Assembly: GCF_009389715.1 (NCBI RefSeq)
Contig: NC_052407.1
Coordinates: 806,001-870,000, forward strand
From: Phoenix dactylifera
Lineage: Eukaryota; Streptophyta; Magnoliopsida; Arecales; Arecaceae
Direction of reading: 5' to 3'
Length of the DNA stretch: 64,000 bases
The position numbers were made by a program, and so were the translations under genes. The notes beneath the pieces are model-generated. The model was not told the DNA's origin. It saw only the letters and a program-made list of their open reading frames with translations, and did not search any database. Shown one piece after another: positions 1-64,000 of the stretch; positions within the stretch are counted from its first letter, which is position 1, and every line of letters begins with the position of its first letter.

Positions 1-17
1 TCTCTCTCTCTCTCTCA
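1..17. repeat. (TC)n microsatellite at window edge
   Basis: A pure TC run opens the window; its left edge is not visible. The next 230 bases are pyrimidine-rich and hold no recognisable gene, although both strands are open by chance. Confidence 0.8.
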
Positions 18-241
18 GATGATAAAGTCAACAGTTTCGCCCCCTCCCTGTCTTTCTCCTCTCCCTTTCTCCCACTCCTCTCCCCTCCTCTTCAGCTCCT
101 TCCCCTTAGTTCCGATACACCTCGAGTCTGCAAGGTATGTACCAAACCAGTCGCCAGCCGGTACAACCCATGGTACCGATTCGGTGAACCTTGTGTACAC
201 ACATACAATGCATATCCCAAGAAATTTCAGCAATAACATGA

Positions 242-1318
242 TGAACAAATAAGAGTACTGTATCTTTGGAAGAGAATTCAGAAGATCCTTTTTAATAAGG
301 GTGAATCCTAGAAGTGTATGTTAATCAAGATTTGCCCTTTTACTCTAAGGCGAATATTTCACTTCATGTTGCTTACTTTAGAAATCATTACACAGAAATG
401 TTCATTTCCCCATCTGCTGCTTAAGGAAAAACAGAATCTATAACAGAAAAAAAAACCTCCCATGCCAGCACTGAGAACAAGCTGATTCTTATAGTTGGGA
501 TCAGGTTTATAATTTACTTGTATGACCTCAAATCATGTAAAGAGCAATCTGAGCTAAATTGATAGGAAGAAAGTAGCAATTCAAACTCTAGCATGTGATG
601 CAATTTATGAATCATGTGCAATCACTTTTCTTTTCACAAAACAAATAATAATAATAAAGAATGGTGGGGGAACCACCACCTTCTCAAAGAAATGATGGAG
701 GCATTTCAAAAACTCAAGCATTTAAGATGTTGGGCCTGCCTGCAGAATCAAATAGCTAAAACATGTAGGTAGCTGATGCTGCATCATAGTAGTCTTAGTG
801 GCAGAAAGACAAACTGCTTTTGCCTTTTCATAAAACTTTGAACACTATGTATCGTAAGGGACTGTTACAAAGCGAAATGCAAGTAAAGAACGTAAGTGTA
901 GTGCTTAGAATCAAATGTCAAATGATACTTAAAAAAGAAGGAATTAATCACTAACATCTCGAAGTAATAATTAAATCATTTAACTATATCTGCACAAGAC
1001 AGCAATTTTAGGAGGTTGTTGAGCAAGAAAATATAGAGACAATTTATCATTGTGTGATGAGATTGCACACATTGTGACATAACAATAGAAAGCTTTCAAA
1101 CTGTGCTACAATCAAAATCCTTATATGTTACATGAGGAATTATTCCTTTCTGTACTACTGATAATGATTCAAATTCTCCATTTCTGACAAATGCCAGGCT
1201 CACAAGCATCAAAACAAACCGTTGTCATCGAATCAATAATTATTTCTATCAGGTAACTAAAACAAAGGATGCCGCATAAACTCCATTATAAACATATAAA
1301 TGAAGTATGCAATCTATG
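242..1318. other. intergenic, 3' side of the export-protein gene
   Basis: AT-rich, no gene recognised on either strand. The right-hand part should hold the 3' UTR of the minus-strand gene that ends at 1319. Confidence 0.6.
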
Positions 1319-2445
1319 TCATTCTGAGTTCAGTGACTTCTTAAACAATCGTAAGACACTCCACATGACTGTCGATACAAAGAAAAGAAGCAAACCAGTT
1401 ATAATGGCATACTTCAGGCCAAGGTTCACTAGCAAATTTACCAGCAGCCCAGCCAGAACAACCCCAAAGAAATTGGCTGAGACAGCAGACCAGAATGGCA
1501 TATCGAGGATGGCTGCGATGAATGCCCCAGTCCAAGCCCCTGTTCCAGGGAATGGCACCGCAACAAACAGCATCAAACCCAGCCACTGAAACTCCTCGAC
1601 GGGGCCGGCTTTCTCCTTGGCTCTCTTGAACAGAAGGTCCAGGAATTGGGTTGCCGAGGCACTCTTCTGGGAGAGGAAAGATGCGAACTTTTTCAAGTAG
1701 AGAACGATGAATGGCACCGGAACCATGTTCCTGGGAAGAAGAAAGCCATCAACAACTAGCTGTTCATGAAATTGCTCAATGGGCTGATGAGTACGTACCC
1801 AAGAACGGAGAGGATGGTGAGATGGAGAGGGTCAAGTTGCATCCAGTAGCCAACGGGAATGGCGCCACGGAGCTCCAGAATAGGAAGTGTGGCGAGGGTA
1901 AACACGATGGCCTCGTCGGCCCAGCCAGACATTCTCAGCGCCGTGGCGACCTTAAAACCAAGCCCAGAAGCTCTGATAGAGTCGCTGGCGGCTTTTGCAG
2001 TGGCGAGCGAAGCTCCGCAAGCAAGGTAGGACACAAAGGTGAGCGCCATCCAGACCAAGGCACCCAAGAGAAGCCTCCTGATTAGAGCTAGCGTTGCTTT
2101 GGCCACCTCTGTTTTCATTGCCCATGCTGTTGATGATGGTTGTGGGCTTGTGACAGGGGAGAGAGCATTAGATGAAAAAAGTCGGATAGGAGCCTGAAAT
2201 TATGCAATAAGCATTAGAGAAAAAGGCAAAACAATAAGTAATAGAAGAGGGATAGTAGAAGGGGGGTGTGCGATCGCAAAAGTTTCGACCTTTTTGTTCC
2301 AAGATGGGATTTTTAAGGGGGAGGAGCAGTGGTTGGACAGGGCTTGAAGACAAGGAAAGCGCCCCCTCGAGTGGAGCGATGAGAAGTAGGGTCTTCCTCT
2401 TCTAGTGGCCAGTGATGGCAATGGAGTAATGGCAGCAGCAGCCAT
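1319..2445 (-). CDS. plastid small multi-drug export-type membrane protein
   Basis: Three exons read on the minus strand: 2445-2290, 2193-1799 and 1730-1319, 963 bp or 320 aa, all with GT-AG junctions and an unbroken frame. The first ~75 residues (MAAAAITPLPSLATRRGRP...) are rich in Ser, Pro and Arg with almost no acid, as in a chloroplast transit peptide. The mature part has several hydrophobic helices and the family signatures FTLATLPILELRGAIPVGYW and LGNMVPVPFIVLYLKKF, the latter formed across the exon 2/3 junction. These match the Sm_multidrug_ex family (PF06695), whose plant members are plastid membrane proteins of unproven substrate. A later stretch, FVAVPFPGTGAWTGAFIAAI, is the second conserved loop. 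Start chosen as the only Met that gives a transit peptide. Transport itself is a family assumption. Confidence 0.85.
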
Positions 2446-2581
2446 TGGGAGAGAGGGATAGAGTGAAGAAAAGAGAACTCTTCTCGATAAACGCTTCTCC
2501 TCCGGTTGGGTGGAGGCCGGGAGGAGGAGAGGGGGAAGGGGAATGGGAGAAAGGAGTCGGCCTACTGGGAGACCTGGGTCC

Positions 2582-2588
2582 TTATATG
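2582..2588 (-). promoter_or_regulatory. possible TATA box of export-protein gene
   Basis: ATATAAGG on the minus strand, about 140 bp upstream of the ATG at 2445, which would leave a 5' UTR of roughly 110 bp. Position and sequence only. Confidence 0.35.
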
Positions 2589-2829
2589 GTTCCTTGGGTG
2601 CTGCTCTCTATGCCTCCAGGTTGGGGGATTGGATGCTACTGATAAAAGTAAAATAATAATTGGATTAGGGAGTAAACTAAGGACAAGAGGCTTTGGAAGG
2701 GGAGAAGCGGCCGAGGCTGGAGGGAGAAAGGAAGGAAACCGCGCCGCAGTTCCAACGTTGCATTCAGAATAAGGGGCAGATGGTTTCTGGTTTTCCTCCA
2801 GAGGGGGGAGGGCAGCCTGAGAACTTCCA

Positions 2830-3629
2830 AAATTTCAACCTTGATAAATCATTTGCTTTGGATGCATTATTTTTTATTTTTAATCTACAACAATTTCTAA
2901 CAAAAATTATTTTTAATAATAATATCAAACGAAATATATGTAATTTATCAATTAAAGCCTTTCATGGTGGATAGCAACAATCTAGGTTTGAGTCTAGGTC
3001 TTAACTTGATTTTAAAGTTTCTTCAGTCCTATTTATTTTAACAATATCTAGCCTATAATCATTTTATTGTTTGGTCCTGACACCTATCTATTTTTGAAAA
3101 TCATGCCACAAACTTTTTATGCTAACATATGAAATCATCATTCAAAGGGAATAACTAAATAAAAAAAAATTAATAATGCATCGAATGAGTTATATGGCTG
3201 AAAAAGATCATCTTATAAATTTGCAATGTGATGTAGTGCCTTGCGTGATATCTTACAAATACACCAATTTTTATAAACTGCGTCATTCCTAATGTCACCC
3301 TATTTAGCAGCATAAGATGAGCCAATTGCGAGCAAGTTAAGCCTAGCTCGAACTTGGCCTAGACAAGCTCATTTAATTTTGAGTTGGATCGAACCATTCG
3401 TAAACAATTAATTTAAAAAAATTGGTAAGAGATTAAGGATATAAAAGCAACTAGCAAGTTAGGTCAAGTTGGTCGGGTCGAGTTGGCATCACATCAAGGC
3501 TTATAGGCCTTGATTCGAACCCGACTTGCTTCGCTAGCAAGTAAAGAATGCCTGATCTGAACTCAATCCATTGTTAACCCATCAACCAACAGTTGACTAC
3601 TCAACCAATTTAAGACCCAAGCCTATTTC
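2830..3629. other. AT-rich intergenic with dispersed-repeat debris
   Basis: No gene seen. 3310-3560 holds runs of GCTCGAAC / CAAGCTC / GGTCGGGTCG type words; similar words recur at 4640-4740, suggesting remnants of one dispersed repeat on both sides of the TA array. Confidence 0.4.
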
Positions 3630-3948
3630 GGCTATTTGGATAACAAATAACTATCTCTAAATAATTTTAGCTATTGATATTCCGCCCTCTAACCAGCTAT
3701 CCGGTTAACAACTTTATTTGCCATTTGGTTGGTCTCCCATGATTAGTGTAATAAAATTGGGAAAAGTGAGAAAAAAAAGAGGCAGAGAGAAAGCTTGGGA
3801 TGGTTAAAGTTACTTCAACTTCTTCCCTGAATACTTTTAACATAATTAAATATCCTTTTTCAGCCATTGGTAGAATAAATTTATTCACCACTTTTTGAGT
3901 AGTTTTGGTTAGCTATCTGGATAAATTTATGTTATCCATTTTTTAGCC
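3630..3948. mobile_element. possible MITE with imperfect inverted ends
   Basis: The left end GGCTATTTGGATAAC and the right end GTTATCCATTTTTTAGCC are imperfect inverted complements about 320 bp apart, with AT-rich non-coding sequence between. No clear target duplication. Family not recognised. Confidence 0.35.
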
Positions 3949-4388
3949 AGTTTCCAAACACAACTCTACTTTTGGGCTTTATATTAAATGGGTAAGCTAT
4001 TTTTTTTTAATATTTTGTACTATTTTTGCTACAATTCATCTATTATTTTAGTTCTAAGCCATTACATCAATGACCAATAGCTTACCATTTACATTTTCTA
4101 TATATAAATATTAATGTAGATATAAATATTATATATATATATATAAATAACCTTTCTTTATGGCCCGACAGATTTAGGAGCCTTGTCTTGAATCTAATTT
4201 ATGAACTTGGCATGCCAGGTTAAGCAAATCGAGTTTGGGTCAAGTTAGAAATTGCGGTCCCCTACTTAAGAACTTTCTTTTATATAGTTGAAACTAATAA
4301 TTTCATTCATAATTTGACTTTGTAATTAGAATACATTTTATTCTACACAATTTACATATAGTAAATAAATATAAAAATAAAGTATAGA

Positions 4389-4437
4389 ATAATAATTAAA
4401 ATAATATATATATATACATATATATATATACATATAC

Positions 4438-4468
<31 letters not shown>

Positions 4469-4521
4469 TACATATATATATATATACATATACATACATA
4501 TATATATATACATATACATAT

Positions 4522-4609
<88 letters not shown>

Positions 4610-4620
4610 GTATATATATA
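4389..4620. repeat. compound (TA)n / (CATA)n microsatellite
   Basis: About 230 bp of alternating TA with interspersed ACATATACATA units. It produces a meaningless Tyr/Ile open frame on the minus strand. A smaller TA tract lies at 4124-4144. Confidence 0.95.
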
Positions 4621-5106
4621 TACTCATATTTTATACTAAGTCAAGTTGAGCTTGAATGAGCTAAACCTAGCTCTAGTTCAGCTCATTTATCTTCTGTTGC
4701 TTATGAACAATTCACTTGTTTGGCAATCTTAGGCTATTACCAATTAAATTGGAAAGCATATTTGATGGTTCTATCACACCATGCTTGTAATATAATACAT
4801 AAAATGATAATATATGATAAAGTTTAACTCTACTTTTATCTTATGTTAGACAACTCTATAAAGGTATTGAAAGAATTCATTAATTGATATTTATATATAT
4901 CCACTCTCCTATCTTGGATGATATCACCATCGGAGAGTACTAGCAGATTAATACTATCATAGATGCAAAACATTAAAATATTTTGTGTGCAAGAATAAAA
5001 GTAACATTGACAAAGTTTTTGAAGGAAAATTATCAACATCCCCACCACTAAAACTTGCTCCCTCCCACATGATGACAGAAACAAACATGTCATCAAGGTA
5101 ATTAGA

Positions 5107-5430
5107 TTTTTTTTTTCCGCTAGCGCGGGCACGTTATACTACACGAGTACGAATATGCCAATAAAATCGGAAAACAAAACATCACGGAGTGCCCAAAACA
5201 GCTCTGTCTCTCAGATCTATAGAGTATTGTCCGAATAGTTAGCCACATAAGCAGTCACCCAATCTACGGCCCCGTTGGTCTCTCTAAACACATGTCGGGC
5301 TTGGAAGGTTTTGCCGCCCCTCTCCATAGCCTAGAAATTTCGAATCAGAGGGTGGTTTCTCCGTCCCACTCGGACCTCTTGTATCCAACCTATCACTATA
5401 GCCGAGTCATCCTCTAAAATAATAAAGCTG
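5107..5430 (-). mobile_element. 5'-truncated LINE, RNase H remnant with poly(A)
   Basis: On the minus strand a broken frame reads ILEDDSAIVIGWIQEVR and then FRETNGAVDWVTAYVANYSD, the C-terminal part of the RNase H-like domain at the end of plant non-LTR retrotransposon ORF2. It is followed by a run of ten A (T run at 5107-5116 on plus), the expected 3' tail. There are stops in frame, so this is a dead fragment. Confidence 0.7.
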
Positions 5431-5817
5431 GCGAAGATATTAGTATTTTCAATCTACATGTGTATGTACTATACAAGTGTAATTAGTATAATCTAATTTT
5501 CTTTACAGATTTAATACAGAATTATGCGATCAAATTTACTCCTAACTTCTAGATTAGTTAAATTTATCAATCATTATGGATGATGCAACTCTACAATTGT
5601 TTATTAATCCAACGGTATTAAGCGTATTTTTAGCTATGCAATTCCACAGACATTTGGCGTGCGTTCGAGAACGTAGGGTATATATGCGTGCCGGCATAAC
5701 ATTAGCCCTACCGAGCTTGAGACTCTTTCAGCTTTTCTGTTCGGGATTTGAAGTTGGATAACCTCCGAGAGGGCTGCAACGAGTCCCAGGTTCGAACAGC
5801 CCAAACCGCCTCTCGCC

Positions 5818-8800
5818 ATGGTGAGCGCCATCTCCACTCCCTTCCCTTCTCGCTCCACCCCTGTCTCGCCGACCTTTCCCTCCTCGTCTTTGTCTAATTG
5901 GCTTCGGTGGCATCTTCTCCAGTTCTCCATTGCAGCGATCAACGACACCGATTCCAGCGGCCAGTGGGAGGCCCTCGCCCCCACCAAAGAAGCCCAGGCA
6001 CGGCCCTCCCCTTTCCCTCCTCTTTCATCTTCGTTTGAATTCTGGTCTTATTTGGTGCTCTGCCATCGAAATTTTTCTGTTTTCTTCCACTTGCTAGGAA
6101 TTATGCGCTACAGTTTCTTGATTTTATCTTGTTCTTTTAATTTTCTGTTTATTTCCCGTGTTGGAAGATCGAATCTTGAGGGGGAAAATGAATTGATCGT
6201 TGCCGTGGTGCCCTTGTAGCTCAATTCAAGAATTCACTTTTCTTATAGTGTTTTCTGCGGATATATTGGGATGTCGCCTGGCTTAGGGTTTATTCATTTC
6301 TTCTCTTTCTTTCTTTTTAATCTTTATGATGGGGAGAATCCATCGGAGAATCTTATTAGGGAAAGCAACCTGTGTGTAGCCGTGTGCAGAATTTTGAAAA
6401 GGTGGTGATTTGTTGGCGTTTTGAGCCACGAGCGAGGAAATTAATAGATGAGACAGACATTTAAAGGTTTCTAGATTTGTCATTTACTGGAGTGGACTAG
6501 GGTTTCCATGGCATACTATAATTAGTACTAAAAAGTTTCGAGATAGCTCATGTACCGTTAATGGTTTTCTTGATATATTAGATAATGATGAATCTGATTA
6601 TGAATGAGGGTACATATTTCAAGTCTTTGTAAAAATTCTTTTTAATTTTATTTTTATGTAATTTTCTTTTACTACTTAAAATAAAACATGGATGTAATGA
6701 AGAACTTTTATTAGCATGCAATATTATCTAAACTCGTTTACAGCTCAAACTATGGATGTTGTATAAACTGTGATGCATCAATGCATAACCTTAAAAACCT
6801 TGTTTATTTGAGACTGGATGTTGTTTGATACCTATGAGAACCAAAATTACAGGAATTCTTCTGATATTAATGTATTGCATTACATATGGACCTACTTTCA
6901 GTCTGTAGTGACTGTTTAAACATGAAACTCTCTCTAACTTCCACTCCTAGGTTAGAACAAATATTTTTCCAATGCCCAGCTTGGATCAGTTTGATAGATT
7001 GATGCTGAAATTGCTCAATTAACTTGTTTAGGATGAATGGGTCTTCCCTATATCATCTTGTGCTGCAAGTTTGGCATCTGAATGAAGGAATGCAACAAAT
7101 GGTTCTCTTGCACTACAGCTATGCAACGGAACTGAACTAGAGCGGCAAGCAAAATAAAGTGAGCAAACAGTATCTAGAACTTGTTAGAATCATGCCATCA
7201 TCATCCTGTAGTAACTTTAAGACCAGGATTCTACATATAAGTCTTTCTTTGATTTGGATAAAGATCTCCAACAGGCATGCAATCAAATGGACATCAACAA
7301 GCTTCACAAACTTGAATTCATCTTCATTGTTATTCGTGTATGGATATGTTGAAAATTAATATGTATGCAGGTTTGAGTGGGGGAAAAAGATGGAAACCTT
7401 CTGTAGAGAAGTAAGGATAAAATGCTCTAGTACTATGTAAAATTCATGACAATCACCATGCACTATGAAATTATAGGGGAAGGAAGAAAAGGAGAGAGGA
7501 TGGTGAAAGAACCGCGTGCATGTTCTGTTGTATCACTTTGTTGCCTGAATTCTTTCCTTTGTTACTGCTGCATCTCCTCTAGAATAGGAGCTACAGTGAT
7601 TGAAAAATCCCCATTGATGTCACCCCAGATTTCCACCATTTTGCGCTCAAATGTAATTATTAATCCTCACCACCTGGCCAATGGTTACCAGTGTACTCAC
7701 GAACCACACTCAGCTGTGTCTATGAATTCCTACATATGTTTTTCACAAAGCATCATGTTCACTGCTAGTGCAGGGACATGCTTATTGTGTCAGCTTGCTT
7801 TTATTACAAGGGCATGATATACTGTTATTGCACACTTTCCTCAGATGGAACTACTACTTTGTATGAACTCTTGCTTGACAAATTCTGAGTATCTTTTCCA
7901 GGAGTTTCATCTTTCTCAAACTTACCATGAGGGACTTCTGATGTTTCAAGCTAAAGATTATGCAAAAGCTCGTGAACTTTTAGAGGCTGTTTTAAAGGAT
8001 CCTCTTGTATCAAATGCTCAGGTAGACTCAGCTGCCAAACAATTTTTAGGTTTATTCTTACATTCCTGCCAATGATTGATTCTGTTGTTTTCTTTAGATC
8101 GATGATAATGCTCGTGATCGCCATCTCTTACAGCTGAGGTTCGCTGCCTGCAACCTTCTATTTTCTTTCTTTCATTCATTCTTTTTTTTTTTTTTGGTAT
8201 ATAAACTTGGGAGAAACACTGTTCTCCTTTCTATTGTTTGAACAGATTTTTGTCGCTGAAGAATCTGGCCGCCGTTTTCCTTCAACAAGGCTCCATGCAT
8301 TATGAGAGTGCTCTACAGTGCTATCTTCAAGCTGTAGAGATTGATACAAATGACTCGGTTGTTTGGAATCAGTTGGGAACACTGTCATGCACAATGGGCT
8401 TAATAAGCACCTCAAGATGGGCATTTGAGCAAGGGCTTTTATGCAGCCCTAACAACTGTACGTTTCTTACTTACATGTCCTTGTAGTCCCTTTTTTTTTG
8501 TGGGGGAAAAGGGAGGGGGGGGGGGGGTGAGAGAGGGAGAGAGATGCTATAATTACCTACACCCAAATGCTTGGGGATGCAGCATCCAGGACCTGAACCC
8601 AGAACCTTTGTCTGCTAAGCAGAGGGGTGTTACGATTAGGACAAGCCCCAATTGATGTCCATGTAGTATGTTATAAGATTGTTCCTGTCTAATTTGCTGT
8701 TGATATTCATACTAGATTCTAAAATTAAACTACTATTGTTGTTGTTGTGCAGGGAATTGCATGGAAAAACTCTTGGAGGTACTTATTGCTATAGGGGATG

Positions 8801-10413
8801 AGGTTGCATGCCTCTCTGTGGCAAATCTACTAATTAGGCACTGGCCATCACATTCTCGTGCTTTGCATGTCAAGAACACCATTGAGGATGCTGAACGAGT
8901 ACCATTTGCACCTCATGGTATAGATAAACTGGAACCGAAGCATGTTAAGCTTAAGTTTCCTGACAGAAGAAAACGAACAGATGATGAGATAGACAATAAT
9001 AGCCTGTCAAAAAGAAGCAATCATAACATAGAGCTGCAGTTGACTGGAGCAACATGGTCAACCCTTGTGGATGGGATCCTTGGCATTTTCCTCCCAAAAG
9101 ATGGGAAGATTTCTGAGCCAGGGATTGCAGACAATCATGATGATGCAATAAGTGAAAGCTTAACTGACAGGCAAGGAGAAGTTTTTTCGGGCGATACAAG
9201 CCCTGATAAGGGGAGCTCAGGAATTTGGATTTCTGAAAATATGGGAAGTTTTACCTGCACCAAGATAGACATGCACTTAGCTACAGCTTCAGAAATTATT
9301 CTGGACTCTGCAGAAGGAGGAACACATGGTATTTGTTCTTTTGGTGATTACACGTCACTAAGTTCTCATGGATTTGAGAAATCAAGTGAAGTGAAGGGAA
9401 AAGAAATCTGTACAGACAAAGCCCATCCTCAGGAAAGGCGGAGTACATGTCTTGAAAGGCTTAGAAGTTGCAAGTCAGGGAAAGAAGAATTGGAAGCTGG
9501 TGGCAAGGATCTGGCAGAAGTTGACTTTCGATTTCGAGAACCTTACATTCTCAAAAGGCAAAATACTGGAAATCACGATTGTTCCAGTAGCTGTGATGGT
9601 TCTCTTTCTAACATTCCCACATACACACCAATTCTTGAGCATAATGATGTTCTACAATTTATATCTAAAGCTTCAAAAAATTATGGTGCCTATCATATAG
9701 GTCATTTGTTACTAGAAGAGGTTGCCCAAAAAGGTATTCCCTTTCAAGAAAGCTTCATCAAACTTCTGGAATTAGAAAAACTGACTAGACACTCAGGTCA
9801 GGATAGGTCACCACTTTGTAGTTTATTTCTTGCTGAGCTATACTATGACCAAGGATCGTGGTCTGCTAACAAATCAAAACAGCCAGAGTTTTTCTTGGAG
9901 GCATCTTATCATCTTTGCAAAGTCATTGAGTTGGTAGCTTTGGATTCTCCCTATGACTTGGTTGATCTAGGTAACCATGTCACCGGTCCTAATATCGCAA
10001 CAGAGACAAAAGATCCTAATGGAACGGCCGAGCTTGTACACTGCACAGCAGAGGAAGAAAATATGCCGCCAACTGTTTCTTCTCAAAATGCAAGTATAAT
10101 GATGACTGGGGACTCTGACTGCGAAGAAAGTTCTGAGCAAAATTCTATTTTAACCAATAACAGTGCATTTTGGGTTCGCTTCTTCTGGCTAAGTGGTCGT
10201 CTGTCCCTTTTTTCTGGTACTAAGGCAAAAGCTTACAATGAGTTCTCCATTTGCTTATCGCTTCTGAGAAAGAACAAGAAATTGACGGAGACTAAGGATC
10301 TTATCTTTCTACCTCATTGCGAGCTTGTCAATTTGCTAACCGTTGGTAGGGTTCTTCATGAGATTAACTTGTTAAAACTTGATTCATTACTTGGAAGTTC
10401 ACAGATGAAATGA
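5818..10413 (+). CDS. CABIN1-like (calcineurin-binding/HIRA-associated) TPR protein, 5' part
   Basis: Five exons: 5818-5997, 7902-8021, 8098-8138, 8246-8457, 8753-10413. They join in one frame of 2214 bp (737 aa) ending in TGA. It closely resembles the N-terminal third of plant CABIN1-like proteins (Arabidopsis At4g32820 type, about 1,900-2,000 aa), which act in the nuclear HIRA histone-chaperone complex: SIAAINDTDSSGQW, then EFHLSQTYHEGLL, then a TPR-rich block at residues ~115-185 (VVWNQLGTLSCTMGL...). Oddities: the usual start in this family lies at Met-Phe-Ser-Ile, but here that Met is Gln (LLQFSIAA), so an in-frame ATG 105 bp upstream is the only start; the first intron has a GC donor (CAG|GCACGG); and the frame dies at 10413 while homology continues. 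Probably a truncated copy; expression unknown. Confidence 0.6.
5998..7901 (+). other. intron 1 of CABIN1-like copy
   Basis: 1.9 kb between exons 1 and 2, AT-rich, with several chance open frames. No other gene or mobile element recognised. Confidence 0.6.
8488..8655 (+). repeat. G-run and unidentified repeat-like insert in intron 4
   Basis: A run of about 14 G, a GA-rich stretch, then a GC-richer segment (CATCCAGGACCTGAACCC...) unlike the surrounding AT-rich intron. It looks like a dispersed-repeat fragment, family not recognised. Confidence 0.35.
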
Positions 10414-10826
10414 TGAAGGAACGCACACAGAGTTTATAAAGGTGCTTGTTCCACTTCTTCTTTCTACTAAAGATGTCTAGCTTGACATAGTATCCGGTGG
10501 CATTAAAGAAAGTGAAAGAGTCGCATTGAACTACCAACATTAATATCCTAGTGTCATCATGTGAAAAGGCAGAATATATGGATATTCAGGCATATCTGGA
10601 CTGTTACTGGCGTAAACTGCAGGTCTTAACTGTTGCAGCTGGTATGGTAGGTCCTCCTGCATCACAAAAGGACCAAAGTTTATTGCCAAAAACTAGTGAT
10701 GCATCTGATTTGGATATATCAGAACCCATAAGCAGGCACTGGATACATATGGTGGTCAAAGAACTTGAGGATATATCTCGAAGTGCAACTCAAGTGAAGA
10801 ACTTTATTGATCAAAATGATATTTAT

Positions 10827-12760
10827 GTAAGTTATTTTTTGTTTTAGTTTTTAGCTTGAATATATGTTAGCCTCTTTGTGTTTATTAGTCTGCATCATTT
10901 GGAAAATGAAATTTAAGCTTATGAATTATATGCATTTTATCAAAGTATGGCATTTATGATTGTAACATTTAATTATAGATTCATGTACTCTTAACTTGAG
11001 TTTGATGATATCTTTTCTATTTTACATTCAAGCCACCATGCATAATCTTAATACTTGTAGCAACAATAACTTTAACCGATAATTGGGCAAAGTTTTTGCA
11101 TACCGAAAGATACTTGAGGGCTTCCCTTCTCTATTTTTAGATTGATAAAAATTTGAAATAGAACACCTTTAGATTAATGGATCTAAAATCTGGATGAACA
11201 GGGTGACCAATTCCACGAGGCTCTTGTCAAAGTGAAATATCAGAAAGCAGCCATTGGTGGGACAGTAATTTAACCAATGTGATAATATGCCCTTTACTTA
11301 GAAAGGAGCAAATGGATTCAATCATGTTATGGTTTAACAAAATCATGATCACTTCGGTAGTGGAATTTGGAGGAGTCTAGTGACCTATGACATCTCTTTA
11401 GCTTGGTGTAGGGCTTATTTATGTTTTGCTGCTAACATATTGTGTGACGTCTCTCACACAGGTCGAAGAAGGGCCTTCAGAGATAATGGAGAAGATTAAG
11501 AGATTGAGAGGTTGTTGGTGTTACAGTGCCAAAAGTTTAAAGTTATTGGAAATCATTTAGTTTTATTCCAGTATCCTAAAGATATCAGGATTGAAGGATT
11601 GACAGTCCATCCTGATCTTCTCCATTTATATCTTCCTCTGCCTTCTATACTCCGACTTTACAAGTAGAGGTTGTGCATTCTTGTTACTATGAGCTTGGTT
11701 ACATGAATTGGGAGTGGGTACGAGATCAAGGAGCCAGACTACTCAAAAGAAAATCTTTTAAGTAAGGAAGCACTAATGAAATGGATGCTAGGGTGAGATG
11801 CCAAAGATTCTAAAGTGGGTGAGCAGCACCCTAGGTAGAAGATTTCAGACTAACTAATATTGTTGCTCTGAGTATAGAAGTTGGTGATGAGTTTTATCGT
11901 GCCTCTTTAGTTTTTACAGTTATGTGTCTTTATGACTTCATAATCACGGGAAAATAAACTTTTCTATCTACTAAAGATAAGGGTTCGAAATACAATATCT
12001 CATCTGGCTGCTGCTTCACAACAAAGCTTTTAACTTATGATGCTGCATACCCTGCCAGGAAGCCCAACTTGCCTGAAAGACAAATCTTGCTTACAGAGAT
12101 CTTTTTGAAATGCTGGCCTTGGAGGATCTGTTTTGAGGGCAATAATTTGCTATTCTACGTTTCCTTCTGTCCTCTAAGTTGATCATTAGGAGACCTACTA
12201 TCATCCCACATTAAGGCTAAAGGTTCAATCAAGTCTTCAAGAGTTCTGTGTATACTGGGCCCACGAATTGCTGCTTGATTTTTATATCTGCAAATCTTTT
12301 GCAATTTGTATCTCGTCAGTGGGAGTATCTTTTTTCACCTTAAACTGGTTCTTAAGGTTTTAATCCAATAGTCCTTATTGTTTGGCTTCCTACCACCATT
12401 AACAATGTCCTCAAATTTGAATTTACTTAATAAGTCTTAGGTGGTTTCTCTTCCATTTAACTCTCTCTCTCTCACACACACACACACTCACTCACTCACT
12501 CTCTCTCTCTCTCTCTCTCACGCACACACAGAAACACAGATGTGTAAAAAAAGAAAAAGGAAAAGAGAAGCCCTCTCAGCAGAACATGTATAGGATGTCC
12601 TTTTTAAGGAAAATGATTAACTTGCAAAGTTTATTTCATGAATGCATAACATCTTAAGTTGAAGATCTGTTCGATGTGTTTCCATACTTGCAGGATGGCT
12701 TTAGTTCTCTTGTTTGTATAACTGTCGATATTCATTCTCTGCCTCTGACAGTTATGTGTA
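10827..12760 (+). other. long intron region of CABIN1-like pseudogene
   Basis: About 1.9 kb without recognisable exon. Includes the CT/CA microsatellite at 12463-12537. Nothing else identified. Confidence 0.5.
12463..12537. repeat. CT/CA compound microsatellite
   Basis: CTCTCTCT, CACACACA, CACTCACT and CTCTCTCT blocks in succession. Confidence 0.9.
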
Positions 12761-14275
12761 GTGCAGTAGGTATGATCCGGCCAAAAATCATCCAGTTCAG
12801 GAACTTCAGCTCAAACAGTTCAGCTTGAATATTTGTGCCTTGTAGATGCAGCCACTGCTTTCTGCAAACTTCAACACAGCGACCCTACAGTTTCTGTCAA
12901 AATTTCGGTAATATCTATTCTTTGTGGTATAAATAGCTTATTGTTTGAGTTTTTTCTCATTTTTGCATTTTATTTGTATCAATTTGCGATGTATGTAACG
13001 TCACAGGTTGACCTAATTGTGGCAGTCCATGACTTGCTTGCGGAGTATGGGGTCTGCTGTGCTGGTAAGGATGGTGAAGGGGAGGATGGGACATTTCTCA
13101 AGTTTGCAATAAAGCATCTATTGGCCTTAGATGTAAAACTGAACTTGCTGAATGGTAAGTTTTATTTGGAAATCAGGCAAAAGGGATAAGTTGGATTCTC
13201 ATGGTAACATTGAAAACCATCTCTGACTGAGTCAAAGCTGAATTCTGCATTTTTTTTAGGTACAAACAGTAAGGAAGAAATTGCATCTCCATACAAGAAT
13301 GCCCTAGAAGACATGATTCCTTATCATCTCTGTGGTCATGAAGAACAAGATAAGGTTGAGGAGGAACAAGAAACTGGGAAGAATGCTACAGATGGTAAGT
13401 CTGATTCATCTAGAGGGCAACGCAAAAACAAAACTCTTGCTGATGTTGGTAGTCTTGTGGTGGTTGTAGAAATAGAGTAAATGGAGTTGGGTATTGATAA
13501 TGCTTTGGGCCAGAGCTTTTTCTGCTTATATGGTCTCCAAATAAATCCAGATTCATCCAGCGAAGATGACCTAGCCATACATAAAAATGCTAGTCCTGGA
13601 GATTACCAAACCAATGAGCAATGTGCTGATGTATTTCAATACATTTTACCATATGCAAGAGCTCTATCAGTGAGTAGCTGAATTCCTGTGTTCCTTTGTT
13701 AACTCTTATGTATATATATGACATCAGACGCATATGAATTAATATTATATCTTTTGTGCTTTTGGCCTCAAATTCTTTCATCTGTCTCATAGAGCTGGAT
13801 TGGTTAAACTCCGAAGGGCGCTGAGGGCTATATGCAAACACTTCCCGCAGCCACCTGACAATAAGCTGACAATGCGATTGATAACCTCTTAGATGGTCCT
13901 GAGTTATGTCAGAATAAGCTCTGGAAATATGAATCCAATGGAAGTCAGGAGTCTGTCTTGAATTTGTTCAGCAATGGAAGAGACCCTGAAACATTCAAGA
14001 AATTATCAGTAAAAAATCAGTTGCCAGGTTTGTCTAACATCTGACTCCATTTCTGCAAGTATTCAATCAGTTTGATACACAATTTTAATTAATGAACTTA
14101 ATGCTATGCTTTGATGGATGATTGCAGCCCTGAGCCATACTTAGAAGTTTATAGCAACTTGTATTATTCCATAGCCCAGGCTGAAGCGATAGGTGCTCCT
14201 GATAAATATCCTGGTTTTGTACTCAAAAAAGAAGGTGAAGAATTTGTTGAGCAAAATGCTTATCTTCCAACTTCC

Positions 14276-16243
14276 TGGAGAATACAGCTTGGGTTTAAGG
14301 TTTTGGATGAAAACTTTTGGGATGCTCATGTGGAGTGGGATATATTAGATTGGACTTCAAAGGAAAACTAGATTGTGTTATATATGAGGACACAATGAAA
14401 CAAATAATTGAATTACATATATGCTTACATGTAGATGCACACCTGTGCATCCACACCCAATAGGTGACAACCTGGTAAAAATTTTGTGGATGATGATGAC
14501 ACCCCGGTGAGATGCACATGCCAATAGGCACAGCAGCCCTTGCATCATACAGGTTAGGCATTGCTTAAGCACTCTTAAGATCATCTGCTGCTTCCCAGCA
14601 GCAACAGTTTCCCTCGCAGCCGTCTAACACACAACAATCGACTTATTTATGAAAGCATGCGCCTATGAGGAATGAACTTTAAATTATCAACTTTGCAGAT
14701 TCAATATTTTCATCTGAAGAACTAAAATATAAATTTAGATCTTAGAACATTCCCTGTTTCTACTTTTCTCAAATACAAGATGGCATTGTAAAGTTGTCTT
14801 CTTGAGCTTCCTAGATACTTTGCTACCTAAGTCTGGGCAAATAATGAAACGTAACAGGATCTTGCTTGTGTATGGCTTTGAAATGTAAGACATCCAAATT
14901 TTTCAATTTTTGGAAAATTATTTTTTTCTAATTTCTAACTATGAAGATTTGATGAGATACATACAAGATCTTTCTTACTTTGTGCAAGTTTAATCAGCAA
15001 TATAAAATACTGGTAAAAAATGTACCTCTTCGGCTGCATTTCTTAAGAAAGGATGAAGTGCATCCAGTTCTTGTTGGACTTACAGAATCCAAGTTAAAGC
15101 TTGTCAGAGGTGCAATTATAACTGAATTACCTAAATATTCATTAAAGTTAACACATCTAACCAATCTTAGTCTGACTAGAATCACAAAACTGTTGAAACT
15201 CCCCAAACTTTTAAACTTTTTCATATCGGTTCTAACCAAAACGCAAGATTTGAAGCTTAGTCATGAAAGTTGAAGCACATGAATCCTATTAGAAGTTGAG
15301 CCCATGTTGAAGTGGTCATCTTTTCCTTGGTCTCTGTCTACAGGGCAAAAAGCAGGTTCTAGTTGTTTGGGCAAGAGATCCTCTGCCAGAATGTAGAATA
15401 GGAGTTAGGGTTTTTCCCCAGTCGAAGCTTCTTCGAGCAGAAATACCCATGTAGGCATGGTCGAAGTAATAAGAAGCATGTTGCAGGCACAACTACACAA
15501 GCACCAACTCTGGATCAGATCTGCCGATGATGATCTTTTTTGATAGTTTATGATAGTGAATGGAATCAGTTCATGGGATTCCGATGTATTGTGTATGAAT
15601 CAAGAGAAGTTAATAGGGTGCAAGTCTGTTAGCTCTCGGAGGAAAATTACTTGAAGCATTGGCGCCAGGAATTTGCAACTGCAGCATCCGTCTTGTAGTA
15701 ATTAGTGGATATGCTATGCCTGGTTGGATGTTTTAGAGAAACCCCTTATGTTTGGCATTTACCCTACTAGCTGCTTGGAGAGAGGCATCTAATGGGCCTT
15801 TCGCCTGTTGCCATGAAATTATTGTCACTGTAGTTTTCTTGTCTGTAGTTTCAGTGTCATGGGCAGGGCTGGGTGATACTTTGGGAAGTTAGCAGACATG
15901 CTTTGTTCGACCAACTTTTGTATAAGAATTTAATGTGTGGAATACTGCACTTTTGATAGCTAATCCTTTTGATATATTGGAATTAATATTAAGATTGCAA
16001 TCATGTCATTATTTTTCTTAAAAGTCCAAGTCTTGGCCTCAAAGATTCCACTACTGTCTTTAGCGCATCCAGCGCAGTTCTAGCCATCGATACATCATGC
16101 GGCGGTGCTTCTGCACCTGCAGTGATGCACCTCAAAGTTTTCAACTCATCCATGAATGATGCATCAGGATCAACCATAGGAACATTCAAGCTTCATTCAA
16201 TCACCATTCTCGTGCTCTTTGCTGCAATCAAATTGTAAGAATT
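14276..16243. other. no gene supported
   Basis: Past the end of CABIN1 homology. Short open frames occur on both strands (for example minus 16189-16001, 62 aa) but none matches a family I know, and none has neighbouring exons. Confidence 0.4.
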
Positions 16244-16561
16244 TGTGCAGGCGTGTGTTTAGTCCCACATCGGTTATTCGCTAGATAGATCTTGGTACTT
16301 GTACAGAATCTTGGGTATTTATACAGGATCAAGGAACTCAAATAATATCTTCCGGTTAGTCATTTTGGATGATGTTTTGAATTATTACAAATAGTATGGA
16401 TTCGACCCATAACCTATGTGGATTAGGCGACTCGCGCAGACGTGTGTTTAGTCCCACATCGGTTATTCACTGCGTATATCTTAAGTAATTATATAGGATC
16501 AAGTAATCTAAATAATATCTTTCGACTAACCATTTTGCGTGAGGTCCTAGGTTATTGCACA
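16244..16561 (+). mobile_element. TRIM-A copy 1 (two short LTRs, tiny interior)
   Basis: Two direct copies of a ~130-145-bp repeat (16244-16389 and about 16432-16561) each holding AGTCCCACATCGGTTATTC, TTTATACAGG or ATATAGGATC, and a CATTTTG(G/C)(A/G)TGA(G/T)GT block. Between them are ~45 bp starting AATAGTATGGATTCGACCC, a decayed version of the interior seen in copy 2. No coding capacity. Fits a terminal-repeat retrotransposon in miniature. Confidence 0.7.
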
Positions 16562-17219
16562 AACACTCAAAATTTTTTGAACAGTGCTGGAGCTTTCAAT
16601 ATCTTTGGCACCCTTGAGGGGCTATTTGGTGGGATTAGTTCAATTTAGAGACCACCATAAAGCCTGATTTTGTGCAAAAATAGTTTTACGAAAAGTGCAT
16701 GGGCAGCCTGCTCTTCATTTAACTCTTATCTATTTCAGGCTTTGCATTCTAGGGAAGCTCGAAAACAGTGTCCATGATGAGCCCCAAAGCTCCACGCCTG
16801 AATTTTCGCTGCATAAGAGTTTGCCCCGTCTTATTCAAGTTGATCATTTGGTTCATTAGCTGAAACTGTGGCTACGATCCAGCGGAATCTTGGCACATTG
16901 CAATGTGTCCGTTACCAGTCTGCCAGTGATCTGGGCACATGAGAGTCGCAGGCGTGGCTACAAGAGTGTGGTGGGGCTTGTCCTTTTTTAGCCTCCGTAC
17001 TGCCTTAAAACGTTTAAATGGGCAGGGCCCGTCCAACCGAGACTCACAAGCTTGGTGTGACGAAGTGGGCCTTCCCTATGCTCTAGCTATAAAAACTATT
17101 TATTGGGATGTGGGTTGTACCATCTTGGCTTTGCACAAGGCACGGAGAAACAAGCTCGGACCCAATTTCCAGGCATCCAAGGCCTTGGATGGTGGGGTTG
17201 GTCATTGGCTCGTCATTTT
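16562..17219. other. spacer between TRIM-A copies
   Basis: Moderately GC-rich, no gene recognised. Confidence 0.4.
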
Positions 17220-17645
17220 TGTGAGAACTCGTACAAATATATTTTTAGTTCCACATCGATTATTTGCTGGGTAGATCTTGGATACTTATATAGAATCAAT
17301 GAATTCAAATAATACCTTTTGGCTAGTCATTTTGGATAAGGTCCTGAATTGTTACAAATAGTATCAGAGCGAACCCGACTCATAACCTATGTGGATTAAG
17401 AAACACTGCAGCATGAATCCATGAGGGCTGATCATGAGCCGATCGTGGTATTTGTGATTAGATTTGAATGGATTTGACTTTTAGCTTGACGAGGACGCCA
17501 AGACTTAAAAAGAGAGTATATGTGAGGATCCGTGCGGACGTGTATTTAGTCCCACATCGGTTATTTACTGGATAGATTTTGGGTACTTATATAGGATCAA
17601 CGAACTCAAATAATAACTTCCGACTAGCCATTTTGGGTGAGGTTC
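17220..17645 (+). mobile_element. TRIM-A copy 2 with primer-binding site
   Basis: Left LTR 17220-17356 begins TGTGAG and ends GTTACA. It is followed by AATAGTATCAGAGC, a near match to the initiator-Met tRNA primer-binding site (TGGTATCAGAGC), then a ~165-bp non-coding interior ending in a purine tract (AAAAAGAGAG), then a right LTR from 17521 (TGTGAGGATCC...) cut short at about 17645. Both LTRs contain RTCCCACATCG and a TATATAG box. Confidence 0.8.
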
Positions 17646-18387
17646 GGTGATGGATACTGCGGTCCTCTCTTGTTTTGGTTTGTTTCCATGGTTGAGTTCG
17701 TCCCAGACTAAGGTACCCCATCTTAATCATGCTTCAGAAATGAAGTGGGTGTGCTGTAACAAGGTGACCCAGGGCCAACATAATAAAGCCACCACTAAAT
17801 TAGAATCAATGCTTCTGAAGAAAGGAATAAAATGCTGGTGATGAAAAGTGTAAAGGTGAGTCATCTTACTACTCATAACAAAGCAAAGATGATGCTCGAA
17901 ACTACTATAAACTGCACCTTGGTAAAGCAAGATCTAGAATAGTTTTAAGGACCTAGGCTTATGATGTAAAACAGTTCCACGTCACATTATACCTCAGCCT
18001 TAAAGGCCTAAACGCCCTTTCCAGGAATTCTAGTTGAACTCAGCATAGCACTTCCTACTGGTATTTGTGTTTTGTTGAGAATGCTAGTAGTATCTGATAT
18101 TGAAGGTCGCATGACAAGCACTTCTGATTTCTTGTTACCAAAAAACCATTCTTTTTCATCAGGCCAAGCTTGATAAACTGAAATAGTCTGCAATCAACGC
18201 AGACAGGAAGACAACTGCAATGTTTGTCATCTATGCATGCACCCAAAACAATATACCCTGCTTAACAACCACAGTTCTGGGAAGAAGAAACACATCCCCG
18301 AAGTACAAAACTCCCCCTAGGTGGGATGGGAAGGAAATGGCCTTAATTCACAAGCGGTGTATATCTACAGAACCCCGCTCCACCGGC
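17646..18387. other. 3' flank of the receptor-kinase gene
   Basis: No gene supported; should contain the kinase 3' UTR, transcribed leftward. Confidence 0.5.
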
Positions 18388-21300
18388 TTAAATGTCCAAG
18401 TGAGGCTCGTAGTAATCACTCAGGCAGGGCGACATAATCTCCTCCTCCAGCATTTTTAATACCCTGTTCATAGAAGGTCGATCATCTGGATTTGCCTCGG
18501 TGCACATTGCAGCTATATCGAGAATTGCTTCGACTGCTTCGGCATCCACATTACCACACCTCTCGTCAACAATTTCTTCCAACCGATGCTCTCCTGATAA
18601 CGTGTTCAGCTGCAACACTTGGAACATTAAAAGATGGAAGAAAGAAAGAAATACAATGGAAAAAAAATATATGAGAAATGTAGGGATTACTCACCCAGCC
18701 AACAATATTCAGGCCCCTTCTGACGAAGGATGGATCTATAGGCCTCCTTCCAGTGACTAACTCTAACAAGAGCACGCCAAAGCTATAGACATCTGATTTC
18801 TCCGTTGCATGTCCATTTTGCAGGTATTCTGTTGCACATAATGTAATATGAATGTCCACAATCACTAGATGAACCTACGAACTGATCAGTGAGATAGGAG
18901 CTTTTTTTTTTTTAATGTCCATAGGTTCAATAATAATTTTGGATGTACTAAGTAGATTGTTTTGAGAACTTGACATCACCGGCAAAATTTGATATGTGAG
19001 ACAGAGTAATGGTGCAGGTAGATAAATTTATGAAAGTTGTTAACAAACCTGGTGCCAGATAGCCAAAAGTACCAGCCACAACCGTCGTAATGTGTGCATC
19101 ATCGTCTACAAGAAGCTTGGAAAGACCAAAATCTGACACATGAGGCTCCAGGCTTCTATCTAGTAGAATATTGCTGGATTTTATGTCTCTATGCACTATC
19201 CCAGGAGAGCAATCATGGTGCAAATATTCCAGCCCTCTGGCGGAGCCAAGGGCAATTTTCATCCGTGCATTCCAGTTCAAGGGCTGTTCATCTTGCCCAT
19301 GTTCTGAATGTATAGAAATGTAAAGCACAAGTTAGTAATAGAAGGGAATAAATTTCGCCAAGCTCTCTATATGGTTGACTGCTGATTTTCATGCAGACAT
19401 AGGTAATAGAGGATAGGTGGAAGTGATATAAATATTATGAAGGTTTTGATCACCAATGGAAAATGTATATAGTTACTGATGCATGTATAGTAATCTCAGG
19501 TTGTCTATTAGTATTACTTTTACACTAAAAATAACTAAAAACAGGTAATTGTTCTGAAAAATAAAACTAATGCTTCAGTCATGGAACCTACCATGCAGAT
19601 AGTGGTCTAAGCTGCCCAAAGCCAAATAATCATATATGAGGAGTTTGGCTGAAGGGAGCCTGCAATAGCCTCGCAGATTAGCAAGGTTGATGTGTTTGAT
19701 GCTGCCCAGAATCTCGAGTTCCCTCTCAAAAATCTGATCAGATCCATCACGGTTCCGATCAATCCTCTTGACAGCAAATACATTATTATCATCCATCACC
19801 ATCTTGTAGACAGTACCAAATCCACCTGATCCAACAATATCCTCTTCATCGAGTAGCTCCAGCTTTTTTATGATCTCCCCGGATGAATATGGAAGGTTTC
19901 CATGGAAAGTGATAAGCTTGGTACCTACTTTGAAAGAATATCAAATAACTTAGGGAGCTCGTAGGAGACTGAGGGAAGAAGGGACAGAGGAGATTATATA
20001 GCTTACCAATATCTTGAACAAGTTGTTTATCCACTTTTGAGTATTTGCCTCCTACCTTTCCCTTTCTTGACAGTAAACAGATCCAAAGGAAACCAAGGAC
20101 TGCAACTAATGCCAGGGCCATTGTAGACATAGCACCTATTATAATCCCATTAAGAAAATGTGTCGTTCGTTTTGGAGCAATCTGTGGGATCCCTGATGAT
20201 TTAACTCCAAGAAAGATCGGAAACTGCAATCAGTATATTAAATAACAAGGTACTTCATCCTTCTCTACTCATAATAAAGTTAGAACCGTTCTCTATCGTC
20301 ATTCTCAACTGTTAATAAACTCCAAATCAAAACTTGCCTGGTGAAGCAAAAGAATCCGGGTGCGGAAGCACTGCAGGAAAGCCCATTGAACCACGACATA
20401 GTTTCTGGATTGGCAAGCCACATAGCTCTAAATTTCCAACGAACCTGCATCAACTTTGCACCATTATAACAACTCCAAGGAGGTATTAAGGACTAACATA
20501 CATCCAATCCCTCGCATATCGAAATTACTTTATGACCTATTGAAAATGATGATCAATCTTATATGAATGCATAAAAAGGCACTCATCATCTATGTTGCTA
20601 GGCAAGTGGGAGAGCAGGGATGCAACTTACGAGGTATTCCTGAAAGTGCCTAGTATTCCAACATCTGGAATTTCGCCAGAAAAGAAGTTGGTGGATAAGT
20701 TTCTGCAACAGAAGGAACCACAAGATTCCACAATCAAAATGCAAAGCTAGCACATATAGTATTATTCTAGATCGGCTAACATAGAATAAGATTAAATGAG
20801 ATCGTTTTCTAAACTTACAGAAAACGCAAATGGGTGAGACGACCGATTGAGGGAGGTATTGTTCCCCTCAGTAGATTGCTCGACAAATCCCTGCATTTAA
20901 CATCCAATCAACAGAAATTAAGAGAAAAGATATTAAAGCAGAACAAAAAAAAGGGCCCAGAAGTTAGAGAACATACATGATGGAAAGATGAGTAAGCTCT
21001 CCAATCTCCGGAGGAATACTGCCTTGTAGGTAATTAGCTCTCAGATACCTTCACAAACAGGGGAATACAGTTTTTGCAAACAATCAAATGAGAAATACTA
21101 AGCGCAAATAAATACTACAAAAATAGGAAAGAGATAGAAAAAAAATACAGTGCTCTTAGCTCGGTGCAGTTTCTGATCTCAGCCGGAATAGGTCCATGCA
21201 AGCTATTCTGATGAAGAGCTCTGCAAAGTCTCGTTAACAAAACCAGTAGAAAGATGAGGCCTTTAGCTCATTTTCACAAGAAAGATGAGACCTTTAAGTA

Positions 21301-21837
21301 TTTTAACCATCTCTTCCTTCAACCATCCAGGCATGCTCGGGAGACGGAGGGAAAAATTGGAAAGGCTTAAAGTCTTACAGTCTCTGCAGCCTCTGGAGCT
21401 TGCCGATGCTTGGCGAGATGATGCCTCCGAGCTGCATGTAAGGTAGATTTCTGCGGCGGAGTAGAGTTGATATAAGAGACGAAGAGAAAAGGAGAGTAGA
21501 GGAAGAGAAGAAAGAGCTAGGATTACAGACATGGACCGAACTCTAAGGTCGGGGAAATGGCAGGTGATGCCGGTCCAGCCACAGGGGTTTGGGTCAGCCC
21601 GCCGCCAGCTCCGCAGGATCCGCTTCGTGTCATTGAACGCCGCCTTTAGCTCCAGCAGTGCTTCTCCTAAGTTTCCCAGAAGGCAATGGATTAACTACAG
21701 TGAATAGAGGAGGCAAAAGGAAAGATCTTTGCCCAAGATTGAAATATTTTGGTACCATCAGGAGTCAAGGCCGAAGCGGAAGAGACCAGAAGAACGAAGC
21801 AAAGCGATGCAGAGAGAGCCCAAATCCGCAAAGACAT
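18388..21837 (-). CDS. LRR receptor-like Ser/Thr kinase, At5g62710-like
   Basis: Thirteen exons on minus: 21837-21756, 21666-21531, 21450-21379, 21220-21149, 21048-20977, 20890-20819, 20702-20631, 20444-20338, 20192-20007, 19924-19592, 19303-19049, 18828-18695, 18609-18388. The frame is unbroken for 1815 bp, 604 aa. Residues 1-23 are a signal peptide ([20 protein letters not shown]); 24-70 the LRR N-cap with [16 protein letters not shown]; five 72-bp exons encode one LRR each; a membrane helix lies at ~244-266; the kinase has GSGGFG at 322-327, Lys343 in AVK, HRD at 439-441, DFG at 459-461 and APE at 485-487, so it should be an active RD kinase. The C-terminus [12 protein letters not shown] matches the At5g62710 clade, close to FEI1/FEI2. 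Intron 8 uses a GC donor (CCAG|GCAAGT). Ligand unknown; acts at the plasma membrane. Confidence 0.93.
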
Positions 21838-21910
21838 TTGTCTCCCTCACCACGGACTCTTCTTGCTTGCAGGGGAGGCCAGAGGTAGAGATGAGCAATG
21901 TAGAACAAAG

Positions 21911-22013
21911 GGGGAGAGAGAGAGAGAGAGAGAGAGAGGAGGAGGAAAAGAGGAACAGATAAGAGCTATAATGGTGGGGGTTACGGGAATTGTCCTTTAA
22001 TTATGAAGACGAA

Positions 22014-22089
<76 letters not shown>
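21911..22089. repeat. (GA)n microsatellites upstream of the kinase ATG
   Basis: GA runs at 21914-21939, 22017-22048 and 22056-22089. Read from the kinase strand these are CT repeats 75-250 bp upstream of the start codon, a usual place for CT tracts in plant 5' UTRs and core promoters. Confidence 0.9.
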
Positions 22090-22093
<4 letters not shown>

Positions 22094-22099
22094 TAAAGG

Positions 22100-22793
22100 G
22101 ACAGGGGAGGCATTTCTCGGCAAGCGTGCGGTTTTATCTGAAAGAAGTAGCCGTTGCATTAAAGATTTCAAAAGAGTCTCCCACCCCTCCAGCACTCGCC
22201 CGTGGGAAGGGACCAAGGGGTAGAGCCGGAGATCAGGGGTTCTGCCGGCTAGTGCCGTCTCTACTCGGAGGCACGTGCCCTGCACGTGAGAAAATAATGT
22301 CTCGTTGTAACTAGCACCGGAATGATGGACCGCGCGCATGTGGATGATGAAGAGCCATGGTCTTGCATAATTGATATGCATCATGGTGAGCAGGACTCGA
22401 GACTTCAGTAGCATTTTATAATTGCTCTCTCCTCTTTAGTCATGTATCATTTTGACTCACAAACATTGCAATTATCTAATAAAGAGAGTTGATAAATTCA
22501 GTTTTATTTTGCATTTGGATAAACAAAGCTGCATTTACTAGTTCTCCTTTTTATTTTCTCATAAAAATAAATTTATTTTAATTGCTGGATTTGGAGAAAT
22601 AGATTCTTGGAAGCCTAATGCTTGCCAAACTTTTCTATCCCTAGCAGAAAATGAGGCAGCTTGTCTCCTTCAGTTATGTATGCTTGATAAGATTCTTCTT
22701 TGCGATAATTATACTTGGATAGTTTAACAATTTTGTCGCACTCCTATTGGTTTTCTTCCACCCAAACTTTTCTATGTCATAGCTGTCACGCCC
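22100..22793. other. upstream region of receptor kinase
   Basis: No gene supported. A 137-codon minus frame here is partly the translated GA repeat and has no family resemblance. Confidence 0.5.
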
Positions 22794-23345
22794 CCGCCTC
22801 CTCAGTGCCCATGTGGGAGCCCCATGAGGAGGGATCGCGGGGCTCCCCTGCCAGATATTGTCCGGTTCCGGAGCTTCACGCAAGCGTCCTTCACCCTTTC
22901 GGTTTTGTTTTCCTCCCAAAATACGTCTGCAGGATTAGGAGACACCCGCCTCATATGCCCAGGCTCTAGAACGAGTCTTTCCGATGTGGGACTATTGGGC
23001 CTCACACCCTTTCCACCATCGGACAAGAGTCGTCCTCGGCTCTGATACCAAATGTCACGCCCCCGCCTCCTCGGGGCACGTGAGGCACGCAGTGCCCATG
23101 TGGGGGCCACATGATGAGGGACCGCGGTGCTCCCTTGCCAGATATTGTCCGGTTCCGGAGCTTCACGCAAGCGTCCTTCACCCCTCTTCGATTTTGTTTT
23201 CCTCCCAAAAACGCGTCTGCAGGATTAGGAGACACCCGCCTCATATGCCCAGGCTCTAGAACGAGTCTTTCCGATGTGAGACTATTGAGCCTCATACCTT
23301 TTTCACCATCGGACAAGAGCCGTCTTCGGCTCTGATACCACTAAA

Positions 23346-24890
23346 TGTCACGCCCCAAATCCGGATCATGACACGGTCGTGCTATTGCAATCTTATGCAC
23401 ACAATAACACGAAGCCACTTAAAATTTCATAATAAAAATAAATAGTTTCATTTACTAATGTTATAACATTATTCATGAAGTTGGAACAATACAGAGCTTC
23501 TAAAATTTAATTATTACATAACGTTTTCAGTTACCCCAACCCTGAATAACACCAAGCTTCCTGCTCCTAGTAGTCTTATTCCTCTGTAGAAAAAGTAAAT
23601 AAAAAGATATGAGCTACACAGCTCAGTAAGTAACCAAGTACTATCTTATTGGATCAAGCATAATTATGCCAATGCAGTGTTTAAGAAGCTAACAGTTATG
23701 GCAAAATAAAGCATTTTATAGATGATATACACAAATCAGGTTATAAAGCAATGCATGTTCTATCAATGAAAGTTCATAAATATGAATATGCATCATATAA
23801 AATTCTTGCCATTATTCATGCTTTGAAATCCATAATTGCCATTATTCATGCTTTGAAAACCATGCTCTCAGATGGTAGTTCAGCTATGGTCACTATTATT
23901 ACCCATGACAGGGCCGTAATTTTACCAACTACTATTACTAGTTGGCGGGGCCATATGCCGAGCTATTATAACCCGCTGGCGAGGGCCATAATCTTTGCCA
24001 AGTATTATTCCCCATTGGCAGGGTCTACACCAAGCTATTAAACCCGCTGGCGAGGGCCGTATGCCGAGCTATTATAACCCGCTGGCAAGGGCCATCTGCC
24101 GAGCTATTATAACCCGCTGGCGAGGGCCGTACATAGCAATCTGAGAGTTCATAAATCATTATTCTTTTTTTTCATAAATCATAATCATCATAATAGGTTG
24201 GAAAATGATAAATGACATCATATAATTTAAAATGCATAAATATGCCTCAAATATCATTTTTCATGCAGTTTATCATAATCATAATTTCATAACTCATACA
24301 CCATCAAATATTCATGAAGGATGCTCTTTAATCAAATTCATGGATCATATGCAATCATATACTTGATCCTAATTTTGAGAAAATACATCATATCAAATAC
24401 AATTTCATAATTTCATACTTACAATTAAACAATTTGAAATCAATAAGATTGTGCCAGGGTTACTTACTGCAATTTGCTTTCCAATTTCTTACGTCCGGGT
24501 GACAAATTCTTGATCACCTAAATTAATCACATAAGGGTCACATTAATCCCTATTTATTTCATAATTTTCTAATTTATCATAACATAAATTTACTTGCTAG
24601 ATCTCAAGTCCAATTTACCCAATTTGGAGCCCTTGGGCTCGATTTAGAACCAAATTGGGTTCACGTATGTCAATTGGGCTTTTAATTAAAGGATTAGGCT
24701 TGAGTCAGGATCAGCCCGAGGCCAATTTAGTCTCAAATTAGTTGAATTGGGCTTGAATTGGGCCTGATTCATATTCAATTGGATCTGCTGGAACTAACCC
24801 AGCTTAATTGGGTTCGGACTCAAATCAATTTGGGCTTAACTAGTTTCGGATCCGAACCCAGATCCAACCTGTTAGGCCAGATCCGTTAGG
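23346..24890 (-). mobile_element. gypsy-type LTR fragment (minus) inside the composite block
   Basis: Starts TGTCACGCCCC directly after a reversed primer-binding site, as a 5' LTR in minus orientation should. Shares GAGCTACACAGCTCAGTAAG with the LTR pieces at 38080 and 51673. Right edge uncertain; it may run into the pyrimidine tract at 24890-25080. Confidence 0.55.
23935..24132. repeat. ~36-bp minisatellite in LTR
   Basis: About five imperfect units of GCCGAGCTATTATAACCCGC followed by TGGCGAGGGCC(A/G)T. Confidence 0.85.
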
Positions 24891-25075
24891 GTCTTTTCTT
24901 TTTTTTCTTTTTTTTTCTTTCTTTTTCTTTTCTTTTTCTTTTCTCCCCTGTTTCTTTTCTTCTCTTTCTCCTTTTTTTTTTCCTTCCCGAAACTTCTTCT
25001 CCTTCTCTCTTCTTTCTTATTCTTCTTCTCTTCTTTTCATCTCCTTCCCGAAGCTTTCCCTTCCCCATCTTCTCC
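24890..25075. repeat. pyrimidine-rich tract
   Basis: Nearly 190 bp of T and C (CTTTTTCTTT, CTTCTTCTCC). Low complexity; the Lys/Arg frame on minus is an artefact of it. Confidence 0.85.
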
Positions 25076-25675
25076 CGCAATCAAGAGAGGGTGATGGAGT
25101 TCTCGGGAGGGGCCGACCCCAAGGCTGGCGGCACCGCATCGGAAGCCCAATAGTTCCACATCGAAAAGACTCGTTTTAGAGCCTGGGCATATGAGGTGGG
25201 TATCTCCTAATCCCGCAGACGCGTTTTGGAAGGAAAACAAAACCGGGGAGGAGTGAGGGACGCTTGCATGAAGCTCCGAAACCGAACAATATCTGGCAGG
25301 GGAGCTCCGCGGTCCCTCCTCATGTGGCCCCCACGTGGGCACTGGGTGCCTCACATGCCCCAAGGAGGCGGGGGCTTGACATTTGGTATCAGAGCCGAGG
25401 ACGACTCTTGTTCGATGGTGGAAAGGGTGTGAGGCCCAATAGTCCCACATCGGAAAGACTCGTTCTAGAGCCTGGGCATATGAGGCGGGTGTCTCCTAAT
25501 CCTACAGACGTATTTTGGGAGGAAAACAAAACCGGGGAGGGGTGAAGGACGCTTGCGTGAAGCCCCGGAATCGGACAATATCTGGCAGGGGAGTTCCGCG
25601 GTCCCTCCTCATGTGGCCCCCACATGAGCACTGGGTGCCTCACGTGCCCCGAGGAGGCGAGGGCGTGACAATAGC

Positions 25676-26570
25676 TAACTAAGCAAGAGCTATGTTACAA
25701 CTTCAAAAATAAGAATCAATTTTTAAAAAAATCGCTCTTACTGCAACAAAATATGTGTGTGTGTATATATATACATGGAATAATATATTTTAAATATTAA
25801 ACAAATCTCTAATTCTAAAATCAACTACTTGGATTCCTTTCCATGAGATCGTAAAACCTTGCCCTATGTCGCATCATCACCTTCGTTAGAAGCCCCAGAT
25901 CCTAAGAGTGTCAAATGTAAATTCTGTACCTTTGAACCACTTAATTATTTGGCTATAACTATAAGATTTTGAACAAATTTGCCGACATAACACGTTTAGT
26001 AATGCTTGTTGAATTATAATTTATAAAAGGACAAGGAGCAACATCCTGCGCTCACCCCTTAAAACTTGACTAGCAACATGCTACTTGATCTTTTTAATGG
26101 CAAATTATAGGGCAGGCACTCCACTCATGCATTTCTATATTTCTTAGTATGCAAAGGGTGCTACTTCAGTTGGGGAGCTAGGATTGGAAACTTTCTCCCA
26201 TATGCTATGCTCACAAAACAAGAAAAGAGGAGAAATATGATGAAATGTATCATTGATTTTTTTCTCTTACGTATCTTGAGCACAAGGCCCACAATTTTCT
26301 TCTGGTAAAGATTTTATCTTTTAGAGTAACTTGGTGCGTCTAACTTTAAGAATCTTGTTATCAGTATCTTGCCACGTGTAATGCATATGAGAAATGCGAT
26401 ATCTATGATAAACTCAAAACTTGAAGCAAACTATTGGCTTCTACTTGTCATCCCCCCTTTCTTTTTATTAATATAGACCCCTTTAAGAAATATAAAACAC
26501 AATGATCATGTTAGAGTTTCCCTATCATGGAGTTGGGCATTGGTGTTATCTAAACTTTTGAACTTGTCTT
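25676..26570. other. AT-rich intergenic
   Basis: Short GT/TA microsatellite at 25752-25772. No gene or mobile element recognised. Confidence 0.5.
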
Positions 26571-26572
26571 TA

Positions 26573-27450
26573 TATATATATAGATAGAAATAGAGACAGT
26601 GCTGTAGATAATATAGTAGATAGGATTATAGATCCAAAAAAATCTCGGTATAACCTCTATACTTATTACAAGGAAAGTAAAGAGAATGTCAAAACCCTCT
26701 TCAAAACTCCAAAATAAAATTTAAAAAAATCATAAAAAAATCAAAAAAAGACTCTATTGAAAAAATATATATTTGAACTCTTCAAAAAAATTATATATAT
26801 GCTCGTTTGGTTCGCGAGAAGCATTTTTTCTTCTAAGAATATGATTTCTACGAAGCAGATTCCTTGTAAGAGGATGCCTGAAAAAATACTTTTGGCATGT
26901 TTGGTTGACAATGAAAAAATGACAGATTTTGCTTATGTTTGGTTGACCATCCACTTTCCTGAAAAATTTATGTGTATTCCTATTATACTCTTAATAAAAA
27001 TTAGGTCTTTAATGCCTCTTTAATGCTAAAGGACTTTTTTGGAAAAAAATAAAAACGAAATAATTCTCGGCTCATGGAAAAGTAACTTTTCCATGTTTCT
27101 CATGGAAAAGACTTTTCAATGATTCCCATGTAAATACAACTTTCTCTTCTCTCTCATTTGAAAACTCCAACCAAACAAGAGACATCTCATTATTTTCCGT
27201 TGACCATACTTTTTTTTCTTTTTTCTCCATGAACCAAACGAGCCCTATATATATAGATAGAAATAGAGAGATAATATAGTAGATAGGATTATAGATCCAA
27301 AAAAATCTCAATATAATCTCTATACTTATTACATGGAAAGAAAAGGGAATGTCAAAACCCTCTTCAAAATTCCAAAATAAAATTAAAAAAATCATAGAAA
27401 AAATCAAAAAAAAAGAAAATAAAAGACTCTACTGAAAAAAAAAAATATTT
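26573..27450. repeat. ~200-bp direct repeats on both sides of MITE copy 1
   Basis: 26573-26780 and 27246-27435 are direct copies with small indels; both contain TAGATAGAAATAGAGA, GGATTATAGATCCAAAAAAA, AATGTCAAAACCCTCTTC. The MITE lies exactly between them. Confidence 0.85.
26801..27245. mobile_element. Tourist-like MITE copy 1
   Basis: Left end GCTCGTTTGGTTCGCG, right end GAACCAAACGAGCCC, inverted complements; 445 bp, non-coding. Shares internal TTTTGGCATGTTTGGTTGAC with the copy at 49915-50395. The first GGG of the left end is missing, and TA-rich flanks hide any target duplication. Confidence 0.85.
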
Positions 27451-28140
27451 GATCTTCAAACTTAAGAAAATCCATGGGAGAGAAAAAAAAAAATGCTGAC
27501 TCCTAGGTGGAAGAAAAAAATATTCGAATTGGTTTCCTTTTCTTTTTATCCTTCTCGAACTGGTTTCCTTTTGTTTTCATCCTGACCAAATTTGTTGCCT
27601 CTCGGCTACAGTTAAAAAATGAAAATAGAAATATTTCTTTCCGGGCTAACCTTTCTCGGGGGTGCAGCGTGAAGCCATGCGAGAGATGGGGATAAAGGGG
27701 AAGAAATCATGAGCTCAGCATGTCGCAAGGAAAACGTATGCTTCTCAGCAACGCCATTCTGACCAAAGCGGTCAATCTCTCTCGCTCGCTCGCTCGCTCT
27801 CTCTCTCTTTTTGATAGGATATCCTTTTTCCACATTCCTGAAACCATCCAATCTTTGATTCCATGGCAAACCCCACAATTGTTTACATTGGTACGTTTTT
27901 TTTTTTCTTTTCTATTTATTCGTATACATCACGAATCCTAAGTAGAAAAAAAAAATCATTAAAAGCAAGGAAAATCAGCGAAATTTGTATATTTTTTCAT
28001 GCATCTATTTATTCCGCTATAAAATTTGACAGAAATTCCGGAATTAAAGAAAACCAATGGAGTTAGTTTTCTAACTAAGAATCACCCCAAAGAAAATCCC
28101 AGCATTTTCCCACCTCCTATCTCTTTTCTAAGATCTGAAA
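27451..28140. other. AT-rich intergenic
   Basis: A CTCG/CTCT microsatellite at 27774-27809; otherwise nothing recognised. Confidence 0.5.
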
Positions 28141-28145
28141 ACCTC

Positions 28146-28960
28146 TTCACTGATTTTTTTTTTTTTGTATAAAAGGAGGCAAAAAGAAGCGGCCCAACTT
28201 TTATTGAAGATTAATTATATTCACAATAGAAATGAGTTACATTATCGAGGGAATAAAGGAACAAATGCTAGAAAAAGAAGCTAAATGGCCCCAAACCAAG
28301 TATCTAATAATCAGGATAGAAAATGTTGATCCTCGTAAGAAGAAGCAATGAAGGAAAGGATCTCATTCGGACCTATAAGTAGGAGCATTCATTGCCTGAA
28401 AGTTTCAAACAATTTCTCAAAAAATTTCAGTCCAACACTTTCCTGCTATACCATCTTCTTTTGAACATGAAGAGCTCTGTTTTGTTTATCTCAAAAGATT
28501 AAGCTGTTGTACTCCTTCCCACATCCGAATGAGATATGTCTGGTACCTCCTTTGAAGTATAATACAATCTACTGAAAGGCCTCAGAGCAGATGTAGTTGG
28601 CTGAAACTCCAACATATGTAACCAAGGCAGAACCATGCTGACAAGGAAAAACATGATCCACTGCTCAAGCAATCTAAAATAAGAGCATTTCTTGAAAAAA
28701 ATAGAAAAAAAAAATCAATTGCATTAGTCATCCACGAGCTTAAAGGCAGTATTCTTCACTTTTTTGGACCAAATATTTCTTAGCTCTATCTGCATAATAG
28801 AATCGCATAGCCCCAACCAAGCATTAAAAAAATTAAGTCTCTTTGCCGTATTTGAGGCAACTAAAGATCTTTTTTTTAGGAACATTCTTGTGTTCCGCTC
28901 CTTCTAACAGGTCCAATATATACTCGCAATCAACATGAGAATGACAGACTGTGCATATTT
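28146..28960 (-). mobile_element. LINE-like 3' end
   Basis: On minus the segment ends in AATAAAAGTTGGGCCGC, a short T-rich stretch and 14 A, the usual tail of plant LINEs. The sequence upstream has no open frame, only fragments that might be a zinc-finger/RT remnant. Left boundary is a guess. Confidence 0.45.
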
Positions 28961-30780
28961 TGTAAAATGGTTCATCCTCCAATCAATGAATAGATTTTCA
29001 AAACTTAGTTGAGGATGAAGCATCCACCATGCCGGATGCTCCAAATCCTCTATTCCATAGCAATAAAATGAGACGTCCTCTGTATTGTTCTTTTGCTGAT
29101 GGTTTGTTTCTTTCTATGTTTATCTTGCATGTGACTTATAATTTTTGGTTGTTATTTGGCAGCCAAGACCAAGCTGATGCTGCGAATAGTAAGGGATTGC
29201 TTTGGTGTCCTTTGTGCTACATACGACCTCAAAGAGTTTTCTTTCAGTATTCACACAAAAAATCAGCATTTCCCAGTATTTCTTTCAGTATTTTTATATT
29301 ATTTTTTAATTAAATATTAACATCCATTAATCCTTTGGATTACTTCTTTGATTATTCTAGTTATATTAATTTATGCATACACATCCATTAAAATTTAATA
29401 AATATTAACTTCTATTAATATGTAATTCTTTTGTTTGTTTCTTTTTTATTATATAAAGGTAGTGTTCGAATTGCAACCTCGCATTTAGTATTATAGCAAT
29501 AGAAAGTAACAGAAAATCAAAAAAAAAAAATCTTGCCTCTTGGTTAGTACTACAATTTTTTCAAATTACTCCATTGATTATTTCTATTATTTTAACTTTA
29601 TCTTAAATTTTTTATTTTATAAAAATAAATTTTATTTTTCTCTTCTTGTAATTTCTTCAATTATTCGTTGCCATTAGTTGTTGAGCAAAGAGATAAAGAG
29701 GAAAAGAAAAGATGTGATGGGTAAAAGTGGACATAACTCTTATTGTCTATTCTGAGGTTAATCCTCGTATATTCGATATTGATGATCACGATACTGTATT
29801 AATAATAGCAACATTAATTTGCCTAAATGATATGAAGTAGGTGAATTCAGACCGAATCCGTTTCCAAGAATTGTAGGAGAATTTGGTGAACTATCAAACC
29901 TACGATAAGAAAGGGATATTAATCAAGGTAACTAATCCACTATAATATCTTAATATAATAGTAGTCTTATGTATCAAAGACTAAATCTAATTTCATTTTG
30001 CTTTGTTAACCTTGCCTCTATTTCTTTCTACAATTGAATTGGCAGCCGTGCATAGGCGATCAAATCAACAATAAGGGCCAGTAGACCTGCTCAACGGGCG
30101 AGTTGGGCAGTTTGCTCAGCCTAAGGTGTCCCTTCATTTTTTTTAGGCTTGGATCCGGAAGTGTGAGCCCGCTACTTATTGGGCTTCATGCTTTGGTCAA
30201 AAATCTTTCTCTTTAAATTTTAATAAAGATTTATATATAAAGATTTACTTAATATTTAGGTTTATATAAATATTAAATACTTAATTTATTATCAAAATTT
30301 AATAAATATTAATATTTACTATTAATAGAAGTTAATTTAATGTTCAAATTGTACTCAAAAATATTTAGTATTTATGAACAAATTAATATTATTATTAATA
30401 TAAAATTAATATATAACTTATTCATATTAATACTTATTTAATAAAGAGGTTAAATATATAATTAATATATAATTTATTAGCATAGGAATTGTTAATATGG
30501 AGCCGATTCATACCTTCACCTTTCTATCAAATAATACTTTTCATTATCTCCTTGCACATAGCATAGATATCATTCTTGTTAACTATTACGCAAAAGCCCT
30601 AGAGCCATCCGTCGCTTTCATCTGCAAATATACTTTTCTTAAGATGGAAAAAAACATTTCTATTCAAATATCTCTCTTTATTAAAAATAGAACAAAGATA
30701 AATGCACCATGAAAAATAAAGTGAATTTAGCTATTCAGGTGGTATGGAAGAACTAAAATCCTCAATCAAACCAAGCCATA
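28961..30780. other. AT-rich intergenic
   Basis: Very AT-rich, no gene supported. The 94-codon plus frame at 29029 has no recognisable family and no neighbouring exons. Confidence 0.5.
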
Positions 30781-30793
30781 ATGATCCATCTAT

Positions 30794-30810
30794 CACGTGC
30801 ATGGCACGTG
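30794..30810. promoter_or_regulatory. two G-boxes upstream of the RCC1-like gene
   Basis: CACGTG occurs at 30794-30799 and again at 30805-30810, 11 bp apart and about 90-100 bp before the first in-frame ATG. G-boxes are bound by bZIP and bHLH factors such as HY5 and PIFs in plants; use here is inferred. Confidence 0.6.
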
Positions 30811-30897
30811 ACAAGTTTTGGTTGGCGTAAAAGAAAAGGAAAAGGGTAATTAAAAAGAAAAGAAAAAATCGGCAGAAAGCCACAATCCTAGCTATTA

Positions 30898-33800
30898 ATG
30901 CAGCCTAGTTTGCAGCGGAGGAGATTTATATCGGGTGGGAAGTTGAGCATGGAAGGAGACTTCTTGGAAGAGAAGGCGGCCGTGGCCATGGGGGAAGAGG
31001 ACAGGTACGACGAGGAGGTCCGAGCCTGGAGCTGGGGCGCGGCCTCCGATGGCCAGCTCGGGACGGGCACCCTCGAGGACCAGCTTTTCCCCCAGCCCCT
31101 CCTCAACTTCCCACCCCTCTCCTCCGCCGCCGCCGCACGTCGCATCGCCCAAATAGCTTGCGGTGGCGCCCATTCAATCGCCTTAACCGGTAACGACCAA
31201 GAAATCCTTCGCTCCAAGATTCCATCTTCACCACTTCAACTCGGAATTCGATACTGTTGTGTGTTAATCACACACAAGCTCTCAGCTTTTAGCTAAAAAT
31301 TGAATCTTTAAGTGTTTCGAGGGTTTGGAACTGTTGGTCTTAGTGATTTTCCCGTCTTGATATGAGATTATCTTTGCTTAGTTTAGAAGCAGGGTGGGGT
31401 GGATTAGCTAGGGTTTTGGTGGATATCTTCCTGTAGGCTAACACTTTTTATCATGGAAAGCTTAGATTTAAAGGTGGAATGCCAGTAGACTGCATTGTCG
31501 ATGTATTAAGGATTTTGGCAATACACATATATGGGTAATCTAGATTGCTAAATTGTTTAGATGCATCAGAGCGTATGTATGTCAGAGGGTTCAAAACATG
31601 TCTATTTTAGTCAGCAAGTAATTTTAAACTAACCTTGTTAGACGTAATTCAGCGTATCAGTTATTTAACGTATGGCAATTAAAACTTTTGTTCTAATAGG
31701 ACCTTGCATTTTGTTATAAATTACTTTCAGATAGCATGCAGTACAAATACAATCATCTCTGATGTATATAGGATATATTCAGGAACGCATAGAATCATCT
31801 GTGAGACACTTTTGGTTTTTTTTGGGAAAGTTACTGCCTTGTTCTATGTGCAAATCTCTAGTCCACCTTGACTATAAACTTTGTCTGAAATTGATTTCAG
31901 ATTATGATCAAGTGTGGGCAAGAAAGCTACCTTCTGTAATTAGAGGATGAATGCCCTTTAATGACATATGCAGATATATTTAAATTGTTTTGGAAGTTAT
32001 AATTATTTCCTTACAATGAATTTGATTTTATGGCTAGTTTCTTCTTCGTTCTTAAAATTCGTCGCTGAATGTTATTCATTTTTTTTTTGGGGAAGAATGT
32101 TTTTGTTATTGAAGTGCCACAACTTGTTAATGATGCCGACTTTATGATTTCAAGTTTCCATCTGGCTGTTACTGCTTAGTCACTTTGAAACTCTGCTAGT
32201 GACTTTGGATCACCTTTTATAAGCTCTGCATTCAATTTATATGGCCATGTTTTTATGTTGAGAAACTTCATCAGATTGATTTTTCTACTTGTAGTGATCC
32301 TTCAGTATTTCCTTTCATGTTTATAATCTTGGAATGCTGCTTGGCATTTCCCTCATAATTACCATAACACTTTGATATGGATGAAAAATAATATGTTTTA
32401 TGCTAAAATGAAATGGTGTCTACTTCACTGACAGTTTTATAGGTGATGGTAGGGCACTGACATGGGGGAGGGGTACATGTGGTCAACTCGGTCACCAAGA
32501 GCTGTCAAACTGCTTGCTGCCAAAGCCTGTAAAGTTCCTTGAAAGCTTTACTATAACCTATGTCTCTGCTGGATGGAATCACTCTGGCTTTGTTACAGGT
32601 TTCTAAATGCTGGAACAATTACTTACTCTTCTTTACCTGATACAGAGATTAAAGTTCAGTTTTATTTTGATGCTTTAATGTGACAAAGGGAATATGAAAT
32701 TAAAAAATATAAATTAGACAGAAAACGTAAAATTTTAGAAGTTAGCATTATATGCACTACAGATACGACTGGCAAGATACTATTACTAGGATACTGATTA
32801 CTGGTGCATATTCATGTGGCGGTAAAGTATAAAGCCATCATATTGAAGTTCAATTCTCAGCTCTGGTATATCATGTGCTATTTTTAATGCTGAATGTGCA
32901 TTTGATAAGGCAGCTTTTCATTCTTACTGTTAGTATGTTACTGTGTCATCAGTGCATGTTGTCTGCCCACTTTCAATGTTGCTTTTGATCTTTGCCGTGA
33001 TGGTTCTCCCTCTGTTTCTTTTTCCTGCTTCTCAGATACAGGACAACTCTTTATGTGTGGGGATGGCTCATTTGGGCAGCTTGGAAATGGAGATCATCAA
33101 TCACATGGTTCCCCTGTTGAAGTCTTATTTTTTTCTTCAAAGCATGTTGAGCAAATAGCATGTGGGATGCGCCATTCTCTTGCACTGGTGTCTGGTAAAA
33201 ATATTAATGATTTATGCCTATTCATGAATTTAAAATTGATAATGCTAATTCTGTTTCAGTTGAATGTTGACAAGCTTAATTTGCTTTATTTATCAGCTTC
33301 CCTTGCAAAGCCTGAAAAGAAAGCCACGAAATTCAATGGATACTAAATTATTCTTTTATTAAATTCATTTTTTTTTCTGGCAGAAGTTTGAGAAAATGAA
33401 CTTGAAGAAGCAATATTCAAGATTTATTTTCATGAAATCCTACATGTCTGTCTATCTTGTCACGATTGTCTGATATGGATGTATCTGGACATTGATTAGT
33501 GATTTTGGCACCAATGTCTATTTTAACATATATTTAGCCTCACATAAGCTGTTTTTTCCCCCAGTTTCCATTTTGAGCTTCAAATATAGCTTTTCATACC
33601 ATACCACTACAAAAAAGTTGTAATGTAACTTGTGTCGAGTACAAGTTACACTTCATCCTTGTTCTGTATTTAATTATAATAATCTGATAACCATCCATCG
33701 ATATATCATGTTCCTGGTTGATACTTTAACATCATAAAACTAAATAAACTTATATGTCACAAATGGAAGAGTTTCAAAATTTCAAAACAAAGAAATGACA

Positions 33801-36800
33801 CAGCTGACATGATTCTATCATGCACATGCATACACGTATGTAATATATGCTAAACTGAAACAAATGCTATATATGCATTCTCATATGTCACATGCTAAAC
33901 TCAAAACGATTATATGCGAGGACAGAACAAATTGGTGATATTGAAAAGTAACATTAAATGGGGAATAGTCAAAATCTATCATGCCACATAGAATGATTAA
34001 TTAGTTTCCTCACGTAAGATTAGATTGGAGTATTTCAATGTTACTAGCATAAGCCCAAGCACTAGATCATTGAGAAAGTAGTTGTAATTTCACATCCGGA
34101 TGGAGTTCCATGAGTATCAATTATGTTAAAACGTAAGTAACACATTAATCATTTGAGTTCTGATCTGATGGACATTGGATGTTGCTTCGATTTGGCTAAA
34201 ACGCTTAGATGCAATGCTCTATATAAATTGAGGATTAAAGTGTCAATTAGTATATTGCCAAAAGAGTGTCAGTTAGACTGTTTTATGCTATGTAATTATT
34301 AGTAGACTACAACCAAGGGGGAAACACTATTAAAATCAAAGTTTAAAGTTTTGCACATAGTGCTTGTGGTTGTCAAAGGTTTGGCAGGATAATGGCATGC
34401 CTCTCTCTTGTTCTAGTAATTAGAAGAACAAACCCAAGGTTTTAGGTACTGGAATATTTGTGAACAGTGTGGATATCATTTGAAAATGAACAACTCAGAT
34501 AGAATCGAACTTTCGATTGATCCGGGACTTGAGATCTTATGGATGAAGATATGGTCTCTATGGACCCCATTGAATTTCATTCAGAGGGGGAACCCTATAG
34601 AGATCTTCTTATCAAAGAAAGATAGGTTTAACTGAAGCTGTTCAAACATGGATAGGTCATATGTCAACTATCACAAGAGAGGTAGCAGCGAGACTTGGAC
34701 CTAGGGCCTTGTGATACTCAACGAGTGTATACAGAGAAAATAAAGTTTTTATGATTTTTTATAAAGAAGCAGGACCACCAGACCCCTAAATTGTGGATTC
34801 TTGTGCCAGAGAGAGACTCCCCAACCTTAGCTTTTTCCTCCAATTCCTCGATCTTTTGTTTACTAACCATGTACTGATTCAAACCTGAAGGGACCATTCC
34901 AGACTGATAAGGAACCAATACTTGGTATGCCCCCTGTACTGACTTGGAATCCAGATGGGTGTGTTGTATTAACTCTTGGTACACCTGTACCGGTTGAGTG
35001 CTAGTATGTGTAGCGGTCTTAGTACCTAAAACCTTGCACCGAAAATACTAAATAACGAGGCATGCCACGAATCATTGTCTCATTCTTTGTTAAGGCAACC
35101 CTTGTATTATGTTAATAATCTCATATCTCTGTACTCACCGACTTACCTTGGGAATTTCATGGCATTCCTCTCTCTCTTACCAAAGTTGCCTTGGCCAAGA
35201 ATAAGACACCAAGTCATTGTGAGGGTGGATGTTATATCAAGTCCTGGCTAAAAACACTTTGATCCTGAAAGTAGATCACATGTAAATGGGATAAAGCTTG
35301 TTGAAAGACTAAACCTGAGTTTGTGTGCTTGAGAACTCCAATTCATTGCTAGCTTATGTGCATGTGTTGTAATGCCCTCAGTTCAGTTACCTTTCCTTGA
35401 CGGCAACTGTAATGCTGTATATGTGGATGATACATCCAAAAAGAATGTCAGATTATCATGTGGATATAAATCTCGACCCAAGTTTCAGATGGTGGCATGG
35501 AAACACACACAAACTAGTGACTTAGAAAATATTGACTAGAGCATATAATTTCATGATTGGCATTTCTGAAAATGCTGTAACTCAAATTGTGGATGCTTGG
35601 TTTTATGAGAGTAAACTAGATGACTTCATCATTTAAAGATTTGTGTAAATTAGTTTCCAAAAGTCTAGTCATAATTCAAACTTCTAATATTGTTCTGCTA
35701 TATTTACAGCAGGAACAGCTATTTGGCTGAATTGAGATTACATAATTTTTGGATCTTTGACCATAAGTGCTGTATCTCAAGAATCAGAAATTGATTCTGT
35801 GGATTTGTACGTACTTACAGCATGTGGTAATCAGATGCAGGATCATCGGGCAGTTCAATCTACGGTTTTGGTTCTGGGAGACATGGGCAGATCGGTATGT
35901 TTGAATCTGGAACCCAGAGATCACATAATTTTCCCAAAGTTATTGAAGGATTTGAGAATTGTGAAGTTGTTAGTATATATGCCAATGGAGACCATAGTGC
36001 TGCATTGTCTGGTAAATTCTGCAGATTGTTTTTGTTTGTATAATATTCATATATTTTTCTTGTGGTATTACTTGAAATTATTCTGCTTTTGTATCAGCTG
36101 ATGGTCGGTTATACATTTGGGGCAGAAGATTCAGTGGAAGATCGGATGATCACACTCCTCAAATTTCGCCTTCACCTTCGAGGATCACTCAAGTTGCTCT
36201 GGGATGGAATCATGCTTTAGTATTAACTGGTACATAAGTCAAGAAAAATCGATATTATTAAGCTCTATATTGTAGCATGTGGCATGTCTGAACTTTCTTG
36301 ATTATGGTGCAGATAATGAACTGTATATGTTTGGTGGGTATCGCCATGGGATGCTCAGTGGTTCTCCCCAGATGAGCCCAATGCAGCAGACACTGGTTCC
36401 ATGTGCTCAAGGTATTAGCTCAGATGGCAACTCTCTGGTATTTTCAATTTCTGGTCTCTGACCAAAACTAGAACTATGAAATGCTGCGAGATTGAAGCTT
36501 GTGCCTTTTAGTGCAAGAAGAGGCAATTTGTTGTCATCAAGTCGTCTCTGATTATTGTTAACTGTTTCTTCTAAGGCCAACGGATATCTGTCTTTTAGAA
36601 GAAGAAAAAAAGAAAGAAAACTGTCTTGACTGCCAATAAACATATATTATATGTATCCTGCTCAAATTTTTTTTATTCCTAGACCTCAAATTTGCCACTA
36701 AGCAGCAGACTTAAAGGTCTGAAAATGGAATGCCAAATTGGTTTTTTTTACATAATTATTTTCTGACAAATGGAAGGTATATTCATAAGCTTCTTGGGAA

Positions 36801-37564
36801 AAAAATGCATTGGTAAGGGAAATTGTATGCATGAATATTAAAATTCTAATAATGAGCAAGAACTGAAGCACTATTGGAAGCATATTTGATGTCTGTTCCA
36901 AGGTGGTTTTTTTTCTTCTCTTTTTCCCCCCCCTTTTTTTTTTGTGGTGCATGCATGTTTTTTTTCTTCCTTAGGGAGGGGGACATGTCATGATGAAAGT
37001 TCTTTGGATCATTCATGTTGGCATGAGTAAAAAAAGGCTAAAATAGTAACTTTTCCAACACCTCATGCAATTTATTTGGTTATAGAAGTTTGCAAATGTG
37101 TAACACAAAATGGAATATTTTGTGAGGCAAGTTATTTGGTACCTTCTCTTTGTGTCTATTCAGTACTTATTTTACCCTACTAAGTCATCTAAGGTGTATT
37201 TGACTTGGCATTTTTACAGCACGGACTCTGGAGAGGGTACCTTGTCTTGATGAAAATGTTGTGCGCATTGCAGCTGGTGCCGAGCATTCCGCTCTTATAA
37301 CAGGTAAGCTAATACAGTAGATATTATATTTATTCTGCTAAAAACAGTCTAAGTTGTGATTTTTCACTTGGAAATTATTTATTTTCAGAGAAAGGAACAA
37401 TCATGACATGGGGCTGGGGAGAACATGGCCAGCTTGGACTGGGGAACACGTATGATCAAACTTGCCCCCAGAGAGTTAATATAGACTACAAGGGATCAAG
37501 TGCTTCTGCTCAACTAGGGATTTACTGTGGCAGTGGATTTACTATTGTGGCGAAAGTAGACTAA
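30898..37564 (+). CDS. RCC1-repeat beta-propeller protein (UVR8/RCC1 family)
   Basis: Eight exons: 30898-31189, 32443-32598, 33036-33194, 35841-36011, 36098-36229, 36313-36411, 37220-37303, 37389-37564. They join in one frame of 1269 bp (422 aa), every intron interrupting after the first base of a codon at a blade end. Repeats are clear: [122 protein letters not shown], interleaved with CGxxHS-type strands, so about seven blades. This is the size of a propeller alone, with no UVR8-type C-terminal COP1-binding tail visible, so it is better called RCC1-like than UVR8. Start uncertain: 30898, 30949 and 30988 are all in-frame ATGs. Role could be nuclear or organellar; not decidable here. Confidence 0.9.
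31190..32442 (+). other. intron 1 of RCC1-like gene
   Basis: 1.25 kb, T-rich, nothing else recognised. Confidence 0.7.
33195..35840 (+). other. intron 3 of RCC1-like gene
   Basis: 2.6 kb; holds the accD-derived insert (34453-34675) and, at about 34860-35030, a run of GTACTGA / GGTACACCTGTACCGGTTGAG words like those at 130-200 and 58300-58400, perhaps one dispersed repeat. Confidence 0.6.
34453..34675 (+). pseudogene. accD: plastid accD fragment in nuclear intron (NUPT)
   Basis: A broken frame reads [20 protein letters not shown] then SIDPG, and in a shifted frame [15 protein letters not shown], and then TEAVQT. This is the zinc-finger region of the acetyl-CoA carboxylase beta subunit, a chloroplast-encoded gene (CxxCGYHLKM is its hallmark). 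The copy has at least two small deletions and frame shifts, so it is an old transfer from plastid to nucleus, in the same direction as the host gene. No neighbouring plastid genes are seen on either side. Confidence 0.85.
36412..37219 (+). other. intron 6 of RCC1-like gene
   Basis: 0.8 kb with T and C homopolymer runs; no other content recognised. Confidence 0.6.
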
Positions 37565-38079
37565 AGATATTCCGAAAATTTGTTTTCATTCTGTAACTCT
37601 ATGGTTCAAGTATCAGTGTCAGCTTCTGTTATGAAATTTTGGTTCTTATAATTATTTTATATAAATGACTTATGGAGTACTCTCTCAAGCATGCATACAC
37701 ACATCCAATGAAATAATGTTGTCTTGATGATATTAAAGATAGCATGTGGTACAGTAAGATGGCTCATAAACAGGACACATCGACTGAAATTAGCTTTAGG
37801 ATCCCCCATATCATGAGCTAGCTGCAATGAGTTAGGAGATGGATGCACTAATAAACGGGTATCTGGAAACATTTCTGCATTCAGAAAGGAAAGGCTTAAA
37901 TCGCTCGAAGGCCTTAACAAGTCCCAGAACATCTCCCTTGTTTTGCAAAAGATACAGGTCTATATTTTTACAGTGGATGTGTTAAATTTTGTACTGCAGC
38001 TTTTATATTTTTTGCCATGCTGAAGTTTACTACAGCTGTATCTTGTATCATGGTTCTATTCTTTGAGAAACTGGTTTTG
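37565..38079. other. 3' flank of RCC1-like gene
   Basis: No gene supported. Confidence 0.5.
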
Positions 38080-38713
38080 ATACTACGCCACCAGTGGTTA
38101 GAATAGTGGATTTGGACACCGTTGCCACAGGTGGTTAATAATAGTAGATTTGGACACCGTTGCCATCGATAGTTAATAATAGTGGATTTGGTACTTTATA
38201 TAGCCCATGCTACTGGGTTACGTGGCCATAGCCTATTGATGTTGGAATTTTGGTATCAAAGTTTTTAAGAAAATGCTTAATAAATTACAAAAAAAAATGT
38301 TATTTATGATTTATTTTTCAGTCATTATTTTGTATTTTAATTAAAGATCTAGTATGTTTTGACCTCACTCTGGGGTATTATGTTGCTTACTAGGCTAGTG
38401 TAGCTCATTATCATAATTTTTTAATTTTCAGATGAAGATACATAATCTCACGGGACATGGGGAGTGCATTAGATTTTGAAGATTTTATTCGATTATTGGT
38501 ATTTTAGTTAGATTAGTTAGAGTAATTGATTTATGTTGTCATGTTATTGTGAAACTTTGGAAGATTGCTTTGAAATAAATTATTGATTAAAGAAAAAGAA
38601 AATTTAAAAATTTGTCATTGTTTTGATATGATCTGCAGTCTTACATGCTTGTATGGTTTGCTGTGCGGGCTTGCGGCATCTGCCGTGCTCCGAGCTTGGC
38701 TTGGGGCGTGACA
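38080..38713 (+). mobile_element. gypsy-type LTR fragment (plus)
   Basis: Ends TTGGGGCGTGACA at 38713, the shared LTR terminus in this window. Upstream it has the TACTAGGCTAGTGTAGCTCA segment shared with the other LTRs. 38090-38195 holds three ~42-bp tandem units with GTGGATTTGGACACCGTTGC. The words GGGTTACGTGGCCATAGCC are found reversed at 52190-52220. Confidence 0.55.
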
Positions 38714-39104
38714 ATGGCGTAGGAAGAGAGCTTCATTCGCTCTGCGAGCTGGTTGAGATCCACAGATGCTTGCAGTTTGCTGGTGCTTGCAGGGGGAAAG
38801 AAATAAGTCTTCCTTGACGCGTCTTCTTTGCCAAGTGGATTATTGAATCAAATTTTGATTCTCATCAATGACTGAAAGGTGTGCTGCACCAGCAAAGTTT
38901 CTAGTAGTTGTGAGAGAGTTGCATACTGTTGTTTATACTGTTTAAGGTCTGGCTGAGGTAATCTCTTTCAGATTTGTAACTTCTGGCAGTCTCAGATTGT
39001 ATTTGTTGGTTGTTTTTAATAAATTGGTGGGCTTATAGTCTTCTTAACCCTTTAAAAAACCCAAAAAAAAGAGAAAAAGAGTTGAATAATGGAATTGGGC
39101 ATCT

Positions 39105-39481
39105 ATAACAACCCATGATCTCAGTTAAAAAAAGCTAGATGGAAGATGTAATTTGGACTCTTTGGTCCTCCTCGGTCCTATATAACTACCCAAAATTTAC
39201 CCATTGCATAGCAACAAGGCCTTACATACTTCCTCCATTTAAGTCAAATACCATGATTTCCCATGGTCAACCCAGATGAGTCCATGCTGCGATATTCTTT
39301 AGTCCATATATATCGCATAGGCTTGGTCTGCTTTGATTCCATTACAACAATCTAAGATCTCATTCAAAAAAAGCCTAACTAGAAGATGTTATTTGGATTT
39401 CTTAGTTCTGCATAAATATCCAAAATCTACATATTGTATAGCCGATGTGGGACTAAATATATGCCTGCATGGGTCCTCTTA
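39105..39481 (-). mobile_element. TRIM-A copy 3 (minus)
   Basis: Two ~130-bp direct repeats in minus orientation, each with GAAGATGT(A/T)ATTTGGA; the right one has GCCGATGTGGGACTAAATAT, the reverse of the AGTCCCACATCGG block in copies 1 and 2. The interior between them matches the copy 4 interior (TCTTTAGTCCATATATATCG). Confidence 0.7.
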
Positions 39482-39584
39482 GCACCACGAATGAGTGCTT
39501 ATAATAGAAGAGTGCAGTTTTGGCGTATCACTAAACTTGCTTGCCTGTAAATTGTACATAGACCTCACAACCTTGCAAGGTCTA

Positions 39585-40165
39585 CCACCAGAGCAATAAA
39601 TCTACTGGTAAGATGTGGACTCTCAGTGCATCCCACTTCTATTACAAGCATTCTGGTGCAAAACGATGCGTTCTTCTTTGCTTCCCTCAAATCTAAGTAA
39701 GACCAACCAGTAGTAGTAACAGCAAACAAGGCAGAACTAAGCTTCCACCTTTCTGGGTCTTCGACAATCCTCACATGCTATTCGGCCGTCAACATATTTG
39801 TGCTGACAGCGGTGGTTAGAGAAGAAGTGGAGAAGAGGAAGGAAAGAAAGAATGAGAACCATCAGAACGGTAATTTAGTGGATGGTTTGATGCAGATTAA
39901 GGATAAGGAGGGGAAGCCAGTGATCATGAGGTGGTGGATAATATAATATCCGTCATTGCAGGGCATGAAATTTACTGCCCTTGCTGCAATGTGGGCTCTA
40001 TATCACATCTTTAGATCATTAGAGGTTCTTCGAATGCTTGGGGTAATTTAAAGTGCTGCTCTAGAATATACTCTGTCTTCCCCTCAGCAATCTCAATTTA
40101 CATTTTTCATGCAGGAAAAAAACAATCTATAAGCAAGGAAGAGAGGCACAAATGAAATAGCACTC
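39585..40165 (+). pseudogene. cytochrome P450 copy A (partial pseudogene)
   Basis: Compressed relative of the P450 at 42096. Part of exon 1 (NDAFFFASL at about 39662-39690, then TAA and TAG stops) runs straight into exon 2-like sequence (TTCTGGGTCTTCGACAATCC) and, at about 39805, into exon 4-like sequence (REEVEKRKERKNENHQNG, then LVDGLMQIKDKEGKPV) and then an I-helix region AGHE with a small insertion. Intron 4 and the start of exon 5 follow. Exon 3 and most introns are missing. Because intron 4 is kept this is a deleted gene copy, not a processed one. Confidence 0.8.
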
Positions 40166-41371
40166 AGTTCTAAGGATGCAATACAGACCTGAGGATGCCA
40201 ATGGGGATGGATATCTGAGTATTTTACCCATCGGAATGGTTTTAACCAAAATTAGACGAGGATGGTTTCGGTGATGGATTTAAAAATTAAAAATTATCTG
40301 GTTTTCGTTTCAATTAAGGTTTTGATGATTCTCCAACCTAAAACTAAATCTAACGCAGAATCCAAAACCAAAACTAAAACCGAACATATCTGATATTTAA
40401 TACCATTAACTTCTTTTATACTTTGTGTAAATCCCAAAAAGTTATATTATAAATTTGGTTAGATTATTGAATATATTATAAAAATTATGAATCATACCTT
40501 TAATTTGGTTATTTATATATGAAAATTTTGAAATGAATAAGAAATTAATGGTTTTCAAATTTTTGGTTTCAGTTAAAGTTTTTATTTTTTAAAGTCAAAA
40601 AAAGAATTTTCAGAATAAATTATTTTTTTTGGGCATTACAGTTACAAATTTAGTGAAAAACATGGCAATTTATGTATAATTTTTCGTTCTACAGGCAACG
40701 AAACTTACTCTAGCAATTATCAACTTTTTAGAAATTAGTATTTCTTTTATTTTCCTCCTTTCTTTCTTATTTTCCTGAAACAAAGGAAGGGATTGACAAC
40801 CAAAAATATTAGGATTTATCCAAGGATACGACTAGTGTTTTATTCTAATGAAAGAAAGCAAGACATGAGCAAGGATCAAAACAGAGTACGTTGAAGACTA
40901 GCTAACGCCTGGATTAATCTTGGCCAAAGTAGATTGAAGCTAGCAACCGTCTCAGCGCTTGCAATGACCGACCGAGTATTGGAGAAACCCAGTATTTTAA
41001 AACATGTAATTCCATGGCGTCATAAAACCTCACCTCCTCTGCTCCTACTTACATGGCTTGCCTTTTCCTTTATTTTGTTCAGATGCATACCATAACCCAA
41101 CGCCATCAGTATAAGTGAGATCACTGTCGTGTCTGGTGCATGACACATGGCTAGTAGAGTTGGTGTGAGGTATCGATCTCCAGATGAAGACATTGCCATG
41201 CTGTTTTGGAGCAAAGTCAGATACGGTGCAGGAGGATCCAACTCCTGGCGAGCTAATGAAGCTCCAGTGCCACCACTCTTTAATACCCCGGCCCCTTGCC
41301 AATTCACCGTGGCAGGAGCAGATCGGTGCAATTCATGAGGTTCGTGCAACCACTGGGTGACACATCAACAC
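40166..41371. other. intergenic between P450 copies
   Basis: AT-rich to 40860, then mixed. The minus frame 41349-41020 (109 aa) is open but unlike anything I know; not called a gene. Confidence 0.4.
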
Positions 41372-41881
41372 TGTCATGCCTCCGCATTCGTGGAGCACGA
41401 GAGGCACCCAGTGCCCACGTGGGGACCACATGAGGGGAGAAACATGGGCTTTTCTGCCGGATATTGTCCGATTCCGGAGCTTCACGCAAGCGTCCTCCAC
41501 CCCTTTCCGGTTTTATTTTTTTCTTAAAATGCGCCTGCAGGATTTGGAGACACCCGCCTCATATGACCAAGCTCTGTAACGAGTCTTTCCGATGTGGGAC
41601 TATTGAGCCTCAAATCGTCACCTTATCCGATGGTGGGAAGGATGTAAGGCCCAATAGTCCCGCATCGGAAAGACTCATTCCAAAGTCTGGGCATATGAGG
41701 CGGGTGTCTCCTAATCCCGCAGACGCATTTTGGGAGGAAAACAAAACCGGAGAGGGATGAAGGACGCTTGCGTCAACCCCCGGAATCGGACAATATCTGG
41801 CAGGAGAGCCCCGTGTTCCTCCCTCATGTGGCCCCTACGTGGGCACTGCCGCACGTGCCGGGTGCAGGCGGGGGCGTGACA
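41372..41881. mobile_element. TRIM-B inverted LTR pair
   Basis: Minus-oriented LTR 41372-41613 and plus-oriented LTR 41643-41881, 240 bp each, with a 29-bp spacer that matches the 3' part of the TRIM-B interior (ATCCGATGGTGGGAAGGA). Both arms carry ACACCCGCCTCATATG or its complement. The pair begins TGTCATGCC and ends GGGCGTGACA. Flanks are AACAC on the left and AGCAC on the right, a possible 5-bp target duplication with one change. The arms would fold into a long hairpin. Confidence 0.75.
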
Positions 41882-42030
41882 AGCACTACGTTGGATTGTA
41901 ACTCTGAGGGTAACATCGAGTAGGACGCCTTGCCGACCAGCTTGGGTCCTTCTTTCCAAATCTTGCCATCTTGTCTGTTTGTGGACAGCAACGCCCAAGG
42001 AATCCACTGTGAGGAATCAAAGGCATCCCT

Positions 42031-42038
42031 TAATATAG
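42031..42038 (+). promoter_or_regulatory. possible TATA element of P450 copy B
   Basis: TAATATAG about 60 bp upstream of the ATG and 150 bp downstream of the inverted LTR pair. Weak match. Confidence 0.3.
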
Positions 42039-42095
42039 AGAGACCTCTCCTTAGATCCACAAGAGAGGAGAGGGCGAGCTACTAGTTTTTCAGGC

Positions 42096-44292
42096 ATGGA
42101 TGTCTTGGCGTTGGCTTGGTGGTGTGGCCTGGTTATGGGTGCAGTCCCGCTGCTGCTACAAGCATTGTGGTACTTGAACGATGCCTTCTTCTTGGCTTCC
42201 CTCAGGCTGAGACCAACCCGTAGCAATGGCAAACAAGGCTGGGCTAAGCTTCCACCGGGTCACATGGGGCTGCCGTTCCTTGGGGAGACCCTCGCCTTTC
42301 TCTGGTACTTCAAGATCCTTCGCCGGCCCGACGACTTCATCAAAGCCAAAAAGCAAAAGTTTGTACAGACTCTCCTTCCTTTTTTCTTCTTTCCTTTCTT
42401 TTTCATAAAAATTTTCTCCTCTCGAGAGGGATCCACCCATGTTTCATGAGAAGCTTGAACTACTAGATCGAACTCGATATCTCCCATGTTTCATGTTGGA
42501 ACGTTAGCAACAGTGGTAACATCCTGCCGGCTCTTTAAAAGGATCTCTCCGTTGTTTCACATTCCAGTTAATTAAAATGCTAGCACTTAAAAATAGGACT
42601 AATTTGATCCGAGAATGACGTAAAAGTATAACAACTCTCGTGGATAACGGGATGAGCACCTTATTGGAATTTTTAGATGACTGATTTTACTTTGATTTAT
42701 TATGTAATACAGGCTAAGTTGTTATCTGAATAAATATTCAAAGAGTCCATAATTAATTTGTAATCATATGATTAGCTTGGGCTCTATTGGTGTAGTAACT
42801 ATCAATATAGGCCTGATTTGGTTAATGGACTTTATAATGAATTGATCCAGTAGTATTACTAATTGGATTAGGGCTACGTCTGGCAGAGCTTTTGGTGGGT
42901 TAAAAAGCACTTTCTGACCCTCCAAAAGTACTTTTAGATGGCATAGGGATATTTGGTAAAAATAATCGGAAAGATATTTTAGCTTTGCTAGAAATCTAAA
43001 ATAGCTTCTTGGGAGAAGCTCTAAAATGGAGCTGCTTTGGAAAAGCACTTTTAGCATGAGTCGAAAAGCTATTTTGATTTATAAATTTTTTTGAACTAAA
43101 ATACCAATGATAAAATATTATAATTATAGAAAATATCCCTTTATATTATAGAAATCTTGTAGGAGTCCCAACAAAGAAAACAAGGAGCCTTAATCGGCTT
43201 TGGTTTTCACGTGATTAAGGTATTCCTTTTTTTTCTATTTATTTATCCATCATTTTGATTTTTGTTTGAGAAAAAAAATAGCTTTGTTCTCCATTTTTTC
43301 TAAAACAATCCGTGATGAAGTCTCGTCATCGTCCCTCTCTTCCATCGATCTCTCTTTCTCTCCTTCCAAAACTTTCTCTTCATCTCTAATGCTGTGGTCC
43401 ACACTAAGAGGTCAGCATTTAGAAAAATAAAGAGAAAAGGATAAAGAGGGAGAGATTGGGTGATGGAGGACTGCGACATCGCAGTCCAACTCTCAACGTG
43501 GACCGCAACATCGTGGTCCTCCTCTGAGCGTGGACCGCGATAAATGAAAGTTTTAAGCGTACAGGTATTGCATAAGCATGAAGGTATTACTTATGTTATA
43601 ACTGACATCATGAGTCGTCTTGAGACATAAAGATGAAATTGTGACATAAGCTTGAAATGTTATAATTATAGCAACCTTTATTTGAAAGCATAAAGAGATT
43701 TCATTTGAGACCATAAAGTGGACTGACGATGAACTTTATATTTTTTGTTTTGATCACCTAAGGGTACACATGCAACATCATTGAGATCCATGTCAATGAA
43801 ATTATTAACATCTATAACCATAGAAGGGCCTTATGTCAATAAATGATATGAAGACTGCTATTACTCGATGTCAGTAGTTTTGTTGGACCGGACTTAAGAT
43901 GTTGTTCATTCAGGACATTTACATATGTGGCTGCATAAGATGAACTTAGCTTCAGAGTTATTTTCAAACTATATATATGTAATAAATAATGTTTTAAAAA
44001 AGTTAAAGTCTTAATTAATGTTGCCCAAGTGGGAGAACATTGGAATTTCCCATAAAGTGGGCTTCTATTGATAATGGACTGATTTTATTTTGATTTATTA
44101 CATAAAAAAAAGACTAAGTTGTCGTCTGAATGAATATTTAAGGAGCCATAATTGATTTATGATCATATGTTTAGTTTGGGCCACATTGTCTTAGCTATGT
44201 GGTATACTAAGTATTAGTGTATGCCTGATTTAGTTAATGGGCTCTATAATAGGTGGACCAATTAATATTACTAATTAGTCTAATGCTCCAAT

Positions 44293-44373
<81 letters not shown>

Positions 44374-47236
44374 TGTTGAGAATCTCTAGGGCATAAAAGA
44401 TCTCTACGTCTCTAAAGGCACCTGTCCCATTGAGAGACAAGCATTTAGGAGGAGAAGGAGAGGAAACTCTATCCCTTTTTTTTTTTTGTACTTTCTTCTT
44501 TCAGGAGATCCCACCATGATCAATAGCTGTTGGGGCTCTCAAGGTACGTTTTGATTATTGTAGTTTATTTTTATAGATTTTTTTATGTTTTAATCTCCTT
44601 GATTGGACAATAATGCCAAAGTAGACAACTCTCATGGACAACACGATAAGCGCCCTGGCATTTGCGGTTAGGAACTGCCTGCAGAATTCTCAAAAAAGCT
44701 GAGCCTGTTTTATAAGAATTACATGGGAAGATTGCTTGTTATTGTACAGCATTATTAAGTTAGAGATTAACAACTTGTGGATGTCATGCAAGAAACCTCG
44801 GAGTACTTAAAACCACTAATCAAAATAATCCATTTTCTTTGTTCTCCCTCCAGAACATGCAGTAGTAAGCTTTTTTTTTTTATCTAAGGTCTCTCTTTCA
44901 TTTTTTTATGATAGAAAGATAAACAAATATATTTACAATAAAATATCTCTATGAGAGAAGATCCTAAATGATGAATGGAAAATTTTTCACTCCAGATTTA
45001 TTCATGTCACACCCTTAATTTGAGAAACAGGATGTACTCTCCAGGCTTCTACGTGCGGTTGTATCCCCATTAGTGTCATTATAGGCCAAGCCAACTTACC
45101 GATTTCTTGGTCTTCCAAAATTAAAAAAAAGAAAGGAGAAAACAAATCAAAGAAATCTTGGTTAGATTGCTACTTTTAAAGCAGAACAAATTGTGATTAA
45201 TGGAAATTGATTATTAATGTATGGAAATGATTCCTGATGGCACTACAAAACTTTTTAAAGACGAGGCTGCACAAATCTCAGCTGGTCCAAACCACCACTG
45301 CTTTTGCTGCTATTGATATATGTAACGATTTGTTGGTAGATATGGGGAAGGAGTGGGGATGTATAGGACCCATCTCTTTGGATCTCCCACCATCCTCACA
45401 TGCTCTCCGGCCAGCAACAAGTTTGTGCTGAAGTCCGCTGAGGACTTCCGTATCTGCTGGCCGGAGCCTGAGCTCGTCGGCTTCTCGTCCATCGTCAACG
45501 TGGAGGGAAAGCAGCATGCAAGGCTGAGGAGCTTCGTAGTTAATGCGATCAATGAGCCCCAAGCACTCCGGCGAATCGCCCGCATGGTGCAGCCACGTGT
45601 CGTTTCTGCGCTCCGCTCTTGGGCAGAGAAGGGCACCATCAATGCCGAGCTCGAAACCAAAAAGGTTTGATCTTCTTAGCAATGGAAAAAGCCATGATAC
45701 TCATAGTTCTGACATGAAACATATGGTAAAATTTATGGCATAGATTTCAGGTGACATTCGAGAATATATGTAAGATGTTTGTAAGCATGGATCCCAGCCC
45801 GGTCACAGATGAGATAGATCAGTTGTTTGACGGCCTACTCAAAGGCTTGAGAGCATACCCGATAAATTTTCCAGGGTCAGCATTGCACCATGCTCTCAAG
45901 GTTGGATACTCTCATTGCTATTTTCTAGTTATTAATTCGACTACCACATATGCTCTTCAATTTTTCTTCTGTTTTTTCAAAGACCGGTACTGGTCGTGGT
46001 ATGATGAATTGAATTTGCGTGTGACAGTGTCGGAGAAAGCTGACCGCAGTGTTCAGAGAAGAACTGGAGAGGAGGAAGGGAAGAAAGAATGAGATCCATG
46101 AAAACAGTGACTTAATGGATGGTCTGATGCAAATTAAGGATGAGGAGGGGAAGCCGCTGACTGATGATGAGGTGGTAGATAACATAGTCTCTTTAGTCGT
46201 CGGAGGGTATAAGTCTACAGCGCTCGCTTCAATGTGGGCTCTTTATCACATCTCTAAATCACCAGAGGTTCTTCAAAAGCTTCGGGTAATTGAAGACACT
46301 TCCTGAGAAATATTCCTCTTCTACTTATTGCTGAACTTCTAAATCAGGCACGTAGTTGTTTCTTTTCATGCAGGAAGAGAACAGGATAATAAGCAAGGGG
46401 AAGCAAGGGGAGTTCATTACTTTGGATGATATATCACAAATGAAGTACACAGCTAAGGTCTGGGATTCACTATGGATCATATTTCGTGCAAATCTAAACA
46501 TAAAAATAGGTTAACTATTCCTTTTTTTTTTCAAAAAAATAGGTAGTGGAAGAAACAATAAGATTGGCGAATATTGTTGCCACTCTTTACCGCGTCACCA
46601 ACAGAGATGTTGAATACGGAGGTAAATGAAAATGAGATTTTTTACCTCCCCCTGCCCTGTATTGGATATGTGTGCTATAATGTTTCATCTTGGAATGCAA
46701 TTAAACAAATAAGGGGTGCAGGTTATAGAATACCAAAGGATTGGCAAGTTGTTGTCTGGCTCCGATCCCTTCATACAGATCCAAAGAATTTTGACAATCC
46801 ACTGAGTTTCAATCCCGACCGCTGGAATGTAAGTTGGCATAACCAAGAACGCACCAGTTTTTAGTTTACAAACAAGAAAGCTGTTTTAATTGTGACTAAT
46901 TGGAGCTTTTAACACTTGAAGCAACCTGCAAAGCCTGGAACATTCCAAGTGTTTGGAGGGGGGCATAGGATCTGTGCTGGGAATATGCTTGCGCGAGTAC
47001 AGCTTGCAGTAATTCTTCACCATCTCTCTCTGGGCTATAGGTAATGCTTTATACAACTCAGTTTCATGAGAACAACCAAAAAGATATCAAAATGCTTAAT
47101 TCCTATCGGTGGTACCTCGACATTTTTTGCTGTCGATTTTTTTAGGTGGGAGTTACTGAATCCTTATGCAAAGATGACATACCTTCCTCATCAAAGTCCA
47201 GTTGATGGGGCCGCCATGGCATTCAGCTCGCTTTGA
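42096..47236 (+). CDS. cytochrome P450, CYP85 clan, ent-kaurenoic acid oxidase-like (copy B)
   Basis: Nine exons: 42096-42358, 45340-45664, 45751-45900, 46028-46285, 46374-46457, 46543-46621, 46722-46828, 46922-47040, 47146-47236. One frame, 1476 bp, 491 aa, all GT-AG. N-terminal membrane anchor (ALAWWCGLVMGAVPLLLQAL) and proline hinge LPPGHMGLPFLGE at ~53-65; EETIR gives ExxR at 364-367; FNPDRW at 416-421; heme loop FGGGHRICAG at 433-442 with Cys440. Exon pattern and the ending YLPHQSPVDG fit the CYP85 clan, near CYP88 (kaurenoic acid oxidase) and CYP729; the substrate, probably a terpenoid, cannot be read. Odd point: the I-helix oxygen-binding motif, normally (A/G)Gx(D/E)T(T/S), reads GGYKST with Lys308 at the acidic position. 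So it is structurally complete but may have altered chemistry. Intron 1 is 3 kb and full of repeats. Confidence 0.88.
42660..44282 (+). repeat. direct repeats in P450 intron 1 (copia-type LTR debris)
   Basis: 42660-42887 and 44050-44282 are diverged direct copies (GACTGATTTTACTTTGATTTATTA versus GACTGATTTTATTTTGATTTATTA). The second copy is preceded by GTTGCCCAAGTGGGAGAACA, the tract that usually stands at the polypurine/3' LTR border of Ty1-copia elements. Confidence 0.55.
44295..44370. repeat. (AT)38 microsatellite
   Basis: Uninterrupted AT dinucleotide run in intron 1 of P450 copy B. Confidence 0.95.
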
Positions 47237-48232
47237 GAACGCCTTCTCTACTGAGCCATATCTACTGCAAATTGAGTAGCCCGTTTCAGCTGTTCTGATT
47301 CGAGAATAGGGAAGTTCTAAGATGGGCAATACCAAGAAAGTTGATTAGGTTCTTATCATATGATGGTTTCCTTCACCAGTAAGTAAGATCTAGGGTCGAG
47401 CTTCTTATGTACGTGGATTTGTATGGAGATTGAACGCTAGTTCGTCTTGATGTGTATAAACTTAGTTGTTGATGATTGAATAAAAATCATTATGCAAGGT
47501 AAGCTTTCCTTACCCCCCTGCTCTCTCTCTCTCTCTGTCTTCCTTCTTTCTTTCTTTTCATTTAATTTTTTGGTAGATGAGGCCTCCTTGCACAGCCCTA
47601 GCTCCTTTGGTGACCTGAAACCCTCTCAACCAAAACATAGACAGCACTCAATCTCATAAGCTCAAGATCATTAAAAATAGATGGAACAATGTATCAGGCT
47701 TACCGTGCCCATGATTCACCTGCCACGACAACATTTCTTCTTGGTCCTCGTTCCAGCTGCTCTATTTCCTAAGTCAAAGCTGAACTTAAAATCTGATGTT
47801 GTGTCTTTAGGTCATGCATTTGAACTCGTGAACACTTTCGATAATGTCAAACTTGGGTTCAATTTATGCTTGTTTGTAAATTTTTTAGATCCGCAGTCAA
47901 GTACATCAATCGGTCATTAGCACTGCATGATAATTGGCACATTTTTCTGTGCTCCGCTAACAAGTAACGTAAGATCAGGGGTGGCTCCACTTAAACTAAG
48001 GTGGTGCATGAGATCGGGTCTTGCAAGTGTGGTCATTTTTTTATACATCGTCCATTCCCCATGGCTTAATCCGGCCAACCTCGATCGCCAACCAGTTGAC
48101 CCCAAGCTGTCCCCAACCTGTTCCCATTGCATAAATCCCAGCTCTCCCTGCGAGCACCTCGATAATCGTAGAGAAGGAATCAAACGCTGACGAGAGTAGC
48201 GAGAAGAGAGAGGAAGGAAGGAGTAACCGGCG
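47237..48232. other. spacer between P450 copies B and C
   Basis: 3' UTR of copy B at the left, a CT run at 47521-47536, then sequence leading into copy C. No separate gene. Confidence 0.5.
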
Positions 48233-48454
48233 ATGTACGTCTCAGTGCTTGCTTGGTGGCTTGGCCTGCTGCCGGGCGCCACTCCGTTACTGGTCCAGGC
48301 CATCTGGTATTGGAACGACGTTCGTTTCTGAGCTTCCCTGAAACTGAGATCAGGCTGTGGTAATAACATCAAACAAGGTGAAGGAAAGCCCTTCCTTGGA
48401 AAGACCCTCAGCTTCCTCCGGTACTACAAGATCCTTCGCCGGCCCGATGACTTC

Positions 48455-48966
48455 TCAAGATGAACTTCGATGGCGGTGTCAATGAGAGAGGTGGCAGTGG
48501 TGGCGCCAGATTTGTCATCGGAGATCAAGAGGCCAAATTGGTAGCAATTAGGGGCTGACGGATTTCCAATCAAATTGTAGTTGGTGCCGAGGCCAGAGCC
48601 GCGTAGGAGGGAGTCTCCTATGTGAAGCGTATGCTAGGCACGGACTGCATCGTCCTTGAGGGAGACTCAACCAGGTAATCGAGTCGATTCAGGAGTTGGG
48701 CCATGGGGCCGGTGGGATGCGGTTGATTTACGACATCCGCAGACTATTGGATGAGTGCGTCTCCTACCAGATCACTCATGTCTACCGAGAGGCGAACAGT
48801 GCGGGGTGGCTTTCTTTGTGGCTCAGTACTCCAGAAATTTTATTTGGAACAACTATGTCTTAGTTCTGTCTTTGTTGTATGCTCTTATCCTTTTTGACTT
48901 TATGGGCTACACTCACACCCGATACTTGTGAACCACCATTGTACCAAAAAAAAAAAAAAAAAAAAA
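48455..48966 (+). mobile_element. 5'-truncated LINE (RNase H end) in exon 1 of P450 copy C
   Basis: Frame pieces KMNFDGGVNERGGSGGARFV, VVGAEARAA, CIVLEGDST form the RNase H domain of plant LINE ORF2, with later stops and shifts. Ends in a 21-A tail at 48946-48966. Target duplication not evident. Confidence 0.8.
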
Positions 48967-49589
48967 GCAGGTTGGCAAGTTCTCCGTCACCACCCTCCTA
49001 TCGTCACTGTTGCTGTTAGTTTATGTACCCACTTGTACGTAGGTGTGGGGAGGGAGTGGGGATGCATAAGAACTATATCTGTTTGGGGTCTCCCACCATC
49101 ATCGCATGCTCTCCAGCTAGCAACAAGTTTGTGCTGCAGTCATCTGAGGTTTTTCGCATCAGATGGCCGGCACCTGAGCTTGCTGTCCATGATTCTATCA
49201 TCAATATATGGAGGGGAAACAGCATGCGAGGCTCAGGGAATTTATGCTCGATGCCATCAACCAGCCCGACTCACTCCGGCGGATTGCCAGAATGGTGCAG
49301 CCGCGGATGGTCTCCGCGCTTCAGTGCTGGGCAGAGAAGCGCACCGTTAATGCACTGTTAGAAACCAGCAGAGTCTGCCTGTTGCACTCCGATTTGTATT
49401 TCAGAGTTCGTTCTTTGTCAATGAATTAGCTAGGTTCCCCATCATATTGACTTATGAAAAATTGTTCATAAGATGATTTGAATTTATTGGGATGATTAAA
49501 TAAAGCTATCATACAAGTTTATATCTTCGAGGAACTAGTTGATGAAAGCGTCTTGCAGAAGTAGTGGTTTGGTCATCTTTTCGTAAGGC

Positions 49590-50530
49590 ACCGGTGCTAA
49601 GGTTGAAATCGGATCGAATACTAGTATATCAATATCTATATTTATTTTGATTAACTAATATACATATAGATACGGATGTTAGTAGGATGCAAAAATTTGT
49701 ATCCATATTTAGTTTAAACGGATACGGATGCAATTCGGATACTAAAAGTATGCATATAAATACGGATATAATCGGATAATTAAACTTTATGACCACAAAC
49801 TCAAAAATATTACTAAGTGGATTTATGAGTGCTACATAAAATTAAATAGGGTTACAAATGGAATCGGATATTCGGATACGGATTGTATAGTTGTCCATCC
49901 ATATTCACATCTTAGGGCTCGTTTGGTTCGCAGGAAGCATTTTCCCTCCTAGGAATATGATTCCTGGGAAACAAATTCCTAGGAAAAGGATGTCTAGGAA
50001 AGTACTTTTGGCATGTTTGGTTGACCATGGGAAAGTGACAAATTTTCAAAGTGCTTATGTTTGGTTGGCCATCCACTGTCCTAGGAAAGTTATGTATAAT
50101 TCCTATTATGCCCTTAATAAAAATTAGGTTTTTAATGTCTCTTTAATGCTTCTTTAATGCTGAAGGGACTTTTTGGGAAAAAGTAAAAATGGAGTAATTC
50201 CTGCCTCATGGAAAAGTAACTTTCCCATGTTTCTCATGGGAAAGACTTTCCCATAAAATGTGGGAATCATATTCCCATGGGAATTCAACTTTCCCTTCTC
50301 TCTCCTTTGAAAACTCCAACCAAACAAGAGGCATCTCATTACTTTTCCGTTGACCACACTTTCCCCCCTTCTTTTCCCGCGAACCAAACGAGCCCTTATT
50401 CTTTGATGGATATGAATGCAATCAAGGATATCAGCTGGATGCTTAAATTTCTATCCACATTCTGATAGTTTCAAATACGAAAATAGATCTGAACGGATAT
50501 TATCCAATCTACTTTTACTCCTAACTAGCA
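49590..50530. repeat. unidentified repeat carrying MITE copy 2
   Basis: Both sides of the MITE are rich in GGATACGGAT / ATTCGGATAC words (49600-49900 and 50398-50520), as in a dispersed repeat that the MITE later entered. Confidence 0.4.
49915..50395. mobile_element. Tourist-like (PIF/Harbinger) MITE copy 2
   Basis: Ends GGGCTCGTTTGGTTCGC and GCGAACCAAACGAGCCC, perfect 17-bp inverted repeats; flanked by TTA on each side (49912-49914, 50396-50398), the target duplication of PIF/Harbinger elements. 481 bp, non-coding. Confidence 0.92.
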
Positions 50531-51672
50531 CTGGACTGCAGTGCAAGTTGGTTTGGTCTGCGCTAGTTTTCGTAATGCATTCTTGATTAGCAAATTGCTT
50601 AAATATATTATGGTCCGGCTCTTAAGAAAAACATAGCTCTAAAGTTTTGAAAAAGACAGATACTAAATGTTAAGACCTGTGGTATATATTTCAGGTGACA
50701 TTCGAGAACATATGCAGCATGTCTGTGAGTATGGAACCTGGGCCACGCTTGGATGAGATCCACAAGTATTTTGAAGACCTAGTTGCAGGTTTCAGAGCAT
50801 ATCCAGTCAATTTCCCTGGAACACCATTTCACCATGCTCTTCGGTTTGGAAACATTCAGATTTCATCCTTCCCCCCCTTGTTGCATGTATTCATCTTACT
50901 ATTACATTTAAAGGACACGAATTACCTGTTTTGCTGTCCGGCAGTGTCAGATGAAGCTGACCTCCGTTGAAGGTAGAATTGGAGGAGAGAAAGCAAAGTA
51001 AGTGTGAAACTGAGGAAAACAATGATACTTATTTAGAATACTATATTCCCCCCCTCTCGAAAGGCAAAGCAACGAGGATATGCCAAAATCCCAATGTAAT
51101 GTTTTTCTGGAAATAATGTTTTTCTTTCTTCAGAGGCGGCCTCTTCCTTTTTTGAATTAGCAGAATCGTCAGCCCTTGCTAAGCCTGCTGAATTTACTAT
51201 ATCTCCATCTGCTCTGTCATTGTCCGGAACAACTGCCACTTCTGCCCGGAGGTGAAGCAGAGAGAGAAAGCCCTCGTCCCTCTGTTAGGTAAGTCGGGGG
51301 TATAGATTCTCCACTTTTATTCACATACTTATAAGTCGATAAAGTCAGTTTTTAAGAAGTTGTTTCATCGTGCAATCTCCCTTTAGTCAATAATTCTTAT
51401 AGTTGAAAAAGGGATTTATGGATAAGATTCCAAGGTGAAAGAGGTGTAACTTAGTGATGATGAGGTGGTAGATAATATGATCAAGTTTGTCATTGCTGGG
51501 TATAAATCTACTGCCCTTGCCACAATGTGGGCTCTTTATCACATCTCTAAATCACCAGAGGTCCTTCAAAAGCTTCGGGTTACTTAAGCCACCACCTCCC
51601 CGAGGATACAGTCCTTGCCTACCCATTAAGTATGAGCCCCTTTTCATGCCGGAAGAGAACACAGTGACTTTA

Positions 51673-52735
51673 TGTCATGTCTCGAATCCAAAGCACAACA
51701 GAATACCTGCATGGTGGACCATACAAACATGCAAAGCTACAAATCATATAATTTCAAAGGAATAATAGTAATTCTTTGATTCTTGAAAATTAATTTAATT
51801 AAGATCTAAACAAATCATCCTCATAATCAATTGTTCCATAAGTCAAATTATGCTGACTAATTATTATGATTTAATTTGAATAAAATGTTCAAACTAAACT
51901 AGTCTAGCTAGTCTAACCGGAACTCCAATAATTGTGAATATCTTCAGAAGATCTAGCATACTCCTTCAAATCTCGAGCAATCATTGGTCAAGATCTGAAA
52001 AATAGAAAAAAGACAGAATAATGAGCTATACTAGTCCGGTAACAACACATCCAAGTAGGGTTTAAGCATGCTAAGCAAATAAATAATCGAATAACATCAT
52101 ACTGACTAGGAATAAATCAAATCTCGAATAATACATATATTTCTTTCAAAATTTATTTTTCATAAACTGATGCTATAAATCCAACATCAGGCTATGGCCA
52201 CATAACCTAGTAGCATGGGTCAAATTGCAGATATAGGATGCACAAAGTGCCAGATAATAGATACCACTATTCTAATCACTAATAGCTCAATGTCGAAACT
52301 AATTTCTCAGATTATAAGTTGACAAGGCCAACAAATAATTCCTATTGGTGGGGCTAGATCAAAGTGTGCTAAGAATATATACATATAAAACAAATTTCAT
52401 AATTTGTCCAAACATATTTTCCAAATTTCATAACATAACATGTTTTAAAATAATTACTATTGTAATAATAGCATGCCTGACCCGTTTAACAGATATCACA
52501 ATCAAATTTAATAAACTAATTATCATTTTACCAAAAATTCGAAAACACACTTTGAAGCATTAAGTTACTTACATCTTCTTGCTTCAAAATTTTACTTCAC
52601 TTAGATGAATCAGGTTCACCTACGTTATTATCATTAAAATATAATTAATTTTATCATTATCTTAGAAGCCAAACAAAATTAAAAATTAAGATAATATTGG
52701 GGGTACAGTCTCATGCCCAAATTAGGGTTAAAAAA
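51673..52735 (-). mobile_element. gypsy-type LTR fragment (minus)
   Basis: Begins TGTCATGTCTCGAATCC, a diverged form of the common LTR end. Contains AATGAGCTATACTAGTCCGG and CCAACATCAGGCTATGGCCA, both found in the other LTR pieces. Right edge approximate. Confidence 0.5.
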
Positions 52736-52779
52736 AAAGCAAGGTCGGTCAGCCGGCAATACCCGACTGCATGGGTTGG

Positions 52780-53217
52780 TGTAACAATGCAGGACCTCAC
52801 CCAAAAAGGCTAGTCGGAAGATATTTTCTGGATTCCTTAGTCTTGTATAAGTATCCAAGATCTTTCAGGCAAATAATCAATATAGGACTAAATACACGCT
52901 TGCATGGATCCTCTTATACTCTTTTCGTTTAAGCCCTGACGTTCTCGTTAGGCTAAAAATCTATATCCATTCAAATCTAATTAAGCACCGCAACCAGCTC
53001 GTGGTCAGTCTCCATGAATTCATACTGCAGTGTTCTCTAGTCCATCTAGGCTATAGGCCGAGTCCGTTCTGATACTATTTTGTAGCAATGTAGGATCTTA
53101 CCCAAAAATACTAGCCGAAAGATATTATTTGAGTTCCTCAATTCTGTATAAATATTCAAGATCTTCTCGACGAATAACTGATGTGGGACTAAACACATGC
53201 CCGCACAGGTCCTCATA
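52780..53217 (-). mobile_element. TRIM-A copy 4, near complete (minus)
   Basis: Two ~135-bp LTRs (52780-52916 and 53082-53217) with GAAGATATT(A/T)TTTG and ACTAAA(T/C)ACA; interior of ~165 bp, next to whose right end is TCTGATACTATTTTG, the reversed primer-binding site. No coding. Confidence 0.8.
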
Positions 53218-53752
53218 ATTAATGAGAAACGGATGAAATAATATAAAAAAAATTATTGTTGAATAATTGGTTACATTTGAGATATATATTTATGTGTGTG
53301 TGTGTATGCTTCTTCGAAAAAATGATAATGAGAACATATGTGCATGTTATTTATATAAACTTGGCGAGTATTGATATGATATTCATTTTATATTGCTAGT
53401 TGATTTTTTTTTATTACTTATAGTGTAGCGGTTTGGAATTTTTATTGGGCTGTAAAGCTCACAGCCCCATTCATCTTTTTTTTTTTTAAATTGCAGGTTG
53501 CGTAGTACTTAGCTATGGTTGAGATCACAAGTGAAAAGAATGAATAGATAGAGCATCACCGATATTGGTTGCATGATTAAATTCGGTAATTGGATCAGTT
53601 TTATTGTTCGTTATGAATTGAGATCATTACTGTTCACGGATATTGAGGTTGTGATAAATTTTTCAAGCTTAGCATATTCTCTAGGGCTTTGCCCTAGGAA
53701 GTGTGCGGTCGTATCGCATTCCGGACCCGGATGTTGGGTTCGAGGCGTGACA
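53218..53752 (+). mobile_element. gypsy-type LTR 3' end (plus)
   Basis: Ends GGGTTCGAGGCGTGACA at 53752. TATTGGGCTGTAAAGCTCAC near 53445 is shared with the LTR at 60808-62930. Left boundary uncertain. Confidence 0.55.
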
Positions 53753-54880
53753 ATCGATCTGAACAAGATGAACTGAACTAGTCAAGATCAGATATGATTT
53801 GAGTGACTCAATGTTGGTTAATAATAACCGAATTTCAAAAGAACTTGACAAAGGCTGAGATAACGAGTCGGCCTACTACCTGGGTACCGGGGCAATTCGA
53901 GGCCTCCACATTGGGGTCAATTAGGATCTGAACAAAAAGGAAGATAGGGATTACATTAAGATCCCTAGGAGTGCTTACAAAGAATAAGAGGAATGAGAAA
54001 TAATATAGAAAAATAAGAAGAAAGGAAGAAGGAAAGAAGAGGAAATAGAGGAAGAAGGGGAATAAGAAGAGAAGAAAGAGAAAGAGGGAGATGACCACGT
54101 TTAGGTGGCCGAGGTGGTTGACAGCCAGAAAATCGGCACCCGCCAGTAGGGCGACTGACGACAGGGCGGTCGACAATGAAAAAAAGGAAAGAGATGGCCG
54201 AAAGCAAGGATTTCAGTCCTTTTCCTTTCCTTCATGATTCCTCAATGATGGGCCTCGTGTGATAGCCCAGAGTGGCATAGAGGACAAGTCCCCATCTCCG
54301 ACAACAAGCTCCGGTAGCGGAGGAGGCCGAAAAAAAGGCATTTCAAATCGAAAAAAATAGGGGTTTGTCGAATCTAAAAATAGAGCCCCTTATTTTCGAA
54401 TTTTTCTGGCGAAAACTCGGCCGGAGGTGAGGCTAGTGAACAAGGAAAGAAAGGAGAAGGAGATTAAGACTCCCCTTATATAAGACACTACTCAGTCAAT
54501 TGTACTATTAACTTCTCTGTAAGCATGAAAAATCTTAATATAATAGAATGTGCGCATCATTCGCCAATAATTTTAAAGAAGATGATAGAAATTAGTTTCA
54601 TTAAACGATGATTTTGAAAGTCATCTAATAACTATAATTGAATCTTCCTCCAAATAAATATGGGTTATCTTCGGAGTCAGAATAGCATAATTCAGTCCTT
54701 CCAGTATTGTACATAACTCGGCCAATGGAACAGTCTCCTTCCGGAGATAGCAAGAAGGTTTTGCATTACAAACAAAGGCCCAAGTAAATAGATTTTTTTA
54801 GACGGAGATCCAAATAAATAAATTGTATCATAATAATACAAATATTTTGGAATTAAGTTATATTAATTAAATTTTATATT
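53753..54880. other. intergenic
   Basis: AG-rich stretch at 53935-54100 gives low-complexity Phe/Leu frames on minus. No gene supported. Confidence 0.5.
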
Positions 54881-54889
54881 TTTACTTGT

Positions 54890-55749
54890 CAATGATGTTA
54901 GTTTGGTTTTTTCCGTTTTTTCTTGCACACACGTGCCAATATGTTCAGATCGGGATCCTGCACGTCCAATCCGGTCTGGATATGGACACAGACATAACCG
55001 ATCCTTATTTGGCTGCTGCCCTGCGACCACAAGAAAAGATTTGCTTGGACCTCCCCGGGGTCAGGGCCTTTGGTCCTCCCGCGGGTCCCGCGTACTTATC
55101 CAGAACCTGCTTTTGCTGTTTGCCTTCCCCAAAATGGCCTTCTCCGATTCCGACTCGGCAAAACACCAAACGGCTCCGTTTCTCTGCCCCTTCGCGCGGG
55201 GTTCGGGTTGTGTCGTTCGCCGGAAACAATGATGGATCATTCTTTTTTTCGAGACGTAAACCGTTGGATCTCGATCCGCACGGATCTCCGAGCACTCCGT
55301 CCTCTCTAGTCTTTTCATTCATCACTGCACAGCGATTATTGTGCGATCCAACGGTGGATTTGCGCGAAGGAAGATAAAAATCCTACTTTCGCGCGAAAGA
55401 TACACCCCCACCGGCTTGGGGCGTACCTCCCTTCCTTATCCTTACCCCTGGTGTCTCCTATTCCTCTCCACCCCTCTCACTCCCTCGCCGATCTCTTCGA
55501 AGCCCGCGGTGCATCAAGGCAAGCGCCCCGCCGGTCACCCGCTGTCAGCACAACCCGGATTCCCGTCTTCCGCCTTCTGAAAGCCGTCCTCCCCAGTCGT
55601 TATTCTTCTCTTCTTCGCGTTAGTTCTCTCCCCCGCTTTTTAATCCTATTCGCTCTCGCTTCCCTTCTCGCAAAAGAAAGGCAGGCAGAAAGAAAGAAAG
55701 GAAGATACCCTTAAGAAAACCCCAGCTCGCGTTGGAGAAATGCGGCAAG
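54890..55749 (+). promoter_or_regulatory. promoter and 5' UTR region of PTST-like gene
   Basis: Base composition shifts sharply to GC- and C-rich from about 55000; CT-rich tract just before the ATG (55400-55700). Several open frames on both strands here are composition effects. Confidence 0.5.
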
Positions 55750-58700
55750 ATGGCTTCGATCACGGCCTCGCGTCCCTCCACCTTCCTCCCCTCTCGCCTC
55801 TCTCGTCCTAGACTCCCTCCCTTCTCTCCCCTCGCCCTCCGGCAAGCCCCCCAAGAGCCCCCTTCTCTTTCGCTCGTCCAATCCAAGAACGCCGGCCTAG
55901 GGCTCGCCGACCCATGGCGGCGAACGCGGCGGAGGGGGCCGAGGAAGAGGGAGGCGAAGGGGGAGGACGCGTCCGGGCCGGAGGGGAAGCGGAATCTGGA
56001 GGAGGAGTTATGCAAGTTCATGGAAACGTCCGAGAAGCCGGACTTCTTTCCGACCAGGGAGCAGCTGCTCGCCGCCGGCAGGAAGGATCTGGCGGACGCT
56101 ATCGCCGCCGAGGGCGGATGGCTCGCCTACGGATGGAATCTGGAGGAGGAGAGGGGTGACGGAGGCAATCTTGATTCTTTGAGGAGTCTTGATTCTTCGA
56201 ATAAGGATTCCCTTCAAGAAGATGAGAGAATGTCTCAGCCGCGGTTTTCTTCCGAGGCGAATGATGGTGGGCTTCCGCGTTCGGGGGATTCTTGCACGGC
56301 TTCTTCTTCTGGGAGATCGATGTGAGGGATGCTCGCCTTGATGTTACTGTCTGGTTTAATTTTTGGTCGCTATTCTCTGCTTTTGATGGATTGTGTTGCT
56401 TGATCTTTGAAGGGAAACGGAGGGTGGGGAGGATGGTGGGATTGAGGGAATATTGAGGAGGCTGGAGGTCGAGAGGAGCTTGGCGTTTGGCATGGGCTCC
56501 AGCAAGAAAGGAGTGAATGGTCGAGGTTCGTTTGGTCCAGGAGATTCCAGTGAGTTGATTTTTCTTGGATTCTTATCAGTTCTTGCTAATTGTGTTCTAG
56601 GATAGAAGAGTTTCTTTTTATATTCACCAGCTTGTCCGTGCTTTCCTTTCTTTCTTCTAAATTTCCAACACTATAAAAAAAATTCCATACTGACGCTAAA
56701 GAAGATGAATCCTTTCCACCCTTTCTCGATTTCCAAGATTCTTGGGAGTTTGGCATATATACATAATTAACTTTTTCTGGCAAATGTAAAAGATGTGAAG
56801 GAAATCTTCACTAAAAAGGGGGACAAAAGGAAAAAGGAGGTGGTAAATCGTTAGACCCCAATACCAGATGGTAACACCTAGATGGTGTTTTTAAATAAAT
56901 TTTTGACTCTTGTGTTTTTTATTTTCTTGTGTTATGTATGTTCATTAGAATATTTTCTCAATGTACATGCTTGTGTTGGTCCATAAGTAGCATGGACCAC
57001 AATTTTAGCCACCTTACCATGCAAAAAATGCCTGTATTTGATGATGCAGCATCATAAAGAGCGGGTTCATCATTCTGAATGCCAGTATATGTAGCATACC
57101 TCTTAGAAATTAAAACTGTGGATTTCATGATTTGTTGAACACTTGGACTCATTCCCGAACATGACTTTATCTGAACCTATATATATAGTGGGCATCCCTC
57201 CAAGTCAGTTCTTCATCCTTCAAATTAAAGATGTCAAGCACAAGCTTCAGTGAGGTTTTGTTGAATTTAATCCATTTTGTTCTACATAGTTTGAGTATTG
57301 TCCATACAAATTCGCTTACAGTAAGAGTATAGTAGAAATGGTTTTTCATGTTGATTTATTGAAATTTGCTGAGTACTATTTACTTTACCAACAACCTTGA
57401 TCTACATGTCACATTCCTGAGTATGTTGATGATATTTAATACAACCGATAGGTTACTGCCGTAGATAGTAGGAGTATGACTTTATGAGTTTTGGGCTAGT
57501 GTAGCAAGGCTGTGAATAGTTCAAGAAAGAAAGTATCTGTTAAATAGCAGAAAAGGCATATTAGGCTTATATAAATTGATTTTAATATACATCTCTTTTC
57601 TGTTAAGATATAATGATGGGAATGCCAAAATAAAGTTGATATGGTTTATGTTCTTGAAAACTACAGAGGTATGATACCCTTAACCGATTGCTTATCTTTT
57701 CTCCATAAGTAATGTTAGTTAACCTAATTGAGGCCTGTCAATGCATTTGTAGGGCTACACTGTATATGCAGGCTAGAGAATGCAGTGCTTTGACTAACAT
57801 GCTAAGCATGCTATAGGAAGTACATGCGTCATGGGGAGTGTTACATATCATATCTTTAATGGATGAAGGATGGTGCTCGCACCTAGTTATGAAGATTGAA
57901 ATTCATATTTTATTGACAGCTAACTGTTTAAGACATTTATTATATTGTGGGCCAAGCTTGTACTTTAACTTAGCATGTTTCATCTACTGTGATAGCTGTC
58001 GAGGACAGCTGCTAGGCCTTCTATTCAAACCTAGATAAATTTATAGGAGTTGACAAGTCTTCTCTTCAGTTTTCAATGCTGAAAGAGCTGTGGTTATAAA
58101 ACAATGCTGTTCCAGCTATCTATTTCTGATGCTGATGGAAGCTTTTACAAATTTCAGGCCTGTATTAGATGACCTATCATGCCAAGATGAAATACTTATG
58201 TAATCCTGGATGCCCTCGCAAAATTCATAAGGTTTCTATTGTGTACTTGTGTACTTAGTGTAATACTTATGTAATCTTACCAGTGCACACCGACTGTACC
58301 ATTATTGTACCGGAATCAAATTGGTACGCGGTACGGGAGTCGTACCAATATAGTAACAGAATGGTACCGGTACGGGGTTCGATACTGAGATGGCGAACCT
58401 TGCTATGTATTTATGTTAGTATTTATTATAAATTATCGAACAAAGTGAACTATTTTTTAGATCATGTCTACTATGATTTAAAGGTTAGAAAACATGATAT
58501 TTAACTTGAAAAAGAAAGTGTTAAGAGGAAAACACAGAGAAAAATGAAGGAAAAAAAGAAAGGTAGAAGAAAAGAAAAAAGGAAGAGAGAAGTAGAGAGA
58601 ACAAATGATTTGAGGGGAGAGAAAAGGAGAGTTTAATCCACTTCGTCTGGTAGATTTCCTTTTTATCTATAAACTATGGTATTAGCCAATGAAGACTAAA

Positions 58701-60436
58701 TGACAAAATTGCCCTTATTAGCAGGGGTTGGTTATCGGTGAATGTAATTTTTGTGACTTTGGGTTCAAAGCACAAAATGCCAGATATTGTAGGAAATGTA
58801 GGAACATAACTTAGGTCACAATTACAGTACTTGTTGGTTTGACTAGTAGAACTGCAAAAATCTCCAAGAATAACGATGTGCGTTCAGTTTGGACCAGGTT
58901 AGGCATCATTGGTGGTAGATCAACTAAGATGTGGTCTTGGGTTCAAAGCACAAAATGCCAGATATTGTAGGAAATGTAGGAACATAACTTAGGTCACAAG
59001 CACAGTACTTGTTGGTTTGACTAGTAGAACTGCAAAAATCTCCAAGAATAACGATGTATGTTCAGTTTGGACCAGGTTAGGCATCATTGGTGCTAGATCA
59101 ACCAAGATGTGGACTATGATTTTGGCCAAAACATTCGATTTTGGATGGACTCATCTCTTTTAGATGTACCCATCTTGTTGTTGGCTCTTGAAGGGCTTGG
59201 ATAAAACCACTAGATGCCTGATTTAAGTTGGCTTGGGGTTCAGTGTGGTCCAATCCATCCTGACAAAGAGATAATATGTTCACTATATCAATTACCTTTC
59301 TTTCACTTCAGGAAAAACTGCTGCCTATCTATATCTTTTTTCTTGAGAAAAAATTTAAAAATTTAAAAAAACTTCCTACCATATCAAAGTACATCATAAT
59401 AGAGGCTAGTTTCTGAAAATAATTTTTGACAAATTATGTAGAAAAAATTGAAAAAGAAATCATTTTAGAAGGTCTGGTTTTGTTCCAACTTTTCTGTTGG
59501 ATCCAAATGTAAGTGAACCCTTTGAGCTTTCGTCCACTTTGGGTTGGATTCATTCTCTCTTGATATATAATTTCCCTATGAGACTAGAACTTAAATGTCA
59601 TTTAAGTCTTAGACCAGTTATGATGCAAATTTCTTGTGCAATAGTTTTAGTTTTGTGCCCTATCCAAGTCATTTTGGGCTAAGTTAAGCTATGCGCATTG
59701 CTAACAGCAACTTTTGCTTTCCACTTTCTTTCATATATTTGAATAAGGCATTCTGCTTTAGACTCTATTGTGGAATGGCTAAATAGATTATTTGGTTTCC
59801 TGAAGACTGCTTGACTTGTAATATATGTAGTTGTTCTCAAAACTAGTTCATAAGTTGATATGCTGTGGTAGTGTTCATCAATTGATTACACTGGCAGTTC
59901 TCTTTCTTGTTTGATCTTCGGAATCTTATTTCTTTAACTGATATAGGTTGTTGAACATGCAGTATCGTTTGGTCATGAAACGAAAGTTGGTGGGAGTGAG
60001 ATGACCAGCAGATCTGGTGGTGTTCATTTACAAAATGGAACATCAGCAGATGTTGATGGCAAGATAAGTTCAAAGCCTGATACATGGAGGAGTTGGAGCC
60101 TTCAGAGGGCGGGCAATCCTGCAATCAAATTTGAAGGTTACATACTATCCAATGAAGCTATTGGATTTTAATTGTTTACAGTACTTCAGTTTGTATTATG
60201 TGTTCTATGCAGCTGCTGAAATTGTTCCAACTGGTGACATAAATATATTAGATCATGATCGTTCAAATGAAGTTTCTATGGATAGCAAGATGCAACTAAC
60301 CAAGAGTGCACCCAGAACTGGTACTGCAAGAAATGAATCGCACACTGACCAAAATCAGATACGTGTTCGCCTTCAGCACTTGGAGTCAGATCTCACCTCT
60401 GCACTTCACTTACTTAGGTCAAGGACTAAGGAGAAG
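55750..60436 (+). CDS. PTST homolog (plastid starch-targeting protein), 5' part
   Basis: Four exons: 55750-56321, 56413-56549, 59963-60136, 60213-60436, 1107 bp (369 aa), unbroken frame, then a GT donor at 60437; the gene continues beyond the window. Residues 1-~60 are rich in Ser, Pro, Arg and look like a transit peptide. Residues 83-130 (LEEELCKFMETSEKPD... to EGGWLAYGW) are the motif of PTST2/PTST3-type proteins: FM..S.KP..FP....LL.AGR.DL, then GGW. Exon 3-4 give RSWSLQRAG, FEAAEIVP and a helix RVRLQHLESDLTSALHLLRS, the coiled coil before the glycogen-binding CBM48 domain, which is not in the window. Best guess is PTST3-like; PTST2/FLO6 is the alternative. Family members bring starch synthase to glucan in the stroma. 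An ATG at 55750 is chosen; TTG at 55732 is upstream and in frame but not a start. Confidence 0.82.
56550..59962 (+). other. intron 2 of PTST-like gene
   Basis: 3.4 kb. Holds a GGTACCGG-type repeat piece at 58300-58400 and the 178-bp tandem duplication at 58761-59116. No gene. Confidence 0.7.
58761..59116. repeat. 178-bp tandem duplication
   Basis: Units 58761-58938 and 58939-59116 start GGGTTCAAAGCACAAAATGC and differ at only a handful of bases, so the duplication is recent. Confidence 0.92.
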
Positions 60437-62069
60437 GTATCTGATTTGTTTCTACATCACTTTTATTCTAGATGAGACTTCATAATATGGATGAAAGTTT
60501 TAACTCTGTTAGTGCTTTTTTTAGCTATTAATATGTAAAACACTATTATATTTGTCTTTAATTAATTTATAAAAATGCAGTAAAGATGGATAGCTGAGCA
60601 ATGATAGGCATCGATTTTCTTGAGGATTTATTCTAGATTCTATTCAAAGATTCTAACATATATTGCTATGGTTGTTATGTGGCTCCTTGACCATCAAGAC
60701 ATCGTGCAAAAATTGTGAAAATAAACAATAACCATTAAGATATTTAGACTCCAGTGCTTTGAAAGCTGTAAATTTTGCATCTTTAGAGATATATTTTTCT
60801 CCCATTTTGTAAGAGCCCATATTCTTAATGGGCCTGGGTGAGCCGCTGGGCCTCGACAAATGCTCGGCACGTGTGGCAGAGGGAAAGAGACTCCCGATCG
60901 GAGTCTTCCTCTTCCCTGCTCCGATTTTCCTTCGATTCCATTGGAAGAGGGGCGATTGAAACTTACCTCATTCAAGCCAATCTTCACCTATAAAAGACCC
61001 TCTTCCCTTCTCCTTTAGCGTCAATCTTGGAAGCCTTTCCATTAGAGGCTTGACCGTGAGTTGTACCGTAGGAGGAGCTTGGAGTGTTCGCCATCAATCC
61101 AGCCGGAGGAGCTCGCCGGAGGCAAGGTGAGCAACCTCTTCTTTTTCGGTCTTTAGCCCACTACTCCATCTTGAATCCGGCTGGCAAGTCGCCGGATTGG
61201 GTGATAAACAAATTTCCCCTATTTCACTGTTGTTTTTCTTCCGTTTGACCGGCCGTCGGACGCCGTCTGCACCACCAAGGGCCGTCAACCATGGGGCGTC
61301 GCTGACCAGGGGTGGCTGTCGCCGCTGGGCCTTCTTCTTCGTTCGGGAAGGAAGAAGAGAAAGGGAGAGCCTCCCGATTCTCTCCCCTTTCCTTATCTTT
61401 CTCTCTCCTCTCTAATTTCTCTCTTGCTTTTGGTACTCTCTCTAGCTTGATCCAGAGAAATCATTGGTGGTGAGGACTCTTGGATTATTTTGGGTTGCTA
61501 TGTGATGGTGGACCCCTTTAGTGGATCATTAGAGAATTTTGGATTGTTGGATATCTTGGATAATTTTTTTATGTTGACTTGGTTCTATAGGGAAACAATC
61601 TTTTCGACAAGAAGACGTTGAGTAGAGTTCTGGGCACCCCAATTCGTAGATCACGGTGTGAGCAAGTAATTAGTTTGTCTGGCTGTCAGCAAAGAGGTAA
61701 GAATTCTTGTACACCGACCTTCATGATATAGATATTTTTGTAACTATATATGTATGATATGCTAATTATCTAGATAAGTAAAGAGCAAAAATAGTTTATG
61801 ATGGTTTTTATATATTTTGGATCATGTATACTTGTGATCGATAGTATGATGGATACATATGTGGTCATAACTTGCACGTGCATATCGGACTAATTAATGT
61901 GGTGCTCTTGACTAACCATGTTATATTTGATTTTTCTGTCACTTGCGGAAAATGTGATCGTGGTTAGCCTAAAGCCGAAAATAAAGTTAAAAAAAAAACT
62001 GATATGTGGATGTGAACTTGATTAAATGAACAAGGGCTTTGGACTTGTCTCATTATCATTTGTTGCCCC

Positions 62070-62335
62070 GTCACAGGCTGGAAATGTGATTCTATTGGTT
62101 GTCCCGTCACAGGCTGGAAATGCGAAACTACTGGTTGTCTCATCACAGGCTAGAAATGTGAAACTGCTGGTTGCCTTATCATAGGCTGGAAATGTGAAAC
62201 TATTGGTTGCCGTCACAGGCTGGAAATATGATACTACTGGTTGTTCCGTCATAAGCTGGAAATGTGATACTACTGGTTGCCCTGTTACAGCCTAAAAATG
62301 TGATACTATTGGTTGTCCCATTCATAGGCTGAAAA
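62070..62335. repeat. 36-bp minisatellite in gypsy LTR
   Basis: About eight diverged units of the pattern GGTTGTCCCGTCACAGGCTG followed by GAAATGTGATACTATT. Confidence 0.9.
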
Positions 62336-63075
62336 CATGACCGAAATTTAGCCCAAAGTTGAAAAAATAATTGACCCGGATCAAGTTAAAAAGGAATGAA
62401 ATGAAAAGCATTGAAATACTATTGAAAAATTATGAGATATCGTATGATATATCACTCTTGAGTGGCTCGATTCCTATTGATATTTGATGTACACATATTT
62501 ATTCGAGTATTATTAATAGTCAATTTGTAATTTCATGATGTATGTGGCGATTTCTTGCTATTTTCAAACCTATATCATTATGTTGATATGGATGTGTGAG
62601 GATTCTTACTGGGCTATAAAGCTTGCATCACCTCTTTCTTTTTCCAGAGTTGCAAGATGCATAGATTTGGATGGGTTGGGCACAGACTTCGAGTATCAGA
62701 GTTATGAGTTAGTTATTTTTCTTTGATGCCGATGAACATTTGAAGATCTTGTAACTAAACCAGTTTGATTATTTGGATATAATAGTTTTATTTATTTAGA
62801 TCAAATAATTAATTGTGGAGTTATTAGATTTTTGTTTATATTAGGTCTTGCATGATCTTTAGGGCACTGCTCTAAAGCTCATGCGGCCGTGTCACATGGT
62901 CGACCCAAATGATGGGTTCGGGGTATGACAGAGTGGTATCAGAGGTTAAGGTTTAGGTATTCTAGGGTTTAGGTTCGAATGGGTGTGAGTGGGGAAAACA
63001 TCTAATAACTCGTTAAAATACACACTGGATTTTTAAGCAATCTTAAAATGCTGAAAATAACTTGGGTAGGTTGAT

Positions 63076-64000
63076 ATGGCACGAGGGAGTGGACTTGGGC
63101 ATAATAGCAGGCCGACCTGCTTTGCTGATGGCTCCATTGCTTGGATGCCCTTCGAACAGCAAGAAGGTGCACCACCCTTGCTGGTCAGGGGTACGCATCA
63201 ACAGGATTATCCTAACAACCTTGTTGGTAACACTCTGGAGATAGAGACTCCGAAAACGGGAACTCTAGGGACAGAAACCTCGAGTGAACCTAAAATTCAG
63301 CCTGAGGAACCATTGAGTGCTTCTCAATTGATGTAGGCAATGATGCAACAACAAACTGCTTTCCGATCAGACATGATAAGAATGATGGACATGCAACAAC
63401 AGTAGCAACAACAGCGTTTCATGGAACAGTAGCAACTGCAGCAGCAACAATTTATGCAACAATAGTTGTAGCAGCAACAGTTGATGCACCAGCAGCAATT
63501 GCAGCATCAGCAGCAGGTGTTTCTTCAACATCTGCAGGCACTTTTGACCCTTTAGAGGCTGAGACCTGGCTGAACAAGATGGAAAAAGTTTTTAATGCCC
63601 TGGTGGGGACATGGTCACTTTTGCTACATTTATACTGCTAGGGAAAGCGGATACTTGGTGGAATGTGGTAAGAGGAAAGATGGGACAAAATGCTGCATCT
63701 TTGACATGGGAAGGATTTAAAGAGATTTTTCGTGACAAGCATGTTCTCCGTAGCGTGAGACAGAAGTTTTGAGAATTTACCTGATTAGAGTAGAGGAACA
63801 TGACGGTCACTGAATATGCTGCAAAGTTTGAGGAACTGGCTAGGTATGCTCTAGGACCAGTAGAGAATGAAGGTGATTGAGCTGAGAAGTTTGAAAGCGG
63901 ACTTAGAGTCCAAATCAAACATGCATCCACTTTTGAGCTTTATTCTTACAAGGATGTGGTTAATAAAGCTTTAGTGGTTGAAAGGGATTTGAATGACACT
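63076..64000 (+). pseudogene. decayed gypsy gag
   Basis: Starts MARGSGLGHNSRPTCFADGS. A Gln-rich stretch with at least five TAG codons follows, then the retrotransposon gag domain: FDPLEAETWLNKMEKVFNAL, a frame shift, ADTWWNVVRGKMGQ, LTWEGFKEIFRDKHV, stops, then MTVTEYAAKFEELARYALGP. Cannot make a full Gag. Protease and RT would lie outside the window. Confidence 0.85.

Follow-up and report, generated by a model that had tools for sequence, protein, structure and literature searches.

How did a block of retrotransposon LTRs in inverted orientation, with U5 at both of its outer termini, come to lie between two copies of the same five bases? The block occupies positions 22784-25670 of a 64,000-nucleotide stretch of the date palm (Phoenix dactylifera) genome (C16:806001-870000; here termed the window), and its flanks, ATAGC on either side, raise the question of whether it was inserted as one molecule and, if so, how such a molecule was made. 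Read at the level of sequence, single integration with U5 at both ends, its recurrence elsewhere in the genome and a signature at the joints are evident, and they indicate that two identical ends, in place of the usual unlike pair, are acceptable to the insertion enzyme. The window block itself, in our judgement, quite probably arose when two retrotransposon cDNAs, joined head to head, were integrated as one molecule.

Structure of the inverted block

The original prediction placed the left boundary of the block at 22794; the terminus lies 10 bases lower and reads TGTCACGCCC, with GGGCGTGACA at the right terminus. The rest of that outline, namely the end at 25670, the inverted outer LTRs with U5 at both termini and ATAGC on each side, agrees with what is read at the two ends (Table 1). 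An internal junction at 23345/23346 had been located correctly, and a second one, expected at about 25140/25145, exists but lies at 25138/25139, the position up to which relatives of the central LTR align. The arms are inverted repeats (longest ungapped pair 311 nt, 94% complementarity) of unequal composition: on the minus strand the left arm runs from a Ty3/gypsy-type LTR, termed 'MID', through TTTAGTGGTATCAGAGCC, a TRIM internal part, LTR B and a further internal part to LTR A, and on the plus strand the right arm consists of LTR C, an internal part and LTR D. The block is old, with a mean between-arm LTR divergence of 0.086.

Table 1. Parts of the inverted block and of a second insertion in the window.
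Feature	Position	Strand	Remarks
Target-site duplication ATAGC, left copy	22779..22783		
TRIM LTR A, outer left	22784..23006	-	U5 end at 22784; near U5, an 18-base gap relative to other copies
TRIM internal part	23007..23052	-	TT, then PBS-like TGGTATCAGAGCC; PPT-like purine tract before U3
TRIM LTR B	23053..23295	-	
TRIM internal part, chimeric junction to gypsy-type LTR	23296..23345	-	PBS side with gypsy-type spacing TTTAGTGGTATCAGAGC
LTR of Ty3/gypsy-type family 'MID'	23346..25138	-	U5 end at 23346; U3 truncated
U3-to-U3 central joint of the inverted block	25138..25139		
TRIM LTR C	25139..25381	+	First 3 bases diverged or replaced
TRIM internal part	25382..25427	+	PBS-like and PPT-like sites
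TRIM LTR D, outer right	25428..25670	+	U5 end at 25670
Target-site duplication ATAGC, right copy	25671..25675		
Second U5-out insertion, left LTR	41372..41614	-	Left flank AACAC
Second U5-out insertion, right LTR	41643..41881	+	Right flank AGCAC, 4 of 5 matching

A lack of further copies sharing these junctions, each within a duplication of its own, had been named as evidence against a single insertion. A genome search with 25030-25260 (40 candidates scored) returned no second copy of the 25138/25139 joint; among the matches listed, the others end at one side of it, and the match at C15:1778269 starts 6 bases before the rest, with the MID side not reached. While this joint is thus unique among the candidates scored, loci with U5 at both ends (U5-out) and their own duplications were found, and the uniqueness does not refute a single insertion because the centres of these other loci also differ from one another. 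When the left flank of the block was compared with the genome in a search for the empty site, it matched only itself and one stretch of 67 bases at 79% identity.

The surroundings of the block contain open frames resembling plant gene exons (8761-10413 and 30898-31296, the latter RCC1-like by eye), between which the block sits. Imperfect 35-bp repeats are found inside the MID LTR (23948-24131), and a tRNA search found none.

The repeating unit and its class

In aligned copies the LTR of the small unit is 243 bp long (TGTGAGGCCC...GGGCGTGACA). The 46 bp between LTRs start with TT, followed by TGGTATCAGAGCC, which we take to be the usual plant initiator-Met tRNA primer site, and a purine tract, GGTGGAAAGGG or GGTGGGAAGGG, directly precedes U3. 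An internal part of 46 bp between LTRs of 243 bp is too short for a gene, and by its anatomy the unit is a TRIM with a period of 289. Two-LTR copies exist (e.g. L019), as do loci with at least three LTRs inside one duplication, the defining feature of TA-TRIMs (e.g. L043 and L029, and L003 with a 4-of-5 match). The 5-bp flanks are perfect at 33 of the 37 family loci at which both outer ends were read, and four or five of the five bases match at all 37. Identity with Cassandra, for which a 5S rRNA-like sequence in the LTR is the criterion, was rejected, as the window contains no 5S rRNA match at the Rfam gathering score.

Long inverted arms within a target duplication would also be expected of a foldback element or of a DNA transposon whose termini are long inverted repeats. 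The termini of such an element are always inverted, yet at 18 of the 37 loci the outer ends are a U3 and a U5, with like duplications, and at one locus (C2:9.71M, see below) the TRIM unit was inserted together with a gypsy-type LTR; we regard this reading as practically untenable.

U5-out insertions across the genome

In the 773 Mb of genome searched, U5 forms both outer ends at 19 of these 37 loci. The duplication is perfect at 17 of the 19, with 16 different 5-mers (ATAGC, ATATT (twice), AATCA, ATTTG, TAGAG, AGTAC, ATGAT, GGAGG, ATCAC, CGGAT, ACCAT, ATAAT, GATAA, GTTTG, GCAAT and GTGAG), and the remaining two match at four of five bases. These are C115 and a second insertion in the window (41372-41881), an older U5-out pair of the same family that lies 16 kb from the block and shows 18.5% between-arm divergence. 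The 18 loci whose outer ends are a U3 and a U5 have 16 perfect duplications and two with four of five; in size they range from two LTRs to long arrays, and inverted segments occur inside C1:3.09M and C11:11.0M. U3 at both ends was seen at none of the 37.

A simple alternative is that two independent insertions in opposite orientation happen to have matching flanks, or that an insertion was inverted afterwards. For a single locus, a 5-bp match has a chance of about 0.0012 (local composition) or 0.0014 (random 5-mer pairs of the window), close to the 1 in 1000 estimated in the original prediction, and for one locus alone such a coincidence could be entertained. When left flanks were paired with right flanks of other loci, however, only 3 of 1332 pairs matched perfectly and 43 of 1332 at four or more positions, as against 17 perfect and 19 with four or five matches among the 19 U5-out loci; it is this contrast, and not the window locus alone, that excludes chance. 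Flanks differ among the U5-out loci, which are thus not copies of one locus, and recombination between inverted repeats inside an array would, by reasoning, leave the outer end unturned. We therefore consider separate insertion or later inversion extremely unlikely, and the proposal that one linear molecule with two U5 ends was integrated once is supported by this locus and by 18 further ones. An assembly artefact was rejected as well, given different flanks with matching 5-mers at 19 places.

The proportion of 19 in 37 is not a frequency, because ten of the U5-out loci came from the head-to-head and central-joint queries and, bar the 41-kb copy in the window, were picked for a change in LTR orientation. 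The direct-array query found 39 distinct loci: nine U5-out, 14 with U3 and U5 ends, and 16 with an end truncated or outside the sequence read (C4:18.36M, C14:12.3M, C1140, C258, C6:17.2M, C784, C34, C580, C11:12.28M, C20, C8, C558, C1:29.6M, C495:48k, C15 and C7). Also left out of the 37 are C495:62.9k (L027), C201 (L020) and C1332, this last because it has flanks identical to those of C28; C580 and C1140 share an identical left flank and look like duplicates. The head-to-head query (41372-41881) spans both halves at at least five other loci (C106, C495, C6:1.64M, C10:8.15M and C4:31.0M; 40 candidates scored). With a tail-to-tail query (L037:4093-4614), both halves were matched only at the query's own locus among the 40 candidates scored, and this locus is part of an array whose outer ends are U3 and U5. 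As each of the two queries covered 40 candidates, rare U3-out insertions may exist.

Joints and centres

Additional information comes from non-canonical joints, that is, those that are neither LTR-PBS nor PPT-LTR, which were scanned in 37 sources with a U5 motif (one mismatch) and a U3 motif (two mismatches). Inside arrays, U5 ends at such joints retain TT, the two bases between LTR and PBS, in 11 of 12 cases (exception C20, L052), where the TT joints at L038 3203 and 3948 are identical in sequence and may be one event. U3 starts retain the preceding GG in 12 of 14 cases (exceptions the 41-kb copy in the window and L044), where one joint of L036 is entered twice, once from each side; four TTGG-type joints are counted in both lists. 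The counts leave out outer flanks, motif hits that are not in arrays (window 38713 and 45005; L043 8784), gypsy-type PBS contexts (L027; L069 163) and one canonical site bearing a small deletion (L031). At L034, L035, L037, L038 (6051), L040, L043, L069 and L088, the base at the joint recurs in the partner, so that the position of the joint is uncertain by one or two bases.

In retroviruses, untrimmed linear cDNA carries two extra bases at each end, and the TT and GG seen here would correspond to these bases. Autointegration, in which the U5 end of a cDNA attacks that same cDNA or a sister molecule, with integration of the product to follow, was one of three sources considered in the original prediction. 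It is able to produce inverted LTR arrangements, and the one joint without TT (C20) would suit it, but it predicts a trimmed CA at the joint, whereas the two bases that integrase would be expected to remove before strand transfer are kept at 11 of the 12 U5 joints; this makes it a very improbable source. Joining of two elements U3 to U3 fits best among the three. At C13 (L036), two untrimmed U3 ends directly face each other (CACACC/GGTGTG), and L007 and C6:17.2M (L083) contain the U5-U3 joint TGACA-TTGG-TGTGAGG, a two-LTR junction. End joining is not directly readable from the window block, because it is old and GG is absent at its own central joint. A different type of joint is found at L081 (C558:59660-59850), where a TRIM U3 end with two extra bases is joined via ATTA to another U3 start; the partner resembles a further small LTR (TGTGAGGATCC...) and has a PBS-like site behind it, i.e. 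a joint of two families.

The centres of the inverted insertions vary from locus to locus. Twelve head-to-head centres were read (11 in the 37-locus set and one in L027), in addition to four switches inside two other arrays and two more centres. An untrimmed U3 end is present at the centres of L036 and L033 and ambiguously at L040 and C14:5.38M, while the centres of L029 and C6:7.77M fall where the internal part and U3 are self-complementary. In an ordinary unit, the PPT/U3 boundary forms a stem of -11.2 kcal/mol (z -2.61; equally stable folds in 2 of 200 shuffles); the L029 centre folds as a finished palindrome does, which does not bear on the mechanism. Such a stem would suit a fold-back or strand switch of reverse transcriptase: the growing minus strand would double back near PPT/U3, or switch there to another minus strand, and a palindrome with U5 at either end would be copied out and integrated. 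This route would yield only U5-out molecules with arms from one source, and two centres lie inside the stem, but the untrimmed U3 ends at L036 and L033 (and, with ambiguity, at L040 and C14:5.38M) and the U5-U3 TTGG joints are easier to obtain by end joining of double-stranded DNA. Fold-back copying may account for some centres (L029 and C6:7.77M); as the general explanation it is a serious but distinctly less probable candidate, and we favour end-joined dimers.

The gypsy-type partner

The central stretch of the block is a member of an LTR family: across the 40 candidates scored, 119 pieces match it. The leader TTTAGTGGTATCAGAGCAATAGGTTTAATAAA comes after the U5 end in two MID copies, and a nearly identical leader lies in L027 between a TRIM LTR and gag-pol frames. 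These frames match gag, RVP_2, RVT_1, RNase H and integrase H2C2 (zinc) domains; Chromo stays below the cut-off (20.5 vs 25.1 bits), and a 193-aa piece of L027 gave no domain match. The closely similar leaders of MID copies and of L027, in which the preceding LTR is that of TRIM, make a Ty3/gypsy chromovirus a candidate source of MID. At C2:9.71M the left outer end is MID U5 and the right one TRIM U5, with GTGAG on both sides, and since one insertion there brought in an end of each family, the gypsy-type family is likely the helper of TRIM. The hybrid arm in which the MID LTR meets TRIM at the PBS is also found in L028, L034 and L045, a recurrence that suggests switching at the PBS. Template switching, likewise considered in the original prediction, probably made the junction between gypsy-type LTR and TRIM, but as the source of a molecule with two U5 ends it fits less well than U3-to-U3 joining.

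Several related structures were seen. An 8.5-kb composite (L034/L035, C564:54882-63382) has TRIM arrays and two opposed MID LTR stretches within one AGTAC duplication, and its centre falls within L034 6484-9139. At L097, L099, L101 and L069, a second large LTR family (TGTCACGCYCCGAGCCCGAGGCGCGG) joins the TRIM internal part at the PBS, like MID, and at L020 (1740-1800) a TRIM LTR and internal part pass inside the PBS into TGTTGGGAACCC, which resembles a copia-type LTR start. Another MID copy with a run of short repeats lies at C6:17973297-17973648.

Divergence of the arms

Mean LTR divergence between arms is about equal to that within arms (between/within 0.004/0.008 in L029, 0.018/0.023 in L038 and 0.086/0.081 in the window block). 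Of 13 loci, 11 (all but L030 and L040) have arms that differ less from each other than, on average, from other loci, but only 6 have arms closer to each other than to the nearest other locus, and the nearest neighbour of an LTR is in its own locus for 34 of 69 LTRs and in another locus for 35. A common source of the two arms is thus only suggested, and weakly so, because gene conversion between arms could yield the same picture and because of these 34 in 69 nearest neighbours.

Proposed model

In the proposed model, a TRIM RNA and a gypsy-type RNA with a related primer site would both undergo reverse transcription, probably within a single particle. A switch at the PBS common to the two would generate the hybrid arm 'gypsy LTR - PBS - TRIM internal - TRIM LTR', as suggested by the junction in the block, and two such cDNAs would be joined at their U3 sides by end joining before integration, as suggested by joints at other loci. 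In reverse transcription, the U5 cDNA end of the right LTR is completed first, whereas the left LTR is completed on its U3 side only at the very end. If cDNAs were joined where U3 is unfinished or trimmed, both U5 ends should therefore stay intact, and the U5-out polarity as well as the varied centres would follow from this order. The integrase would trim the two U5 ends and insert the molecule, a step to which the 5-bp duplications attest. Longer arms could be built by U5-U3 end joining, giving TTGG joints, and by recombination between LTRs, giving the regular 289-bp period. On balance, though with less assurance than for the window block, we favour the broader view that pairing of two U5 ends by integrase is a regular second insertion route for TRIM and its gypsy-type partner, that head-to-head cDNA dimers, end-joined in or near the particle, make up a sizeable share of multi-LTR insertions (9 of the 23 direct-array-query loci with both ends read), and that the polarity derives from the order of reverse transcription.

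Comparison with known systems

Because both the definition of LTR elements and the searches for them rely on direct LTRs, insertions with inverted LTRs will probably be classed as nested debris or as transposons of the inverted-repeat type. Joints like those described here are familiar from the two-LTR circles of retroviruses and retrotransposons, in which end joining of untrimmed U5 and U3 cDNA ends produces TTGG-like junctions; in the date palm, such joints, together with U3-U3 joints, are found inside integrated linear concatemers. Early yeast work reportedly described multimeric Ty1 cDNA.

Multi-LTR complexes within one duplication are known from the Triticeae, where they were argued to be the result of one integration (Sabot and Schulman 2007, PMC1950507); there they are three-LTR fusions, and the word 'inverted' is absent from the text. 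Cassandra, a non-coding retroelement, likewise forms long arrays of LTR and internal part, which the accessible sections of the report (PMC7215508) describe as tandem, with no inverted insertions. In the open-access literature searched, we found nothing closer to integrated inverted LTR cDNAs than the TA-TRIMs (Gao et al. 2016, PMC4717578), small LTR units that are, as here, arrayed inside one 5-bp duplication. Their survey table includes date palm, and an inverted form with the target-site duplication CTTCA is reported in maize (legend to Fig. 2C). The available text of that paper gives no account of the origin of the inverted form or of end polarity, and the terms 'unequal' and 'template switching' are absent from it. 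The TRIM family described here provides a natural record of the cDNA ends that integrase pairs and of plant cDNA end joining and, through a gypsy-type U5 and a TRIM U5 within one duplication, shows which element may supply TRIM enzymes. Relative to the TA-TRIMs as presented in that text, the date palm family adds 19 U5-out loci, joints of untrimmed ends and co-insertion of gypsy-type and TRIM ends, and what is new is the recurrence, the U5-out polarity, the joint signature and the co-insertion with a gypsy-type LTR.
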